This document shows, piece by piece, positions 1 to 64,000 of a DNA stretch of 64,000 bases. The first letter of the stretch is position 1. Each line of letters begins with the position of its first letter. The notes beneath the pieces are model-generated. The model searched no databases, had not been told where the DNA came from, and saw only the letters and a list, made by a program, of their open reading frames with translations. Source of the stretch: Thermotoga sp. Mc24 (GTDB lineage Bacteria > Thermotogota > Thermotogae > Thermotogales > Thermotogaceae); the NCBI RefSeq assembly GCF_000784835.1, contig NZ_JSFH01000012.1:62001-126000 (forward strand), read 5' to 3'. A program made the position numbers and the translations under genes.

Positions 1-540
1 ACAAAAGAGAAAGTCTCAGAAGTGTCCGGAAGAGGAGTGGGAATGGACGTTGTAAAGAATGTTGTGGAATCTTTGAATGGAAGCATAAGCATAGAAAGCG
101 AGAAAGACAAAGGAACAAAAGTCACGATAAGATTACCGCTCACTCTGGCCATCATTCAGGCGCTCCTCGTCAAAGTCAACAATCTCGTCTACGCGATTCC
201 GATAGCGAACATAGACACGATACTCAGTATTTCGAAGAAAGATATCCAGAGAATCCAGGACAGAGATGTGATCGTTATAAGAGGAGAAGTAGTCCCTGTT
301 TACCGCCTGTGGGAAGTGCTTCAAATAGAGCACAAAGAAGAACTGAAAGAAATGGAAGCGGTTATTGTGAGGGTAGGAAACAGAAAATACGGTATTGTTG
401 TGGATGAACTTCTCGGTCAAGACGATATCGTGATAAAATCTCTTGGAAAGGTGTTCTCCGATGTGAAAGAATTCAGCGGAGCAGCCATCCTCGGTGATGG
501 TAGTATAGCGCTGATAATCAACGTCTCCGGCATTGTATAA
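1..540 (+). CDS. cheA: Chemotaxis histidine kinase CheA, C-terminal part
   Basis: The gene enters from the left edge, so its start is not in the window. The first residues carry the G2 glycine box of the HATPase domain (GRGVGMDVV, about nt 28-54). This is followed by the short end of the kinase domain and then the P5 regulatory domain, which has a CheW-like SH3-type fold and docks CheW and receptors. CheA autophosphorylates in response to receptor state and passes phosphate to CheY. It is followed after 5 nt by cheW and then cheY, the usual signalling set. It ends in TAA at 538-540. Only the last roughly 180 residues can be judged, and they look intact. Confidence 0.95.
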   Translation, partial: TKEKVSEVSGRGVGMDVVKNVVESLNGSISIESEKDKGTKVTIRLPLTLAIIQALLVKVNNLVYAIPIANIDTILSISKKDIQRIQDRDVIVIRGEVVPVYRLWEVLQIEHKEELKEMEAVIVRVGNRKYGIVVDELLGQDDIVIKSLGKVFSDVKEFSGAAILGDGSIALIINVSGIV

Positions 541-545
541 CGGGG

Positions 546-1001
546 GTGAAAACATTGGCGGATGCTTTGAAAGAATTCGAAGTTTTATCTTTCGAAATAG
601 ATGAACAGACACTGGCTTTTGATGTTGACAACATAGAGATGGTGATTGAAAAATCCGATATAACACCTGTGCCAAAATCACGACACTTCGTGGAGGGTGT
701 GATCAATCTAAGGGGAAGAATCATTCCTGTAGTGAACCTCGCAAAGATTTTGGGCATTTCGTTTGATGAACAGAGGATGAGGAGTATAATTGTCGCCAGA
801 ACGAAGGATGTGGAAGTGGGATTCCTTGTCGATAGGGTCCTTGGAGTTCTGAGAATAACCGAGAATCAACTCGATCTGACGAACGTGTCCGATAAATTCG
901 GTAAAAAATCAAAGGGTCTCATAAAAACCGACGGAAAGCTCATCATCTATTTGGACATCGACAAGATAATCGAAGAAATAACCGTTAAGGAGGGTGTGTA
1001 A
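546..1001 (+). CDS. cheW: Chemotaxis coupling protein CheW
   Basis: A 151-residue protein made of a single CheW domain. It contains the conserved NLRG (residues 54-57) and PVVNL (61-65) segments that form the interface with CheA P5 and receptor tips. It bridges chemoreceptors and CheA in the array at the inner membrane. The start is GTG, five bases after the cheA stop and preceded by a CGGGGGTG-like ribosome site. Length matches the family. It lies in the cheA-cheW-cheY operon. It is not a duplicate of CheA P5, because the domain starts at the N-terminus with no kinase residues. Confidence 0.97.
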   Translation: MKTLADALKEFEVLSFEIDEQTLAFDVDNIEMVIEKSDITPVPKSRHFVEGVINLRGRIIPVVNLAKILGISFDEQRMRSIIVARTKDVEVGFLVDRVLGVLRITENQLDLTNVSDKFGKKSKGLIKTDGKLIIYLDIDKIIEEITVKEGV

Positions 1002-1004
1002 AAG

Positions 1005-1367
1005 ATGGGAAAGAGAGTTTTGATAGTCGATGATGCAGCGTTCATGAGGATGATGTTGAAAGATATCATCACAAAAGCGGGATACGAAGTTGCAGGGGAA
1101 GCAACGAACGGTCGTGAAGCCGTTGAAAAGTACAAAGAACTCAAACCGGACATCGTCACGATGGATATCACCATGCCGGAGATGAACGGTATCGATGCGA
1201 TCAAAGAGATCATGAAGATCGATCCCAACGCAAAGATCATCGTCTGCAGTGCTATGGGACAGCAGGCAATGGTCATAGAAGCCATAAAAGCTGGAGCGAA
1301 AGACTTCATCGTAAAACCTTTCCAGCCTTCCAGGGTGGTAGAGGCTCTCAACAAGGTTTCGAAGTGA
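1005..1367 (+). CDS. cheY: Chemotaxis response regulator CheY
   Basis: A 120-residue single receiver domain. It has the acidic pair D9-D10, phospho-acceptor D54 (in VTMDITMPEMNG), a Ser at 82 in the CSAMG strand, and K104 in FIVKPF. Phospho-CheY binds the FliM and FliY N-termini and changes flagellar rotation; both partners are encoded at 15.5-17.5 kb. No DNA-binding domain follows, so it acts on the motor and not on transcription. From memory the sequence equals or nearly equals T. maritima CheY. The start is ATG after the AAGGAGGGTGTG region that also ends cheW. Confidence 0.98.
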   Translation: MGKRVLIVDDAAFMRMMLKDIITKAGYEVAGEATNGREAVEKYKELKPDIVTMDITMPEMNGIDAIKEIMKIDPNAKIIVCSAMGQQAMVIEAIKAGAKDFIVKPFQPSRVVEALNKVSK

Positions 1368-1373
1368 AATTCC

Positions 1374-1667
1374 ATGAGCGGGATTTTACAGTTTCTTCTG
1401 GCGTTTGGGATAGTTCTCTTCTTTCTCCTTCTGGTTTACTATTTTGTGAAGAGGGGAATCTTCATTCAAAAGGGATCCAGTATTTCTGTTCTGGAAAGGC
1501 ACTATTTGGATAGAAAGACTTTCATAGCCATTGTTAGAGTGATCGATGAATATTTTGTCATTTTAGTAACAGATTCTGGTGCTACCGTCATAAAGAAACT
1601 TGAAGACTACGAAGAGAAATCTTTCTCCAGCATGTTCTTCAAGAAATTGGGGAGAAAAATTAAATGA
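1374..1667 (+). CDS. fliO: Flagellar export protein FliO-like
   Basis: A 97-residue protein with one N-terminal membrane segment (about residues 4-24) and a small basic cytoplasmic domain. This is the FliO/FliZ pattern. FliO helps FliP assemble into the export gate of the flagellar type III apparatus. The call rests on size, topology and position: it sits just before fliP, whose ATG overlaps its stop by 4 nt, and fliQ follows. Sequence conservation in this family is weak, so the domain itself is not diagnostic. Confidence 0.8.
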   Translation: MSGILQFLLAFGIVLFFLLLVYYFVKRGIFIQKGSSISVLERHYLDRKTFIAIVRVIDEYFVILVTDSGATVIKKLEDYEEKSFSSMFFKKLGRKIK

Positions 1668-2413
1668 GAAAGTTTCTCCTGATTCTTTTAATCCTTTTTC
1701 CCCTTTTGTATTTTTCTCAGGAGATACCTTTTCCATCAATATCCATAGGTGTAAGACCCGCTGAAGAACCAGAGGACCTCGTCGTTACTCTCGAGATCCT
1801 TCTTGTACTGACCGTACTGGCACTCGCACCCTCCATTCTCGTTCTCTTCACCTCGTTCACGCGCATAATCGTTGTCTTTTCATTTTTCAGAAACGCCCTT
1901 GGAACGCGTCAAACTCCACCAAACCAGGTCATGATAGGTCTTGCCCTTTTTCTCACATTTCTCATCATGCAACCCGTCTGGAACGATATCTACAACAACG
2001 CCATAACACCGTATTTGAACAAAGAGATGGGCTATCAGGAGATGTTTCAACGGGTAAACACCCGTATAAGAGAGTTCATGATCACCGAACTGAAGAATCA
2101 TCACAACGAGGATAACGTCTTCATGCTGGCGAAAAACTCAAACATTGAAATCGCAAAAATCGAAGAGGCACCGAATGCCGTTCTGATACCAGCCTTCGTT
2201 CTGGGGGAATTGGAAGTTGCCTTCAAAATGGGAGTTGTTCTTTATGTACCTTTCATAGTGATAGACATGATAGTGGCCAGTATACTATTGGCGATGGGAA
2301 TGATCATGATACCTCCGGTTTTTGTCTCTCTGCCGTTCAAAATTCTCATTTTCGTCATGGCAAACGGTTGGGATTTGCTTGTAGAAGGGTTGATAAAGAG
2401 TTTTGTGAGGTGA
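1664..2413 (+). CDS. fliP: Flagellar export gate protein FliP
   Basis: A 249-residue polytopic protein. It has a cleavable-looking signal segment (1-18) and then the FliP signature blocks TSFTRIIVV (63-71) and LGTRQTPPNQ (79-88). Two further hydrophobic regions lie near the C-terminus. FliP forms the core ring of the type III export gate with FliQ and FliR. It overlaps fliO by 4 nt (ATGA) and is followed by fliQ after 6 nt, so translation is probably coupled. Length is normal for the family. Confidence 0.96.
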   Translation: MRKFLLILLILFPLLYFSQEIPFPSISIGVRPAEEPEDLVVTLEILLVLTVLALAPSILVLFTSFTRIIVVFSFFRNALGTRQTPPNQVMIGLALFLTFLIMQPVWNDIYNNAITPYLNKEMGYQEMFQRVNTRIREFMITELKNHHNEDNVFMLAKNSNIEIAKIEEAPNAVLIPAFVLGELEVAFKMGVVLYVPFIVIDMIVASILLAMGMIMIPPVFVSLPFKILIFVMANGWDLLVEGLIKSFVR

Positions 2414-2419
2414 TTCACC

Positions 2420-2686
2420 GTGACCGTAGAGGTCTTTCTGGATATAATGAAAAGTGGAATAGGACTTCTACTGGAAATCATCGTACCACCCCTCGTTGTG
2501 AGTCTCATCGTGGGACTTGTGATCAGCATCTTCCAGGCTGTTACGCAAATTCATGAACAGACGCTGATGTTCGCCCCCAGGATAATCGTGTTGTTTCTCA
2601 CAATCCTGTTTTTGAGCGGTTGGATGACACAGAAAATCCTCGATTTCTTCATCGAGTTGCTTCAGAAATATTTTCAGATGATCTGA
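2420..2686 (+). CDS. fliQ: Flagellar export gate protein FliQ
   Basis: An 88-residue protein with two long hydrophobic helices (about 15-40 and 52-75) separated by a polar turn containing QAVTQIHEQT, the classic FliQ signature. It packs around FliP/FliR in the export gate. The start is GTG, six bases downstream of fliP. Family length is 86-90 residues. fliR does not follow; the next gene is a secreted SYLF protein, so the export set is split. Confidence 0.95.
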   Translation: MTVEVFLDIMKSGIGLLLEIIVPPLVVSLIVGLVISIFQAVTQIHEQTLMFAPRIIVLFLTILFLSGWMTQKILDFFIELLQKYFQMI

Positions 2687-2698
2687 GGAGGTGATGAG

Positions 2699-3352
2699 GT
2701 GAAACGATTCCTCGTTGCTTTAACGATCCTCACATCTTCGCTGTTTTCTTTCGCAAGTGCGTTTGATATAATCGATGAATCGTTCCTCGCACTGAAAGAG
2801 TTCCTCGATCAACCAGATAGCGGTGCGTTCCTATCTCTCCTCGAGAGGGCCAGAGGTATACTCATTGTGCCCAAATATCTGAAACTCGGCTGGGTACTGG
2901 GAGGACAGTACGGTCAGGGAGTGCTTTTGAAAAGAGATCCAGAAACGAACACCTGGTACGGTCCTCTGTTCGTGAAGATGTACGGATTGAGTTTCGGTCC
3001 ACAGATAGGATTTCAATCCGTTTCTCTCATAGCCGTCATCATGGAAAATGTCGATGCCTTCGCCGAGGGAAACATCACCCTCGGAGGATCACTGAGTGTC
3101 GCGGCGGGACCCCTTGGGAGAAGACTCAGTGCCGATTACAATCTCGACGCTTCTGTCTACTCGTATTCAATCGCACGTGGATTCTACGCGGGTTTCTCTC
3201 TGGAAGGAGCAAAGGTAGATATTGACTTAGACCTCACAAGGGAGTACTACAACGTGTACAGAATCGATTCCAAAGAAGTATTAGAAAAAAAGGTTTCGGG
3301 AAGAGCAGAAAAGATCGTAAACCTCCTGAACGAAAAGTTGACAGAAAAATAG
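2699..3352 (+). CDS. Secreted SYLF (Ysc84) domain protein
   Basis: A 217-residue protein with a signal peptide of about 20 residues ending FASA. The rest fits the SYLF/Ysc84 lipid-binding family: an early RARGILIVP segment, a QYGQGVL stretch, LSFGPQIGFQ, then glycine-rich strands with AEGNITLGG and LSVAAGPLG. SYLF domains bind phospholipid head groups, and bacterial members are usually periplasmic or outer-membrane associated; the exact role here is unknown. The start is GTG, placed 6 nt after a strong GGAGGTGATGAG site. It follows fliQ by 12 nt and may be cotranscribed. A hairpin terminator begins at its stop codon. Confidence 0.85.
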   Translation: MKRFLVALTILTSSLFSFASAFDIIDESFLALKEFLDQPDSGAFLSLLERARGILIVPKYLKLGWVLGGQYGQGVLLKRDPETNTWYGPLFVKMYGLSFGPQIGFQSVSLIAVIMENVDAFAEGNITLGGSLSVAAGPLGRRLSADYNLDASVYSYSIARGFYAGFSLEGAKVDIDLDLTREYYNVYRIDSKEVLEKKVSGRAEKIVNLLNEKLTEK

Positions 3353-3370
3353 GGGCACCGAAAGGTGCCC
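3353..3370. terminator. Bidirectional terminator between SYLF gene and clpP
   Basis: A perfect 7-bp stem, GGGCACC and GGTGCCC with a GAAA loop, sits between two convergent genes. On the minus strand it is followed by a T-rich tail (TATTTTTCTG), so it fits intrinsic termination of the clpP operon best. On the plus strand the tail is weaker. Confidence 0.75.
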
Positions 3371-3982
3371 TCACTCTCTTGTGCTGACAACTTTGTCAAC
3401 TATCCCGTACTCTTTCGCTTCTTCTGCACTCATGAAGAAGTCCCTGTCTGTATCCCTCTCTATCTTCTCTATCGGCTGTCCTGTGTGCTTGCTCAGAATC
3501 CTGTTGAGGAGGTCCTTTATTCTCAGAAGTTCCCTCGTTATGATCTCCACATCCTTGGCAGGTCCTTCAGCACCACCGAGTGGCTGATGTATCATTATTC
3601 GAGCGTTCGGAAGCGCGTATCTTTTCCCCTTTGCGCCAGCTGCAAGGAGTACAGCCGCCATGGAAGCCGCCTGTCCCACACATATGGTTGAGACATCGCA
3701 CTTTATGTACTGCATCGTATCGTAGATGGCGAGTCCCGCCGTCACAGAGCCTCCGGGAGAGTTTATATAGAGGTAGACGTCTTTATCTGGGTCTTCCGCT
3801 TCCAGAAACAGAAGTTGAGCTATTACCAGGTTTGCCACGTAATCGTCTATGGGAGACCCGAGGAAAACGATTCTGTCCTTTAGAAGCCTCGAGAAAATGT
3901 CGTAGGCTCTCTCGTACCTTCCCGTGGATTCAACGACTATGGGAACGTATTGATCAATTATCTTCTTTTCCTTCACTGTCAT
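3371..3982 (-). CDS. clpP: ATP-dependent Clp protease proteolytic subunit ClpP
   Basis: A 203-residue serine peptidase of the ClpP family. Catalytic Ser107 lies in GQAASMA and His132 in MIHQP, with the acid probably Asp181. ClpP forms a 14-mer chamber that degrades unfolded substrates fed by ClpX or ClpA/C. The ATG at 3982 is preferred over the in-frame ATG seven codons upstream because AAGGAG stands 6 nt before it. The start lies inside the 3' end of tig (29-nt overlap), a coupled tig-clpP pair. clpX is not adjacent, unlike in many bacteria. Confidence 0.96.
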
Positions 3983-5231
3983 CACCCTCTCCTTTTGGTT
4001 CAACCACCTTCACTTTGACTTCCTGAAGTAACAGATCGAGCACCTTTCTTTTCAGAATGGCCCATCTCAATTCCTCTCTGAGGTCCTGACGTGCTTTGAC
4101 AAGGCTCTTAGCACGCTCAGGAGAGATTCCCCAGAAGGGAGCGAGTTCCTCCGCTTCTTTTTCGAGTTCCTCATCGCTTACACTGATTCCCTTCTCCTGT
4201 GCAAGGACTTCTATTACCCTGTCTCTCTTCATATCATCCAGAATTCTTTTCTTCAATTCTTCTCTGAATTTCTCTTCACTCTCATATGAATTCACAATCT
4301 GTTCATATCTTCCTTCTTTCTTCAACCTGTTGACCGCTTCGTTTGCGAGAATTTCAAGTGTTCTATCGGAAATTTCGATCTCCACAACTTCGGGGAGTTT
4401 CTCAAGAAGCTGTTCTCTCATGCTCTCTTTCATTTCCACATCGTAGATCTCTTTTCCCTCTTTCTTCAAAGATTCTTTCAGCTGTTCCAGTGTCTCGAAT
4501 TCGTTGTTCACTGACTTTGCAAATTCATCGCCGATCTCCGGAAGAGTACGTTTGTACACTTCCATCACTTCGAGCCTGTATGTGTACTTCTTTCCCTCGT
4601 ACTCTCTTTCAATCTCCACAATGTCGCCTTTCTTTTTTTCCACAAGGTCTTTCACAAAAGGTCTGTCTTCGTCCTCACTTATCACGTACTCATATTCACG
4701 AGAGGTGAGTTTTTTCCCTTCCTCGTTGTACACTTCCATGTTCACTCTCACGAGATCTCCCGCTTCGGCATGTCCTTCTTTGGGCTCGAGGAGTGCGTGA
4801 CTCTCCCTGAGATCTTCTATCCTCCTCTCCACGTATTTCTCCAGAACCTTTTCTTCGTCCACTTTTTCCACTTCTATCTTTGAGATATCACCTATTTTCA
4901 CTTCCGGTTCTTCATGAACCTCCACCACCACTCTGGCGGTGCCGTCTTTAAGTTCTCTTTCAGTAACTATAGGAGACAAAATGAGCTTCCTGTCTTTGAG
5001 CGTATCAGGTATGAGGTCCATGAGAAAGTCGAGCGTGTACTCCTGAAAATCTTCACCGAGTTTCATCTTCAGGGCATTCTTTGGAATTCGTCCCTTTCTG
5101 AAGCCGGGGATCTCTACCCTCTGGTTCAGATACCTGACCGCTTTGTCCTCGGCCTGTGCGATCTCTTCTGCTTCAAAGACGTACTCCAGCACAACACGGT
5201 TTCTGTCTCTTTCAAGCTCTTTCACTTCCAT
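3954..5231 (-). CDS. tig: Trigger factor, ribosome-bound chaperone
   Basis: A 425-residue protein with the three-part trigger factor architecture. The N-terminal ribosome-binding domain carries the GFRKGRIP loop (residues 43-50) that contacts ribosomal protein L23. A PPIase-like domain follows at about 150-235, then a long helical C-terminal chaperone domain rich in charged residues. It shields nascent chains and catalyses prolyl isomerisation. It is encoded directly before clpP. The acidic tail ([11 protein letters not shown]) overlaps the clpP start. Length is within the usual 420-440. Confidence 0.95.
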
Positions 5232-5257
5232 TACTGTTCATCCCTCCTGTCGTGTTT

Positions 5258-5530
5258 TTATCCTCTTCCTAAGGTATCTCCTCTGGTCCATATATTCTTT
5301 TGAAGAGACGATCTGGCTTCCCTGATAACATTGATCTCCCGAAAAAGCACTGTTTTTCTCTTTTCGATGATTTCCAATCTTTTTCTGTCTCTTTCAAGGA
5401 TCTCAGACAGTTTGTCCTTTGGGAGACTTTCCATCAACTCTTTCCTTTTATCCAGAAGAGAACGAAGCGTTTCATAGTCTTCCCTTTCAATCGCTTCGTC
5501 TATTTTTCTTTCTATTTCATCGATGTCCAT
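5258..5530 (-). CDS. Small charged coiled-coil protein, unknown function
   Basis: About 90 residues, very rich in Glu, Arg and Lys and predicted almost wholly helical or coiled coil. No enzyme motif is visible. The ATG at 5530 is chosen because GGAG lies 10 nt upstream; a GTG three codons earlier overlaps the acpS stop. It sits between acpS and tig in one minus-strand operon, 26 nt before tig. Size and charge would also suit a flagellar or chaperone-type accessory protein, but nothing proves that. Confidence 0.7.
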
Positions 5531-5535
5531 TTCTC

Positions 5536-6045
5536 TCACTCTCCGATGAGGATGTTACCATACCTCACAAGCCTGCAATTTGAGTTTTCCAGAAGTTTTT
5601 TCAAAGCAAACGGCGGGAGAGAAGTTTCTATCTCCCACCCCTCGGTTGACCTTCCAAGGATTTCGAACCTTTCCTTCAAAAAGTCTTCGTCACCTTCTAC
5701 AATGATATCACCTTTTCTTTTTTCGAGAACAACAAGAGCCACAACGAATCTATCGTGAGAAAGTGAAACATGAACGTAGTTGAAAAAACCAAAATCCTTA
5801 TGAACACATACAACCGGTCTTCCACCGCTTTCCAGAAATTCCACATCCGTGAAACTGTGTCCATTCAAGCCCGTTCCCAGAGCCTTGAAAAAAGCCTCTT
5901 TTAGAGCGAACCTTCCAGCGATGAACTCTTTCCTTCGATTTCTCGCCAAGAACAGTCTCTTTTCCGCTTTACCGAGGATCCTTTCTGCGAATTTTTCTGG
6001 TACTCTATCTATCTCCAGAATGTCAACACCCACACCAATTATCAT
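5536..6045 (-). CDS. acpS: Holo-[acyl-carrier-protein] synthase with C-terminal extension
   Basis: A 169-residue protein. Residues 1-110 match AcpS phosphopantetheinyl transferases, with GVGVDI (Mg-binding D8) and [12 protein letters not shown] (metal ligand E50). It transfers 4'-phosphopantetheine from CoA to the acyl carrier protein serine; the acceptor acpP is at 31997. AcpS is normally about 120 residues. Here some 55-60 more follow, with no match I recognise, ending in a region that overlaps the next gene start. The ATG overlaps the end of the upstream methyltransferase gene by 4 nt. Confidence 0.9.
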
Positions 6046-6692
6046 GAAAGGACCACCGGAGGATCTACAATCAATCCCCTTTTTCCGTTTTTCCTCAATC
6101 TTAAAAGAACGAGGGTTGCAGCCTTCTCAATTTTACCATGGACAAAACACATTCTCTTGGGCTCCAATCTGAAAGACAAAAACATTTCCAGCCACTCCAC
6201 AAGGTTCTCCGGCGAAAGAACGTAAACGGCTGTTCCCCCGTTCTTCAAAAAACGAAACGTTGCCTGTACAAACTTTTCTATGTCTCTCTTTTCAATGCTC
6301 CGGGTGGAGGCTCTCAAGTGGTTGGGGCTTTTAACCTTTGTGTGATGAGGGGGATTCGAAACGACCATATCGAAAGATTCCCATGGAAAGGGAAGTTCTT
6401 CCACCGAGGAATTCACAAAAGAGACCTTTCCCTCAAGTTTGTTCAACGAGATACCTTCGAGAGCCTTCTCGTACAATTCCTTTTCTTTTTCCACTCCAAC
6501 CACTTGCACGTTGTAGAGCTTTGCGAGGGCAAAACTCACCGTTCCCACACCGCTACCAAGTTCCAGAACGTTTCTGACGTCCTTGGATGGTTTCGCATAC
6601 CATACGAGAAGCGATGAGGCGTGGGTTGGTTTTTGCTGAGGACCCGCGTCCACTATCTCAACACATCTGATGATATCGGGGTCGAACTTCAT
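6042..6692 (-). CDS. tRNA1(Val) adenine-N6 methyltransferase-like protein
   Basis: A 216-residue class I SAM-dependent methyltransferase. The SAM-binding motif LELGSGVG is at 43-50, an acidic ribose-binding residue in VEKE, and the catalytic NPPH motif at 113-116. NPP[YFHW] motifs mark N6-adenine or N5-glutamine methylation. Overall size and the VDAGPQQKPTHAS start resemble the TrmN6/YfiC group that modifies adenosine 37 of tRNA1(Val). Substrate is inferred from family only; HemK-like protein methylation is a weaker alternative. Overlaps with yqeY upstream and acpS downstream (4 nt each) indicate one operon. Confidence 0.75.
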   Translation of the reverse strand: MKFDPDIIRCVEIVDAGPQQKPTHASSLLVWYAKPSKDVRNVLELGSGVGTVSFALAKLYNVQVVGVEKEKELYEKALEGISLNKLEGKVSFVNSSVEELPFPWESFDMVVSNPPHHTKVKSPNHLRASTRSIEKRDIEKFVQATFRFLKNGGTAVYVLSPENLVEWLEMFLSFRLEPKRMCFVHGKIEKAATLVLLRLRKNGKRGLIVDPPVVLS

Positions 6693-7138
6693 AACGATTC
6701 CAGGATCTCTCTGACCATCTTGTTCACAAGTTTCCCGTCCGCTCTTCCCTTCATCCTTGGCATCACTACTTTCATAACCTTTCCCAGATCCTTTGGAGAA
6801 GAAGCACCCACCTCGTTTATCGCTTCCATGATGATCTCTCTGATTTCGTCCTCCGAAAGCTGCTTCGGAAGGTACGACTCTATTATTTCCAGTTCTTTCC
6901 TTTCCTTCTCTGCGAGTTCTTCTCTTCCGTGTTTTTCGTACTCCTCTATTGCCTCTCTTCTCTTCTTGGCTTCTCTCATCAACGCTTCCATTACTTCTTC
7001 ATCCGTGGCTTCCTTCATCTTTTCCACTTCCAGATTCCTCAGGGTTGTGAGTATCATGCGAAGGGTATTCATCTTTATCGTGTCTTTGTTTTTCATAGCC
7101 TCTTTCAGATCCGACATTAGTTTCTCCTTCAGAGACAT
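6689..7138 (-). CDS. yqeY: YqeY/GatB-like protein
   Basis: A 149-residue protein of the YqeY family, all alpha. It has the typical start (MSLKEKLMSDLKEAMKNKD), a central EYLPKQLSEDEI-like segment, and the C-terminal PKDLGKVMKVVMPRMKGRADGK signature. This domain also forms the tail of GatB and GatE, where it binds tRNA. Freestanding versions may assist amidated-tRNA metabolism, but their role is not proven. It heads the minus-strand run yqeY-trmN6-acpS-orf-tig-clpP. The ATG follows GGAGGAGG. Confidence 0.9.
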   Translation of the reverse strand: MSLKEKLMSDLKEAMKNKDTIKMNTLRMILTTLRNLEVEKMKEATDEEVMEALMREAKKRREAIEEYEKHGREELAEKERKELEIIESYLPKQLSEDEIREIIMEAINEVGASSPKDLGKVMKVVMPRMKGRADGKLVNKMVREILESL

Positions 7139-7155
7139 GTTGAATACCTCCTCCC

Positions 7156-7185
7156 AAAAATCGAGACCCCGCGGGGCGGGGCCTC
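7156..7185 (-). terminator. Terminator of the gap-pgk/tpi transcription unit
   Basis: On the minus strand a GC-rich stem (GGCCCCGC/GCGGGGTC) overlaps the tpi stop and is followed by ATTTTTGGG. This fits an intrinsic terminator separating the glycolytic genes from yqeY. Confidence 0.75.
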
Positions 7186-7951
7186 AGGAAATCACACCTC
7201 TCATTATTCGTGCAAGCTCTATGAAAGACTCTTTGAGACTCGCTCCTCCAACGAGACCACCATCTATATCCTTCTGAACGATGAGACCGAGGAAATTGTC
7301 CGGTTTTATGCTTCCACCGTAGAGAATCCTCACCGCTTCAGCTGTTTCTTCATCGTACATCTCCGAGAGCAGCTTTCTTATGAACGCGTGTGCCTCCTGA
7401 GCTTGCTGTGGTGTCGCCACTCTTCCCGTTCCAATTGCCCAAACCGGCTCGTAAGCTATTACCACTTTCCGTGCTTCTTCTTTGCTGAGACCATAGAAAC
7501 CTTCTCTCACCTGTTTTTCCACAACACAGAAAGTGAGTCCTTTCTCTCTTTCCTCGAGTGTTTCCCCAACGCAGAGAATAGGAGTCATACCTTTTTCAAG
7601 CACCGCTTTCACTTTTCTGTTTATGAGTTCGTCGTCTTCTTTGAAGATGTGTCTTCTCTCGGAATGTCCGACGATCACGTATTCAACGCCGATCTCTTTC
7701 AACATGAGAGGAGAAACTTCTCCGGTGAACGCTCCCTGGTCTTCGTAGAAAACGTTCTGAGCTCCCAATTTGATGTTTCTACCCGAAAGTATTTCCCCTA
7801 CTTCGGATAGAGCTGTGAACGGAGGACAGACCACTATTTCGAACTCTTTCACATCGTGGAGCTCGTTTACGAGCAATGACACAAACTTTTTCGCTTCTGC
7901 GACCGTTTTGTGCATCTTCCAGTTTCCAGCAAGGATCAGCTTACGTGTTAT
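7184..7951 (-). CDS. tpiA: Triosephosphate isomerase, made as the C-terminal half of a PGK-TIM fusion
   Basis: TIM-barrel enzyme interconverting dihydroxyacetone phosphate and glyceraldehyde 3-phosphate. The conserved N-terminal strand [10 protein letters not shown], with the catalytic Lys, lies upstream of the only ATG in this frame and has no start codon of its own. The frame opens directly out of pgk through the A9 run at 7951-7959. A -1 shift gives [16 protein letters not shown], with 255 residues after the junction. Catalytic His (GHSERR) and Glu ([11 protein letters not shown]) are intact. Internal initiation at the ATG at 7915 would drop the catalytic lysine, so fusion is the functional form. 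T. maritima is known to make this bifunctional protein. Confidence 0.95.
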
Positions 7952-9147
7952 TTTTTTTTATCTGCGATGCTGGCAATACCAGGAAGTTCTTTTCCTTCAA
8001 GGAATTCGAGAGAAGCTCCTCCACCCGTTGAAACATGGGAGAATTTGTCTTCCAGGCCGAATTTGTTCACCGCTGCCGCGCTGTCTCCTCCACCCACAAC
8101 GGTGATCGCTCCCTTTTCCGTGAGTGCCGCGATCGCAAGTGCGACCTGTTTTGTACCTTCAGCGAAATCGTCGATTTCAAAGACTCCCATAGGACCATTC
8201 CAGACAACAGTTTTTGCATCGGAGAGCTTCTGCTTGAAGAGTTCTATTGTCTCAGGTCCTATGTCGAGACCCATCCATCCTTCAGGTATCCCGTCGTCGA
8301 TTCTGACAACCTTCTTTTCCACACCGGCTTCGATCTTCTGAGCGATGACGGTATCGACGGGAAGAACGATCTCAACACCTTTTTCTTTCGCTTTTTCGAG
8401 GAGCTCTTTCGCGAGATCGATCTTGTCTTCCTCAACCCTGGACGATCCAACCTCTTTGCCAAGAGCCTTCAGAAAGGTGAACATCATGGCTCCACCTATG
8501 AGAATTCTGTCGGCTTTTTCCATGAGGTTCGTGATGACACCGATCTTGTCAGATACTTTTGCTCCGCCAAGGACCACAACGTACGGCTTTTCTGGATTGT
8601 AAGTCACCTTGGAAAGGAATCTTATCTCTTTTTCCATGAGGAATCCTGCCACACTGGGAATGAACTGTGCAATTCCAACGTTGGAAGCATGTGCTCTGTG
8701 GGCCGTTCCAAAGGCATCGTTCACGTGAATGTCGGCAAGGCTGGCCCAGAACTTCGAGAGTTCAGGATCGTTCTTGGTCTCTCCCGGATGAAATCTGGTG
8801 TTTTCAAGGAGGAGAACCTCTCCTTCTTTGAGTTCCTCAACGGCCTTTTTCACCTCGTCACCGACAACAGCGGGAACAAACTTCACTTCTTTTCCAAGAA
8901 GCTCAGAGAGCTTTTTGGCGACCGGTGCGAGACTGAATTCCGGTGAAGGCTCCCCCTTGGGCCTTCCAAGATGGGACAGGAGTATCACCTTCGCTCCCTG
9001 CTCGAGAGCGTACTTTATCGTTGGAAGGGCGGCTCTTATTCTCGTGTCGTCTTGAACGACCCCATCCTTCACTGGAACGTTGAAGTCCACTCTCATTATG
9101 ACTCTCTTGCCTTTCAGATCAACATCCCTTATGGTCATTTTTTCCAT
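7948..9147 (-). CDS. pgk: Phosphoglycerate kinase
   Basis: A 399-residue enzyme that makes ATP and 3-phosphoglycerate from 1,3-bisphosphoglycerate. Conserved blocks are RVDFNVP (19-25), SHLGRPKG (58-65) and, near the C-terminus, the nucleotide-binding GGGDSAAAV. The zero-frame product stops at TAA right after three Lys codons in an A9 run. In T. maritima both the short PGK and a PGK-TIM fusion made by frameshifting are known, and the sequence here preserves that arrangement. It lies downstream of gap, with a hairpin between them. Confidence 0.97.
7951..7959 (-). promoter_or_regulatory. Programmed -1 ribosomal frameshift site in pgk-tpi
   Basis: Nine consecutive A residues on the coding strand (T run on plus) form the last three Lys codons before the TAA that ends pgk. 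Slipping back one base reads ATA ACA CGT AAG into the TIM frame. The site lies where TIM loses its own start, and T. maritima is known to use such a shift. Confidence 0.9.
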
Positions 9148-9175
9148 GTTCGCACCCCCTTTTTGAGTCTGAGAA

Positions 9176-9193
9176 GGGCGGGAAAACCCGCCC
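9176..9193 (-). terminator. Intercistronic hairpin between gap and pgk
   Basis: Perfect stem GGGCGGG/CCCGCCC with a four-base loop in the 51-nt gap between gap and pgk. On the minus strand only TTCTCAG follows, not a long U tract, so it may attenuate or protect the transcript more than fully terminate it. Confidence 0.6.
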
Positions 9194-9198
9194 GTTTT

Positions 9199-10573
<1,375 letters not shown>

Positions 10574-10574
10574 A

Positions 10575-12008
10575 TTATCCCTCCTGTTCGAACAATCTCA
10601 GGATCTTTTGCGAAACCCTCTCTATTGTTTCTTCCTTTCCCATCAGTCGAAGCTCAACTTCTACCCTTTTCCCGAGCTTTCTGGAAAAGATGTTTTCCAG
10701 TTCAGGCAGTTTCTTCTTCATCAACTCGTAATGCATGGACTTCGATGAATCGAAGGAAATGATTACTTTTTCCCCGTCAAACTGGACTTCTGAGAGACTG
10801 AGAGCAACAAAGATGGAAAGATCACCTTTTTCTTTCAGTTCTTCCATGAGTTCTTTGAAGCGTTTCTCAAACTCGTTATCTTCTTTTTTTTCTTCCCTTG
10901 CTTTCACCGCTTCTTTTTTCTCTTCTTTTTGCTGAACGTTTGAATTATCTTTTTCTTTGACATCGTTTTCCTGAACGTTCGTGGCGGAGAATCTCGTTGC
11001 TATGTAGGCCGAGCCTACTTTACAGACGAGTCGTTTTTCTTCGGCGAATTTTATTTCTCTCAGAAGATTCAGAAGTTGTCTCGAAACCTGAACTATATCG
11101 TTCGCTGAAGCCTGATAGACACCTTTCTCCCTTTCTAAGTCTTCGACCAGGTCCTCGACCGCTTCCTGAATGAGTACCTCGTAATCCTTTCCGCTGTAGT
11201 AGACGTCGTCGAGAACGGTGAATACCTTTTTCACATCACCTGAAAAAATAGCGTTCACGTAATCTCGAACAACCTGTACTGGAATCAGTCCAAGCGCCCT
11301 GTGTACCGTCTCGAGATCTATCTTTCCTTCCGAGAACTTCCACACCTGTTCGAGCATGGTGAGCGCGTCTCTCAATCCCCCAGAAGCCCTTTTGGCGATG
11401 AAACTCAGGGCTTCCCTGTCTATCTCTATCCCTTCCGCTTCTGCAACCTCCTGGAGTCTCTTTTCGATGAGTTCATCGGGAATATTTCTGAACTCGAAAA
11501 CCTGACATCTTGAGATGATAGTGGGAGGAACCTTCTCAAGGTTTGTCGTTGCCAGCACGAACACAACGTGGGAAGGAGGTTCTTCGAGCGTTTTGAGAAG
11601 TGCGTTGAAGGCTTCTTTCGTGAGCATGTGAACTTCGTCTATTATATAAACTTTGTATTTTCCTTCCATCGGTCTGTATCCAACAGCGTCCCTGATTCTT
11701 CTGATCTCATCTATTCCCCTGTTGGAAGCCGCGTCGAGCTCTATCACGTCCATGAAGGTTCCCTCATCTATCTCTCTGCAGGCTTTACAGGAATTGCAGG
11801 GTTCAACTCCCTTTCTGTTTTCACAGTTCAGTGATTTCGCAAGAATCCTGGCGAGAGTAGTCTTTCCTGTTCCCCTCGGACCGGCGAATATGTATCCATG
11901 GGCCACGCTGTTTTTTTGAATCGCGCCGATTATTGCCTTTTTCACATGATCCTGATTGACAACCTCAGAAAAAGTCTTTGGTCTGTACTTCCTGTAAAGA
12001 ACTTCCAC
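10575..12008 (-). CDS. dnaX: DNA polymerase III subunit gamma/tau
   Basis: A 477-residue clamp-loader ATPase. Walker [10 protein letters not shown] is at 43-51, a zinc-binding set C62/C71/C74/C77 follows, then IIDEVHML (Walker B) and the SRC sensor 1 region. Domain III follows and then a charged linker. The GTG at 12008 is chosen because family members start [11 protein letters not shown] and GGGGGA precedes it; longer frame extensions upstream look non-coding. A slippery A8 run at codons 374-375 could produce a 377-residue gamma-like short form. It is paired with ybaB. Confidence 0.95.
10884..10891 (-). promoter_or_regulatory. Candidate -1 frameshift or slippage site in dnaX
   Basis: The coding strand reads GAA AAA AAA GAA, an A8 run in the A-AAA-AAA heptamer phase. 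A -1 shift gives AGA AGA TAA, so the chain ends two codons later at 377 residues. It would keep the ATPase and domain III and lose the last 102 residues. E. coli and Thermus make DnaX gamma by comparable means. A purine-rich GGGAAG element lies just upstream. Confidence 0.6.
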
Positions 12009-12072
12009 GGAATCCCCCCATGTTATAATCGAATTGCATCCAGATTTTATTATACCAGAGGAGACATTAAGA

Positions 12073-12666
12073 ATGGTTGAACAGAGGAGGAAAATCGTGA
12101 AAAAAATAACTATCTTGATCTTGGTGCTCGTGGTGGTCCCTGTTTTTCTGAGCACCGTTCCTCCGGAAGATAATATTTCCTTTCGCGAGATCAACTCCAT
12201 TGCAGTGAAGGAATGGTTCAAAGAGCTGGTCAGATCAAGAAGAGCCTCTTACAAACTGAAAAGCGATGAAGAATTCCTTGAAGACCTGTGGAAAACGATA
12301 AACAACGTAGCGAAAGAGACGAATTTCGATCCCCTTCTCATAATATCTGTCATAGATGTGGAAAGCGACTTCAGAAATGTTGTGGGCTTGTACGGAGAAC
12401 TCGGCATGATGCAGATAAAAAAAGAGACTGCGGAGATGGTGGCGAATCTGTACGGCTTGGAAATACCAGAGTCAGGTTGGACGGAACTCGTGTGGAACTA
12501 CCGTTTGAACATAAAATACGGAACTCACTACTTGAAATATCTCTTCGACAAGTTCAACAACTTAAGACTGGCACTCGAGTACTACAACGGCGGAAACAGC
12601 AGAAAATCCTACGCGCGGAGGATACTGGAAACGTACGAAGAGTTCAAGAAAGAACTGGGAATCTAA
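12073..12666 (+). CDS. Membrane-anchored lytic transglycosylase (SLT family)
   Basis: A 197-residue protein. It has an N-terminal signal anchor (about 12-30) and an SLT-type lysozyme-like domain, with catalytic Glu97 in VIDVESDF, the GELGMMQIKKETA block, and the later ALEYYNGG motif. It cleaves murein to 1,6-anhydromuropeptides in the periplasm. The ATG at 12073 is preferred because GAGGAG lies 9 nt upstream; earlier in-frame starts lack a site. It is divergent from dnaX and convergent with the following minus-strand gene, whose stop overlaps its own by 4 nt. Confidence 0.88.
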   Translation: MVEQRRKIVKKITILILVLVVVPVFLSTVPPEDNISFREINSIAVKEWFKELVRSRRASYKLKSDEEFLEDLWKTINNVAKETNFDPLLIISVIDVESDFRNVVGLYGELGMMQIKKETAEMVANLYGLEIPESGWTELVWNYRLNIKYGTHYLKYLFDKFNNLRLALEYYNGGNSRKSYARRILETYEEFKKELGI

Positions 12667-13106
12667 ACCTTCGAGTATATCTTGCCAGAAGAGTCCTGGA
12701 CCACACGGAGAACCAGCCTCTCCACTTCCAATTCCTCGAGTTTCTTGTCGTCCAGAGTTTTATAAATCATTCTCCTTGTTCCCCTTATTTCTTCGAGGGG
12801 CTCGAACAACACCCTGGAAAACCTCTTCGTGGCAGAGAAAGGATGCGCTTTCTCCAGAATCACACCGTTCACTCCCAGAAGAAAGAGTTTTTCCAGGAGC
12901 TCTTCACTCATCTCTTGAAACTGAAGCTGGTTCTTCCTGAACGTTCCTAACACCACTATTTCTCCCGTCAGGTCGTAGAGTTTTGTTCCCTCGTATTTTT
13001 CGTATTTTTCAAGGACGTCCACAACGCTTCTGTCCATCACAACGATCTTTCCTGTGTAGTAAACCACATCTCCTGTCTTCAATTTTCTAATAACATTCAG
13101 AGACAC
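12663..13106 (-). CDS. Uncharacterised protein, weak fumarase beta-domain resemblance
   Basis: A 147-residue protein starting at GTG; an in-frame TGA lies a short way upstream, so the start is confined. The first part (LKTGDVVYYTGKIVVMDRS) resembles the opening of the fumarase class I C-terminal domain, where a GDVV-x-TG segment is followed by RD. The catalytic surroundings are not recognisable and the length is short. I would call it hypothetical. It lies 27 nt after the degenerate site-2 protease homologue on the same strand and converges with the lytic transglycosylase gene. Confidence 0.6.
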   Translation of the reverse strand: MSLNVIRKLKTGDVVYYTGKIVVMDRSVVDVLEKYEKYEGTKLYDLTGEIVVLGTFRKNQLQFQEMSEELLEKLFLLGVNGVILEKAHPFSATKRFSRVLFEPLEEIRGTRRMIYKTLDDKKLEELEVERLVLRVVQDSSGKIYSKV

Positions 13107-13133
13107 GGGATATCTGAGTACGATCAGAAAAAA

Positions 13134-13742
13134 TCACCTCACGATCATCCAAACAAAACCATCGATGAACCTTACAAAAGGATTCATGACGAGTGGTATT
13201 ATCCAGAGCACGAGCAGAGCGATCATGAAGAGAACGCCGTACACCTCGTATTTTACCAGCCACTCCATGTACCTGTCAGGAAGAAGAGAAGCGAGAATCC
13301 TGCTTCCATCGAGAGGCGGTATAGGAAAAAGAGAAAAGAGCGCGTACGTGAGGTTGTATTTGGCGGCCTTCACCATGAGAAACCACCAAAAATCCTCTTC
13401 GGGAAGATGCGAGGCGATCAATCCACAAAGAAAGAAGAGTATGAAGCTAACGGCAGGACCGATCAGCGAGATCTTCAAAAGGTCTTTTTTCTTGTTTTTT
13501 AACTTCCAGTAACGAATGGGCACGGACCTCGTCCATCCGAATTCGAAGAGGATGAAAGAGATCGTTCCCAGTGGATCGAGATGAACGAAGGGGTTCAGAG
13601 AAAGCCTTCCGGCCTGCTTCGGTGTGGTATCGCCGAGTTTGTAGGCTACAAAGCCTTTGATGTACTCTCTGGGAGTAGCGACTATGAGCACTGCAAGAAA
13701 CCCTGTGAGTATGTTGCTCAGCGTGGGAACTATTATCCTCAT
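13134..13742 (-). CDS. Site-2 protease (M50) family membrane protein lacking HExxH
   Basis: A 202-residue polytopic protein with clear M50 family layout: LGDTTPKQAGRLSLNPFVHLDPLGT (residues 37-60), four or five hydrophobic segments, and the PPLDGSRIL motif with Asp145. At the place of the zinc-binding HExxH helix the sequence is R25-E-Y-I-K29, so both histidines are gone. Zinc peptidase activity is therefore unlikely; a binding or scaffolding role is possible. The ATG at 13742 is preferred (AAAGGA 8 nt upstream); the ATG three codons earlier overlaps the end of the pyruvyl transferase gene. Confidence 0.8.
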   Translation of the reverse strand: MRIIVPTLSNILTGFLAVLIVATPREYIKGFVAYKLGDTTPKQAGRLSLNPFVHLDPLGTISFILFEFGWTRSVPIRYWKLKNKKKDLLKISLIGPAVSFILFFLCGLIASHLPEEDFWWFLMVKAAKYNLTYALFSLFPIPPLDGSRILASLLPDRYMEWLVKYEVYGVLFMIALLVLWIIPLVMNPFVRFIDGFVWMIVR

Positions 13743-13744
13743 GT

Positions 13745-14695
13745 TCACCATCCTTTCAAGACTCCTTTCAGCATCTCCTTCATCTCGATAGCGTCGTTTC
13801 TCATTTTCTCTTTCAGTTGTAATTCCTTCTTCAACACAACGGGAACCTTCAAAGAGATTTCCAAAGGGTCTCTCTTTGAAAAGAAATGATCCTCTTTTGT
13901 GTATCTTGCGAAAAATCTTCTCGCTTTTTGACAGTCGATGATAATGAACGGTACTTCGAAATACGCCGCCACAAGCGCCGGGTGGAACCTCTCCGTTATC
14001 ACAATAGACGAGCTCACTATCTCTTCGAGTAAGTTCTCTCCATTCCTGAGAGGTGGAAGATAGGAGTGATCCCCTGGAAAAGCCGTCGATATAACAAAAT
14101 CGTTTATTCCCTGACCTCTGAGACTCTTCAAGATATACGACACATCTATCGGAGATTTCAGGAAAAACACCGCTTTCTTTTCGGCATTCCTTTCCATATC
14201 GGACTCCATAAGGTGGATTATGGCCGGGTCTGTTCCGAGCATCGCATTTCCGCCAACCATTCTGACGTACCTGTAAGAAGCGGGATCACGCGCTATGAAA
14301 ACGGTTCTTTTATCTTTGAAAACGTCCCACACAAGCTTTTTTGAAAGCCTTCTTCTCAACGGTCCCACGCTGTTTCCAAAGAAAATGAGGGGTTTGTTCA
14401 TGAGAAGCGAAGCTTTCGAGAGTGAATAGTAGTAGAGAAGACTTCGGAGACTGGTGACGTCCTGAAACAATCCTCCTCCACCCGCTATGGAAACCTGAGA
14501 CTTCTTCAAAAAAGAGAGTATCTTGAGTGAATATCTATCGACAGCGGTGACCCCTATAGTTCTTTTTCTCTTCGGCAGGGGTGTGTATATGGTCCCGAAT
14601 CCCAGTTCTTTCAAAAGATTCACGCACGCTTTGAACATCAGCTCATCCCCGAAGTTGTCGAAGCCGTAGTATCCCCAGAGAAAGGCCGTTGCCAA
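13745..14695 (-). CDS. csaB: Polysaccharide pyruvyl transferase, CsaB type
   Basis: A 316-residue protein with the CsaB-family start (LWGYYGFDNFGDELM), the IAGGGGLFQD glycine loop near residue 70, and the late ITERFHPALVAAYFEVPFI block shared by polysaccharide pyruvyl transferases. CsaB adds ketal pyruvate to a cell-wall polysaccharide that anchors SLH-domain surface proteins, which fits a toga-bearing organism. The start is TTG, with GAGGTGA six bases upstream. Its stop lies at the start of the M50 homologue, suggesting cotranscription. Its sugar substrate cannot be told from sequence. Confidence 0.85.
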   Translation of the reverse strand: MATAFLWGYYGFDNFGDELMFKACVNLLKELGFGTIYTPLPKRKRTIGVTAVDRYSLKILSFLKKSQVSIAGGGGLFQDVTSLRSLLYYYSLSKASLLMNKPLIFFGNSVGPLRRRLSKKLVWDVFKDKRTVFIARDPASYRYVRMVGGNAMLGTDPAIIHLMESDMERNAEKKAVFFLKSPIDVSYILKSLRGQGINDFVISTAFPGDHSYLPPLRNGENLLEEIVSSSIVITERFHPALVAAYFEVPFIIIDCQKARRFFARYTKEDHFFSKRDPLEISLKVPVVLKKELQLKEKMRNDAIEMKEMLKGVLKGW

Positions 14696-14734
14696 GGAAA
14701 ATCACCTCATTGTGTAGAAGAATACTCTTGGAGA

Positions 14735-14742
14735 ATTATACT
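14735..14742. promoter_or_regulatory. Shared -10 region of divergent csaB and hydrolase promoters
   Basis: In the short gap between two divergent genes, TATAAT on the minus strand (14735-14740) overlaps TATACT on the plus strand (14737-14742). GTGTAG and CTACAC flank the spot as inverted arms about 24 nt apart. No good -35 box is seen for either direction. Confidence 0.35.
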
Positions 14743-14757
14743 ACACGAGGTGAAAAG

Positions 14758-15498
14758 ATGATCACGAATCTTTCCGACAGAGTGTTCGTGATAGGAACAG
14801 GAACATCGGCAAACAGTGTGCTTGTCTGTGGAAAAAAATTTTGTGTGCTCTTCGATTCAACGCTTTTTCCTGAAAAGGCAAGGAAGATAAAAGAGTTCGC
14901 TACAGAAATTCTGGGCAAAGACATCGTTGTCGTTTTCAACACGCATTACCATCCCGACCACACCTTCGGAAACACGGTTTTTGACAGGATCATATCCCAC
15001 AGTTTAACCAGAAAAGCTCTGGAAGAAATGGATGAAGAGTATATAAAAAAGATCGGCGTGGAGGTTTCTCTGAAGTTTCCAGATAAGACCTTCACCGAAA
15101 GAGAAAATTACAGATTTGGGGACATTGTGGTGGAGGCAGTTCACTTAGGAGGACACACCCCGGATTCTTCGATCTTCGTTTTGAAGAACGAAAAAATCGC
15201 CATCTGTGGAGATCTTCTGACAACCGGCATCCATGCCGAAATAGTCACGGACAGTGACCTCTCTGAATGGATAAGAGCGCTCAGCGAGATCGAAAAAGTA
15301 CAGGCGGATTACTTCGTACCGGGCCACGGAAAAGTTGGAACCATCGAAGATGTCAGAAACATGAAAGACTACATCTCAAAAGTCCTGCGCTTCAGAGAAG
15401 GCAGTGTGAAACACTCAGAACTCCTGGAAGACCCGAATTTCATCAACAGGGAACACCCAGAACTCCTGACCTGGGGATTGGAAAACATCATTCGTTGA
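14758..15498 (+). CDS. Metallo-beta-lactamase fold hydrolase
   Basis: A 246-residue MBL-fold protein. The zinc motif HYHPDH is at 63-68, further ligands are His133 (GGHTPDSS) and the GDLL aspartate, and VPGHGK lies near the C-terminus. These give a dinuclear metal site. The fold covers thiol-ester hydrolases, lactamases and others, and nothing here fixes the substrate; similarity to glyoxalase II-like or quorum-lactonase-like hydrolases is general. The ATG at 14758 follows CGAGGTGAAAAG. It is divergent from csaB, and its last 11 nt overlap the 3' end of fliY on the other strand. Confidence 0.85.
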   Translation: MITNLSDRVFVIGTGTSANSVLVCGKKFCVLFDSTLFPEKARKIKEFATEILGKDIVVVFNTHYHPDHTFGNTVFDRIISHSLTRKALEEMDEEYIKKIGVEVSLKFPDKTFTERENYRFGDIVVEAVHLGGHTPDSSIFVLKNEKIAICGDLLTTGIHAEIVTDSDLSEWIRALSEIEKVQADYFVPGHGKVGTIEDVRNMKDYISKVLRFREGSVKHSELLEDPNFINREHPELLTWGLENIIR

Positions 15499-16528
15499 GA
15501 AGTTCGAGCCTCTCTTTTGGACTCACGATTTCTGTTATCCTCACCCCAAAGTTCTCATCTATCACGACAACTTCTCCGCGGGCGATGAGCTTTCCGTTCA
15601 CAAGAATGTCCACAGGCTCTCCCGTGAGTTTGTCCAGCTCTATTATGGAGCCGGGGATCATTTCCAGAACCCGTTTCAGAGTCATTCGAGTTCTTCCAAG
15701 TTCCACTGTGACTCTGAGAGGTATATCGAGAAGCAGTTCCAGCTTTTCATTTGGCACTTTCGTTTTTCTGGTTTCAGAAGGTTTCAGCTCGGCGAATTCT
15801 ACCGGTTCAACCTTCACTTTTTTCTCCTCTTTCTTTTCTTCTTTTTTCTCACCGCCTTTAGTTTCGGATTGTTTCTTTGTGAAGTACTCGTACATCTTCT
15901 TCACCAAATCGGCGCTTATCACTTGATAGAACTTCGACTTCGGAAGCCCCTCTATCTCTATTTCGAATTCGACGACGGCGACATCTTTTTCTGGATTGTC
16001 GGTCACCGGTGGAAACTGAGTACTTGGATCATCGAAATTCAATATCTCCACCTTCGGCGGAGATATGTTGATGGTTATTCCCAGAAGTTCAGAAAGCGAC
16101 GTTGCAGCGCTTCCCATCATCTGATTCATCGCTTCTCCAACTGCGCTGAGTTTGATTTCGTCCAGTTCCTCGGTTTCCACCTCTCCACTTCCCCCCATCA
16201 TGAGGTCAGCCATCACCGCCACGAGCTTTTTATCGAGGACAAGGACGTTCAAACCTTCAAGTCCCTCCGTGTATTCCACACTCACCACTACCTGTTCACC
16301 GCTGAAGTCGCTCTTGACATTCTTCATTTTCTCTTCTCGAACAGTTGGAACGGTGATATTGATGTCCCTTCCGAGTATCATCGAGAGAGTCGTGGCAGCA
16401 CTCCCCATCGCGATGTTTCCTATCTCGCCTATCATGTCTTTCTCTTCGGGAGTGAGGACACCACCGGTATCAGAACCACTTAGGAGTTTGTCTATCTCTT
16501 CCTGAGAAAGGAATTCATTTTCCGTCAT
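15488..16528 (-). CDS. fliY: Flagellar switch and CheY-P phosphatase protein FliY
   Basis: A 346-residue protein in three parts. The N-terminal CheY-binding peptide is about residues 1-18. The CheC-type phosphatase domain has two active helices (E35/N38 in GEIGNIA and E132/N135 in GEAMNQM). The C-terminal SpoA/FliN domain spans about 265-346 and joins the C-ring. It removes phosphate from CheY-P at the motor. Between the parts lies a Lys/Glu-rich linker. It overlaps fliM by 4 nt. T. maritima also has CheC and CheX elsewhere; neither is in this window. Confidence 0.95.
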   Translation of the reverse strand: MTENEFLSQEEIDKLLSGSDTGGVLTPEEKDMIGEIGNIAMGSAATTLSMILGRDINITVPTVREEKMKNVKSDFSGEQVVVSVEYTEGLEGLNVLVLDKKLVAVMADLMMGGSGEVETEELDEIKLSAVGEAMNQMMGSAATSLSELLGITINISPPKVEILNFDDPSTQFPPVTDNPEKDVAVVEFEIEIEGLPKSKFYQVISADLVKKMYEYFTKKQSETKGGEKKEEKKEEKKVKVEPVEFAELKPSETRKTKVPNEKLELLLDIPLRVTVELGRTRMTLKRVLEMIPGSIIELDKLTGEPVDILVNGKLIARGEVVVIDENFGVRITEIVSPKERLELLNE

Positions 16529-17511
16529 TCGTATTCACCTCCGTTGGTGAATTCACCGGTCACCTTCACCGCGTACTTTCCCTTGAACGTTCCGGGAATT
16601 CCCGTGAACTTGGGTCTCCCCTCAACGTCTATTCTTATCTCATCCTTGTAGTGAGTGCCGAGCCTTATGACGTCTCCCACTTCCAGATCCAGAATTTCCT
16701 TCAATCTCAACTCAGTCTCTCCAATCACCGCTTGAACAGTCACAGGTACCCTTTGAGAAACTTTTTTGAGTTCTTCCATTCGCTCTTCGACTCTTTCGGG
16801 TTTTCTTCCCATCATCCAGAAGCGATCCGAAAGCTTCACGAGCAAGGGTTCGAGAAGCGAAAACGGCCAGCACACGTTGATGAAGCTCGTGAACTCGCCC
16901 CAGGAGACGGAAGCAGTTACGAGAAGAACGATCTCATTGGGTGGAACGATCTGAACGAATTGAGGATTCGTCTCCACGTTCTCTATCGAAGGAATGAAGT
17001 ACTGAAAATCACTCCAGGCCTGAGCAAGAAGGGTCAACATATTGGTCACTTCTTTTCTCATTATGGAGGTCTCTATCTCCGTGGGGGGTCTGTTTGGAGG
17101 ATTGTCGCCGGGACCTCCCATTATGATGTCGAGCATGGTATAGAAGAGATCCAGCCTCATTTCGAAGATGGCGCTTCCCTCAAAAACGTCTCCGGTGAAG
17201 ATAACTATGAACGATGGGATCATCACGGATCTTATGAATTCCTCATAAGTAAGCTGATCTATGCTGATTTCAACATCCACAAAAGTTCTCAGCCTTCCTG
17301 AGAAATACGTAGAAAGGGCCCTCCCGAAATTTTCGTGTATCATCTGAAAGGTTCGAAGCTGTTCTTTGGAAAACTTGCTCGGTCTCTTGAAATCGTAAGG
17401 CTTAACTTTTTTCTCCTCTTCTTCCTTCAGGAGGTCCTCTTCCTTCAATTCACCTTTCATCAATGCCTCGATCAACTGGTTTATTTCTTCCTGGCTGAGA
17501 ACATCAGACAC
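16525..17511 (-). CDS. fliM: Flagellar motor switch protein FliM
   Basis: A 328-residue protein. It has the N-terminal CheY-P-binding peptide (LSQEEINQLIEAL), a middle CheC-like domain without phosphatase residues that contacts FliG, including the MGGPGDNPPNRPPTEIE loop, and a C-terminal SpoA domain with the VGDVIRLG strand. It forms the C-ring with FliG and FliY and switches rotation sense on CheY-P binding. It lies in the minus-strand flagellar operon between fliL and fliY. Length is typical. Confidence 0.96.
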   Translation of the reverse strand: MSDVLSQEEINQLIEALMKGELKEEDLLKEEEEKKVKPYDFKRPSKFSKEQLRTFQMIHENFGRALSTYFSGRLRTFVDVEISIDQLTYEEFIRSVMIPSFIVIFTGDVFEGSAIFEMRLDLFYTMLDIIMGGPGDNPPNRPPTEIETSIMRKEVTNMLTLLAQAWSDFQYFIPSIENVETNPQFVQIVPPNEIVLLVTASVSWGEFTSFINVCWPFSLLEPLLVKLSDRFWMMGRKPERVEERMEELKKVSQRVPVTVQAVIGETELRLKEILDLEVGDVIRLGTHYKDEIRIDVEGRPKFTGIPGTFKGKYAVKVTGEFTNGGEYE

Positions 17512-17520
17512 GTTACCACC

Positions 17521-18030
17521 TCACTCGGTGGTCGCAAACGCCTTGATGTACAGGTACACATCCAGAACTCCGTATTTCTCTTTATCACCAACGAATCCGG
17601 TGATCGTGTTTACCGCGTCTCTTATTTGACGTTTCAACAGTTCCAGACCCGGAACGGTGCTAAGTTCGCTCTTGTCTTTGCTCAGAAAGATCATCATGAG
17701 CGCATCCATGATCTCGTCTTTCCTCTCGGCTACAGCTGCCCTGCAGGCATCGCTCCCCACACTGAAAGAAAGAGAATCTATCACAACCACGTCCCTTCCA
17801 CCTTTGAGAAGGAAGGTCTGGTTCTCTCCCTGTTGAATGAGGACCGCTTTTATCCTTACTGGAGTCGAAGGTACGTTTTCACCCTGCTCACCCTGATTCG
17901 AACCGAGGAACATGGGCAGCAAGAAATACACCGCCACGGAAACCACAAGCGGAACAACGATGCTCATGATCAAAGACGCACCCATTCGACGTTTCGGTTG
18001 TTCTTCTTCTCTTCTTTCTTCTTCTGCCAT
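17521..18030 (-). CDS. fliL: Flagellar basal body-associated protein FliL
   Basis: A 169-residue single-pass membrane protein. A charged cytoplasmic N-terminus (EEERREEEQPKRR) precedes a hydrophobic helix at about 17-42, and the periplasmic part is a stomatin-like domain ending KAFATTE. FliL forms a ring around the stator and supports torque. It sits between motB and fliM (9-nt gaps), its usual place. Homology is weak across phyla, so context carries much of the call. Confidence 0.9.
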   Translation of the reverse strand: MAEEERREEEQPKRRMGASLIMSIVVPLVVSVAVYFLLPMFLGSNQGEQGENVPSTPVRIKAVLIQQGENQTFLLKGGRDVVVIDSLSFSVGSDACRAAVAERKDEIMDALMMIFLSKDKSELSTVPGLELLKRQIRDAVNTITGFVGDKEKYGVLDVYLYIKAFATTE

Positions 18031-18039
18031 CTTCTCACC

Positions 18040-18906
18040 TCACAGCTTCTCTCGTTTTATGAGGATATCTATTCTTCTGAACTCTTTTCTCAATCTATCT
18101 AATTCCTGCTGATACTTTTCTTCCAATTTTTTCAGTTCCGATTCGTATTCCGCTTGAGAAATCTCCCCGTTTCTGAATTTCTCATTGAGAAGGGCTTTCT
18201 CGACGTTGATCCGGTTTTCGAAATCTTGGATCTTTTTCTTTATCTCCCTGTCTCCAAGTCCTATTGGGTAGAATCTGTCTGGATTGTAGAAAAGTTCGAT
18301 GTTGAAGCGTCCAAGCTTTATGTCCGCAGCCCTTTCGATCATTCTCTTCTCTCTCAACTCGGTGAGAAAGAAATTCACGACGCTCGCCGCTCGTGCGCTC
18401 GAAAGATGCCAGTTGGAGACGTAAATCGAGTTTGGAAGAGGTAATCTGTCGTCCGCATAACCGTAGATCTCGAGCACGTTCGTGGTGTGTTCTATGACTA
18501 TCTGTCCCACTTTGGCCAGGAGTTCTTTGGCTTCCACTGTGAGCTTGGCGCTTCCCGTCTCAAAAAACACCATGTCTTTCAACACGATCAGTGTTCCTTC
18601 GTCTCTCTCTTCAACTGTGATCTTTCCCTTATATTCTTCGGACAATCTCATGAGTTCTTGATATATTCCTCTTTTTGATGTGATCAAGGGTTCTTCGTTT
18701 ATGCTTTTTCCTCCCATGAGGACGCCCGGCGGGTTCCCACTCAACGCGATTCTGAGCCCTACCGCCACCTGCTGGAACTTTCCGGGACTGATAGTGGACA
18801 TCGAGATCAAAGCCACAAAAAACGTGAGAAGCAGTGTCACCATATCTGAATAGGTCGTCATCCATTGAGGACTGCTTTTCTGTTCCTCTTTTCTTTTTTT
18901 CGCCAT
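18040..18906 (-). CDS. motB: Flagellar stator protein MotB
   Basis: A 288-residue protein. It has a short basic N-terminus, a single transmembrane helix carrying the proton- or sodium-binding Asp21 (TYSDMVTLLLTFF), a plug region, and an OmpA-like peptidoglycan-binding domain with the VLEIYGYADDR strand and SSARAASVVNFF helix. It anchors MotA to the wall. The ATG at 18906 overlaps the motA stop as TGATG. A charged coiled-coil tail (residues about 235-288) follows the OmpA domain and is longer than usual. Confidence 0.95.
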   Translation of the reverse strand: MAKKRKEEQKSSPQWMTTYSDMVTLLLTFFVALISMSTISPGKFQQVAVGLRIALSGNPPGVLMGGKSINEEPLITSKRGIYQELMRLSEEYKGKITVEERDEGTLIVLKDMVFFETGSAKLTVEAKELLAKVGQIVIEHTTNVLEIYGYADDRLPLPNSIYVSNWHLSSARAASVVNFFLTELREKRMIERAADIKLGRFNIELFYNPDRFYPIGLGDREIKKKIQDFENRINVEKALLNEKFRNGEISQAEYESELKKLEEKYQQELDRLRKEFRRIDILIKREKL

Positions 18907-19694
18907 CACGCGGTTGCCTCCTGAGAAGCCGCCTCGTAAGCCTGTCTTTCTTTCTCAGGGAGGAACGACTTGAGTTTTTCTTCGAGAATCCTCGGGTTCT
19001 CTCCCGCCTGGATAGAAAGAACAGCCTCCAGTATCATCCTTTTCTCCAAAACCAGAATGTCCCTTCTCTTTTTGATCTTTTCAGCCATGGGAAGAAAGAC
19101 ACCGTTGGCCAGAACGGCACCGTAGAGTGTTGTTATCAGCGCAACCGCCATAGAGGGACCGAGGGTTTCTGGATCGTTCAAAGATTTGAGCATTTGAATG
19201 AGACCGATCAACGTTCCAATCATACCGAACGCGGGAGCGTACGCCCCTGCAGATTCCAGAACCGCCCTTTCTCCGTCGAGTTCCTCTTCGAAGAGTTCCA
19301 TTTCCGTTTCCATCATGTTCTTCAAAAGATCCGGATCAGTTCCATCCACCACGAGCTGGAGCGCTTTTTTCATGAATGGATCTTCTATACTCTCCAGATT
19401 CTCTTCCAGAGAGAGCAAACCTTCCCTTCGTGCTTTCTCGGAAAAAGAGACCATCGTCTGAATCAGGGAAACGTGATCGATCTTCGGCTCTCTCAGAGTT
19501 GAGAGCATGATATTCACGATCTTGAAGGCTTTGTCCTTCGGATGAGCCACCATGGTTGCTGCGATGGAGCCAACAACGGTTATGAACAGCGAAGGGATGT
19601 TTATGAACGCTGCAAAATCTCCTCCACCTGTCAGGATTCCTATGAAAAGAGCCGCTATCACAAGAACAAGACCCATCAGGGTCGCAAGGTCCAT
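18906..19694 (-). CDS. motA: Flagellar stator protein MotA
   Basis: A 262-residue protein with four hydrophobic segments and a large cytoplasmic loop. The loop carries the charged residues that meet FliG (RREGLLSLEENLE region), and the AYAPAFGMIGTLIGLI segment is the third transmembrane helix. With MotB it forms the ion-driven stator. It precedes motB with stop-start overlap. MotA and the related PomA share this pattern, so the coupling ion is not settled by sequence. Confidence 0.95.
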   Translation of the reverse strand: MDLATLMGLVLVIAALFIGILTGGGDFAAFINIPSLFITVVGSIAATMVAHPKDKAFKIVNIMLSTLREPKIDHVSLIQTMVSFSEKARREGLLSLEENLESIEDPFMKKALQLVVDGTDPDLLKNMMETEMELFEEELDGERAVLESAGAYAPAFGMIGTLIGLIQMLKSLNDPETLGPSMAVALITTLYGAVLANGVFLPMAEKIKKRRDILVLEKRMILEAVLSIQAGENPRILEEKLKSFLPEKERQAYEAASQEATA

Positions 19695-19698
19695 AGGA

Positions 19699-19902
19699 TC
19701 ACCTTCCCTGTTCTTTCCACCAGTTGAAGATCTTTCTCTTGTATTCTATCACCCTCTGAACGACTTCCTCTGCGGATTCTTTTACGATGTATTTTCTACC
19801 GTTTATGAGGGTGATCGTCGTGTCCGGCAGCGCTTCGATGGTTTCTATCAGATCAGCGTTCAGGAAGAACCATCTACCATCTATCCTCGTCAACCTGATC
19901 AT
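19699..19902 (-). CDS. flbD: Flagellar protein FlbD
   Basis: A 67-residue protein with the FlbD family start (MIRLTRIDGRWFFLNADLIETIEALPDTTI), then an INGRKYIVKES strand and a basic helix. FlbD proteins lie between flgE and motA in many bacteria, exactly as here. Their role in motility is known from genetics, but the mechanism is not clear. Spacing is 6 nt from flgE and 4 nt to motA. Confidence 0.9.
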   Translation of the reverse strand: MIRLTRIDGRWFFLNADLIETIEALPDTTITLINGRKYIVKESAEEVVQRVIEYKRKIFNWWKEQGR

Positions 19903-19908
19903 CTCTCA

Positions 19909-21789
19909 TCATCTCTTGATGTTCACAAGCTCGTTAAGAATCTGATCGGCTGTCGTGATGACTCGCGCATTTGCCTGGAAACCTCTCTGCGCGACTATCA
20001 TCTTGGTGAACTCTTCCGCAAGATCCACGTTGGACATCTCAAGGGCACCAGGAATCAAAACTCCTCTTCCACCGCTGCCAGGAGCTCCTATCTTTGGAAC
20101 ACCGCTGTTGGCAGACATAGCGTAGAGCGAATTACCAACCTCTGAAAGTCCCGAAGGATTGTTGAACACTGCGAGGGCGATCTGCCCAAGAACATCTGTG
20201 AGCCCGTTGCTGAAGGTTCCTATGATCTCTCCCTGCTCGTTTATGGCGAAGGACTCCAGGACACCCATCGGATTTCCGTCCTGCCACGGAATGTTCAGAG
20301 TGCTATCACCGGAGAACTGAGTTATTCCAGAAAGATCGGCGGTTATGCTAACAACACCATCCCCACTCTGACCCGTATCAAACTGGATCGTTCTAACTTC
20401 TCTTGAGCTGAGATTGTAAGAAGAATCAAGCCCTAAGTATTTAATGGGTCTTCCAGATTCATCGAAATCTATCAGACCCGCCACATAACCACCGCTGCCG
20501 TCTTCATCGATCAGTGAGACCGGTTCTCCACTGTCCGTGTACGCTCTCCAGATCCAGGCATTCTTGAAACTCTCCGAATCAATCGTGGTGTTTCCAAGCC
20601 TGACGAATTCATAGTAAACGGTGTACGCGTTCCCGAGGGAGTCGTACACCTGAACAGCGGTGGTGTACCTCGGAGAGGAGTAGTCGACTTGAACGAAATT
20701 CGTTGGATTGTCCGATTCGTAGAACCTGGGCTCACCGGAGGTAGGGATGACAAGTTCAGCACCATTTGCTATAGGAAGGGACGTTATAGTAGAAGAAGTA
20801 GGAGTCGGTGGAAATAGCATCACAGTGTAGTCATTTCCAGCAGTGATGTCAGAATCGTTAATTGTAAAACTACCACCAGAAACGTTCGTGGTATCGTTGT
20901 ATATCACATTTCCGGAAGAATCCATGACAATGGCTTGGTAAGAACCGTCTGGCAGAGACGTGCTTCCAGAAACACTTCCATCGGTGGTTGCTGTTACGAC
21001 CTGAGACTCAGCATATATTCCCGCTTCTTCCACTCTTCCAAATTCGTTGAACACCATGTAACCATTCACATCGGCTGTTCCATCGTTGTCGATGTCGATC
21101 TTCATTGTGTACCTCTGAGAAGAGCCGAACGGATCTGTTCCCAGATCGTTTTGTGTTTTTTCAAACCACACTCTCACATCGTGATCGATGCCGTTTTCAT
21201 CCGTTAATGTGATAACGAATGAACCAGGTCCTACTTTGGAGTTTAAATTCCCCTCAAAACGAACGTTTGAGGTTTTCTTCGCCGGCATCGTCATACCTGC
21301 GCTGATAACCAGATCCCCTATGGGTTTGTTGGTGTCGATGTACCTCTCACCGGTATCCGGATCCTGAACGGCTGTCCATCCCTGAACTTTGTAACCCGTA
21401 GAAGTCTGAATCAAGTTTCCATTGCTGTCCAGAGTGAACGCACCGGCTCTTGTGTAATAATAAGAATTGCCATCTGAAACGATGAAGAACCCATCTCCCT
21501 GAATGGCAAGGTCGGTTTTCACACCCGTGTTCTGGAACGAGCCCTGCGTCATGATCTTGTCGATACTCGACACCTGAGAACCAAGACCTATCTGCATGGG
21601 ATTTGTACCGCCCACATTTTCCTGAGGAGATCTTCCCGCCTTGATCGTCTGTGCGAGCATCGTCTCGAAGTTCACCCTCGATGCCTTGAACCCCACCGTG
21701 TTCACGTTGGAGATGTTGTTTCCAACAACATCCATCGCCACCTGGAAGTTTTTAAGACCCGTTATGCCGCTGTAGAGTGATCTCATCAT
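19909..21789 (-). CDS. flgE: Flagellar hook protein FlgE, enlarged
   Basis: About 626 residues. The N-terminal MRSLYSGITGLKNFQ helix and GNNISNVNTVGFK motif, and the C-terminal FTKMIVAQRGFQANARVI, are the rod/hook family ends that pack in the D0 core. The middle is much longer than the usual roughly 400 residues. A Ser/Thr/Gly-rich Ig-like insert lies at about 235-370 (GSVSGSTSLPDGS...), probably an exposed D2-type domain. Starts at GTG 21792, ATG 21789 or ATG 21786 are all possible; GGAGG lies upstream. The start overlaps the flgD stop. Confidence 0.93.
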   Translation of the reverse strand: MMRSLYSGITGLKNFQVAMDVVGNNISNVNTVGFKASRVNFETMLAQTIKAGRSPQENVGGTNPMQIGLGSQVSSIDKIMTQGSFQNTGVKTDLAIQGDGFFIVSDGNSYYYTRAGAFTLDSNGNLIQTSTGYKVQGWTAVQDPDTGERYIDTNKPIGDLVISAGMTMPAKKTSNVRFEGNLNSKVGPGSFVITLTDENGIDHDVRVWFEKTQNDLGTDPFGSSQRYTMKIDIDNDGTADVNGYMVFNEFGRVEEAGIYAESQVVTATTDGSVSGSTSLPDGSYQAIVMDSSGNVIYNDTTNVSGGSFTINDSDITAGNDYTVMLFPPTPTSSTITSLPIANGAELVIPTSGEPRFYESDNPTNFVQVDYSSPRYTTAVQVYDSLGNAYTVYYEFVRLGNTTIDSESFKNAWIWRAYTDSGEPVSLIDEDGSGGYVAGLIDFDESGRPIKYLGLDSSYNLSSREVRTIQFDTGQSGDGVVSITADLSGITQFSGDSTLNIPWQDGNPMGVLESFAINEQGEIIGTFSNGLTDVLGQIALAVFNNPSGLSEVGNSLYAMSANSGVPKIGAPGSGGRGVLIPGALEMSNVDLAEEFTKMIVAQRGFQANARVITTADQILNELVNIKR

Positions 21790-22463
21790 CACGCATCACC
21801 CTCCTGAGAGATCTCCAGGATGGAATCGACAGGATAGAGCGAACCGTTCACTAAAACGTATCCCTCTCCATTCTTTATCTGAACGGCCTCCACTACTCCG
21901 CCTTCCATTCCCCCTATTTCTTCCAACCCGTCTGAAGTGAGTTTGTAAACGTGGTAAGTGTAACTGCCATCCTCAACACTGATCCCGTTGTCATCCCTTC
22001 CATCCCACTGCCAGGCGTGAACTCCCGCCTGGACAGTTCCAAGATCCTCCGTTCTCACCACTTTTCCGTTTTCATCGAGTATTTGAAGCACGATATGCGC
22101 ATCTTCATCCACGTTGAATATGATGCTGTCCGCTTGGCCATCTACAAGATTCACCGTGTTGTTTCTCACCACGACGTACTTTCCTATCAGAGAAGCGAGC
22201 TGGGCTGGACTCACACTCGTCTGGGCTTCGACGAAATCCTTCACCGCGCTGGTGAGGTTCGTGATCTGTTCAAGGCTTGTGAGCTGAGAGAGTTGAGATA
22301 TCATGTCCTTCGTTTCCATGGGCTCCAGTGGATCCTGCATTTCCAGTTCTTGAAGAAGGAGTCTGAGAAAAGCCTCTTTGTCGAGAGAGTTATTCGAAGA
22401 GCTGGAATTGTTTCTGATTCCTGTGAGAGAGGAGAGGTATATACCGCTCATATCGTAGATCAC
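21789..22463 (-). CDS. flgD: Flagellar hook-capping protein FlgD
   Basis: A 224-residue protein. The N-terminal segment (KEAFLRLLLQELEMQDPLEPMETKDMISQLSQLTSLEQI) is the FlgD signature. A FlgD-type Ig-like domain follows (VRTEDLGTVQAGVHAWQWDGRDDNG). It caps the growing hook so FlgE can polymerise and is needed only during assembly. The GTG start lies 5 nt after GGAGGTG and overlaps the fliK stop by 4 nt. Gene order fliK-flgD-flgE is the classic set. Confidence 0.94.
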   Translation of the reverse strand: MIYDMSGIYLSSLTGIRNNSSSSNNSLDKEAFLRLLLQELEMQDPLEPMETKDMISQLSQLTSLEQITNLTSAVKDFVEAQTSVSPAQLASLIGKYVVVRNNTVNLVDGQADSIIFNVDEDAHIVLQILDENGKVVRTEDLGTVQAGVHAWQWDGRDDNGISVEDGSYTYHVYKLTSDGLEEIGGMEGGVVEAVQIKNGEGYVLVNGSLYPVDSILEISQEGDA

Positions 22464-24496
22464 GTTTTCACCTCCTGGATGAACTCCTCAAATAGACTGC
22501 CCAGAGTTTCACGTTTGTGATCCTTCTGGTTTTCTCTTTGTTGTCTTTGATTTTCCTCCTTGTTCTGATTCTCCTGATACAAGTAGTCTTCCTCCTGTTT
22601 TTCAACGTAGATCTGCACATCGAATCCCTTTTCGTTGAATCTTCCAATCAGTCGCGGTATATCGTGCTCTAAAACGTGCTTGGCTTCTTCTGTCTGAACT
22701 TTGAAGACTATCTTCAACTGGTTCTCTTCCTTTGTTATGGTTATCTCCAGTTTTCCCAACTCCGGTGGCTCAAGGTCTATGACGGCCCTTTCTGTTTTGT
22801 GAAAATACATCTGTTCCACAAACCTTGGCAGATGAACAGTCTCTGCTCTTTTCAATTCGGGGAGCGAATAAACCTGCTTCGCCCTCTCCTGAGACAGAAA
22901 CTCCAGCGCCTCCCTGTTTGTTACTTCTCTGTAACTCTCGATTTTTCCTTTTTCTTCGTATCTCATTTCCATCTCCATTGGCTGATTCTTCTCTCGGTTT
23001 TGTGAAAGAGATTTCTCGAAAGTTTTTTCCTGAGATATACGTATTTCGTTTTCAACAGCCTTCTGACCATAGAACTTGTTCACGGGTGTTGCCCTCTTTA
23101 TCGAAGGCTCTTCACCATAGCCGTTCAAAACGTTTCTGGTGTTCTTTTCTAAAGAAGAACCATCATTTCTCAATGGCAACCCGGTTTCTTTCACTTTCTC
23201 TGATTGTTTTTCTGTGTGAGTATCTTCCTTCCTTGTGTGAGAGTAGACTTTCGGATTTTCTTTGAGATTTATAGAACCTTCATTCACAAAAAGCGATTCA
23301 TTCAAACCATAGTTTTCAAAGTTTTTCTGTGAAATTCTTTGAACGCTGACTTCCCAAACCCTTTCACCATCACCGTTCACTGATCGCTGTTCTCCATTTG
23401 TCAGGAGAAGTGGAACAACATTGAGATTGGATATTTTTATTTCATTCCCGGTATCTTTCGTAATTCCTTCTTCGGAGAGTCTGTTTTCGATAACTACCGT
23501 CTTTCCAAGGTCTCTTGATAATTTCTCCGTATCGGTATTTTGAGGAAGAAATCTTGTCTCGACGAAGATCGGCTGTTTTGCTGTGTGCTCTTTATCCTGA
23601 GCAGAAGTGGGAGGTTCCTTGAAAACCTTCGTAGATTCCGATTTCAAAGAAGACTCAGAACCTGTTCGAAGAACTTCAACAGGTGTTTTAAAAGAACTCG
23701 AAAGCTTTTTGTTCGATTCACTCCGCGAAATCTCTGATTCCGAATGCAAAACAGAACGATGTTTCTTTTCGAACGAAATCTGTTCTGCACTCTCTTTATT
23801 CTCTAGACCATTTTCTTTCACTTTTTCACGTCCAATGAAAAACCACAGTTTTTCAGTTGAAACATCATGTGTTTTGGATTTGAAAATTCCTCCCTCATTT
23901 TCTCCTTGCTCATCACCGTGATTTTCATCAATATTTTCAAAAAGGTGTTCTGGTTTTTCATTTCTTTTAGATATTTCTCGCAAAACATGCTTCTCGCTGG
24001 ACTCATCATGAGTTTCTTTAATCTCCTTGTCCAACGTACTCAAAGATGAACGCACAGCTTCTTCTATCAGTCCTTTTTGATCCTCAGAATCGTTTTGAAA
24101 TCTTTTCAAAAGTTGTTTGTCCAGTGTCTCTTCCAGTCTACCGTTTTTCCCAACCGGCAACGAAAGATGCTGGGCGCTGGTACCATCGAGATCGTCTAAC
24201 ACGTTTCTTTTTGTCTTTTTGAGGGCTTCAGCATGATTTTCAGATGACCCCGACTTTGCCTTTTCCTGAACATTCAGAAAGTTACCATCAGCATTGTTCA
24301 GGTATCCAATTTTCTTTTCAATGATCTCTTTTTTCTTCCCAGATGTAGAATCGATTATTTTTTCTTTGCCCTTTAAAGATTTCATCAGGTCCTTCACGGA
24401 TTGAGAAAACAGACCCGCCGCTGATTTCTTTTTTAATTCACCTTTTTCCTCTGCCGTCTTGATCATCGCAAAAAGAGAAAATTGTCCTACCTTCAC
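22460..24496 (-). CDS. fliK: Flagellar hook-length control protein FliK
   Basis: A 678-residue protein, mostly low-complexity and rich in Lys, Glu, Ser and Asn, as expected of the molecular-ruler N-terminal part of FliK. Near the C-terminus (about 580-650) is the Flg_hook domain with DLEPPELGKLEITITKEENQLKIVF, which signals the export switch. The last part is Gln/Glu/Asn-rich. FliK measures hook length and switches FlhB specificity. It overlaps flgD downstream and the flbB-like gene upstream. The ruler length here is larger than in enterics. Confidence 0.88.
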   Translation of the reverse strand: MKVGQFSLFAMIKTAEEKGELKKKSAAGLFSQSVKDLMKSLKGKEKIIDSTSGKKKEIIEKKIGYLNNADGNFLNVQEKAKSGSSENHAEALKKTKRNVLDDLDGTSAQHLSLPVGKNGRLEETLDKQLLKRFQNDSEDQKGLIEEAVRSSLSTLDKEIKETHDESSEKHVLREISKRNEKPEHLFENIDENHGDEQGENEGGIFKSKTHDVSTEKLWFFIGREKVKENGLENKESAEQISFEKKHRSVLHSESEISRSESNKKLSSSFKTPVEVLRTGSESSLKSESTKVFKEPPTSAQDKEHTAKQPIFVETRFLPQNTDTEKLSRDLGKTVVIENRLSEEGITKDTGNEIKISNLNVVPLLLTNGEQRSVNGDGERVWEVSVQRISQKNFENYGLNESLFVNEGSINLKENPKVYSHTRKEDTHTEKQSEKVKETGLPLRNDGSSLEKNTRNVLNGYGEEPSIKRATPVNKFYGQKAVENEIRISQEKTFEKSLSQNREKNQPMEMEMRYEEKGKIESYREVTNREALEFLSQERAKQVYSLPELKRAETVHLPRFVEQMYFHKTERAVIDLEPPELGKLEITITKEENQLKIVFKVQTEEAKHVLEHDIPRLIGRFNEKGFDVQIYVEKQEEDYLYQENQNKEENQRQQRENQKDHKRETLGSLFEEFIQEVKT

Positions 24497-25407
24497 TTTC
24501 TCTCCTCCAGAAGATCCGGAGCGTTCTGAACTATGTACTGAACCAGAACAGAAGCGTGTTCCCTATCCATCATGGAAAGAACCGTTCTCAAAGTTTCTGG
24601 ATCCACATTCTCCCTTCTCAGGAAATCGACGGCTACCTCTGGTGTGATGTTGTTCAAAGCGTCCGCCACCGATTTCAAATAGGCTTCTTTCTGGAAAAGC
24701 TGAGATTCTTTTTCTGTCATCTGTTTCACCACTTCCTGAGCTTGTTTAACCAGCATTTCGAGCCTTTCAATGGTGCTTTCCACACCCACCATGAGTTCCA
24801 TCACCCGTGCGGTTTTCTGTGGGTTGACACCGGAGAGCGCCTCGAGAAACTCTCCAGCGTACTCTGGATCGGTTCTTTTAAAGATCACAGCAAGCGTCTC
24901 ATCATCCACTTCGTTGAGTGCGCTTGCGAGATTCTTCGGATCGGTGTTCAAAAGCACGTTGACGAGCTCGTCTACCTGCTTCTTGTAGGATTCCAGCCTG
25001 TTTTTCTCCTCGAACAATTGATTCTTGAGGGATTGAATATCTTCGATCATTTTCTCAACAACGTTTCTTTGCGCTTCCAGCACCTTCGCCTGCTCTTCGA
25101 GTTCTTTTTCTTTGCTGATCAATTCGTCTATCTTCTGGTTGTATATCTCTATGTATTTCTGATAAATTCTAGAGTAGTACTCAGCGGGACTTTCCGCTTT
25201 GAGAGGCTGATAGTTGATTCTGTCTTTCAAAAACGGAACCTTGGAAGCAAGAAAAGCGATATAACTCCTCCAGTCTTCAAAAGGAGAAACTCTTCCACCG
25301 TACAGCCTGTTTATTTCAAAGGAGATGTAGCCGTACATGAACAGAATCAAGAGTATCAGAAACGTTATTAAAAAAACAACGAAAAAACCTCTTCGTTTTC
25401 CAGGCAA
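24493..25407 (-). CDS. MotE/FlbB-like flagellar membrane protein
   Basis: A 304-residue protein. It has one N-terminal membrane helix (about 8-28), a long coiled coil at about 75-155, and a C-terminal helical repeat region (ALNEVDDETLAVIFKRTDPEYAGEFLEAL...), which resembles the MgtE N-domain fold found in MotE and FlbB. Such proteins link the stator or basal body in spirochaetes and alpha-proteobacteria. It heads the minus-strand flagellar operon and overlaps fliK by 4 nt. The TTG start has GGGAGG 9-14 nt upstream. The exact role here is inferred from layout. Confidence 0.75.
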   Translation of the reverse strand: MPGKRRGFFVVFLITFLILLILFMYGYISFEINRLYGGRVSPFEDWRSYIAFLASKVPFLKDRINYQPLKAESPAEYYSRIYQKYIEIYNQKIDELISKEKELEEQAKVLEAQRNVVEKMIEDIQSLKNQLFEEKNRLESYKKQVDELVNVLLNTDPKNLASALNEVDDETLAVIFKRTDPEYAGEFLEALSGVNPQKTARVMELMVGVESTIERLEMLVKQAQEVVKQMTEKESQLFQKEAYLKSVADALNNITPEVAVDFLRRENVDPETLRTVLSMMDREHASVLVQYIVQNAPDLLEERK

Positions 25408-25502
25408 GGTCCATCTACCTCCCTCGGTTTCATACTTCTACGGGAGATCTATCTTTTCCTAAAGGATGGTAAAGTATGGTAAAACAAAAGAGGGAAACAA
25501 AT

Positions 25503-25887
25503 ATGGGCAGAATACTCGTGATAAAACGAAGCAGGGAAGTATTTTATATCGATAGAAAATCGATCAAATCCTATTTGAAAATCTCCTCTTCCGGAAAGAA
25601 ATACCGTGTGAAGATCGTTCTGAGAGATCCTCGTGGTAAGATCTTTTCTGATGAGAGTGAAGGGCCCAGAACATCCCGGAACCTTCTCAAACTCATCGGA
25701 GAAGCGGTAACAGAAGCTTTCATTAGACGACATCAAAGAAGTCGCTCTCGCAGAAAGAAGGTTCGTTTTTGCTCATCTCACACTCTCGAAGAATGGAAAA
25801 GAAAACTGGCGAATCGGTGCGGCTCCTCTGGAAAAAGATCTTCTCCAGAGCGTTGTTTTCGTGGTAATAGATGCTCTGGTAAAATAG
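25503..25887 (+). pseudogene. Frameshifted paralogue of the following gene, unknown function
   Basis: The first 70 or so codons (from ATG at 25503; an ATG at 25476 is an alternative) encode a domain with SEGPRTSRNLLKLIGEAVTEAF, close to SAGPGTSTNLPRLVGEAVIEAF in the next gene. After GCT TTC the match continues only in the +1 frame, reading SLDDIKEVALAERRFVFAHL and on to TAG at 25885-25887, again matching its neighbour (VDDVQKVFLAGREFVLVHL). A single extra T in the TTT run, a sequencing error or a +1 recoding event would explain it. It lacks the N-terminal 65-residue domain of the neighbour. Confidence 0.75.
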
Positions 25888-25915
25888 TAAAAAACAGTGC
25901 GTGGGGGGTATTTGG

Positions 25916-26515
25916 ATGAGCAGCGCAAAGACACTGGAAGAAGTCATATCGAAGATATCCGGGGTCATCTCCGCCAAGGTGATAGAGGAAGACGGTCAAC
26001 CCAGAGAAATCCACGTCATAGCAGATCCTTCCAGGAATCCAAAACAGATCGTTCGCGATATCGAAACTGTTGCCCTCGCGTCTCTTGGAATGAAGATAGA
26101 CAGAAGGATCATCAGCATTGCCCAACTGAGTCAGGGAAGGTTCTCTCCTTCGCAGACTTATGAGATCACCTCCATAGAGGTAAAAAACCTCGACAGGAAA
26201 AAGCAGGTGAAAGTCACAATACGCAACCCTCTCGAAGACGAAGACATGGTGGGTGAAAGTGCGGGGCCTGGAACATCCACGAACCTTCCAAGGCTCGTTG
26301 GAGAAGCGGTGATAGAGGCTTTCAATCCTGAATATTCCGTCTCGGTGGACGACGTTCAGAAGGTCTTTCTGGCTGGAAGAGAGTTCGTGCTCGTCCACCT
26401 CACGATCCAGGACGAAGATCGAGAAAGAACGGAAGTTGGGGTTGCACCCCTCGAAGGAGACTTTTTGAAATCAGTGGCCACGGCCACGCTCAAGGTGGTA
26501 AAAGATCTCACCTAA
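25916..26515 (+). CDS. Conserved protein of unknown function, two-domain
   Basis: A 199-residue protein. The N-terminal part (1-68) contains an alpha/beta domain with EIHVIADPSRNPKQIVRDIETVA, and the C-terminal part carries the ESAGPGTSTNLPRLVGEAVIEAF motif and a last strand-rich section. I do not recognise a named family with certainty. No transmembrane or signal segment is seen. The ATG at 25916 overlaps a GGGGGG ribosome site. It is preceded by a shorter, frameshifted paralogue, so a tandem duplication is likely. Its stop overlaps the end of the convergent DegT gene by 4 nt. Confidence 0.8.
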   Translation: MSSAKTLEEVISKISGVISAKVIEEDGQPREIHVIADPSRNPKQIVRDIETVALASLGMKIDRRIISIAQLSQGRFSPSQTYEITSIEVKNLDRKKQVKVTIRNPLEDEDMVGESAGPGTSTNLPRLVGEAVIEAFNPEYSVSVDDVQKVFLAGREFVLVHLTIQDEDRERTEVGVAPLEGDFLKSVATATLKVVKDLT

Positions 26516-27645
26516 AAAAAGAGCGCTATCGTGTCAACGACTTCTTTTATTTCGTCGTCCCTCAGTTCTGGAAACATGGGAAGCGCAAGACTTCTTTTTG
26601 AAAGTGATTCGGCCACTGGGAAATCCCCTTCTCGATATCCCAGATCTTTGAAGCACTTTTGAAGGTGGAGAGGTAGGGGGTAATAAACCGCCGTCTGAAT
26701 ACCTCTCTCTTTCAATCCTTCTCTGACTCTCTCCCTCACCTCTTCACTTTCGAAGATCACCACATATTGATGGAAAACGTGGTACCTGAAGCCTTTCTCC
26801 TCCACACGGGGAAAGACCATCGGCAGTTTTTTCTCCTCGAACAGCTCCTGGTACGTCCTTGCCACCCGTATTCTCTCTTCTGTCCACCTTTCCAGATACC
26901 TGAGTTTCACCCTCAAAATCGCGGCGTGTATCTCGTCGAGTCTCGAGTTGTATCCCACCTCTTCGTGGAAGTATTTCTTTCTTGCACCGTGAACTCTCAA
27001 GATCCTGCTTTCTTCCGCTATCTCATCGCTGTTCGTCACGATCATTCCGCCGTCGCCGTAAGTCCCCAGATTCTTCGTGGGAAAGAAAGAGAAAATCGCC
27101 GCATCCCCTACAGACCCACTTTTTCTGATCTCACCACTCGAGAACTTCCACTCCGATCCCATCGACTGAGCACAGTCTTCGAGGAGCATCACTCCGTATT
27201 TCTCCCTCAAAAAGCTCAGCGCCTCAAGATCCACGGTTCTACCGAAGAGGTGAACGGGAATGACAGCCTTCACTTTCTCTTTTTTCAGAACGTGTTCGAG
27301 CTGGTTCAGATCTATGTTGAAGGTGTTCTCGTCCACGTCGACGAAGATCACCCTGGCACCGAGTCTGTAGGGTGCGCTCGCCGTGGCAAAGAAGGTGTAG
27401 GGTGTTGTGACCACCGTATCTCCCTTTTCCACTCCCATCGCCCTCAGTGCTATGAGAAGCGCATCGCTTCCGCTCGCAACGCCAACACCGTGCTTCACGC
27501 CGATAAAACTGGCGATTTCTTCCTCGAGTCTTCTCACGTTCTCTCCGAGAATCACCCTTCCCGAAGAGATCACCTTGTCTATCGCGTTCAAGATTTCTCC
27601 CCTGATTCTCTCGTACTGCCTTGTGAGATCAAAAAGGTGGATCAT
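26512..27645 (-). CDS. DegT/DnrJ/EryC1 family aminotransferase
   Basis: A 377-residue PLP-dependent aminotransferase. The PLP lysine is K191 in FFPTKNLGTYGDGG, and EDCAQSMGS (156-164) holds the pyridine-nitrogen Asp. Members transfer an amino group from Glu or Gln to keto-sugar nucleotides for polysaccharide building blocks. The large polysaccharide cluster at 43-64 kb is a plausible user. It overlaps tatD by 4 nt. The sugar substrate cannot be deduced. Confidence 0.92.
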   Translation of the reverse strand: MIHLFDLTRQYERIRGEILNAIDKVISSGRVILGENVRRLEEEIASFIGVKHGVGVASGSDALLIALRAMGVEKGDTVVTTPYTFFATASAPYRLGARVIFVDVDENTFNIDLNQLEHVLKKEKVKAVIPVHLFGRTVDLEALSFLREKYGVMLLEDCAQSMGSEWKFSSGEIRKSGSVGDAAIFSFFPTKNLGTYGDGGMIVTNSDEIAEESRILRVHGARKKYFHEEVGYNSRLDEIHAAILRVKLRYLERWTEERIRVARTYQELFEEKKLPMVFPRVEEKGFRYHVFHQYVVIFESEEVRERVREGLKERGIQTAVYYPLPLHLQKCFKDLGYREGDFPVAESLSKRSLALPMFPELRDDEIKEVVDTIALFF

Positions 27646-28412
27646 TCCTTCACCTCCAGAAAGATCCTTCTGGCGTTCTCTGTGGTCACTTCATCCACTT
27701 TCGCTTCAGGCACATCCAGCACCTGCGAGATCGTTTCCACGACGTACTTCAGGTACTTCGGCTCGTTCCTTTTTCCCCTGAACGGCTGTGGTGGAAGAAA
27801 AGGACAGTCCGTCTCCAGAACGATGTGTTCAAGGCCCACTCTTTTAACCACTTCTCTCAGAGCCTCGCTCTTCGGATACGTCACAGGGCCTCCTATTCCA
27901 AGCATAAAGCCGAGGTCTATAAACTTCTTCGCCCACTCGTAGTTCGAAGAAAAAGCGTGAATCACACCCCGCTTCTCTGGAAGCGGTTCTGATCTGAGTA
28001 TCTCGTACGCCTCGCTGTACGCGTCTCTGATGTGAACAACGAGGGGAAGGTTCAACTTTCTTGCGAGTTCGATCTGTTCAACGAAGACCTTTTTTTGGAC
28101 TTCGGCTGGAGAGATGTTCCTGAAGAAATCGAGTCCGGTCTCACCTATAGCGACCACCTTTTCATCTTTCGCGAGTTTTTCGAGCTGTTCTATGAAATCT
28201 TCGGGAACTTCCTTCGCGTCGTGTGGATGCACACCTAAAGAACAGAAGATGCGATCACTTGTCTTTGAAAGATCGAGTGATTTCTTCGAATCTTCGAGGT
28301 TCACACCCACGTTCACCACAAATTCAATGCTGTTCTCTTCAAAGCTGTAGATGATAGCGTTTCTGTCGTTGTTGAACTGGTGAAAATGAAGATGCGTGTG
28401 CGTGTCCACCAT
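27642..28412 (-). CDS. tatD: TatD family metal-dependent deoxyribonuclease
   Basis: A 256-residue TIM-barrel metallohydrolase. The start MVDTHTHLHF supplies the HxH metal pair, further ligands lie in GETGLD, VVHIRDAYS and HAFSSN, and ETDCPFLPPQPFRGKRNEP near the C-terminus is diagnostic of TatD. The family has 3'-5' exonuclease activity on DNA. It is first in a minus-strand pair with the aminotransferase and divergent from the cysteine operon. The ATG follows AGGAGGAGGG. Confidence 0.92.
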   Translation of the reverse strand: MVDTHTHLHFHQFNNDRNAIIYSFEENSIEFVVNVGVNLEDSKKSLDLSKTSDRIFCSLGVHPHDAKEVPEDFIEQLEKLAKDEKVVAIGETGLDFFRNISPAEVQKKVFVEQIELARKLNLPLVVHIRDAYSEAYEILRSEPLPEKRGVIHAFSSNYEWAKKFIDLGFMLGIGGPVTYPKSEALREVVKRVGLEHIVLETDCPFLPPQPFRGKRNEPKYLKYVVETISQVLDVPEAKVDEVTTENARRIFLEVKE

Positions 28413-28444
28413 TGAAATATCCCTCCTCCTGTGTTAATATACTA

Positions 28445-28486
28445 CACAAAGGCTTTTGTGAAAAAAGTGAAGAGGTTCACCTTTTT
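28445..28486. terminator. Hairpins with U-tract between tatD and the cysteine operon
   Basis: Two short hairpins: CACAAA/TTTGTG (28445-28460), then GTGAA/TTCAC with a GAGG loop flanked by A and T runs (about 28461-28486). The second looks like a weak intrinsic terminator on the plus strand. No upstream plus-strand gene ends here, so a regulatory role is also possible. Confidence 0.35.
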
Positions 28487-28503
28487 GTGATGAAAAGGTT
28501 TCT

Positions 28504-28531
28504 TTGACCTTAACAATTAGGTTGATATAAT
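28504..28531 (+). promoter_or_regulatory. Sigma-70 promoter of the cysteine operon
   Basis: TTGACC (28504-28509), a 16-nt spacer and TATAAT (28526-28531). Transcription would begin near 28538-28540, about 25 nt before the leader ORF. No long 5' UTR, T-box or riboswitch fits in that space. Confidence 0.75.
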
Positions 28532-28564
28532 TCTATTGGATCAAACGATCTGGAGGTGGTGGAT

Positions 28565-28624
28565 ATGGTATCGGGATGCGGTTGTTGTTCAGAAAGGTTG
28601 GTGAGTTCTTCAGGGATTTCGTGA
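28565..28624 (+). CDS. Cysteine leader peptide upstream of cysE
   Basis: A 19-codon ORF, MVSGCGCCSERLVSSSGIS, with three Cys codons in four positions (TGC GGT TGT TGT). It has the best ribosome site in the region, GGAGGT seven nt before its ATG. Its TGA overlaps a GTG start of cysE as GTGA. This is the layout of a translation-coupled leader: ribosome stalling on scarce Cys-tRNA, or efficient read-through, would change cysE translation. Cys-rich leader peptides upstream of cysteine genes are known in actinobacteria. No alternative hairpin terminator is evident inside it. Confidence 0.65.
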   Translation: MVSGCGCCSERLVSSSGIS

Positions 28625-29238
28625 GTATTTTCAAGCACATATCAGAGGATCTTGAGATGTACCTCAAGCTCGATCCCGCCGCAGAGAGTAAGCTTCAGGT
28701 GTTTTTCTTCTACGCTTCCTTCCAGGGTCTTATGTGGTACAGATTCGCTCATTTCTTCTACAAGTGGAAATTGAAAGTCCTCGCCTACCTCATTTATTAC
28801 TTTGTGCGTGTTGTGTTCTCCATGGACATCCATCCAGCGGCAAGAATCGCTCCGGGAGTGGTGATAGACCACGGTATCGGTGTGGTCATCGGAAGCACCG
28901 CCTCGGTGGGAAGGGGAACGCTCATCTACCACGGAGTCACTCTCGGGACGAGAAAGCCGTGCTCCGGAAAAAGACACCCTGACGTGGGTGAGAACGTGAT
29001 GATTGGAACGGGAGCGAAGATCCTCGGCCCGATAAGAGTTGGAAACAACGCCGTTGTGGGTGCGAACGCGGTCGTCCTTGAGGATGTTCCAGACGGAGCC
29101 GTTGTCGTAGGTGTTCCTGCAAGAATAGTCAAGTGGAGGAGGGATTTCTGCGATGATGGAAAGACTGATAGGGAGCACTCCTATAGTGAGGCTCGATTCG
29201 ATAGACTCGAGAATATTCTTGAAACTGGAAAAGAATAA
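28621..29238 (+). CDS. cysE: Serine O-acetyltransferase
   Basis: A left-handed beta-helix acyltransferase: a helical N-terminus with DPAAESKLQVFF, then hexapeptide repeats (HPAARIAPGVVIDHGIGVVIG..., with the catalytic DH pair) and VVVGVPARIVKW. It makes O-acetylserine from serine and acetyl-CoA for the adjacent cysK. I prefer the GTG at 28621 (205 residues): it gives the family's usual 18-20 residues before DPAA, has AGGG five nt upstream, and overlaps the leader stop. The ATG at 28576 (220 residues) is the longer alternative but has no nearby site of its own. The 3' end overlaps cysK by 86 nt. Confidence 0.9.
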   Translation: MSIFKHISEDLEMYLKLDPAAESKLQVFFFYASFQGLMWYRFAHFFYKWKLKVLAYLIYYFVRVVFSMDIHPAARIAPGVVIDHGIGVVIGSTASVGRGTLIYHGVTLGTRKPCSGKRHPDVGENVMIGTGAKILGPIRVGNNAVVGANAVVLEDVPDGAVVVGVPARIVKWRRDFCDDGKTDREHSYSEARFDRLENILETGKE

Positions 29239-30028
29239 TCCCGGTGGCAGTGTAAAGGACAGGCCCGCCCTCTTCATGATTCTCGATGCGGAAAGAAGAG
29301 ACCTTCTCAGGAACGGCATCGTGGAGCCAACGAGCGGCAACATGGGAATCGCCATAGCGATGATTGGAGCAAAGAGAGGACACAGAGTGATCCTCACGAT
29401 GCCCGAGACCATGAGTGTTGAGAGAAGAAAGGTCCTGAAAATGCTCGGGGCGGAACTCGTTCTCACACCAGGGGAACTGGGAATGAAGGGTGCCGTGGAA
29501 AAAGCGATAGAGATATCCAAAGAAACCGGTGCACACATGCTCAACCAGTTCGAAAATCCCTACAACGTCTACTCTCACCAGTTCACCACAGGTCCGGAGA
29601 TCCTCAAACAGATGGACTATCGGATAGACGCCTTCGTTGCGGGAGTGGGAACGGGAGGTACGATCAGCGGAGTGGGAAGGGTTTTGAAAGGCTTTTTTGG
29701 AAACGAAGTGAAGATAGTAGCGGTGGAACCAGCGAAATCTCCCGTTCTCTCTGGAGGCCAGCCGGGAAAACACGCCATCCAGGGCATAGGAGCGGGCTTT
29801 GTTCCGAAGATCCTGGACAGATCCGTGATTGACGAAGTGATCACCGTGGAGGACGAAGAGGCCTACGAGATGGCGAGATACCTCGCAAAGAAAGAGGGAC
29901 TCCTTGTGGGAATCTCCTCCGGTGCCAACGTCGCAGCCGCTCTGAAGGTAGCCCAGAAACTCGGGCCAGACGCGAGGGTCGTGACCGTTGCACCGGACCA
30001 CGCGGAAAGATACCTGAGTATCCTATGA
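29153..30028 (+). CDS. cysK: Cysteine synthase (O-acetylserine sulfhydrylase)
   Basis: A 291-residue fold-type II PLP enzyme. Lys35 in NNPGGSVKDR binds PLP, PTSGNMG (59-65) is the substrate loop, and GTGGTISGVGR binds phosphate. It combines O-acetylserine with sulfide. The gene starts inside cysE, an 86-nt out-of-frame overlap that seems real because both ends are conserved coding. Members acting on O-phosphoserine or cystathionine share the fold; the cysE partner favours O-acetylserine. Slightly shorter than typical CysK (about 305-320). Confidence 0.94.
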   Translation: MMERLIGSTPIVRLDSIDSRIFLKLEKNNPGGSVKDRPALFMILDAERRDLLRNGIVEPTSGNMGIAIAMIGAKRGHRVILTMPETMSVERRKVLKMLGAELVLTPGELGMKGAVEKAIEISKETGAHMLNQFENPYNVYSHQFTTGPEILKQMDYRIDAFVAGVGTGGTISGVGRVLKGFFGNEVKIVAVEPAKSPVLSGGQPGKHAIQGIGAGFVPKILDRSVIDEVITVEDEEAYEMARYLAKKEGLLVGISSGANVAAALKVAQKLGPDARVVTVAPDHAERYLSIL

Positions 30029-30456
30029 AGGGAACTTACATTCTGCTTTTGAAACTCGAAGAGAGTGTTGCTTTGAGGTATGGAAAGAAAACATCTCATC
30101 TGGAACCAGGTTACTACGCCTACGTAGGATCCGCGATGGGGGGATTCTTCAAGAGGATCCCCCGTTATTTTCTCGGTCCTAAAAAGAAACACTGGCACAT
30201 CGACTACCTGCTGGATCACGCACAGATCGCCGGGTTGATAATGTTCAGCGGAAGAAATATCGAAGAGGAGATCTCGAATGTGTTATCATATCATTTTGAA
30301 GGAATAGAGAGCTTCGGTGCGAGTGACCTCAGGGTGAAAACCAACCTCTACCGCGTTGATCCCGACAAACTCTTTTCTCTTCTGGGGGGGTTCCGTGAGA
30401 ATAGAGATACTCGACGGGCACAGAAACATAGGGGGAAACAAGATCAGAGTGGTTGA
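30025..30456 (+). CDS. DUF123 / GIY-YIG-like protein
   Basis: A 143-residue protein with the DUF123 pattern: GTYILLLKLEE at the start, a Gly-Tyr-Tyr-Ala-Tyr-Val-Gly-Ser-Ala GIY-YIG-type core near residues 29-37, and KKHWHIDYLLDH. DUF123 occurs alone or fused to endonuclease III in archaea and thermophiles. A nuclease role is suspected, not shown. It overlaps cysK by 4 nt. Its last 20 residues (RRAQKHRGKQDQSG) lie over the start of the next gene and are probably not conserved. Confidence 0.8.
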   Translation: MKGTYILLLKLEESVALRYGKKTSHLEPGYYAYVGSAMGGFFKRIPRYFLGPKKKHWHIDYLLDHAQIAGLIMFSGRNIEEEISNVLSYHFEGIESFGASDLRVKTNLYRVDPDKLFSLLGGFRENRDTRRAQKHRGKQDQSG

Positions 30457-31963
30457 TTCTGAGAACGACGGTTTTCTGCTGGATTTTGGATTGAACTTTT
30501 CCAGATGGGGAGAGTTCTTCGAGGAGTTTTTGAACCCCAGAACAGGTAAGATCCTTCATGACCTGCTGAAGCTCGAAATGGTTCCCCGGCTCAACATTTA
30601 CAGGGACGACCTCTTCGATGGAAAGTTCGAAGATCCTGTGAACCACGCCTTTCTTTTTTTGAGCCATGCGCATGCGGATCACACCGGAATGGTGGGCCTC
30701 ATAGACGAAAAGATCCCCCTCCTCATGACCGGCGAAACCTTCGCTGTGATGAGAGCCAGTGTGTACACGAGCAACTCAAACGTTCTGACTCAGCTCGGTG
30801 GAAAGAAAAGAAGAAGGGTCTCAGATAAAGATCTGGAAAACGGAATCCGCGAAGACCTCACGGTGAGCCCGGGAAATTCGAAGAGCGCGGAAAGATTGAC
30901 AAGACGCGTTTCTTTTCCTAAAGAGGTCGAACTCAACGACGATTCAACTGTTGTCGATATGAACTCCCTGTGGAAGAACGAGCTGTTCGTTGAACCTGTG
31001 TACCACTCCGTCATAGGAGCCGCGGGCCTTGCGGCAAGGGTGGACGATCTCTGGCTCGCTTACACCGGAGACTTCAGAACGGGTCCCGAGACAGCAGAAG
31101 AAGAGCGCTACTGGCTGGACACTCTCGGTGAAAAGAGACTCGCGCTTTCTCTCAGGACCTCGAGATTTTTTGAGAATCTGAAAGACAAGCGCCCGCTCGT
31201 TCTCATCGTTGAGGGAACCAGAGTCACGAGGGAAGAGAACGTGGAGAACACGGAAAAGGACGTCTTCGAAAACGCGATGAGAGTTTTCAGGGGGACGAAG
31301 AATCTGATACTCGTAGATTTTCCCATCAGACACCTGGAGAGGCTCTTCACCTTCCTTAAGGTCTGCATGGAAAACGACAGAAGACTCGTTCTCATGCCAA
31401 AAGACTACGCCTATCTTCTCGAGATGGAACGAGTGGAACCACTCTGGAAGCTGACGGATGAGGAAAGGTCCTTCGTTCGTGTGTACCACCCCGGGAAGGT
31501 CACCTACATAAACCTCGAAAAAGACGCACTGCTTCGAGCCAGAGAGGAAGGGATCCTTCTCTCACCAGAGGAGATAAACCTGCATCCAGAAAAACACACC
31601 ATGGTTGCGGGATACTGGGACTTCCCGCACATCCTCGATCTCGACGAAAGAGTTCTGAACGGCGCCGTCTATATCCACTCAACGAGCGAAGCCTACACGG
31701 AAGAGCAGGAGATCGACGCAAGGCGCTTCATGAACTGGCTCAGGTACTTCAACATAGTTCCTTTCGGTATAAGAGAAGTGAACGGAAACATCGTCTTCAC
31801 AAAAGAGTTCCACGCCTCGGGCCACGTTTCTCCTCAGGGTCTGGAAAAGATTTTGAACGAACTGAACCCGGATTACATAGTGCCCGTTCACACCCTGAAT
31901 CCGGGCTGGTTCGTCGAGCGCTGGGATGAAAGGGTCTTACTTGAGAATGTGATTGTGTTATAA
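30395..31963 (+). CDS. Beta-CASP-like metallo-beta-lactamase RNase-type protein
   Basis: A 522-residue protein. The metal-binding SHAHADHTG (H91, H93, D95, H96) follows an unusual long N-terminal region. YTGDFRTGP supplies the next ligand, and the C-terminal HASGHVSPQGLEKILNELNPDYIVPVHT is very like RNase J and other RNA-processing beta-CASP enzymes. This suggests a nuclease, but the substrate is unknown. The start at GTG 30395 lies after GGGGGG; it overlaps the DUF123 gene by 62 nt. It is followed after 33 nt by acpP. Confidence 0.82.
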   Translation: MRIEILDGHRNIGGNKIRVVDSENDGFLLDFGLNFSRWGEFFEEFLNPRTGKILHDLLKLEMVPRLNIYRDDLFDGKFEDPVNHAFLFLSHAHADHTGMVGLIDEKIPLLMTGETFAVMRASVYTSNSNVLTQLGGKKRRRVSDKDLENGIREDLTVSPGNSKSAERLTRRVSFPKEVELNDDSTVVDMNSLWKNELFVEPVYHSVIGAAGLAARVDDLWLAYTGDFRTGPETAEEERYWLDTLGEKRLALSLRTSRFFENLKDKRPLVLIVEGTRVTREENVENTEKDVFENAMRVFRGTKNLILVDFPIRHLERLFTFLKVCMENDRRLVLMPKDYAYLLEMERVEPLWKLTDEERSFVRVYHPGKVTYINLEKDALLRAREEGILLSPEEINLHPEKHTMVAGYWDFPHILDLDERVLNGAVYIHSTSEAYTEEQEIDARRFMNWLRYFNIVPFGIREVNGNIVFTKEFHASGHVSPQGLEKILNELNPDYIVPVHTLNPGWFVERWDERVLLENVIVL

Positions 31964-31996
31964 TTTTTTTCGACACTTCTAAGAGGAGGTGGAAAA

Positions 31997-32242
31997 GTGG
32001 CGAGCAGAGAGGAGATCTTTTCAAAGGTGAAGAGCATAATCTCTGAAAAACTCGGAGTGGATGAGTCACAGGTCACAGAGGAGGCAAAACTCATAGACGA
32101 TCTCGGTGCGGATTCCCTCGACCTCGTTGATCTCGTGATGGATTTCGAAAGCGAGTTCGGTGTAAAGGTGGATGACGCCGATCTTGAAAAGATCTCAACG
32201 GTCGGCGACATCGTCAGCTACATTGAAAAGAAATTGGGGTGA
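31997..32242 (+). CDS. acpP: Acyl carrier protein
   Basis: An 81-residue ACP. Ser40 in GADSLDLVDLVM carries 4'-phosphopantetheine, added by AcpS (gene at 5536). It shuttles fatty acyl chains. It is strongly acidic, as expected. The GTG start follows AGGAGGTGG. It is the last gene of the plus-strand run from cysE and ends at a strong terminator; no other fatty-acid genes are next to it. Confidence 0.96.
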   Translation: MASREEIFSKVKSIISEKLGVDESQVTEEAKLIDDLGADSLDLVDLVMDFESEFGVKVDDADLEKISTVGDIVSYIEKKLG

Positions 32243-32260
32243 GCTCGCTCACCCCTTTTC
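32236..32260. terminator. Terminator after acpP
   Basis: A nearly perfect stem, GGGGTGAGC/GCTCACCCC, followed by TTTTC, overlaps the acpP stop. The NYN-nuclease gene ends inside the stem on the other strand, so it may serve both convergent transcripts. Confidence 0.85.
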
Positions 32261-33184
32261 TATCTCCTCCGGTGTTAGGACCCTAACCCTCCTGGGAAGA
32301 CCGTGATCTCTGAACCTGTCACCGCTCAGAACCACCGCGTCCATGGTGTTCGCAAGGGAGATGATGAGGCCATCCGCTGGAGATTCGAAGAGAACGTTCG
32401 GAGAGTTTTTCCACCTTTCGAATCCCTTCCTCTCGTGAACTGGCAGCACGAACTCCGCGTTCCTGTCGAAAACGATCCTGTAGGGAAAGAAGAACTCCCT
32501 GAAAACAGCAAGCCTCTCAAACACCTCGTAGATGTAAGAGACGGAGAGTCCTCCACGCCAGAGCAGGTTGCTTCCATCGATGACGATCGGTGCAGAAGGG
32601 TTTCTGATGATGGCAGAAAGAATGTACGGGTGAACGTTCAGCGTTCTCACGGATTCCTTTCCTCGAAGATCGAGCAAGGAGTAGAAGTATCTCAACTCCT
32701 CAATCTCACTCTCTGATAGTTTCTCAATCGAAAGGTTTCGAACTCTCTCCAGAAGATCCGTGTTCTCTCTTTTTTCTTCCTCTTCTTCCGCTTCTTCGAG
32801 ATGAAGGTAGAGCTCCATGAAATCCTTCTTTCCAAGTTTCACCCTAAGTCTGTTGGCTTCTTCGATGAACTCTTTCACGCTTTCGGCTTTCAGCCTCTTT
32901 TTGAGCCTCTCTGAAGGAAGGGGATACTTCTTCGGCAGGTACCAGAAGAGGATCTCAAGAGTGTCTATCTCACTCACTCCAAGGAGTTTCGAAGAAAGCT
33001 TCAAGTTCCCCTTCACGGCCTCCTTGATAGCAAGCTCAAAGATGTCAGCCGGCACGTCCACCCTGGAAAGCTCTCCAAGGAAGATTCCTCTCAGTATATT
33101 CAGGTCTTTCTCCTTCCAGCCTCTTCTTTTGAGAAGACTCAGAAAATCCTGCCTTGCCTCAAGAAGAACCTGTTTCATCTGCAT
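32249..33184 (-). CDS. NYN/PIN-like ribonuclease domain protein
   Basis: A 311-residue protein. About 190 helical residues precede a PIN-like domain of the NYN/Zc3h12a type: Asp203 in IVIDGSNLLWRGG, then Asp240, Asp271 (SPADGLI), and the LSGDRFRDHGLP block with Asp290/Asp293. This acidic cluster binds Mg and cleaves RNA in relatives. The N-terminal half has no match that I know. Its start overlaps the end of the SAM hydrolase gene by 10 nt, so they are coexpressed. Target RNAs are unknown. Confidence 0.78.
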   Translation of the reverse strand: MQMKQVLLEARQDFLSLLKRRGWKEKDLNILRGIFLGELSRVDVPADIFELAIKEAVKGNLKLSSKLLGVSEIDTLEILFWYLPKKYPLPSERLKKRLKAESVKEFIEEANRLRVKLGKKDFMELYLHLEEAEEEEEKRENTDLLERVRNLSIEKLSESEIEELRYFYSLLDLRGKESVRTLNVHPYILSAIIRNPSAPIVIDGSNLLWRGGLSVSYIYEVFERLAVFREFFFPYRIVFDRNAEFVLPVHERKGFERWKNSPNVLFESPADGLIISLANTMDAVVLSGDRFRDHGLPRRVRVLTPEEIEKG

Positions 33185-33966
33185 ATCTCGATCTCGTCTC
33201 CTTCTTTAACCGAAAGCACCTGACTCGCGTCTCCCAGATTCACGGCGATTTCGAGGAAACCTGCGCTGTCTGGATGAACGAGCAGTTCTCCCGTGTCCAC
33301 ATCTCCGAAGGCCTTCGCGACAGCCGCTTTGAACTCTTTTCTTCCCACTCTCACTCTCACCACGTCGTCGAAATCCACACTGAGCTTCAAAAAGAGATCG
33401 AAGGGAATGTTCGTCGACACGTTTCCGAAGGTGTCAACTATCGCCACTTCTCCGATGACTTTCTCGTTCTCGACAACAGGCTTTCTCATCTTGAGAACCT
33501 CGTACGAGAGCAGTCTGTCTCCCACTCTCTCCAGCGGAAGTCCCATGTCGAGGTGGGCGGCAACCGGTGCGAAGATGTCCCTTCCGTGGAAAGTGAAGGA
33601 AGGATTCTTCTTGTAGAAGAGCTCTCTGTTCTCTATCTCTCTGATCTCGGCAACTCCGTATTCTTCAGCTACAACCGTGAGAACTCCGTTGTCGGGTGCC
33701 ACGAAGTACTGGTCGTTCTTGGTCTTCATCACGATCGCCTTTCTTGAAGTTCCAACGCCGTAGTCGACAACCACAAGAAAGACGGTGGAAGGAGGAAAAT
33801 CGAGGGAGGCTCTGTAGAGAACGTGACTCGCCTTTCTCACGTTGAAAGGTTCTACTTCGTGCGTGATGTCGATGATCTCCGCGGAGGGGTTTATCCTCTT
33901 GATCACCGCCTTCGCGACTCCCACGTAGTGACTCTTCAAGCCCCAGTCTGTGAGAAATCCGATCAT
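33175..33966 (-). CDS. SAM hydrolase (SAM hydroxide adenosyltransferase, DUF62)
   Basis: A 263-residue protein of the SAM hydrolase/fluorinase superfamily. It has the N-terminal FLTDWGLKSHYVGVAK, the TFHGRDIFAP segment, and the second-domain NIPF and VHPDSAGFLEIAVN blocks. DUF62 enzymes split S-adenosylmethionine to adenosine and methionine using water. The physiological need is unclear, though SAM also feeds SpeD nearby. The ATG follows GGGGGGAGAAAG. A -10-like TATAAT lies upstream on the minus strand at 34013-34018. Confidence 0.9.
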   Translation of the reverse strand: MIGFLTDWGLKSHYVGVAKAVIKRINPSAEIIDITHEVEPFNVRKASHVLYRASLDFPPSTVFLVVVDYGVGTSRKAIVMKTKNDQYFVAPDNGVLTVVAEEYGVAEIREIENRELFYKKNPSFTFHGRDIFAPVAAHLDMGLPLERVGDRLLSYEVLKMRKPVVENEKVIGEVAIVDTFGNVSTNIPFDLFLKLSVDFDDVVRVRVGRKEFKAAVAKAFGDVDTGELLVHPDSAGFLEIAVNLGDASQVLSVKEGDEIEICR

Positions 33967-34074
33967 CTTTCTCCCCCCAGATTTTTTGTTTGTTTATCTA
34001 CTTTATGGTATTATTATAACGAGAGTTATCATTTTCTTTTCGGATCCCGCCCGAGCCCGCCGGGTCGTGGGGAA

Positions 34075-34107
34075 AGAGAAAGGGGAGGGCCAGCCTCCCC
34101 TTTCTCT
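34075..34107 (-). terminator. Long hairpin after rubredoxin
   Basis: A perfect 14-bp stem, AGAGAAAGGGGAGG and its complement, with a five-base loop. It lies 19 nt downstream of the rubredoxin stop on the minus strand. The tail is TTCCCC and not a long U tract, so processing or 3'-end protection is possible besides termination. Confidence 0.75.
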
Positions 34108-34125
34108 GACGGTAAGACTTCCAGA

Positions 34126-34287
34126 TCACTCAACCGGTTCAAAATCCTCCTTCGAAGCTCCACAGAGCGGACAGACCCAGTCGTCTGGAAGATCCTCGAA
34201 GGGTGTCCCCGGTTCGATTCCGCTGTCGGGATCTCCTTGTTCAGGATCGTAGATGTAACCACAGAGTTTGCACCTGTACTTCTTCAC
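34126..34287 (-). CDS. Rubredoxin
   Basis: A 53-residue rubredoxin with the FeS4 site C6-x2-C9 and C39-x2-C42. It carries electrons to superoxide reductase or rubrerythrin, both encoded just upstream in the same operon. The GTG start at 34287 is chosen because GAGGTGA precedes it by five nt and it gives the standard family length; a longer frame would overlap the superoxide reductase stop. From memory it matches T. maritima rubredoxin closely. Confidence 0.96.
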
Positions 34288-34297
34288 AGAACTCACC

Positions 34298-34693
34298 TCA
34301 CTCTTCAACAGTGATCTTTTGACTGCTTTCCCAGAGGCCGTGTATGTTGCAGTAGGAGAGGGCTATGATCGTTCCCGATCTGTTCAATTTTACCACGGTT
34401 GTGACAGTAGGCTCTGTGTAAACAGCGCCGATGTTCGGCCCCTGAACGGACTCTCCGTGCGCGTTGAACTCGTACCTTCCCACCTCGTAAACGTATGGAT
34501 CACCATCAGGTTGGAAGAAAACTTTGATCCACCTGATGTGGTGTTCTGTTGTGTTCGGGTGCGGGATCTCCTTTCCCACGGTAACCACGATTTGAACTTT
34601 TTCGTCTTTTTTCACCTTCTCGGGTGCTTCTATGACCGGAACGTGCTTTTCCTTCTTGAAATCTTCCGTCTTGATGAAATCAGAAAGTTTCAT
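34298..34693 (-). CDS. Superoxide reductase (neelaredoxin/desulfoferrodoxin type)
   Basis: A 131-residue protein with the iron centre ligands of superoxide reductases: His in [10 protein letters not shown], the His residues of HPNTTEHHI, and Cys and His in YCNIHGLW. No N-terminal desulforedoxin Cys4 domain is present, so this is the one-iron neelaredoxin class. It reduces superoxide to peroxide with electrons from rubredoxin, whose gene lies 10 nt downstream. The ATG follows AAAGGAGGGATAGC. Confidence 0.95.
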
Positions 34694-34705
34694 GCTATCC
34701 CTCCT

Positions 34706-35218
34706 TTAGACCGAAAATTCTCTGTAGGCACTTCTGGGTGCACCGCAGACCGGGCACTTCTCTGGTGGTTCTCCCTCAACGGTGTGACCGCAGACAGGAC
34801 AGATGTAGATCTTCTCCGCCGTGTAGTCTTCTCCTTTTTCCACGAGTTCTTTGGCCTTTTTGTACATCTCCGCGTGGATCTTTTCGGCTTCCCAGGCGAA
34901 CTTGGTGCTTCTTTCCGCTCCTTTTTCTTCCTGGAACTGTGCGACGGTGTTGTAAACCGGGTACATCTCATCGATTTCGAAGGTTTCACCGTCGATGCAC
35001 TGCTGGACGTTTTCGGCCATCTCTTTGTAGATCTTTCCGAGTTCTCTGTAGTGGTTCCTTGCATGGACAAACTCAGCGTATGCGATCGCCCTGAAAAGAT
35101 TTGCGAGTTTTTTCAATCCCCTCTGCTCTGCCTCGTCCGCGAAGATCAGATATTTCATGTGGGCCATGCTCTCTCCCGCGAAGGCATCCTCGAGAAACTT
35201 CTTCGTCATTTCCTTCAT
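34706..35218 (-). CDS. Rubrerythrin
   Basis: A 170-residue protein. The N-terminal four-helix diiron domain carries ExxH-type pairs (EFVHARNHYRELGKIY and EKIHAEMYKKA). A C-terminal rubredoxin-like domain contains CPVCG...CPVCGA. It reduces hydrogen peroxide, the product of the adjacent superoxide reductase. It is first in the rubrerythrin-superoxide reductase-rubredoxin operon. The ATG follows GGGAGGTGAAAGG. Length is slightly under the usual 190. Confidence 0.95.
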   Translation of the reverse strand: MKEMTKKFLEDAFAGESMAHMKYLIFADEAEQRGLKKLANLFRAIAYAEFVHARNHYRELGKIYKEMAENVQQCIDGETFEIDEMYPVYNTVAQFQEEKGAERSTKFAWEAEKIHAEMYKKAKELVEKGEDYTAEKIYICPVCGHTVEGEPPEKCPVCGAPRSAYREFSV

Positions 35219-35264
35219 CCTTTCACCTCCCAGTATCTCGATTGATCCAAGATCATTTTACCAC

Positions 35265-35279
35265 ATAATTATAAATTGT
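35265..35279 (-). promoter_or_regulatory. -10 box of the oxygen-defence operon inside an AT-rich imperfect palindrome
   Basis: TATAAT on the minus strand (35268-35273) lies within AATTATAAATT, flanked by one-mismatch arms (ATAATT/AATTGT). The position and AT-rich symmetry recall PerR-type operators of peroxide genes, but spacing and arms are imperfect. No clear -35 box is seen. Confidence 0.4.
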
Positions 35280-35401
35280 AATGGTTTTGATTTTTTATCT
35301 TAAACTCTCGTTGAAAAAGCTTCATCGTTGCAATAAGATTGAACAGCTTTTGTTCTTATCGAGTGTTACCTTTTGTTAATTTGCGCAACACAAAATTAAC
35401 T

Positions 35402-35429
35402 TTGACAACGAAGGGGTGGTGGGTATAAT
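35402..35429 (+). promoter_or_regulatory. Promoter of the XRE-cupin/speD/speE transcript
   Basis: Consensus TTGACA (35402-35407), 16-nt spacer, TATAAT (35424-35429). It is the best promoter match in the window. Start of transcription would be near 35436, some 50 nt before the regulator gene. Confidence 0.85.
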
Positions 35430-35488
35430 AATGACTGTGATACTGAACAAGTTTGTCAACTATAGTGGTCAAAGGGGTTGGGAACTTT

Positions 35489-36019
35489 GTGAGGATCGGA
35501 GAAAAACTCAAGAAATTAAGGCTCTCAAGAGGACTCACACAGGAAGAACTCGCGGAGCGTACTGACCTTTCAAGAAGTTTCATTTCACAGCTCGAATCGG
35601 ACAAGACATCTCCATCTATCGATACTCTTGAAAGGATTCTGGAAGCGCTGGGCACAGATTTGAAGCACTTTTTTTCCGACGTGGAAGAAGAGAGGGTTGT
35701 GTTCAAAAAGGAAGAGAGGGTTCCGGTCTACGACGAGCCAGAAGGTGTGAAGAGTGAAATTCTGATGAGCGGTGTGGAAGACAAAGAGATCGATCCGATT
35801 CTTGTGACACTGGAACCCGGTGCGCAGACAGAAGAAGAATCGTACCACGAAGGTTCAGAGTTCGGTTTCGTGATTCAGGGAAAGATAGATCTTTACCTTG
35901 ACGACAAACGTTACAGATTGAAAGAGGGAGACTGTTTCTACTACAGAGCGGATAAGAAACATTACGTGAAGAATCCGGGAAAGAAGAAGGCGGTGTTACT
36001 CTGGATCATGATTGACTAA
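35489..36019 (+). CDS. XRE-family transcription regulator with cupin domain
   Basis: About 176 residues from GTG 35489 (the longer frame opens at 35453). The N-terminal helix-turn-helix (IGEKLKKLRLSRGLTQEELAERTDLSRSFISQLESDKTSPS) is followed by a linker and a C-terminal cupin fold (PGAQTEEESYHEGSEFGFVIQGKI...). This pairing occurs in PuuR-like regulators, where the cupin binds a small ligand. It is directly upstream of speD and speE in the same orientation with 24 nt to speD, so polyamine or SAM-linked control is a reasonable inference. Confidence 0.88.
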   Translation: MRIGEKLKKLRLSRGLTQEELAERTDLSRSFISQLESDKTSPSIDTLERILEALGTDLKHFFSDVEEERVVFKKEERVPVYDEPEGVKSEILMSGVEDKEIDPILVTLEPGAQTEEESYHEGSEFGFVIQGKIDLYLDDKRYRLKEGDCFYYRADKKHYVKNPGKKKAVLLWIMID

Positions 36020-36043
36020 AAATTTCAGAGGGGAGGGATTAAC

Positions 36044-36436
36044 ATGAAGAGTCTGGGAAGACACCTGGTGGCGGAATTTTACGAATGTGACAAAGAGGTT
36101 CTCGACAACGTGCAGTTGATAGAACAGGAAATGAAACAGGCAGCCTATGAAAGTGGAGCAACAATAGTCACGTCAACGTTTCACAGGTTCCTCCCCTATG
36201 GGGTGAGTGGTGTGGTGGTGATATCCGAATCCCACCTAACCATTCACACCTGGCCAGAGTACGGGTATGCTGCTATCGATCTGTTCACCTGCGGAGATGA
36301 CGTCGATCCCTGGAAAGCCTTCGAACATCTTAAAAAAGCGCTGAAGGCGAAGAGGGTACACGTGGTAGAGCACGAGAGAGGTAGGTACGACGAGATAGGA
36401 ATACCCGAAGACTCACCACACAAAGTCACCGTTTGA
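36044..36436 (+). CDS. speD: S-adenosylmethionine decarboxylase proenzyme
   Basis: A 130-residue class 1B AdoMetDC. Self-cleavage occurs at E62|S63 in [10 protein letters not shown], converting Ser63 to the pyruvoyl cofactor. His68 and Cys83 complete the processing and active site. It makes decarboxylated SAM for aminopropyl transfer. It is followed by speE, after 13 nt. Differences from T. maritima that I recall (for example near residues 17-18 and at the C-terminus) are conservative. Confidence 0.97.
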
Positions 36437-36449
36437 GGAGGTGTGAAAG

Positions 36450-37331
36450 TTGAAAGAATTCGAAAGAGAACTCCAGCCGAGACAGCACCTGTGGTACTTC
36501 GAGTACTACACGGGAAACAACGTGGGGCTCTTCATGAGAATAAACCGCATGATTTACTCCGGACAGAGCGACATTCAGAGAATAGATATCTTCGAGAATC
36601 CCGATCTCGGTGTGGTTTTTTCGCTCGACGGTATTACGATGACCACGGAAAAAGATGAGTTCATGTACCACGAAATGCTCGCACACGTTCCCATGTTCCT
36701 CCACCCGAACCCGAAGAAGGTGCTCATCATCGGTGGTGGAGACGGCGGAACACTTAGAGAAGTCCTGAAACACAACAACGTGGAAAAGGCCATTCTTTGC
36801 GAAGTGGACGGACTCGTCATAGAAGCCGCAAGGAAGTATTTGAAGCAGACTTCCTGCGGTTTCGACGATCCGAGGACAGAGATTGTGATAGCGAACGGTG
36901 CCGAATACGTGAGGAAGTTCAAGAACGAGTTCGACGTCATCATCATAGACTCCACGGACCCAACGGCGGGCCAGGGCGGACACCTCTTCACCGAAGAGTT
37001 CTACCAGGCCTGTTACGATGCCCTCAAGGAAGACGGAGTTTTCTCCGCTGAGACGGAAGACCCATTCTACGACATCGGCTGGTTCAAGCTCGCTTACAAG
37101 AGAATCAGCAAGGTCTTTCCAATAGCCAAGGTTTACCTTGGATTCATGACCACCTATCCTTCCGGCATGTGGTCCTACACCTTCGCCTCCAAGGGAATAG
37201 ACCCGATAAAAGACTTCAACCCTGAAAAGGTGAAAAATTTCAACAAAGAGCTGAAGTACTACAACGAAGAGGTTCACGTCGCGTCCTTTGCCCTTCCGAA
37301 CTTCATAAAGAAAGAGCTCGGATTGATGTGA
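36450..37331 (+). CDS. speE: Polyamine aminopropyltransferase (spermidine synthase)
   Basis: A 293-residue enzyme. It has the SAM-fold motif LIIGGGDGGTLREVL, the catalytic and putrescine-binding acidic residues in IIIDSTDPTAG, and the N-terminal beta-strand domain (WYFEYYTGNNVGLF). It transfers aminopropyl groups from decarboxylated SAM. Thermotoga enzymes can accept several amines and help make long polyamines, so the product may not be only spermidine. The TTG start follows GGAGGTGTGAAAG. The last gene of the unit; a terminator follows. Confidence 0.95.
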   Translation: MKEFERELQPRQHLWYFEYYTGNNVGLFMRINRMIYSGQSDIQRIDIFENPDLGVVFSLDGITMTTEKDEFMYHEMLAHVPMFLHPNPKKVLIIGGGDGGTLREVLKHNNVEKAILCEVDGLVIEAARKYLKQTSCGFDDPRTEIVIANGAEYVRKFKNEFDVIIIDSTDPTAGQGGHLFTEEFYQACYDALKEDGVFSAETEDPFYDIGWFKLAYKRISKVFPIAKVYLGFMTTYPSGMWSYTFASKGIDPIKDFNPEKVKNFNKELKYYNEEVHVASFALPNFIKKELGLM

Positions 37332-37335
37332 ATCG

Positions 37336-37357
37336 ACCCCGCTCTGGCGGGGTTTTT
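37336..37357 (+). terminator. Terminator after speE
   Basis: Stem CCCCGC/GCGGGG with a short loop and a TTTTT tail right after the speE stop. A TATAAT at 37367-37372, before miaB, may start the next transcript; no -35 box is obvious. Confidence 0.88.
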
Positions 37358-37404
37358 CCTTTCTGGTATAATCTAATTAGCCTGAACGAACTAGGAGGTC
37401 GAAC

Positions 37405-38736
37405 ATGAAGTTTTACATAAAGACCTTCGGTTGTCAGATGAACGAGAACGACTCGGAGACGATGGCCGGTCTTCTCATGAAGGAGGGATTCACCCCCGCC
37501 TCGAGTCCCGATGAGGCGGACGTGTTCATCATAAACACCTGCGCGGTGAGGAGAAAGTCCGAGGAGAAGGCCTACAGCGAACTCGGTCAAATACTGAAAA
37601 TCAAAAGAAGAAAAAAGCTCGTTGTGGGGGTTACGGGCTGTGTCGCCGAAAAGGAAAGAGAAAAACTCCTGGATAGAGGAGCAGATTTTGTTCTTGGAAC
37701 CCGTGCGGTTCCGAAGGTGACAGAAGCAGTGAAAAGGGCGCTGCAGGGGGAAAAGGTAGCACTTCTGGGAGAACACCTCGATGAATACGCGCACGATCTT
37801 CCGCGTATCAGATCCAGCAAACACCACGCCTGGGTCACGATCATATTCGGCTGTGACAGGTTCTGCACCTACTGCATCGTTCCGTACACGCGCGGTAGAG
37901 AAAAGAGCAGACCGATGGAGGATATTCTGGAAGAGGTGAGGGAACTCGCAAAACAGGGCTATCGCGAGGTGACCTTCCTCGGTCAGAACGTGGACGCCTA
38001 CGGAAAAGACCTGAAAGACGGCTCTTCCCTCGCCAGACTCCTTGAAGAAGCATCAAAGATAGAGGAAATAGAAAGGATCTGGTTCCTTACCTCGTATCCA
38101 ACGGATTTCTCCGATGAACTCATAGAAGTGATCGCCAGAAATCCGAAGGTAGCAAAGTCCGTTCACCTCCCGGTGCAGTCTGGAAGCAACAGGATACTGA
38201 AGCTAATGAACAGAAGGTACACGAAGGAAGAGTACCTTGCCCTTCTTGAGAAGATCAGATCGAAGGTGCCAGACGTTGCGATCAGTAGCGACATCATCGT
38301 CGGTTTTCCAACGGAGACGGAAGAAGACTTCATGGAGACGGTCGACCTCGTAGAGAAGGCACAGTTCGAACGCCTCAACCTCGCAATCTATTCTCCACGC
38401 GAAGGCACGATGGCCTGGAAGTACTACAAAGACGACGTGCCCTACGAGGAGAAAGTGAGACGCATGCAGTTTCTCATGAACCTCCAAAAGAGGATCAACA
38501 GAAAGCTGAACGAGCGCTATAGAGGAAAAACGGTGCGTGTCATTGTCGAAGCTCAGGCAAAGAACGGCCTCTTCTACGGTCGTGACATCAGAAACAAGAT
38601 CATCGCTTTCGAAGGTGAAGAGTGGATGATCGGCCGATTCGCTGACGTGAAAGTCGAAAAGATCACGGCCGGTCCACTCTACGGAAAGGTGGTATGGGTT
38701 GAAGAAACTTCTTCTCCTGTTTCTTCTGATAAATGA
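37405..38736 (+). CDS. miaB: tRNA-2-methylthio-N6-dimethylallyladenosine synthase
   Basis: A 443-residue radical-SAM methylthiotransferase. The N-terminal auxiliary cluster is bound by C10, C46 and C79. The radical-SAM cluster is bound by C150, C154 and C157 (CDRFCTYC). A C-terminal TRAM domain ends near YGKVVWVEE. It adds a methylthio group to i6A37 of tRNAs. The ATG follows AGGAGGTCGAAC. Its last 38 nt overlap the next gene in another frame. Length and all six cysteines are standard. Confidence 0.97.
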
Positions 38737-39559
38737 GATAATTTTCTCGCGGGTCTATTTCAGCACGGTGGACGATCTCTCACAGCTAGTTCTCTCACAC
38801 CTGAACTCCGCAAGCGAGATCACGATCGTTGCCTACTCGATCGACCCGGAGTACCTTGGATTGAAAACAGCGAAAATGGCTTCCGAAGTGCCCGTTCAGG
38901 GCGCTTTCGTTCACGTTTCAAATGGACTTCTTCACTCGAAGTTCATTGTTCTCGACCACGAGACGGTGATCTTCGGCTCAGCGAACTTCAACCGTTCCAG
39001 CCTAAAAGAACATTTGAACAACCTCATCGTCTTTCACTCCAGAGAGATAGCGGACTTCTTCGAGAGAATTTACGACTGGCTCGTTTTTGGGAAAAGGCCA
39101 CAGGCCAGACTCAAAACGAAAGAAGGTGAGTTCTTCCTGATCCCTGCAGTGGATGTCGAGGAGATCGTCTTAGACTCACTCTGGAAGGCGAAAGAGTACG
39201 TTCTTCTCTGCAGTTACGCTTTCACAGACGAAGATGTCTTTGCCACGTTGAAATTTCTCTCCTCGCAGGGTGTGGAGGTGTACATCATCACGGATGAGTG
39301 GTTCGAGTCTTCCAGACTTAGAGAATTTCCGCTCGGAACCTTCCATGTTCTTGAGGTGAAAGAACCCCTGATGCACCACAAGTTCCTTGTCGTCGATGGA
39401 AAAACTCTGATCACGGGCTCTGCAAACTTCACGGAGAGTGGTTTTCACAGAAACGTGGAGGTTGTGTTCAAAACGAGTAACAGGGAGCACGTAGAATCTT
39501 TTGTAGAAGAGTTCGAAAGAATCTGGAGGGGATACTTTGTACAGGGTGTTCGTTTTTGA
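38699..39559 (+). CDS. Secreted phospholipase D-like protein
   Basis: A 286-residue protein with an N-terminal signal segment ([16 protein letters not shown]) and two PLD HKD motifs: H79-x-K81-x4-D86 with GSANFN, and H226-x-K228-x4-D233 with GSANFTES. Two motifs in one chain form a complete active site. Families include secreted endonucleases (Nuc) and phospholipases; the N-terminal half looks Nuc-like. The TTG start has AAAGGTGG upstream and lies within the end of miaB. It overlaps the HAD gene by 23 nt, so the three are coupled. Confidence 0.85.
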
Positions 39560-40343
39560 TCTGGACGGAACGCTCCTGAACGACAACTTAGAGATATCAG
39601 AAAAGGACAGAAAAGTGATTGAAAAGCTCTCGAGAAAGTGCCACGTCGTTTTTGCAAGCGGCAGGATGCTCGTCTCCACACTGAACGTGGAAAAGAAGTA
39701 CTTCGGCAGGACTTTTCCTACGATAGCCTACAACGGCGCAATGGTGTACCTTCCAGAAGAGGGTGTGATCCTGAACGAAAAGATTCCACCAGAAGTTGCA
39801 AAAGACATTGTAGAGTACGTGAAACAGTTCAACGTGCACTGGCAGGCGTACATAGACGACGTGCTCTACTCCAAGAGAGACAGCGAAGAGATAAGAGGCT
39901 ACGCGAAACACTCGAGTGTGGAATACCGCGTTGAACCGAACCTTCTGGAACTCGTCTCGAAAGTAGGAACGACCAAGATCCTTCTCATTGATACCCCAGA
40001 AAGGCTCGACGAACTGAAGAAGATCCTTTCAGAGAAGTTCAACGATGTGGTGAAAGTCTTCAAGTCATTTCCGACGTACTTAGAGATTGTTCCAGAGAAC
40101 GTGGACAAGGGAAAGGCACTGAGATTTCTCAGAGAGAGAATGGGCTGGAAGAAAGAAGAGATCGTCGTCTTTGGTGACAACGAGAACGACCTGTTCATGT
40201 TCGAGGAAGCGGGTCTGCGCGTGGCTATGGGTAACGCCATCGACAAAGTGAAGGAGGCGGCGGACGTTGTCACGCTCACTAACAACGATTCTGGTGTGTC
40301 TTACGTTCTTGAGCTCATTTCCACAGATTGTCTTGATGGATGA
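39537..40343 (+). CDS. Cof-type HAD-superfamily phosphatase
   Basis: A 268-residue HAD hydrolase of the Cof/IIB class. The nucleophile loop FDLDGTLL has D8 and D10, and FASGRM is motif II. A type-IIB cap domain follows, then Lys in VDKGKAL (about residue 199) and GDNENDLFMFEEAG. It corresponds by layout to the crystallised T. maritima TM0651 protein, and from memory is clearly different at many positions. Such enzymes hydrolyse sugar phosphates or flavin and PLP phosphates; the substrate is not set by sequence. The TTG start sits within the PLD gene. Confidence 0.9.
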   Translation: MYRVFVFDLDGTLLNDNLEISEKDRKVIEKLSRKCHVVFASGRMLVSTLNVEKKYFGRTFPTIAYNGAMVYLPEEGVILNEKIPPEVAKDIVEYVKQFNVHWQAYIDDVLYSKRDSEEIRGYAKHSSVEYRVEPNLLELVSKVGTTKILLIDTPERLDELKKILSEKFNDVVKVFKSFPTYLEIVPENVDKGKALRFLRERMGWKKEEIVVFGDNENDLFMFEEAGLRVAMGNAIDKVKEAADVVTLTNNDSGVSYVLELISTDCLDG

Positions 40344-41037
40344 AATTCCAGAAAGCGCCAGCGGTTCTGTGGCGTTGAACGTTCCCCTTCAAAACGTTCT
40401 AAAGGACGTCTCCCTTCTTTGTCTTGGAAGTTCCGGGAACCTGAACTTCTCAAAGGACGTAGGAATCGCCGTGGGGAAGATCCTAAAAGAAAAGGGGGGT
40501 TCTTACTACATCTTTGGAAGTTTCGACGTTCTGAGAAGAACGGACCCTGACCCCCTCTCGAAAGTTTCCACCTCCCCATACATTACCGCTCAGGTTCTTT
40601 CTCTTCTTGCAGAGGGGCTCTCAATAGCAGGAGTTGTGCCCGTGTTCAATGCGACAGGAGAAGTGAACGATCAGGTGATCGCTGCTCTTATAACAAGAAA
40701 GGCCACCTATCCTGTGATGGTGGAAAGCGCGGAAAAGTACGAACAACTGAAAAGACTCGGCTACACAACGACACTCGTTATCGACACGAAGGGGAACGTT
40801 CTTGTTGGAAAACCCTTGAAATTCTCCTGGAGCTATGAAAAGGAGATAGACTACGAATCTCTCAGAAGAGAAGTGCTGGAAAATTCCATCGTTCTTCTGG
40901 ACAGAAATATCAGAAAAATTAGCGTGAACGATCCGTGGAGCGGTGGGGTGCTTGTTTTCTCGAATGAGGAGTGGCTTCTGAAAATCGCTCAGGACGTGCT
41001 CAATGGGAGAAGATCTCCCACAGGAAGGGCACCTTGA
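40267..41037 (+). CDS. Possible secreted, diverged GH3-like protein
   Basis: A 256-residue frame. From TTG 40267 (AAGGAGG nine nt upstream) it opens with a signal-peptide-like stretch that overlaps the HAD gene by 77 nt. A later ATG at 40336 is the cautious start. The body contains FGSFDVLRRTDPDPLS, YITAQVLSLLAEGLSIAGVVPVF and LENSIVLLDRN, which recall family 3 beta-N-acetylglucosaminidases. The KHFPGHGD motif is missing and the protein is short. It may be a degenerate or non-catalytic relative. Its end abuts the broken HEPN gene on the opposite strand. Confidence 0.5.
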   Translation: MSRSLTTILVCLTFLSSFPQIVLMDEIPESASGSVALNVPLQNVLKDVSLLCLGSSGNLNFSKDVGIAVGKILKEKGGSYYIFGSFDVLRRTDPDPLSKVSTSPYITAQVLSLLAEGLSIAGVVPVFNATGEVNDQVIAALITRKATYPVMVESAEKYEQLKRLGYTTTLVIDTKGNVLVGKPLKFSWSYEKEIDYESLRREVLENSIVLLDRNIRKISVNDPWSGGVLVFSNEEWLLKIAQDVLNGRRSPTGRAP

Positions 41038-41040
41038 TTC

Positions 41041-41454
41041 ACATTTTTTTGCAAGCTCTTTAAGAAAATCTTTGAATTTCCCTATCTCCTCTCTGAAACG
41101 TTCATAAACAGTCCACGCTCTTTCCAAAAGGGGTTTCATTCTCGTCCATTTTAGAAGATAACCGTACACGTCCCTGAAAACATGTTTGAATCTCAGATAT
41201 TCATCAAGAGTTTCCCTGAGTTCTTTTGAAATCACAGCGGGACGAACTTCCGGGATCTCAAGTGACACTCTGTTCAGCAGTCTCTTGTACCAGTCGTAAC
41301 TGTCCTACCTCACTCCGTTCATCTCATAAGATATCAGTTCGAAAATATCTTCTATGATCGTGTAAAAATAGTGAAAAAGGCTGTCGAACGCTCTCAGAAT
41401 GAACAGGTCTGGCTCTTTATCAGACTCTTCTCTTCTATTTCTTTCACAACCACA
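41041..41454 (-). pseudogene. Broken HEPN-domain (HepT-like) toxin gene
   Basis: Reading the minus strand from GTG 41453 gives VVVKEIEEKS. The homology then moves to another frame (SDKEPDLFILRAFDSLFHYF...ISYEMNGVR) and hits TAG at about 41308-41310. It resumes as DSYDWYKRLLNRVSLEIPEVRPAV and ELRETLDEYLRFKHVFRDVYGY, typical of HEPN RNase partners of MNT proteins. So there is one frameshift and one nonsense codon, and the natural stop is also lost near 41041. The upstream neighbour is the MNT gene, overlapping as expected for this toxin-antitoxin pair. Confidence 0.78.
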
Positions 41455-41797
41455 TCAAGGTATCTCCGTTATCAGTAAGAGGATCTGTTCTTTCTTCAAT
41501 CTCTATCCCCTCTCTTTCAATCAATCTTTTGAGAAATTCAGGACATCCTTCAAGATCGCTCAGATCTATCTCGAACTCGGAAAGCCTGTTGATCTCAGAA
41601 AGCACTTTGAAGTACTTCTCTTTCGGAAGCCCTTCCACCGCAAGATCGATGTCGGCCCTTTCTGTGAACTTACCTGTTCTTTTCAGGCACTTTGCGAGTG
41701 AATCAAAAAGAACTACTCCCCTCACACCGTACCTTTCCCTCAACACTTCTACGACCCTTTTTGCCTCTTTGAGAACCTTCTGAGCTAGTAATTTCAT
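41444..41797 (-). CDS. MNT-type nucleotidyltransferase antitoxin with altered GS motif
   Basis: A 117-residue protein of the minimal nucleotidyltransferase family. The normal G-S-x-A-R-G...D-x-D motif reads FDSLAKCLKRTGKFTERADIDLAV, so Gly is Asp and the Arg-Gly part is changed, while the catalytic Asp pair (DID) remains. In MNT-HEPN systems the MNT protein AMPylates and neutralises the HEPN RNase. With its partner broken and its own motif eroded, it is likely drifting to loss. It lies 39 nt downstream of ispF on the same strand. Confidence 0.75.
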   Translation of the reverse strand: MKLLAQKVLKEAKRVVEVLRERYGVRGVVLFDSLAKCLKRTGKFTERADIDLAVEGLPKEKYFKVLSEINRLSEFEIDLSDLEGCPEFLKRLIEREGIEIEERTDPLTDNGDTLMWL

Positions 41798-41836
41798 CTT
41801 TTCTTCTTCATTTCTTTTTTCTCTCTACCCAGGCCC

Positions 41837-42319
41837 TTATGTACTCTTCGTACATTTTTTCTTCTCCACAAGACACACCGCATAAGCTGAAATGCCTCTA
41901 CCCTTCCCTTCGAACCCCAACGTGTTTCCGCTCTTGAACTTCACGTTCACACGGGATGTTTTAAGTGCACTCTTGAGATTTTCCACGATCCTTTCCCTGT
42001 AGGGGAAAAGTTTCACAATGGAGGTCACAACCGTTGCATCCACATTGACCACACTGAATCCCTTTTCCTCCAACATCTTCACCGTTTCTTTCAGAAGCTC
42101 AAGACTGTTCGCGTTTCTGTACTCTTCCGTCTCCGGAAACCACGTTCCTATGTCGCCAAGACCAACGGCTCCGAGCAGGGCGTCTATGATCGCGTGTGAG
42201 AGAACATCTCCGTCGGAATGCCCAAGACTTCCCACAGAAGACTCTATCTCCACCCCGACAAAGACCAGCTTTCTTCCCTCAACGAGCGAATGTCTGTCGT
42301 ATCCAAAGCCGATGAACAT
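41837..42319 (-). CDS. ispF: 2-C-methyl-D-erythritol 2,4-cyclodiphosphate synthase
   Basis: A 160-residue IspF. GYDRHSL with the zinc-binding D8/H10 pair and GHSDGDVLSHAIIDALLGAVGLGDIGTWFP are hallmark, and later residues bind CDP. It acts in the non-mevalonate isoprenoid pathway. The enzyme is usually about 157 residues. It begins five bases after the stop of a decayed nuclease gene. No other isoprenoid gene is nearby. Confidence 0.95.
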   Translation of the reverse strand: MFIGFGYDRHSLVEGRKLVFVGVEIESSVGSLGHSDGDVLSHAIIDALLGAVGLGDIGTWFPETEEYRNANSLELLKETVKMLEEKGFSVVNVDATVVTSIVKLFPYRERIVENLKSALKTSRVNVKFKSGNTLGFEGKGRGISAYAVCLVEKKKCTKST

Positions 42320-42323
42320 GGGA

Positions 42324-42732
42324 TCATTCCCCTTTCCTCTCCACCATATCTCTCACCTGTCTTTCTCTGGTGGTTAGATTCCCTGTTTTTCCCGTTTTAA
42401 CTTCCACGAACACTATCTTCTTAACGTTTCCTTCACCCAGACCACCGAAGACCACAAAATCCTCTGGAGTTCCTAATAAATCTTGTAAATCTTGTATCTT
42501 TTGGATTGTATCTGAATTCCGGGAAGAAAGGTATCAGGTGCTCTGTGACCGGACCCATTATCACACTTTTGCTTTTGTCAATGGCATCCTTTCTGATCCT
42601 TTTCTCCTCTTTCATCTTCCACTCCTGAAACTTCACTTCGTATTCTCTTTTCAAATCTGTTTCAAGAACTCTTCTCTAAGGTTCCTTGTCAGGATAAAAA
42701 CAATTTATGATTATGATAATCAAAACTGCCAT
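42324..42732 (-). pseudogene. Broken Holliday-junction-resolvase-like endonuclease gene
   Basis: Four stretches of one protein are read in changing frames: an N-terminal membrane stretch MAVLIIIII (from ATG 42732, after GAAGAGG), then ILTRNLREEFLKQI, then REYEVKFQEWKMKEEKRI through FFPEFRYNPKDTRF, then GTPEDFVVF, IVFVEVKTGKTGNL and TTRERQVRDMVERKGE with TGA at 42324-42326. The E-x-K of FVEVKTGK is the PD-(D/E)xK core seen in endonucleases related to archaeal resolvases. At least three indels break it; at one, a 9-bp direct repeat (caagattta) lies beside the shift. Confidence 0.75.
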
Positions 42733-42785
42733 GTAAATCCTCTTCATTATAATTCTACATGTTAAAATCCCATAGGGTGACCACA

Positions 42786-43631
42786 ATGAAAGAAAGTCTC
42801 ATCAGTTTCATAAAAGAAAAGATAGAAGAGTACAACTACAAAGGAGCGGTCATCGGTGTGAGCGGTGGAATCGATTCCGCCGTTGTTCTCTCGTTGTGTG
42901 TTCAGGCACTCAGAAAAGACAATGTCTTTGCACTTATCCTACCCGAGCGCGACTCTTCGAAAGACTCGGTGAAAGACACCATTGAACTCTGCGAAAGCCT
43001 GAATGTGGAGTACAGAGTGAGATCCATCACTCCCATCTTGAGAAAAATCGGTGTTTACAGACTCTTTCCTCCAAGACTTTTCCTCCCAGACTCGATCGTG
43101 AAAAGATACGTCCTCAACAAATGGAACTCTCTTTCAAAGGATCCTTTCCTGGACGATCTTAGAAACTCCGGCCCCGACGAATTTCTGAAGGGACTTGCCT
43201 ACTACAGAGTAAAGCATAGAGTTAGAATGTGCCTTCTCTACTTCGAGGCAGAAAAAAGAGGATACGCCGTTATAGGAACAACAAACAGAACGGAGTATCT
43301 GACAGGACTTTACGTGAAGTGGGGGGACGAGGCGGTCGACATAGAGCCCATCATTCACTTGTACAAGACACAGGTTTTTGAACTCGCAAAAGAGCTGAAC
43401 GTTCCGGAGAAGATTCAGAGGAAGCCGCCATCTCCAGATCTCATTCCCGGTGTCACAGACGAGATGGCCTTCGGCATGAGCTACATGGAACTCGACCGCA
43501 TATTAATGAAGATTGACAGAGGAGAGAGCCTGAAAGGTGAGAACCCAGAAAAAGTAGAGAGAGTGAAGAAGATCCTCGAGCTTGCAGAAAAGCACCGCCG
43601 TGGAACTCCCATCACCTTTGATAGAATATAA
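42786..43631 (+). CDS. nadE: NH3-dependent NAD synthetase
   Basis: About 281 residues from ATG 42786 (AGGGTGA upstream). It contains the ATP pyrophosphatase loop SGGIDS (26-31), the GTTNRTEYLTG segment, the KWGDEAVDIEPI region and KPPSPDLIPGVTDE. There is no glutaminase domain, so ammonia is the nitrogen donor. It adenylates nicotinate adenine dinucleotide and makes NAD. It is followed by the polysaccharide co-polymerase gene after 26 nt, with no evident functional link. Confidence 0.95.
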   Translation: MKESLISFIKEKIEEYNYKGAVIGVSGGIDSAVVLSLCVQALRKDNVFALILPERDSSKDSVKDTIELCESLNVEYRVRSITPILRKIGVYRLFPPRLFLPDSIVKRYVLNKWNSLSKDPFLDDLRNSGPDEFLKGLAYYRVKHRVRMCLLYFEAEKRGYAVIGTTNRTEYLTGLYVKWGDEAVDIEPIIHLYKTQVFELAKELNVPEKIQRKPPSPDLIPGVTDEMAFGMSYMELDRILMKIDRGESLKGENPEKVERVKKILELAEKHRRGTPITFDRI

Positions 43632-43657
43632 ACAGAACACACCAAGGAGGGAAAGAC

Positions 43658-45586
43658 GTGGAAGAAAGAGAACTAACACTCGGTGACATCTTTTTGATGT
43701 TCAAGAGAAGGTCCAAACTTTTCTGGCTCGTTCTTGTTCTGACGGTCTGTGTGACAGGGATCTATCTTTTCCTTGCGACACCCCAGTACGAAGCCTCCGC
43801 GAAAGTGAAGGCCCCTACACAGAAGGGTATGAGCCTTGGACTTTCCATTGAAAGTCTTCTTGGTGGCCTATCCAGTCTTCTCGGAGGTGAAGGAAATCTC
43901 GAAGACGAGGTACAGATCATACTCTCTCGAAGAAACATCATAGCTGTGATAGACGAGCTCGATCTCGTTCACAAACTCCTCGACGAGAAAGATATAAAAA
44001 AAGCTATGGAAAACGGTCTCACAGAAGACGATTTGAAACTCTCTCTCTACAGCTACATGGTGAAAAAGCTCATAACCGTCGAATCTGTGGAAAATTCAAA
44101 CATACTGGAAGTTAAATTCACCTGGCAGGATCCAAAACTCGCCGCCGAGGTGGTGAACAAGATCGTAGAAAACTACGTCAAGATCAGCGAGGGCATCGCC
44201 AAAACCCAGTTCGGAGCGAAAAAAGAATTTCTCGAAGAACAGATCCCGAAGGTGGAGCAGGAACTCAAAGAAGCGGAGAATAGACTCAAGGTCTTCAAAG
44301 AACAGAACAAAATCTATTCTGTTGAAGCCCAATATCAAACGCTTATAGAACATTATGCTTCTCTTCTTCAAAAAATGGAAGAATCTCAAATCGCCATGGA
44401 AGCAGCTCAGAAACAGGCTGAATTCTTCTCAAATGAACTCAAAGACCTCGATATTGAGATAGAACAGCTCAGAGACAGCATCACGTTCGACCCGATCATT
44501 TCCCAGCTCAAAAACAGGCTGATCAACATTCAAATAGAACTCGCTGGGCTCATGGAGCGCTATACCGAATCAAACCCTGCAGTGGTACAGAAAAAAGCGG
44601 AATTCGAAGAAACCCAGAAACAGCTCAAAGTGGAACTCGAAAGACTCCTCACATCCCAGGTAAAGAAAACAGGCTACACCATCTACGGAGAAGCACTCAG
44701 CAGTCTCATAAAGGCAGAATCCGAAAAAATCCTTTACCAGACACAGTACGAAGCTTTCAAAAAGCTTTACGGAGACCTCGAAAAAGAACTCTCAAAACTT
44801 CCCGAACTCGAACAGAAACTGATAGAACTTGAAAGAGACTACAAAGTGAAAGAAACGATCTACACCACATTGCTTCAGGCAAAGTACGAGTCTCTCATCT
44901 CTGAAGCGGCGATCACGGCCAACGTTAACGTCATAGACTGGGCTGTTCCTCCTCTTTCACCCTCGAAGCCAAACAAAAAACTCACCCTTGCAATTGGAGG
45001 TGTTCTGGGGATATTCCTTGGTATCCTCGCTGTTTTCTTCGCAGAGTTCTCCGACAGAAGGATCAAGTCTGAAAGCGAAGCAGAGTATCTCCTTGGCCTG
45101 GAAAAAATCATCGCAAGAGTTCCACTAACACAGAGTGAACAGGTGATAGAAAAAGCCCTGGGAATTCCCGCCGTGAAATCAGGAAAGGTTACCTTCATCA
45201 CTTCACTTGAAGACGGTGCAGGAGTAAGCACACTCGCAAAACACATGGCAAATCTTGCTTCGAAGAAAGAGAGAGTGCTTCTCTTCACCGAGGAAAATGT
45301 GGAAGGCTCTTTCGACAAAAGAGACGTGTTCGAACTTTTGAAAGATCCAGAGATCTTAGAGAATCTCAAACATAGCTACGACAGAATCATCATCGATGCG
45401 CCCTCGCTGAAGAGAACGCCAGAGTTCCTTCCGGTAGCTGAAAAAAGCGATACTGTCTACATCGTGATCAGGCTCGAACACACCTACTCGGAGGATTTGA
45501 AGATGCTTCACTCTCTGAAGAAGATAGACGGCTTCATTCTGAACGGTCTGACGAAGAGAAACTCAGCGTACGTGGAAGAAAAATGA
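43658..45586 (+). CDS. Wzz/GumC-like polysaccharide co-polymerase with degenerate kinase domain
   Basis: A 642-residue protein with two membrane helices (about 22-42 and 437-460) that bracket a large extracytoplasmic coiled-coil region, as in Wzz/GumC chain-length regulators. The C-terminal cytoplasmic part matches BY-kinases (TSLEDGAGVST at 515-525, YDRIIIDAP near 574-582), but the Walker A lysine is replaced: GAGVST stands for the usual G-x-G-K-S/T. No tyrosine cluster ends the protein. It probably controls chain length or export without kinase activity. It fits the EPS genes that follow. Confidence 0.88.
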   Translation: MEERELTLGDIFLMFKRRSKLFWLVLVLTVCVTGIYLFLATPQYEASAKVKAPTQKGMSLGLSIESLLGGLSSLLGGEGNLEDEVQIILSRRNIIAVIDELDLVHKLLDEKDIKKAMENGLTEDDLKLSLYSYMVKKLITVESVENSNILEVKFTWQDPKLAAEVVNKIVENYVKISEGIAKTQFGAKKEFLEEQIPKVEQELKEAENRLKVFKEQNKIYSVEAQYQTLIEHYASLLQKMEESQIAMEAAQKQAEFFSNELKDLDIEIEQLRDSITFDPIISQLKNRLINIQIELAGLMERYTESNPAVVQKKAEFEETQKQLKVELERLLTSQVKKTGYTIYGEALSSLIKAESEKILYQTQYEAFKKLYGDLEKELSKLPELEQKLIELERDYKVKETIYTTLLQAKYESLISEAAITANVNVIDWAVPPLSPSKPNKKLTLAIGGVLGIFLGILAVFFAEFSDRRIKSESEAEYLLGLEKIIARVPLTQSEQVIEKALGIPAVKSGKVTFITSLEDGAGVSTLAKHMANLASKKERVLLFTEENVEGSFDKRDVFELLKDPEILENLKHSYDRIIIDAPSLKRTPEFLPVAEKSDTVYIVIRLEHTYSEDLKMLHSLKKIDGFILNGLTKRNSAYVEEK

Positions 45587-45613
45587 GGAGGGGAATCCCC
45601 TCCTTTTGTTTTT
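45587..45613 (+). terminator. Terminator after the Wzz-like gene
   Basis: GGAGGGG/CCCCTCC with an AAT loop, followed by TTTTGTTTTT. It lies between the convergent Wzz-like and clostripain-like genes. Confidence 0.88.
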
Positions 45614-45629
45614 CTCACGGTTGCGATAG

Positions 45630-47057
45630 CTATAGCCAGTATTCTAAAAACTCATCCCACAGTGTGTCGCTGGGGAAGGAGAGAGTCATGTAGTCATCCT
45701 TATAAGTTTGATAAATAGCTAGATTCTCAGGCATAAAGATACTGACAGGAGCGGAGAGTTCTTGATCACCTTTTTTACCGTAGGAATAAACAACAAACGA
45801 GGATAGATCGGGAACTATAGAGAGTTTTTTCCCCCACTTATCTATAAGATCCCCAAGATCAACAAGAACAGTTTGATTGTAATAATCAACGTAACTCTTC
45901 ACGACGTCGCTGTAGATCGAATTAACTTCGTTTAGGTTTACTTTCAGATCATAAGTAGTGAATAAATCTAAATAATAAACAAACTCCTTCACTTGTGAAG
46001 TGTCGTACACCGCAAGACTCAGCTCGTTCTGATAAATATCAGAGGAATAGTACTTTCTGTAACTATCAATTATCATCTTTGCCACGTCCAGTGGTGTGCT
46101 ACCTGGTGCTACATAACCAAAAAAGGAATAGTCCCATCCTTCAGCTGGTTCACTGAAGCTGGACGCTATGATATAGTCTGCCGTGTTTCTAAGCTCATAT
46201 ATCACTTCCAGGGATCCCATGAGGCACGCGTCGAACCCGAGGATGTCGAGTTTCTGTCCGACAAGAACGCTGTTGACCACGTTTTCAAGAGTCATTCTCA
46301 GATCTCTCACTGCTATTGCGCTTCCAGAGGTATCATCGAAGCTGATCGCTTTTGAAGAAGTGAACCCCGAATCGGATATCCACGCGCTTCCGTGATCCCA
46401 CATGATCAGTGCCCTGTAGGTTGCCGAGAAGTTCTCAAAGACATATTTCAACCAGTACTCGAGGTCTTCATGAGAACCACTGTTGAAGTCTACTCCTGTT
46501 ATTCCCATGATTGCCTTCCAGTTTCCGTCATCGTCGAGAACCAGAATTCCGTCGCTCGTACCTCCACCATCGTAAAACACCAACACGGAGACGTTTTCGT
46601 TGGTGTTTCTCATCTCTTCAAGGTCTTTATTGCCGGCTTCCCACAGATTGTTGTCTCCACACATCCACACCACAAAAAGCCATTCAGGAGAGGTGAATTT
46701 GAGAGAAAAATTGTTCATGAGGGAAGGATTCTCTTTCACCTGAACGTAAAGATCGTACTCACCTTCCTTTGAAGAAAAGAATGAAAATTCAGCCCATCCA
46801 AAAGAATTCGTTTTCGCTTCATCTTCTTTCACGTAGTAATAACCATACTTTCTGTAGAGTTCCACTGTCGCCCCAGAAACAGGATTTCCATTCTTGTCGA
46901 ACACCTGAACATCGATCAGCGCGTATCTTCCCGCAACGTGTTCCTCCCCTGTGTTCACCACAAGAGAAGCGGGGGTCTGCAAACTGTCCACCAAATCAGG
47001 TACCGCACATCCAACGACAAGAAATGTCACAGATGCCACAAGAAGAAACCACCTCAT
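45630..47057 (-). CDS. Clostripain-like (C11) cysteine peptidase lipoprotein
   Basis: A 475-residue protein. A lipoprotein signal with Cys17 (LVVGCAV) starts it, and an Ig-like domain (about 30-125) follows. The caspase-like C11 domain has His222 in MWDHGSAW and Cys278 in GFDACLMGS. It would act outside the cytoplasmic membrane, with specificity usually for Arg/Lys. It leads into a minus-strand group with two outer-membrane barrels and the SLBB export protein, so a role at the envelope is likely, with unknown substrates. Confidence 0.9.
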   Translation of the reverse strand: MRWFLLVASVTFLVVGCAVPDLVDSLQTPASLVVNTGEEHVAGRYALIDVQVFDKNGNPVSGATVELYRKYGYYYVKEDEAKTNSFGWAEFSFFSSKEGEYDLYVQVKENPSLMNNFSLKFTSPEWLFVVWMCGDNNLWEAGNKDLEEMRNTNENVSVLVFYDGGGTSDGILVLDDDGNWKAIMGITGVDFNSGSHEDLEYWLKYVFENFSATYRALIMWDHGSAWISDSGFTSSKAISFDDTSGSAIAVRDLRMTLENVVNSVLVGQKLDILGFDACLMGSLEVIYELRNTADYIIASSFSEPAEGWDYSFFGYVAPGSTPLDVAKMIIDSYRKYYSSDIYQNELSLAVYDTSQVKEFVYYLDLFTTYDLKVNLNEVNSIYSDVVKSYVDYYNQTVLVDLGDLIDKWGKKLSIVPDLSSFVVYSYGKKGDQELSAPVSIFMPENLAIYQTYKDDYMTLSFPSDTLWDEFLEYWL

Positions 47058-47069
47058 CTCCTCACCTCC

Positions 47070-48497
47070 TCAGAATTCCCATTTCATGCCGAGCCCCACG
47101 CTCGTGTTCCCTTCAAACAGCTCTAAAGAAAAGAGAAAATTTTTTACACTTCCTCTGATGCTCAAACCGGGCGTCCTCTTTGGTTCTCCCTCTTCCTCCT
47201 TCGGATACTCCGTCTGCAGTGTGTTCGGTCCTTTCACCAAGTAGAAAACGTCCACTCCAACACTTAGATTTCTGCCGAACAGATCGAGCGAGACGTTGAA
47301 GATCCTCGCGTCCGGCCCGAATACAAACCCCACCGGATAGTCAACGATCGTTCTTGAGGAAGGAAAGTTCGTGAGGTAGAGAAATCTGTTGTTGAACTTC
47401 AAGTACGGAAGGAACGTGTTGTACACGAACTTCGTGGCTAAGGCATACTCGACACCCAGAACACCTCTCAAACCTCCTGCTGAGAACACCTTTCTCGCTC
47501 CCACATTGAACGCGTAGGCCGTGGGTTTCAACTCGTTCTCAGTTGTTCCCACAAGGTCGTCGAGAGCGAACTCTCCGTGGATCTCCCAGCTTTTCAGCGG
47601 AACGTAAGAAAAGTCGAGCACCGCCATAGAGTTCGTGTAGCCCTCGTTGTAGTTGTTGTGCAGGATCGCAAAAGGACTCGCGGAGAAAAGATCGGGATAC
47701 TTCCCACCGATCATCGTGAGCTCCCCCACACCGAACCTGAAGTTCTCAATAGGATGAAAGTCGAACCTGTGGGCCACCAAAGTTTTCACCTTCTCGGTGT
47801 ACGGAGAGAGGGGATCAGCGTTCACTGGCCTGAAAGTGTTCTGTTTTTCCCACTCCTCATTAGTCAGGACTGAGTTAATCGAAATCAAATGAAACGTGTA
47901 TAAGATTTTCCCCTTTGTCGAGAACGTGAAATGATTGAAATAAGGACTCACATCCGAGATCGCAACGGGAAACTCAGAACTTCCCCACCTGATCTTCGAT
48001 CTTCCCACAACTATATAGAAATTCTCATCATCGTAGACACCGTAAGCGGTGTACGGGAATGTAGAATCGACACTCGACAGCTCTTTCCACAGTGGCGGAA
48101 CGTTGCCGTGAAGGTCCAGATAAAAGTCGTTGTAGTTGTTCGTGTAGGGGATCTCTGTGTAAAACGAAACCCTTCCCACGAATCCCTCGAAAGAAATGTT
48201 CAAAAAGGGAGGGGTGTTTTCGTACAGGTAGAAGTTCTCCCATGGAGGATCAGAAAGGACGAACCATCCCGTTTTCGTCTTTCCCTCGAAATTCCCGAAA
48301 TAAAAAAACGGTGAAACCTCAAGAGAAACCCTATTTTTTCTCTCACCGGACAGCAAAGGAAGAATGCCGGGAAGCGCTTTCCTTTCGAGAACGTACTCGT
48401 AAATCATCTGAGGTGCGAGTTCTGTGATCAACGGCTCTGAAAACAAAACAGTGGAGAAGGCCACAACGAAGAAAACCCACCACTTCCCCATAATCAT
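47070..48497 (-). CDS. Wzi-like outer-membrane beta-barrel protein (first)
   Basis: A 475-residue protein with a signal peptide (about 1-20), many alternating hydrophobic strands rich in aromatic residues, and a C-terminal aromatic end GMKWEF typical of outer-membrane barrels. Parts such as GRSKIRWGSSEFPVAISDVSPYFNHF resemble capsule assembly protein Wzi. It probably sits in the toga and binds or retains polysaccharide. It lies between the clostripain-like gene and a HAD gene. Family assignment is by pattern only. Confidence 0.7.
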   Translation of the reverse strand: MIMGKWWVFFVVAFSTVLFSEPLITELAPQMIYEYVLERKALPGILPLLSGERKNRVSLEVSPFFYFGNFEGKTKTGWFVLSDPPWENFYLYENTPPFLNISFEGFVGRVSFYTEIPYTNNYNDFYLDLHGNVPPLWKELSSVDSTFPYTAYGVYDDENFYIVVGRSKIRWGSSEFPVAISDVSPYFNHFTFSTKGKILYTFHLISINSVLTNEEWEKQNTFRPVNADPLSPYTEKVKTLVAHRFDFHPIENFRFGVGELTMIGGKYPDLFSASPFAILHNNYNEGYTNSMAVLDFSYVPLKSWEIHGEFALDDLVGTTENELKPTAYAFNVGARKVFSAGGLRGVLGVEYALATKFVYNTFLPYLKFNNRFLYLTNFPSSRTIVDYPVGFVFGPDARIFNVSLDLFGRNLSVGVDVFYLVKGPNTLQTEYPKEEEGEPKRTPGLSIRGSVKNFLFSLELFEGNTSVGLGMKWEF

Positions 48498-48501
48498 CCC
48501 C

Positions 48502-49113
48502 TCACAATTCGATGTTCAGCTCTCTGAGCAGAATCTCTTTCAATCTCGACGGCTCTTCGAGACGGACAGCTCGAAAACCAAGTTTTCTTGCAACCTCGAC
48601 GTTTTCCGGTGTGTCGTCTATGAAAAGACTCTCTTCTGGTGCGATCCCGTATCTTCTAATCAGCTCGAGGTATATCTCTTTCTCCGGTTTCAGATAACCC
48701 ACGTGAGAAGAAATCACCATGCCGTCAAAGAGCTTGAAGAAGTCGTACTTCTCTCTCACCGTCTCGAAGTAGATTTTTCCGTAGTTGGAAAGAGCGTAGA
48801 GCTTGAAGCTTTCTTTCAACAGCGGAAGAAGTCTCACATTTTCCTCGATAGCCCTTAGAATTTCCGGAACTTCTCTTTCGAGTCTTTCCACGTACTCTCT
48901 GAGCTCTGAAAGTTCCCTCTTTTTCTTCTCCCAAAGAACATTCTCAGACAAAACACCCCTGTCCATCAGCTTCCAGTCTTCATGCTTGAAGATCTCTTTC
49001 TCAAGAACCCTCGCCACCTCTTCCGGAAAAGACTCGAGCAGGTACTCACTCGGTCTCCAGTCGATCAAAACCCCTCCAAGATCGAAAACGATGTTCTTCA
49101 CTTCAGAAACCAA
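48502..49113 (-). CDS. HAD superfamily hydrolase, subfamily IA
   Basis: A 203-residue HAD hydrolase. The nucleophile motif FDLGGVLIDW has Asp at about 11, and LYALSNYGK is motif II. LKPEKEIYLELIRRYG contains the Lys, and FIDDTPENVEVARKLG carries the last acidic residues. The second Asp of the usual DxD position is Gly, as in some dehalogenase or epoxide-hydrolase-like members, so a plain phosphatase role is not certain. It lies between two barrel genes and overlaps the second by 11 nt. Confidence 0.88.
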   Translation of the reverse strand: MVSEVKNIVFDLGGVLIDWRPSEYLLESFPEEVARVLEKEIFKHEDWKLMDRGVLSENVLWEKKKRELSELREYVERLEREVPEILRAIEENVRLLPLLKESFKLYALSNYGKIYFETVREKYDFFKLFDGMVISSHVGYLKPEKEIYLELIRRYGIAPEESLFIDDTPENVEVARKLGFRAVRLEEPSRLKEILLRELNIEL

Positions 49114-50305
49114 CTTCGAGCCTCACCTCCAGACTAAGCCCCTTGAGACTGTTCCACCAAATACCTACGTTTCCCCCGTACTCTCCAAAGAAAGTGCTCA
49201 ATGACACCTTCACCGTGTGCTCTTTTGTGAGGTCTCCTATGAGCCACTTCGTATCCGGTGGCATCTCTTCACCGTGCCAGGGTTCCTCTGGTGTTCTGTC
49301 TCCATAGACGAGATAGTGATACATCATACCGAAAGAACACCAGCCAAGAGAACGTTCGACACCGAGTTTCAAAGAGAAGGAATTTTCGCCGTATTTGTAT
49401 CCGATCATCCTATCTTCGATAGCTCCTTCGGAGAAGTACGTGTACTCGTAGGGAAGGTTTGAGCTTGTCCTTTCGAAAGTGTACGCGCTGGCACCGGAGA
49501 CTTCTCCGTAGAAACTCCAGGGACCTGTTCTGTACTCACCGCCGAGGAGGAGCGCTATCTTGTCCGGGTTCAGATAACCTCCCGTCCCGAGAAGTCTGTT
49601 CAGGCTCATGTCGTCTATCAACGCTTCGAAATAGACCCTTCCCGCCCCGAAGTTCCACTCAACCCATCCACCCATAAGAGCGTTTGCGTTCTCTGAAGGA
49701 TCTTTCCAGGGAGCTCCCTCCTGGTACTGCCAGATCTCCTGTACGGCGATCGTCGGGATGGGAACGAAGAAGTAGTAAGGATTGAACACCTCGTTTAGAT
49801 AAACCACGGCGTCTTCGTAGGCGATCTTCAAGAGCCCAAGGTCGAACACCACCGTTCTGTAGTTGAAACTCTTCTCGTCGTTTATGCGAAGCCAGAGTGA
49901 TTCAACGTGCCAGTTGTCCCGGCAGTACTTCAGAGAAAATCCAGGAAAACCGTAAAAACGGGAATTGTCGCCCAGAAAGAGCTTGTCGATCCCTGGACCT
50001 CTCTCTTCGTTCAGGATCCCTGCCTTCAGTCCGAAGGGGCCTATCTTTCCAGAAAGGTTCGCTTCCGGGAAGTAGTAGAACTCCACGAATTTTTTCAGTT
50101 CATCGATGATCCCAGTGTGAACTATACCGAATCCCTTGCCCACACCGGCTCTGTAGTTAAACTGCCAGTTCTCGTCGAGCCAGACACTCCCAGACAGCTC
50201 CCCCATCCATTTGAAACTGCTCTCATAGAAGAGATCAAAAGATATATTCGTACCAGCAAAAACAAAAAACGGCAGAACACTCAAAAATAAAACGGCTTTC
50301 CTCAC
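49103..50305 (-). CDS. Wzi-like outer-membrane beta-barrel protein (second)
   Basis: A 400-residue protein with a signal peptide (MRKAVLFLSVLPFFVFA) and strand-turn patterns throughout, ending SLEVRLEVGF with a C-terminal Phe. It lies 1 nt from the SLBB export gene, the usual neighbour of capsule-anchoring barrels. The sequence is not closely like the first barrel, though the overall plan is similar. A porin-like or Wzi-like function is inferred from position and topology. Confidence 0.68.
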   Translation of the reverse strand: MRKAVLFLSVLPFFVFAGTNISFDLFYESSFKWMGELSGSVWLDENWQFNYRAGVGKGFGIVHTGIIDELKKFVEFYYFPEANLSGKIGPFGLKAGILNEERGPGIDKLFLGDNSRFYGFPGFSLKYCRDNWHVESLWLRINDEKSFNYRTVVFDLGLLKIAYEDAVVYLNEVFNPYYFFVPIPTIAVQEIWQYQEGAPWKDPSENANALMGGWVEWNFGAGRVYFEALIDDMSLNRLLGTGGYLNPDKIALLLGGEYRTGPWSFYGEVSGASAYTFERTSSNLPYEYTYFSEGAIEDRMIGYKYGENSFSLKLGVERSLGWCSFGMMYHYLVYGDRTPEEPWHGEEMPPDTKWLIGDLTKEHTVKVSLSTFFGEYGGNVGIWWNSLKGLSLEVRLEVGF

Positions 50306-50306
50306 A

Positions 50307-53285
50307 CTACCACCCCATGAAGTCTTTGACGTTGCTGATCGTGTTTATCACGGTGTTTACTATGGAGAGCGCCTCTGTCACCTGTATAAGCGGGTTGTCG
50401 GGAACGAAGACCACATCACCCGGTGCAACATTCGGATTCACACCTCCACCCTTTCCAGAAAGAACTCCCGAGAGATCGCAAACGGTGACCTCTCCCTGAG
50501 GTCCTCCTTTGAAGAGGAATATCCTGTTCGTGGCAGCTCTATCCGTGAACCCACCGGCCCTCATCACCACATCGAACACCGTCGAGTACCTGTCCACCTT
50601 CACGATACCCGGTGTTCTCACGTTACCGAGCACGTACACATAGTTCGTTTCAACGGGTGGTACGTACACCACGTCTCCCGGCTCTATCTTCACTTTCTGC
50701 ACCTCGTCTATGTTCGTGAAGTCGTAGGCTATCTCGTTTTCTCCCCTTCTCAGGATCACCTTCGTCTTTAGTGCCCAGTTGCTCAGACCACCGGCCTGTG
50801 CGATGAGTTTCAGAAGTGTCACGTCTCCTTTGAGTTCGTACGCACCGGGTCTCACCACCTCTCCCACGACGTAGGCGAAGTTCTCCGTCTCGCAAGGTAC
50901 GAAGACCACGCTTCCATTTTCAAGAACAGGACCGCCCGTATTGATCACGTCTTCATAATCCACTTCTTCCTTCTCTCCCGATGGACTCACAACGACGATC
51001 CTTCTCGATCCTGTGCTCTTTATGCCCCCCACCTTGCCCAGAACGTTCCTGAGTGTAAGTGTTTCTTCGTCTTTGAAGGTCACAAGAGTGTTCGTGATGC
51101 CTTCTCCAAAGACGTAAACGTGTGGTCTTTCGGTGTATTTCACGTATACGAGGTCGCCGTCCTTAAGTTTGAACGAACTCAGCTGGTTTTGAGGAACAGT
51201 GATCTCACCGCCGTCTCTCAAAACGAACACGTCTCCTGCTTCAAAGAGAGTGTCTTCTCTGTATCCTCCAGCTTTCACAATGGCTCTGTCTAAGAGAGCC
51301 GACTCATCGGGCTCGAAGACAACCATCTGAGGCACCTTCACAAAGCCGTCCACGTATACTCTGACGGCCTCTTTCACATCCACCTCGACAACTGCGCCGT
51401 CTTCGAGCGGAAGATCGGTAACTTCCGTCAGTTCCTCCACCTTTCCGTTCGAGTGAACTTTCAATCCCGCTATGTACTTCTTCTGTATCTTTCCGAAACT
51501 CGCAAGAGCCTTTTCAAGTGTGATGTCTTCGTCTTTCGCAAAATCAACGTACCCATACACGTCCCCGGTGAAATAGACTCTTTTTTTCTGTACAGCCTTC
51601 ACGAGGACCGTGTCACCGGTTTTGAGAGGAACATCCTCCATCAATATCTTCTCCGGATCGAAGATCTTTTCTTCACCGTCCCTCAAGAGTGAAAGACTCT
51701 TCACAAGGGAGAAATCCTCGATCCCGTACTTCTTCAAGGCTGTTGAGAGCATAAATGGTTCATCCTTCGCAAAGCTCATCCTCCCATTCCTTGCGGCGTT
51801 GTCTCCCACTATGTAGACGAATCTTTCCGTGTACTTTTCCACGTAAACGAACACTCCGTCTTCAAGGGGAATGTCCTTTTCCACTATATCTTCAGGAGAG
51901 TATTCCTTTCCAGACAGTTTCACGGAGACAACCTGACTCTCGTCGATGAAACCACCGGCTTTTGCTATGAGATTCCTCAGTGTGAACACTTCGTTCTTTC
52001 CAAAGGTGTAAAGTCCGGGATTTCTCACGTACCCAAGGATGTAAGCCTTCTTTGGCACGAATTCCTTCACGTTCACTATGTCGCCGGGTTTCACTGGAAA
52101 GTCCAGCTCGCTTGGTGAGAGCTCTATGACACTTCCGCCCCTTGTTATTGTGATCGAATCAACTCCTTCCGCACTTTCTCTAAACCCCCCCGCCATCGAG
52201 AGGAGCTTTTCCAGAGTCACCGATTCTTTCGGGGAGATCTCGTAAACACCAGGTCTTGTCACGTATCCTGATACATAGACCTTTGTTTCTTCGTACTTCT
52301 TTATCTCAACGACATCTCCAACCTTCAGCTGAACATTCTCATCCAGTACTTCTGACGCGTACTCCGTGGTCTTCCCATCCCTTGTGATCAAAACCTTTTC
52401 TATGTACTTACCCTCAACGGAGATTCCACCGGCCTTCGCAACGAGGTTCTTTAGCGTGAGAGACTCCTCTCTGGAGAAGGTGTACATCCCTGGTCTTGCC
52501 ACCGCTCCCACAACGTAAGCGAACCTCTCGTCGAGCTTTTGAACGTGCACCGTATCTCCTGGTTTCAAAAGGAGGTTCCTTTGATAGATATCTTTCTCTG
52601 ATACTTCAACCGTTTTGTCTTTCGAAAGAACAATTATCTTTCCTGAACTCTCCCGCGTGGTGCCACCCGCTGATGCGACGGCATCAAGCAGGGTCATCTC
52701 TCTTCTGTACGGATAGATCCCGGGATTTGCCACGGCCCCAACGACCTTCACGAACCCCGTGTAGCTCTTCTCCGGGAGTACCACCTGATCGTTTTCCTGG
52801 AGCACCATGTCTTCCTCGGGAACTTCACCCCAGAGAAGCGAAGAGAGATCCAGTTCAAAGACCTTTCCATCCCTGAGGACCTTCACCCTCGAAAGGTCAA
52901 CGGAGGAAAGATCCACAGAGAGAAGAGAGAGAAGCTCCGAAACGCTGAGATCTTCCATCCCCATGTCTACCACTCTGTTCACAACACCGGAGACATAAAC
53001 ATTCCTCGGTGCGATCTGCTGAAGAGACACGATCACCTCAGGTTCAGAAAAACTCTTGGAGAGCCTTTCTTTGAGAAGTTCTGTCACCTGATCCACACTG
53101 AGACCTTCCACCTTCACGCGCCCCACGTAAGGGAAGGTGATTGCACCTTCTATGTCCACCATGCAATTCCTTGTTAGATCTGGATATCCCACTATCTCGA
53201 TCATTAGGACGTCTCCCTTCCTTATGGTATAGGACAGAGAAAACACCGTAGCTAAGAGAAACAGAAAGATCAGCGTTCTTTTCAT
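50307..53285 (-). CDS. Wza-like polysaccharide export protein with many SLBB domains
   Basis: A 992-residue protein. A signal peptide leads into a Poly_export domain (about 20-105, with KGDVLMIEIVGYPDL). Then about 11 SLBB-type repeats follow, recognisable by [F/V]-x-Y-V-x-G-x-V-x-x-P-G-x-Y starts and LxxLIAKAGG ends. Wza has two or three. Such a stack could bridge a wide periplasm or toga space. No lipobox Cys is seen at the signal cleavage site. It heads the minus-strand envelope operon and is divergent from the small cassette. It is longer than most family members. Confidence 0.9.
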   Translation of the reverse strand: MKRTLIFLFLLATVFSLSYTIRKGDVLMIEIVGYPDLTRNCMVDIEGAITFPYVGRVKVEGLSVDQVTELLKERLSKSFSEPEVIVSLQQIAPRNVYVSGVVNRVVDMGMEDLSVSELLSLLSVDLSSVDLSRVKVLRDGKVFELDLSSLLWGEVPEEDMVLQENDQVVLPEKSYTGFVKVVGAVANPGIYPYRREMTLLDAVASAGGTTRESSGKIIVLSKDKTVEVSEKDIYQRNLLLKPGDTVHVQKLDERFAYVVGAVARPGMYTFSREESLTLKNLVAKAGGISVEGKYIEKVLITRDGKTTEYASEVLDENVQLKVGDVVEIKKYEETKVYVSGYVTRPGVYEISPKESVTLEKLLSMAGGFRESAEGVDSITITRGGSVIELSPSELDFPVKPGDIVNVKEFVPKKAYILGYVRNPGLYTFGKNEVFTLRNLIAKAGGFIDESQVVSVKLSGKEYSPEDIVEKDIPLEDGVFVYVEKYTERFVYIVGDNAARNGRMSFAKDEPFMLSTALKKYGIEDFSLVKSLSLLRDGEEKIFDPEKILMEDVPLKTGDTVLVKAVQKKRVYFTGDVYGYVDFAKDEDITLEKALASFGKIQKKYIAGLKVHSNGKVEELTEVTDLPLEDGAVVEVDVKEAVRVYVDGFVKVPQMVVFEPDESALLDRAIVKAGGYREDTLFEAGDVFVLRDGGEITVPQNQLSSFKLKDGDLVYVKYTERPHVYVFGEGITNTLVTFKDEETLTLRNVLGKVGGIKSTGSRRIVVVSPSGEKEEVDYEDVINTGGPVLENGSVVFVPCETENFAYVVGEVVRPGAYELKGDVTLLKLIAQAGGLSNWALKTKVILRRGENEIAYDFTNIDEVQKVKIEPGDVVYVPPVETNYVYVLGNVRTPGIVKVDRYSTVFDVVMRAGGFTDRAATNRIFLFKGGPQGEVTVCDLSGVLSGKGGGVNPNVAPGDVVFVPDNPLIQVTEALSIVNTVINTISNVKDFMGW

Positions 53286-53319
53286 CTCGAACCCTCCTCT
53301 TCACCTTATTCTGCTGAAA

Positions 53320-53325
53320 ATTATA
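53320..53325 (-). promoter_or_regulatory. -10 box of the SLBB export operon
   Basis: TATAAT read on the minus strand, 35 nt before the SLBB gene start. A -35 box is not clear; a strong palindrome lies where it would be expected. Confidence 0.5.
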
Positions 53326-53344
53326 CCTTATGTCCAGAAAAAAT

Positions 53345-53362
53345 CGAATCAGAACTGATTCG
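53345..53362. promoter_or_regulatory. Perfect 8-2-8 palindrome in the divergent regulatory region
   Basis: CGAATCAG-AA-CTGATTCG is a perfect inverted repeat, placed about 20 nt upstream of the TATAAT of the SLBB gene and about 125 nt before the small-protein cassette. It looks like a dimeric operator. No other copy was noticed in the window. Confidence 0.6.
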
Positions 53363-53487
53363 CTAACCGTCTTTTATTCACTAATATGTTGAATATACAA
53401 AATTTTATAAGTTATTTAACATTTCTGTCAGGACTTATTTATTGGAGGGACTGCGCAGCCCACCAAAAATTCACAGGAGGTGTTATC

Positions 53488-53682
53488 ATGGAAAAGGCCC
53501 TCAGGATCGTGTGGGCAACGGGTGAAGTGGACGAAAACGGAAGTCCCGTGACTAAAAGGCAGACCATCTCTATTAGTCCAAACGCGACAGTGCAGGATCT
53601 TGTAAACGCGGTGAACATTCTCGACTCCCTTTCGAGTTATACCTACGTTTCCGCTCAGCTCGTCACGTACGAAACCATTTGA
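53488..53682 (+). CDS. DUF1659-like small protein
   Basis: A 64-residue protein, MEKALRIVW...VTYETI, with the DUF1659 pattern: a first strand, DENGSPVTKRQTISI, and NATVQDLVNAVNILDSLSSYT. DUF1659 proteins occur in Firmicutes, usually next to DUF2922, as here, and have no known function. The ATG follows AGGAGGTGTTATC. It opens a tight plus-strand cassette of five genes. No signal peptide is seen. Confidence 0.8.
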   Translation: MEKALRIVWATGEVDENGSPVTKRQTISISPNATVQDLVNAVNILDSLSSYTYVSAQLVTYETI

Positions 53683-53696
53683 GGAGGTGAAGTGGT

Positions 53697-53906
53697 ATGA
53701 AGAGACTGTACATGGATTTTTACAACGAGGCAGAGGGAAAGAGAAGAAGAATCGTCGTGAACAGTCCAGCTGACGGACTCACAGCAGATCAAGTTCAAGA
53801 AGCCATGCAGACGCTTCTGGACTCAAAAGTCCTGGAAGGCTACGTGATCGACAGAGCAGTGATAGTTGAAACGAACTCCAATGAATTCTTCGATCTCATT
53901 CAGTGA
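53697..53906 (+). CDS. DUF2922-like small protein
   Basis: A 69-residue protein with a first strand (KRLYMDFYNEAEGKRRRIVVNSPADGLTADQVQEAMQTLL) and a later strand, a good fit to DUF2922 (about 70 residues). It follows the DUF1659 gene by 14 nt. The pair is common in Firmicutes, and the role is unknown. ATG after GAGGAGGTGAAGTGGT. Confidence 0.8.
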   Translation: MKRLYMDFYNEAEGKRRRIVVNSPADGLTADQVQEAMQTLLDSKVLEGYVIDRAVIVETNSNEFFDLIQ

Positions 53907-53924
53907 CGAAGGGAGGGCGTCTGT

Positions 53925-54158
53925 ATGATGACAATACTTCCATTTCTCAAAGACGTCCTCCTGCTCGCCGTCTCCCTGGTCGAAAGGCCGGGGGACGGTG
54001 AGTCCAAGAAGGAGGAAGTGAAAGAGATCGTTTTCAGTCTCTTCAACAGCTTCGGAATCGACCTTCCTTTCGACGACGATATCCTGGATCACATCCTGGA
54101 CTACGCCATAGACTTCGTGGTGGACTTCCTCAACGATCGGGTGTGGAACAATGCTTAA
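53925..54158 (+). CDS. Small acidic protein with hydrophobic N-terminus
   Basis: A 77-residue protein. A hydrophobic stretch at about 3-17 (ILPFLKDVLLLAVSL) is followed by a charged region and a strongly acidic, helical C-terminal half (FDDDILDHILDYAIDFVVDFL). It has no named family that I know. The layout slightly recalls small holin-like proteins of phage modules, but only weakly. It lies between the DUF2922 gene (18 nt) and the sigma-like gene, which it overlaps by 8 nt. Confidence 0.65.
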   Translation: MMTILPFLKDVLLLAVSLVERPGDGESKKEEVKEIVFSLFNSFGIDLPFDDDILDHILDYAIDFVVDFLNDRVWNNA

Positions 54159-54522
54159 TCACACCAGAAGAAAACTCGAGAACACAAAGGACGAAGACCT
54201 CTCCATTGATGAACTCTTCGAAAAATACCAGAACGAGATAAGAAAGAAGGCAGGATTCTTCTTCAAAAAGTTCAAGGAAAAGATCTCTTCTTTCGAAGAT
54301 CTTTACCAAGCGATATGTTGTATCTTTTGCTATGCTCGTAAAACATGGAACAAGAACAAAGGTACCTTCGCCGCTCATTTGAAGTCCACCATAAACAGAA
54401 AAGTGATCGATCTCATTCAAGGGATTCCCCTTCCGGGATGCAGCAACGCTCCGTTCGACATTTTGAAAACAGAGTACAAATCTCGATGCAAACTGGAAGA
54501 TTTCGAAGAGAAAGATCGTTGA
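54151..54522 (+). CDS. Sigma-70 region 2-like protein
   Basis: A 123-residue protein. A basic N-terminus leads into [44 protein letters not shown] (about 50-90), the pattern of sigma-70 region 2 (EDL...F...G.F.A.L...I.R...D.I.). No region 4 or helix-turn-helix follows. Bacillus RsoA is such a lone region-2 protein that works with a partner (SigO); a partner is not seen here. It could be a phage-like or cassette-specific activator. Overlaps the previous gene. Confidence 0.65.
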
Positions 54523-54568
54523 ACGAAAGCGGGGCCATCCTTGCTTTCTTTTTTCCGGAGGTGATAAA

Positions 54569-54976
54569 ATGAAAGAAGAGTTTCTCGAAAGATTCAGCGA
54601 AACTGCTTTCCTTCTTGGAAAGCTCACCGGGATGGATCCAAAGATACTCCTTGCCCAGTCCGCCCTCGAAACCGGCTGGGGAAGACACATGGTGGGAAAC
54701 AACCTTTTTGGCATAAAAAAACTTTCCTGGCTTGAAGGAGGAATTGAAGCGGAAACGAAAGAGTTCGATGGAGTGAAAATGATCGATATGTTTCAAACTT
54801 TTGTCAGCCCAGAAAACAGTATGATCGCCTATCTTATTCTTATGAAAGAGTGTTATAATAAGCCCTGGGAGTATAGAAGGGAACCAGAGAAATACTTCAA
54901 ACTTCTCCAAAAACTCGGGTACGCTACGGATCCATCGTACGCGGAAAAGTGCATAGGAGTGTACAGGTGTTTCTAA
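54569..54976 (+). CDS. FlgJ-like glucosaminidase (peptidoglycan hydrolase)
   Basis: A 135-residue protein that is essentially one glucosaminidase domain: [36 protein letters not shown], with the catalytic Glu in ALETGWG, a middle strand region, and [17 protein letters not shown]. No signal peptide is visible, so release by a holin-like partner or export by the flagellar apparatus would be needed. It follows the sigma-like gene by 46 nt with GGAGGTGATAAA before ATG. Confidence 0.85.
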
Positions 54977-55000
54977 AAACAGTGTTGAGGGGGAGGCAGA

Positions 55001-56227
55001 TTGAACGGATTAATCCTCATAGATTTCCTGATGGTTTTCTCATTCAACCTCCTCTTTTTTAACTGGCTTTCAGCGCTTCTGTTCGCCACAAGTTTGACCC
55101 TCTCTTTTTTTGCCTTTAGACTCTACGATACGGAAAGCCTTCAAAGTTACAACGAACAGCTGATAAGAACCACAGTGGGAACGATAGCAAGTTTCATTAT
55201 CGTGTTGATGTGCTATTCCTTGCTTGAAAACGAAATTAACAGATACCATTTCTTCGGGAACTTCCTGTTCTCCGTGGCAGGGGTTCCCGTTTTGAACGTT
55301 CTGGTGCACAGACTGTTCACAAAGAAACTACCCGTGAAGAAATATCTCGTTCTGGGAAGAAGAGAAGAGATCGAACCCGTCCTGAAAGAAGTCGAGGAGA
55401 AATCTCTTGGAAGATACAGGTTCGTTGAGTACATCAATCCTTCCGTCGAGACGGTGAAAGCAAAGCAAAAACTCTACGACGCAGTTCTCCTCGCAGATCC
55501 CCAGTTCGAACACATCCTGGAGAAAGTCCGCGTTGAGAACCTGGAATACCTTCCAAACCTGGTGGAAAAGACCCTCAAGAGAATTCCCCTCGTGGTCATG
55601 GAAAAGTTCAGAGAGTACTACGAAGTCGCGTTCAACAACGTGAAAGACGACTCACCCGCAAAGAGAATCCTCGATGTAGTTGTCTCACTTGTCGCCCTCG
55701 CTGTCTTCTCGCCGATCATGCTGATCGTTGCTATAATAATATATCTGGAAGATGGACTGCCGGTGGTTTTCAAGCAGGAGAGGGTGGGGAAAGACGGAAA
55801 GATCTTCACGATGATAAAGTTTCGAAGCATGAGAAACGAGAAAAAAGACTCACCAAAATTCGTGGATCAGGAAAAAGACAGGATACTGAAAGTCGGAAAA
55901 TTCATCAGACCCTTCAGACTCGATGAGGTGCTTCAGTTTGTGAATGTGCTCAGAGGAGAAATGAGCGTTGTAGGACCTAGACCGGAACAGGTAGAATTTG
56001 TTAAAATATTTGAAGGGCAAATTCCTTTCTATCAACTGAGACACAAGGTGAAACCCGGTATCACAGGATGGGCTCAGCTCATGTTCAAGTACTCTTCCAA
56101 TCTGGCTGAAACCAAAAAGAAACTCAGCTACGACCTCTGGTATGTGAAGAACAGAAACATCTTTCTTGATCTGAGGATCATCCTTCAAACACTGGAGGCT
56201 GTGCTGTGGAGGAGAGGGGCTAAATGA
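55001..56227 (+). CDS. Undecaprenyl-phosphate sugar-1-phosphate transferase
   Basis: A 408-residue polyisoprenyl-phosphate hexose-1-phosphate transferase. Several membrane helices fill the N-terminal third, followed by a middle nucleotide-binding-like part. The C-terminal bacterial sugar transferase domain starts KRILDVVVSL and includes FKQERVGKDGKIFTMIKFRSMR and VGPRPEQVEF. It starts a polysaccharide repeat on undecaprenyl phosphate. The TTG start follows GGGGGAGGCAGA. It opens the EPS cluster and overlaps the next glycosyltransferase by 4 nt. Confidence 0.93.
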   Translation: MNGLILIDFLMVFSFNLLFFNWLSALLFATSLTLSFFAFRLYDTESLQSYNEQLIRTTVGTIASFIIVLMCYSLLENEINRYHFFGNFLFSVAGVPVLNVLVHRLFTKKLPVKKYLVLGRREEIEPVLKEVEEKSLGRYRFVEYINPSVETVKAKQKLYDAVLLADPQFEHILEKVRVENLEYLPNLVEKTLKRIPLVVMEKFREYYEVAFNNVKDDSPAKRILDVVVSLVALAVFSPIMLIVAIIIYLEDGLPVVFKQERVGKDGKIFTMIKFRSMRNEKKDSPKFVDQEKDRILKVGKFIRPFRLDEVLQFVNVLRGEMSVVGPRPEQVEFVKIFEGQIPFYQLRHKVKPGITGWAQLMFKYSSNLAETKKKLSYDLWYVKNRNIFLDLRIILQTLEAVLWRRGAK

Positions 56228-57369
56228 AGAAAAGAATTCTGCATATCATCACACGTTCAGACTGGGCTGGAGGTCAGAAGGTTCTTTACACCATCGTATA
56301 CGGTCTTAAAAAGAACTATTCAGATAAATTCGAGGTTGAAGTTGCCGCTGGTAGAGAAAATGGAATGCTATTCGAAGAGCTTGATAAGATAGGTGTCAAG
56401 TATCATGTGGTAGAAAATCTTGTCCGTGAAATAGATCCGATAAAAGATCTGAAAGCGTATTTTGAGATAAAAAGACTCATAAAGCAGGGAAATTACGATA
56501 TAGTCCATGCTCATTCTTCAAAAGCGGGGTTTCTAGCTCGAATTGCAGCAAAAAAGTGTGGAGTGAAAAAGGTTATCTACACATACCACGGTTTTTGGGG
56601 AATAGAGCAGTACAGGGGATTTAAGAAGCAACTTCTTATCTGGGCGGAGCGATTTGCAGCAAGATACTCAGATCATCTTGTGTTTCTTTGTAACAGAGAA
56701 AAAGAAAAAGCTGAAAGATACAGGATTGGAAAACCTTCCAAGTATGTGATAATTCCAAATGCGATTCTACCGATTGGTAACATCCAGAAGGGAAAACTCA
56801 GAAGAGAACTTGGCATACCAGAAAACGTAAAAATAGTAGGAAATGTGGCAAGACTTGATAGGCCGAAAAATCCTGTGCGATTTCTTCAAGTTGCAGAAAG
56901 AGTTGTCCAGGAAATGGATGATGTGATTTTTGTATGGATAGGTGGAAGTATAGTTGAAGACTTCTACGCCAAGCAAGTTCAGCAGTATCTTGATGAAAGA
57001 CCCTGGTTGAAGGAAAAAGTCAAAATTCTTGGCTTCAGAAAAGATGCTATAGAACTAATGGCAGATTTTGATGTGTTTTTGTTGACATCGGACGAGGAAG
57101 GTTTTGGATTGGTCATCTTGGAAGCTATGTCCCTTGGGAAGATAGTTGTCTCAACTAGATGCGGAGGTCCTGAAGACATAATCGAAGATAAAATCAATGG
57201 TTTTCTCACAGGATTTGATTATAAGGAAATTGCCACAAAGATAAATTTTATACTGGAAAATTTCGAGTCAATAAAACAAAAAATCGGGCAAGCAGCTGTT
57301 GAGAGAGCAAAAGATTTTAAAATTGACAATCAAGTGGAAGGTTATGTGAGACTATACAAGAAGGGTTGA
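56224..57369 (+). CDS. Glycosyltransferase family 4 protein
   Basis: A 381-residue GT-B fold enzyme with DWAGGQKVLYTI near the N-terminus, VHAHSSKAGFLAR, and the C-terminal GT4 pattern SDEEGFGLVILEAMSLG (E-x7-E). It adds a sugar to the lipid-linked intermediate made by the previous enzyme. Donor and linkage are unknown. Codon use becomes more A/T-rich from here on. It overlaps the sugar-phosphate transferase by 4 nt. Confidence 0.9.
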   Translation: MKKRILHIITRSDWAGGQKVLYTIVYGLKKNYSDKFEVEVAAGRENGMLFEELDKIGVKYHVVENLVREIDPIKDLKAYFEIKRLIKQGNYDIVHAHSSKAGFLARIAAKKCGVKKVIYTYHGFWGIEQYRGFKKQLLIWAERFAARYSDHLVFLCNREKEKAERYRIGKPSKYVIIPNAILPIGNIQKGKLRRELGIPENVKIVGNVARLDRPKNPVRFLQVAERVVQEMDDVIFVWIGGSIVEDFYAKQVQQYLDERPWLKEKVKILGFRKDAIELMADFDVFLLTSDEEGFGLVILEAMSLGKIVVSTRCGGPEDIIEDKINGFLTGFDYKEIATKINFILENFESIKQKIGQAAVERAKDFKIDNQVEGYVRLYKKG

Positions 57370-57379
57370 GAAAAAGGTT

Positions 57380-58564
57380 ATGGGATTAATAGGTCTATTG
57401 CCATACCTTTTCATACTCGTCATAACTCTTGCAGTGACAGTGCTTGGAAGAAGGAGTCGTCTGCTGATATACTTTTACTCTCTTCTCCTAAGCATTTTTA
57501 CCGGCTTTTCTGGTGAAGTTTCACCAGATAGGCACAGATATGCTTTAGCACATTCAAATCAAATTTATGTTTATGAACCTATGTTTAACATACTTTCAAA
57601 ATTTTGTCATGTGCTATCTTTAGATGAACGTTTTCTATTTTGGTTATTCTCTCTATTAACCTTTACATTTATTTTACTTTCACTTGAGACTGTTGAGTCT
57701 GTTTGCAAGACTAAAAGATTTGTTTATGTACTTACCTTCGCTTTGTATATTGTAACTCCCGGGTTGTACTTTTCTCAATTCATAACTATTAGACAATCCT
57801 TGGCAATTTCATTTTCAGTATATGCTTCGATTCTGTTTCTTACACTAAAAGGGAAAAAACGAGGTCTTTCATTTATCTTCTTTGCTCTCGCTTTCATAAC
57901 CCACTACAGCAGCATACTGTACTTTCTGGTTTTTATTTCTATCGTAAATATTTCTAAGAAGTTCTTCTCCAAAAGATTTTATCTTTTGGTTTTCTCCCTA
58001 ATCACCCTACTGGGATTCACACCCATATTTAAAAACATAACTGAACAAATCCTTTTGATCGTCCTTAGTAATATTGACATATACGAAAGATACGCTTATT
58101 ATGTATCCTTAAGCTCACAGTTTGGATTCAAAGAAGCCTTATCTGTGCTTGCAAAAGGAGGATATTATTTAATTCTGTTGCTGTTTCAAATTATTTTCCC
58201 AATCCGTATTGAAGATGAGTCAGTACGAAAGTTTTATAATTCATCGTTCAATATGTTCTATTTTGGGCAAATTTTTAGAAGTATTTTTGCGTTCAATCCA
58301 AGTCTCATCAGATTCACAAACTATTTCGTTTTCTTTGGCCTCATATCGTTTTCCATATGGTTTTTCGAGAGAGTAAAATCACTAAAATCGATAAAAGTGC
58401 ATGGTTTTGGAGAACTGGAATTTAGATATCTTGTCTATTACTTCCTCATAATCTCAATTGTCATATTGTACATCTACAATGTTTCCATTTATGTTGGAGA
58501 AACTGATACGAGAATCTTTGTTGAACACGGAAAGAAAATCATGGAATTACTTTTTGGTCTTTAA
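57380..58564 (+). CDS. EpsG/Wzy-like polysaccharide polymerase
   Basis: A 394-residue integral membrane protein with about ten hydrophobic helices. FSGEVSPDRHRYALAHSNQIYVYEPMFNILSK and FITIRQSLAISFSVY are like EpsG-type polymerases (loop D-x-x-R, EPxF, RQ). Such proteins polymerise repeat units at the outer face of the inner membrane. It is very AT-rich. The ATG lies 10 nt after the previous gene. No Wzx flippase is identifiable in the window. Confidence 0.85.
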   Translation: MGLIGLLPYLFILVITLAVTVLGRRSRLLIYFYSLLLSIFTGFSGEVSPDRHRYALAHSNQIYVYEPMFNILSKFCHVLSLDERFLFWLFSLLTFTFILLSLETVESVCKTKRFVYVLTFALYIVTPGLYFSQFITIRQSLAISFSVYASILFLTLKGKKRGLSFIFFALAFITHYSSILYFLVFISIVNISKKFFSKRFYLLVFSLITLLGFTPIFKNITEQILLIVLSNIDIYERYAYYVSLSSQFGFKEALSVLAKGGYYLILLLFQIIFPIRIEDESVRKFYNSSFNMFYFGQIFRSIFAFNPSLIRFTNYFVFFGLISFSIWFFERVKSLKSIKVHGFGELEFRYLVYYFLIISIVILYIYNVSIYVGETDTRIFVEHGKKIMELLFGL

Positions 58565-58592
58565 TGGAAGACGAATTTCAGGAGGTGTCCGA

Positions 58593-59699
58593 ATGAAAAC
58601 AATCTTCATAGATGGAACTTCATTGTGCTTTCCAGTTTTGAAGAGCATTGCAAATATATTAGAAAACACTTTGCCACTACTGTCAAAAACTTACAAAATA
58701 GTTCTGATCTTACCAAAAGAGATAGACAAAAGCTATATACAGCAATTAGGAATCTCAGATGTGGTTTTTAATTCAGGATTAAACAGTGATAATTTTTCTA
58801 TCGTAGACTTTATTTTCAGATACCTTCCAGGAACCAGGCAAATCATAAGAAAATACAATCCTGATTTTTTTTGGAATCCATTAAGCTATTATCCCTTTCA
58901 ACGAATAAATAGCAAAACAAAATTTATAACTATGATTCATGATTTGTTTACTCTACATCCAGTAAGCAAGAGATCTTTCTTAAAAAAGATAATTTTCAAA
59001 AAACTTATAGGTGATACTTTGAAAAATGTTGATGGAGTCATTGTTCCCTCAGCTTTTACACTAGCTTCATTAGAATTATTTTTTCCAAAAGAGATCAAAA
59101 AAACACGGGTAAAAGTTATATACAATGGCATTTCTCTCCCCTCTCATAGTTCATCTTATGCTGAATATCAAAAACCACAGGATGATTATATATTATTCAT
59201 CGGAAGACTTTCTTATTGGAAAGGAACGGATATTTTGCTTGATTTGTATGATAGATACAACTACAACAGATACAAGCTTGTCTTAGCTGGTGTTATAGAC
59301 GATAGGGCTATAGAAATCAAATTAAAAAAAGTCCTGCAAACAAACCCCAATGTTATTTACAAGGGATTTATATCGGATAGTGAAAAAGAAATGTTATACA
59401 AAAATGCCAGACTTTTTATTTACCCTTCACGTTATGACGGTTTCGGTTTACCGCCACTTGAAGCAGCCATTCGGAAGACACCGGTAATTATGAGTAACAT
59501 ACCTGTTCTTTATGAAATAACACATGGAAAGGGTTTGTACTTTGATGTAAGAACCGGGGTAAGTGATTTATTACAAATTCTGGAAAGTGTAGATGACACT
59601 ACTTTAAAAAAAACAGCAGAAGAGCTTTATAAAGTTGCAAGGGGGTATAGCTGGAAGACGTTTGTTGAAAATTTTGTAGACTTTACAAATAGAATTTGA
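58593..59699 (+). CDS. Glycosyltransferase family 4 protein
   Basis: A 368-residue GT4 enzyme from ATG 58593 (AGGAGGTGTCCG upstream; the longer frame overlaps the polymerase gene and is not convincing). C-terminal RPxxPS-type region: YPSRYDGFGLPPLEAAIRKTPVI with the E-x7-E-like pair, preceded by YILFIGRLSYWKGTDILLD. AT-rich. It is probably one of the repeat-unit glycosyltransferases; the sugar is unknown. Confidence 0.9.
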   Translation: MKTIFIDGTSLCFPVLKSIANILENTLPLLSKTYKIVLILPKEIDKSYIQQLGISDVVFNSGLNSDNFSIVDFIFRYLPGTRQIIRKYNPDFFWNPLSYYPFQRINSKTKFITMIHDLFTLHPVSKRSFLKKIIFKKLIGDTLKNVDGVIVPSAFTLASLELFFPKEIKKTRVKVIYNGISLPSHSSSYAEYQKPQDDYILFIGRLSYWKGTDILLDLYDRYNYNRYKLVLAGVIDDRAIEIKLKKVLQTNPNVIYKGFISDSEKEMLYKNARLFIYPSRYDGFGLPPLEAAIRKTPVIMSNIPVLYEITHGKGLYFDVRTGVSDLLQILESVDDTTLKKTAEELYKVARGYSWKTFVENFVDFTNRI

Positions 59700-59729
59700 T
59701 CATGAATTTGCTGATCAGGAGGTGGAAAT

Positions 59730-60782
59730 TTGAAGGTAGCAGTAGTCGGTAAATTTACTACCGAAGAGATGGGATATCACATTCTTTATACGTTAAGAAA
59801 AATAGGGTACGATGCTTATGGTATAGAATTTGGCCCTAAGGTTCATGCAGATAGAAATTTCATGAGAATGTTTAGAACTTATCGAAGAAAATTATTTGAA
59901 ATTGGAATTAACACTATTAGGACAGTAAGAAAGGTTCTTTTAAAACATATTCTGAACCATATATCGGAATTAAAAGAGATCGATTTGATAATAAGTACGT
60001 ATGATTATTTTACATACGAAGAAATAAGGGAAATAAAGAAAACAACGAAAGCCACTATTGTTTTATGGTTTCCAGATGCCGTTTCTAATTTTGGAAGGGG
60101 CTATTTTATGACTGCGGGGTATGATTTTATGTTTTTTAAAGATCCATATGTAGTAAGATATTTGCGTGAATTTTATGGATTCAAAAACGTTTTCTACCTC
60201 CCGGAAGCGTTTAATCCAGATTTACATAAGGTTCCAAAGTACGATCCAAAAGATGAAGAGAGTTACGGCTGCGATATATCCGTTGTGGCGAATTTGCACT
60301 CTTTTAGAGTTCCTATTCTGGAAAAGCTGGTTTCAACGGGAAAGTATTCTATAAAGATTTATGGATCCCCTCCACCATATTATGTAAACACAAGCAATCA
60401 ACTCTTGGGCATTTATACAGGTCGTTATCTTGCAAACGAGGAAAAAGCAAAAGCCTGGAGGTATGCTAAAATATCCCTCAACACCCTTCATCCGGGAGAA
60501 ATAGAAAGTGTGAATGTTCGCGTTTTCGAAATCACGGGTGCTGGAGGTTTTCTGTTAACGCCTTATCGAAAGTGTCTTGAAGATCTCTTTGTAATAGGTG
60601 AAGAAATAGAGGTGTACTACTCTTTGAATGATATGATTGATAAGATAGACCACTATCTGAAAAATTCAGAAAAGCGTGAAAAAATCCGAGAGAAAGGACA
60701 AAAGAGAGCTCTCATGGAGCATACATACGAACAGAGATTAAGAACAATGCTTGAAATTATAGAAAAAGGAGGGCATGAGTAA
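59730..60782 (+). CDS. CgeB-like glycosyltransferase family protein
   Basis: A 350-residue protein of the CgeB type: N-terminal VAVVGKFTTEEMGYHILYTL, mid KDPYVVRYLREFYGFKNVFYLPEAFNPDLH, then GCDISVVANLHSFR, and C-terminal SVNVRVFEITGAGGFLLTPY with a late helix. CgeB-like proteins act as glycosyltransferases on spore or surface polysaccharide. The TTG start follows AGGAGGTGGAAAT. AT-rich. Donor sugar unknown. Confidence 0.8.
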   Translation: MKVAVVGKFTTEEMGYHILYTLRKIGYDAYGIEFGPKVHADRNFMRMFRTYRRKLFEIGINTIRTVRKVLLKHILNHISELKEIDLIISTYDYFTYEEIREIKKTTKATIVLWFPDAVSNFGRGYFMTAGYDFMFFKDPYVVRYLREFYGFKNVFYLPEAFNPDLHKVPKYDPKDEESYGCDISVVANLHSFRVPILEKLVSTGKYSIKIYGSPPPYYVNTSNQLLGIYTGRYLANEEKAKAWRYAKISLNTLHPGEIESVNVRVFEITGAGGFLLTPYRKCLEDLFVIGEEIEVYYSLNDMIDKIDHYLKNSEKREKIREKGQKRALMEHTYEQRLRTMLEIIEKGGHE

Positions 60783-60791
60783 GATAAAATT

Positions 60792-61997
60792 ATGAGATTA
60801 TTGGTTGTTTCAACAATTCCTCCGTTGAGGAACGTGGCTCCTTGGATCTACGTTTCAGGAGTTATTGAAAATATGCAAAAAGCTCTAAAAAATCTTGGCT
60901 ACAATCCAGAAATTTCAGTTTGGTTCTCACTAAATAATGATGTTAACATTGAAGAAAAGCCTAGTTATGATAGTTTTTTTAATTATATCGACAATAGATT
61001 TTCAAAATTTCACGAATTAATTTTTCCTGCGAAAAATCCATATTGTGCACGTTATTATCGTCGAGATTTCGCCGATTCTCTGTGCGAGGTGATAAAGAAC
61101 TTATCACCAGAATTTATCCTGTTTGCAAACCTCCCATCTGCTGTTTATCTAGAGGATATCCATAAAATTTTGCCATCAAAAAGCAAAATTATCTTAATAG
61201 AACACAATGTTGAATCACTAATCATGCATGAACTCGGTATTTATGGAAAAGACACCATTAGAAGGTTTATAAGCAGATTAAAGAAAAAAATTGTAGAAAA
61301 TTTTGAAAAGCAAGTACTAGCACAAGTAGATCTTGTAATAAGTATATCTGAGTATGATAAGCAATATTTTGTAAAGCATTTTGGAATAAAGAATGATAAG
61401 ATTCTCGTTATTCCCCCCCTCTTTGATTTTTCAACGGGTCTATTCAATAACCTTGATGAAGCACAAAACATCATTTCTTTTATTGGAAGTATGGATTGGT
61501 ATCCCAATATTCTAGGTGTGCATTTCTTTGTGGAAAATGTTCTTCCTAAACTCATCGTTAAAATGGAAGATTTGAAGTTTTATATTGTCGGTCGAAATCC
61601 TGTTCCTAGTATTTTCAAACTTCAAAAGAAATATCCCCAAAACATAATAGTAACTGGTACGGTCGACAACGTAGAAAAATACTACAAAATGAGTGATGCC
61701 ATAGTAATACCAATATTCACAGGTTCAGGCGCAAAAATAAAAGTGTTAGAGGCTATAGCAAGTGGAGTGCCTACAGTTATGACTTCATTTGTAGCTAAGG
61801 ATTATGATTTTAAAAAAGAAAAGTTGCTAATAGCTGATACACCAGAAGATTTTGCAGAAAAAATAAGATGTCTTTTAACCAATAAGGATTTCGCTAAAGA
61901 AATTTCGAAGAATCAAGAAATAATTTATCAAGATTACATAACAAGAAAATCAAAAGAAGTACAGGAAATGTTGAAAAGATTTTTCCTCCAAAAATAA
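60792..61997 (+). CDS. Glycosyltransferase family 4 protein
   Basis: A 401-residue GT-B protein. The N-terminal part has LFANLPSAVYLEDIH and IEHNVESLIMHELG. The C-terminal part has ISFIGSMDWYPNILGVHFFVENVLPKL and VIPIFTGSGAKIKVLEAIASGVPTVMTSF, typical of GT4 enzymes of exopolysaccharide clusters. It is the most AT-rich gene of the region. The following 99 nt hold no gene. Confidence 0.9.
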   Translation: MRLLVVSTIPPLRNVAPWIYVSGVIENMQKALKNLGYNPEISVWFSLNNDVNIEEKPSYDSFFNYIDNRFSKFHELIFPAKNPYCARYYRRDFADSLCEVIKNLSPEFILFANLPSAVYLEDIHKILPSKSKIILIEHNVESLIMHELGIYGKDTIRRFISRLKKKIVENFEKQVLAQVDLVISISEYDKQYFVKHFGIKNDKILVIPPLFDFSTGLFNNLDEAQNIISFIGSMDWYPNILGVHFFVENVLPKLIVKMEDLKFYIVGRNPVPSIFKLQKKYPQNIIVTGTVDNVEKYYKMSDAIVIPIFTGSGAKIKVLEAIASGVPTVMTSFVAKDYDFKKEKLLIADTPEDFAEKIRCLLTNKDFAKEISKNQEIIYQDYITRKSKEVQEMLKRFFLQK

Positions 61998-62096
61998 TTA
62001 TAGAAAATTTGAATTCTGGTGAAAATAGATTGTTTCTACTGATAAACTAAGAAAACTTTGCGGAAGGACAAATATAGCTGGAGCTAACTTCAAAAT

Positions 62097-63194
62097 ATGA
62101 ACACTCTCCTCATCACCAATCTTTTTCCAAAGGTTTCAAATCCAAATTCTGGAATCTTCATTGTCCAAAGATTGAAACATTACAAGACTTATGGTGTGAA
62201 CTTCGATGCTGTTTCACCAGCCTATGAGAATAGCAAATTGGTGGTTCTATTGAAGAAACTCTTGAAGAAGCAGAATGGAGAATATCCATTGGAAGAATAT
62301 GAGAGAGTGAAGTTCAAACCTGTTCTGATTCACAGAAACTTGCATACAGTACTGATGAACAAAATCTCTCGAAGCTATTTTGTAAAGATTGCGAAGCGAT
62401 TTGTCGGAGCGATTGAACAATCGTTCGATTTCAGAGAATACGATCTGATACACGCCCACGGTATGTACAGTGTTCCAGCAGGTTTAATAGCAAAGATCTT
62501 AGCGGAAAAGTACGGGAAACCTTTCGTTGTCACCTTACACGGAAGTGATGTTAATATTCTCATGCCACGGAGAAGAGAGATATACGTGTCTATCTTTGAA
62601 AGCGCATCGGCAACGATATTTGTTAGTAAGGCGCTTCTTGAAAAAGCAAAATCTTTAGGATTTTCCGGCAAAAACGCTGTTGTGATTCCAAACGGCTACG
62701 ACGAGACAATATTCAAACCCATGGACAAAAAAGCTGTAAGAAAAGAACTTGGAATACACAGAGAAGGCTACAAGTACGTGGGCTTTGTAGGAAACCTCAT
62801 ACCGATAAAGCGAGCAGATAAACTGGGAGAGATATTCCATCTCATTGCAAAAGAGATACCAGAGATGTTCTTCATCATAGTTGGAGATGGGCCGTTGAGA
62901 AAAAAGATCGAAAAAGAAACGAAAGGCTTGAACATCATCTTTACAGGAAGACTTCCACAGAAAGATGTGGCAAAGTACATGAACGCAATGGATGTGATGA
63001 TGCTTCCAAGCAGAGAAGAAGGTTTTGGTGCTGTTGTAATAGAAGCCCAAGCTTGTGGAACATGTGTGATTGGAAGTAGCAACGGAGGAATTCCAGAAGC
63101 GATAGGTTTTCCAGAGTACGTTGTCGAGGAAGGAGATAACTTTGAAGAGATGTTTGTGAAAAGAGCGGTAGAAGTTTTAAGAGTAAGTATATGA
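62097..63194 (+). CDS. Glycosyltransferase family 4 protein, 3' end frameshifted
   Basis: A 365-residue GT4 enzyme: TNLFPKVSNPNSGIFIVQRLKHY at the start, LIHAHGMYSVPAGLIAKILA, VTLHGSDVNILMP, and C-terminal LPSREEGFGAVVIEAQACGTCVIG (E-x7-E). It stops at TGA 63192-63194. The family-typical tail continues in the +1 frame as MNRLLERAKGFTWVKVVERETELYR to TGA at 63298-63300. The core is complete, so activity may survive. Base composition is less AT-rich than its left neighbours. Confidence 0.85.
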   Translation: MNTLLITNLFPKVSNPNSGIFIVQRLKHYKTYGVNFDAVSPAYENSKLVVLLKKLLKKQNGEYPLEEYERVKFKPVLIHRNLHTVLMNKISRSYFVKIAKRFVGAIEQSFDFREYDLIHAHGMYSVPAGLIAKILAEKYGKPFVVTLHGSDVNILMPRRREIYVSIFESASATIFVSKALLEKAKSLGFSGKNAVVIPNGYDETIFKPMDKKAVRKELGIHREGYKYVGFVGNLIPIKRADKLGEIFHLIAKEIPEMFFIIVGDGPLRKKIEKETKGLNIIFTGRLPQKDVAKYMNAMDVMMLPSREEGFGAVVIEAQACGTCVIGSSNGGIPEAIGFPEYVVEEGDNFEEMFVKRAVEVLRVSI

Positions 63195-63195
63195 T

Positions 63196-63300
63196 ATGAA
63201 CAGACTTCTGGAAAGGGCAAAAGGATTCACATGGGTGAAGGTCGTCGAAAGAGAGACCGAGCTTTACAGACAAATTATACAGGCCGTTCGGCGCGATTGA
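63196..63300 (+). pseudogene. Out-of-frame C-terminal tail of the preceding glycosyltransferase
   Basis: MNRLLERAKGFTWVKVVER and the following ELYRQIIQAV look like the last helix of a GT4 protein. It lies directly after the stop of the 62097 gene, one base out of frame. One deleted base near 63189 would join them. Confidence 0.65.
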
Positions 63301-63403
63301 ACGGCTGTTCTAAGAGCAAAAGAGTCTTCTGGTTGAGCCTTAAGTAAAATGAGTTCACGGGAGAGATATCAGTAACTAAAGAGAAGAAGAAGGTGTTGAA
63401 TGC

Positions 63404-63463
63404 ATGTTCATAAGCTTCGTAATTCCCGCTTATAAAGGATCAAGAAATACCTTTCATCCGTGA
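63404..63463 (+). pseudogene. N-terminal fragment of a family 2 glycosyltransferase
   Basis: AAGGTGTTGAATGC then ATG begins MFISFVIPAYKGSRNTF, the usual first strand of a GT2 enzyme (ISxVIPAYN), which stops after 19 codons. The rest of the gene is absent, so this looks like a recombination remnant. Confidence 0.6.
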
Positions 63464-63505
63464 TCCGGCACTGGTGTAAGAAGATCGAAACGGTTCTTCC
63501 GCAGG

Positions 63506-63952
63506 ATGACAGCGGGAAGCAGTCGGGATGATAAAATTGTTCCGTGTGGTTCCCCTGCCGCAGGTGGTGTCGAAAAGTTAGTGACTGATCTGGCAGGGTT
63601 CTCAGATCGATCGAAATTTGAAGTCAGCGTGCTAAATGTCATCCAGGACACGTACTGGCCAGAGGAAGAGATGCTCACTGAAACAAGTATCAAGGTTTAC
63701 ACAACCGATATGACACTATCCGAATGCGTGGAAACTGATAGGTGGAAACGCTACTTGTATTACATCAAAACCATGTCACGGATCTGGAAAATTATCAAAA
63801 ATCTGAAGCCATCAATTATACACACGCATGGCTATGTACAGCATCTCGTATTGATTCCGGCTGTTCTTCAAAATATTCCCGTGAGAATTCACACTATTCG
63901 CGGTGTTGTTGAGGAGGCTGGACTGCCTGGTAAGAATGGCTCTCAAGTTTAA
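63506..63952 (+). pseudogene. Truncated N-terminal half of a GT4 glycosyltransferase
   Basis: A 148-codon frame containing PAAGGVEKLVTDLAGFSDRSKF, LKPSIIHTHGYVQHLVLIPAV and HTIRGVVEEAG. This is the N-terminal Rossmann domain of a GT4 enzyme. The first strand before GGVEKLV is replaced by unrelated sequence with no good start site, and the C-terminal catalytic half is missing. Inactive as it stands. Confidence 0.65.
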
Positions 63953-63981
63953 AGTAAAAATAACCCGGGAGGAGGTTCCGT

Positions 63982-64000
63982 ATGAAGGTGGCATTCGTTG
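63982..64000 (+). CDS. Start of a gene cut by the window edge
   Basis: ATGAAGGTGGCATTCGTTG opens MKVAFV, a start typical of GT-B glycosyltransferases, after the excellent ribosome site GGGAGGAGGTTCCGT. Only six codons are in the window, so no product can be named. Confidence 0.5.

Follow-up and report, generated by a model that had tools for sequence, protein, structure and literature searches.

The window analyzed is a 64,000-nt stretch of Thermotoga sp. Mc24 (contig NZ_JSFH01000012.1), and all coordinates given here are positions within it. It contains five open reading frames arranged head to tail on the + strand, all of which were confirmed in a check of the window's frames. The first encodes a DUF1659 protein of 64 aa (53488..53682; Pfam PF07872, E 1.7e-12), with no apparent signal peptide; it is followed by a DUF2922 protein of 69 aa (53697..53906; Pfam PF11148, E 5e-15), predicted to adopt a beta-beta-alpha-beta arrangement, by a small hydrophobic/acidic protein of 77 aa (53925..54158), which carries the holin LL-H-like motif lVERPGdGe.KKeeV, and by a region-2-only sigma-like protein of 123 aa (54151..54522; Pfam Sigma70_r2, E 7e-7, above the gathering score), whose gene overlaps that of the small protein by 8 bp. 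The fifth frame (54569..54976) codes for a leaderless GH73 N-acetylglucosaminidase (Pfam Glucosaminidase, E 9e-23). The four domains named in the first-pass annotation of this DNA are thus confirmed, while the beginning of its cassette, placed at 53345, falls in the leader: the start codon of the DUF1659 gene is the ATG at 53488, and the region 53345-53487 comprises leader and promoter. The presence or absence of signal peptides was assessed by visual inspection and from hydrophobicity. A search of Rfam gave no match above the gathering score.

The gap between the sigma-like gene and the glucosaminidase gene is occupied by a terminator-like hairpin with a T run, recognized in the sequence of the + strand (54525..54554, the hairpin itself at 54525-54548). 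A GC-rich hairpin with a T-rich tract lies directly before the glucosaminidase gene in 7/7 loci that have this gene, and a hairpin with a T run directly 3′ of the sigma-like gene is found in several other genera too. Therefore, of the five-gene cassette initially described, the head-to-tail order stands, but the unit is better defined as four genes plus a fifth. DUF1659, DUF2922, the small hydrophobic/acidic protein and the sigma region-2 protein form one conserved operon, whereas the glucosaminidase gene is probably reached by read-through past the hairpin.

The order (DUF1659)-DUF2922-small protein-sigma recurs among 60 Thermotogota loci, of which 50 have the small-protein family, 33 the sigma family and 7 the glucosaminidase; an arrangement that keeps the same order across many Thermotogota families goes far beyond chance. 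Searches detected DUF2922 in 82/103 Thermotogota genomes, usually as one copy, and DUF1659 in 61/103; in a sample of Firmicutes genomes, 237/399 Bacilli and 93/391 Clostridia have DUF2922, and a single genome may hold as many as 14 copies. Of the 14 control genomes, T. maritima alone has either domain. The expected co-occurrence of these genes in other genomes proved strong: DUF1659 lies just upstream of DUF2922 for 95/97 distinct Firmicutes genes and, in Thermotogota, for 46/59 by HMM, plus divergent copies. A small hydrophobic partner stands beside DUF2922 in 46/59 Thermotogota and 59/97 Firmicutes loci, the latter carrying YvrJ in place of the Thermotogota small protein, and a sigma- or ComK-type regulator in 32/59 and 32/97, respectively; at about two fifths of the Firmicutes loci no YvrJ was found nearby, and two thirds are without an adjacent sigma/ComK regulator. 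These neighbour counts are lower bounds, as frames came from a simple purpose-written caller and partners from iterated profiles, and the Firmicutes loci examined are mostly the best-scoring ones; some seemingly incomplete Thermotogota loci hold divergent DUF1659 and sigma frames that had been clipped by the caller.

The regulators beside the DUF pair vary, being a region-2-only sigma, a full sigma factor, ComK or LytTR, the last as a neighbour in loci L178/L228. A Parageobacillus plasmid has the order ComK-like protein, DUF1659, DUF2922, YvrJ and M15 peptidase, and a Peribacillus plasmid the same type of order with an amidase instead of the peptidase; cassette-linked hydrolases therefore come from three families, GH73, M15 and amidase. 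The plasmid search that found Firmicutes loci used a query that included a consensus sequence. Representative ComK, LytTR, full sigma-70, M15 and YvrJ neighbours were confirmed by Pfam; the Parageobacillus protein has no Pfam match of its own, and the name ComK-like rests on its profile, which picks up ComK-matching proteins of Clostridia.

Several loci depart from the common layout. About 5.4 kb beyond the end of the window (L115, ~9351; G000:C12:131374-131511), the cassette occurs a second time in decayed form, with short DUF1659-like and DUF2922 remnants and a small gene split in two, which is closer to the form of the family f2 genomes. In L062 (genome G091), where the displayed part of the glucosaminidase agrees with PDB 4QDN, the DUF1659 frame ends after 41 aa in a frameshift-like manner, and in L073 (G058) the cassette is split, with DUF1659-DUF2922 about 5 kb from the small and sigma genes on one strand. 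The Clostridia genome G890 (L230-L234) has 14 DUF2922 genes; the sigma gene precedes the pair in all five loci read, some of which have an M15 peptidase after the pair and a possible replication-type protein upstream, resembling a repeated mobile element. On the 3.3-kb plasmid pRGI00625 (L124), two of the four annotated genes code for DUF1659 and a YvrJ-like protein.

Profile comparison shows DUF1659 and DUF2922 to be distantly homologous (84%, E 7e-6). Both are standalone, leaderless and mostly of acidic charge, and no fusion was seen among the survey proteins; they probably act as a pair. The model of DUF2922 (pLDDT 92) is a beta-beta-alpha-beta domain, for which a search of the PDB and of viral models gave no informative relative; the top-ranked match, an RNA-polymerase-interacting protein, is not significant (E 0.38). 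The initial statement that the two domains have no known role agrees with the open full-text literature searched (5.4 million papers), in which no functional description was found and a single paper mentions DUF1659 once, incidentally. Two DUF families have remained without a role, though DUF2922 is present in most sampled Thermotogota and Bacilli, and placing them in a regulated cassette together with a holin-like protein provides one that can be tested.

The small hydrophobic/acidic protein belongs to a family of 51 frames at 50/60 Thermotogota loci, with relatives of 62-86 aa that have a short hydrophobic start; the median of the 19-residue Kyte-Doolittle maximum over the 51 members is 1.7, indicating a short hydrophobic segment. 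The PHROG holin 6918 profile matches 12/21 members (best E 7.9e-5) and Pfam Holin_LLH weakly matches 7/21 (best E 0.014); the 77-aa protein of the window reaches E 0.25 in the holin comparison and has no significant Pfam match of its own. The family thus appears to resemble weakly the phage LL-H holins, with which it shares the profile match around the VE..G.G..KK..V motif in 12/21 members, whereas the size of 62-86 aa, the weak scores and the occurrence outside phages set it apart. Homology to YvrJ was considered and rejected on profile comparison (1%).

As for the 123-residue protein, the proposed likeness to sigma region 2 was borne out by the Pfam match, and 13/16 of its relatives match region 2 as well. 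Its profile also corresponds to region 2 of the sigmas from Firmicutes cassettes (96%), and its model (pLDDT 84) retrieves mostly sigma domain 2 in Foldseek, at about 2 A over 72 columns, with weak E-values (best 0.4, none <= 0.001). Pfam detects no region 4 in its 123 aa. Region 2 is found in five proteins of this genome, and all four besides the cassette protein also have region 4 or match it in part. Apart from the four full sigmas, the region-4 search picked up a regulator of Cro/cupin type and a 401-aa frame without classification, the latter at E 7.9e-4. A two-subunit sigma of the RsoA type, which had been suggested, was rejected, since the region-4 search gave no candidate for an orphan partner in the genome, though a very divergent one could be missed, and some relatives (L083, L085, L108, L116) have a C-terminal HTH of their own. 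This HTH suggests that the Thermotoga form derives from the loss of region 4. An omics study of T. maritima counted four sigma factors, and found a motif for none of the three alternative ones (PMC3636130); on sequence grounds, the region-2 protein is the fifth sigma-like gene of the genome examined here. Together with a candidate promoter, it offers a direct way to test whether region 2 by itself suffices for transcription initiation.

This candidate promoter is an AT-rich element, CAGGACTTATTTATTGGAG (53429..53447, + strand), upstream of DUF1659, which is the only exact match in the genome to SRGGACTWWWWWWWTGGAG; the cassette had to match this pattern, because it was built from cassettes of the Thermotoga genus. 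The scan gave no additional match exceeding the reversed-pattern control, and hence no sign of a wider regulon in the genome. Aligned counterparts are present in other Thermotogota cassettes, e.g., CGTATACTATATATTGG. The element is followed by an imperfect palindrome, TTGGAGGGACTGCGCAGCCCACCAA (53442..53466, no strand assigned), which is perfect only in its core CTGCGCAG (53451-53458); this core is short, and the palindrome of the window is not significant alone. It too has counterparts in other Thermotogota, where loopless GC-rich palindromes such as TTGGAGCGCTCCAA, GTCAGCGCTGAC and TTGCCTGCGCAGGCAA come right after the AT-rich element, with letters that differ and a place that matches. The test was a comparison with control genes, both sides being scored alike: element plus palindrome with a score >= 16 was found in 21/49 cassettes versus 5/340 control-gene upstream regions (Fisher p 6e-17, which overstates the evidence because each locus counts as independent, while related species have common ancestors). 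Among the palindrome pairs of 31 aligned leaders, the innermost four are complementary throughout, pair 5 in 25 and pair 6 in 24, and up to four pair types are used at the paired positions; these counts illustrate the form and are no independent test, because selection demanded the innermost four and the choice of centres favoured longer palindromes. A role as an mRNA stability hairpin was rejected, since the folding energy hardly beats that of dinucleotide shuffles (mean z -0.3); therefore a DNA dyad is more likely, though a few members have looped forms. The combination of AT-rich promoter-like element and GC-rich palindrome upstream of DUF1659 is new here.

Upstream of the Firmicutes cassettes, TATATA[GT] is enriched (31/95 vs. 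11/285), a figure that needs an independent test, because the motif was chosen after viewing the same sequences. Several Bacilli leaders (L150, L155, L161, L163, L164, L220 and L221) share GTATCC/GTGTCC about 20 nt before TATATAG/TATATAA, unlike the usual sigma-A consensus, even without an adjacent sigma gene.

The glucosaminidase matches PDB 4QDN over residues 1-134 (E 1.9e-74) and contains the GH73 catalytic domain, a similarity that identifies it as the orthologue of T. maritima TM0633. The latter was deposited as flagellar protein FlgJ; the fifth gene product scores 75.7 bits against the NCBIfam FlgJ equivalog, below the cut-off of 193, and it matches phage endolysin profiles. In the accessible part of its literature, TM0633 is reported as an N-acetylglucosaminidase (PMC8943055), and its position behind the cassette operon is not discussed there.

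The cassette itself is well supported, and from its parts we infer an export mechanism. With somewhat less than an even chance, it may be a self-contained, self-regulated release cassette with a holin-like small protein and the leaderless DUF pair as cargo. According to this reading, the region-2 sigma-like protein, replaced in relatives by a full sigma factor, ComK or LytTR, would activate the unusual promoter that the cassette carries, and expression would then yield the two small, leaderless, distantly homologous DUF proteins along with a holin-type membrane-active partner, LL-H-like in Thermotogota and YvrJ in Firmicutes, which may let the pair cross the membrane or leave the cell. Where present, the peptidoglycan hydrolase, presumably made at a low level behind the terminator, would open the wall. 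A lysis or secretion module had been proposed from the outset; the holin-like small protein and the leaderless hydrolase are in line with it, while the glucosaminidase turned out not to belong to the core, as seen from its 7/60 loci and the hairpin that always precedes it. The weak holin similarity, the short hydrophobic segments and the absence of a hydrolase from most cassettes speak against release, and so do the lack of an informative fold relative for DUF2922 and the Firmicutes loci with no YvrJ nearby or no sigma/ComK regulator adjacent. A release module is favoured because Bcn5-type bacteriocins and the large toxins of clostridia are known to use the same set of parts, i.e., a sigma factor, a holin, an endolysin and a cargo without Sec signal (PMC9527704). 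The fuller proposal, that the DUF pair is the leaderless product of an undescribed release system of Thermotogota and Firmicutes under cassette-specific regulators, the Thermotoga one being a fifth sigma without region 4 that acts with an AT-rich promoter and an initially transcribed palindrome kept in form and not in letters, is possible but doubtful.

The same features can be read differently. The DUF pair might work inside the cell, e.g., on RNA polymerase or on the palindrome, with the small protein as a membrane anchor and the hydrolase unrelated: the leaderless and acidic nature of the DUF proteins, the overlap of the DNA palindrome with the presumed start site and the rank-1 fold match of DUF2922 would all suit an intracellular regulatory or structural module. 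However, that match falls short of significance, a mostly acidic charge is unlike that of most DNA-binding proteins, and YvrJ and the LL-H-like proteins are of holin type, so that this explanation seems unlikely. Marginally less probable still is a controlled lysis linked to competence or stress, in which the envelope of a subpopulation is weakened, with DNA release or sibling killing, and the DUF proteins are immunity or timing factors and not cargo. The sigma, ComK and LytTR regulators found beside Firmicutes cassettes belong to the classes that run competence and bacteriocin production, and wall hydrolases of several families occur at cassettes; on the other hand, most cassettes are without a hydrolase, the DUF pair is the part most consistently kept, as is easier to reconcile with a main product than with an accessory, and most Thermotogota have one copy per genome.

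Both the flanking genes and the phage-like similarities invite further explanations. Most Thermotoga cassettes adjoin the same large reverse-strand frame and a 408-aa frame, which in the window are the export gene of the first-pass annotation and a sugar transferase, and the Clostridia locus L240 adjoins sugar-nucleotide genes; but the neighbours differ in most other genera, and the special link to polysaccharide genes implied at first is not upheld, making an operon that remodels the envelope or exopolysaccharide in connection with the adjacent export and synthesis genes quite improbable. A prophage remnant or phage lysis cassette, which could account for the holin-like small protein and for the endolysin-like glucosaminidase, is the least credible of these explanations: DUF1659 and DUF2922 were not found in 50,697 phage records, in PHROGs or in three IMG/VR scans (exact-stretch searches of limited reach), and DUF2922 is as widespread in Thermotogota as reported above. 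The earlier idea of a phage-derived system is consequently dropped for the present-day cassette, and a phage origin of the pair was rejected, as neither domain had a phage or viral match.

Should the release reading be correct, the cassette may represent a hitherto unnoticed system by which proteins lacking conventional export signals leave the cell. It can be compared with two known systems. The two-subunit sigma SigO-RsoA of Bacillus subtilis transcribes yvrJ (PMC8103513); it shares with the cassette a region-2-only sigma protein and the link of an unusual sigma to a YvrJ-type small protein, whereas its separate region-4 partner has no counterpart found in the Thermotoga genome, and some cassette relatives combine region 2 and HTH in one chain. 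The UviA-UviB-amidase module of the Bcn5-type clostridial bacteriocins (PMC9527704) likewise consists of a dedicated sigma, a small holin-type protein, a peptidoglycan hydrolase and a Sec-less cargo; Thermotoga has candidates for all four kinds of parts, and the hydrolase is missing in most relatives. None of the five cassette proteins has a Bcn5- or BhlA-type match, the comparison being with Pfam profiles only: the candidate cargo is a pair of DUF proteins of about 60-80 aa and not Bcn5, and the membrane protein is LL-H-like or YvrJ and not matched to BhlA. Unlike in the clostridial module, the hydrolase of the cassette is optional, and the cassette extends across Thermotogota and Bacilli.
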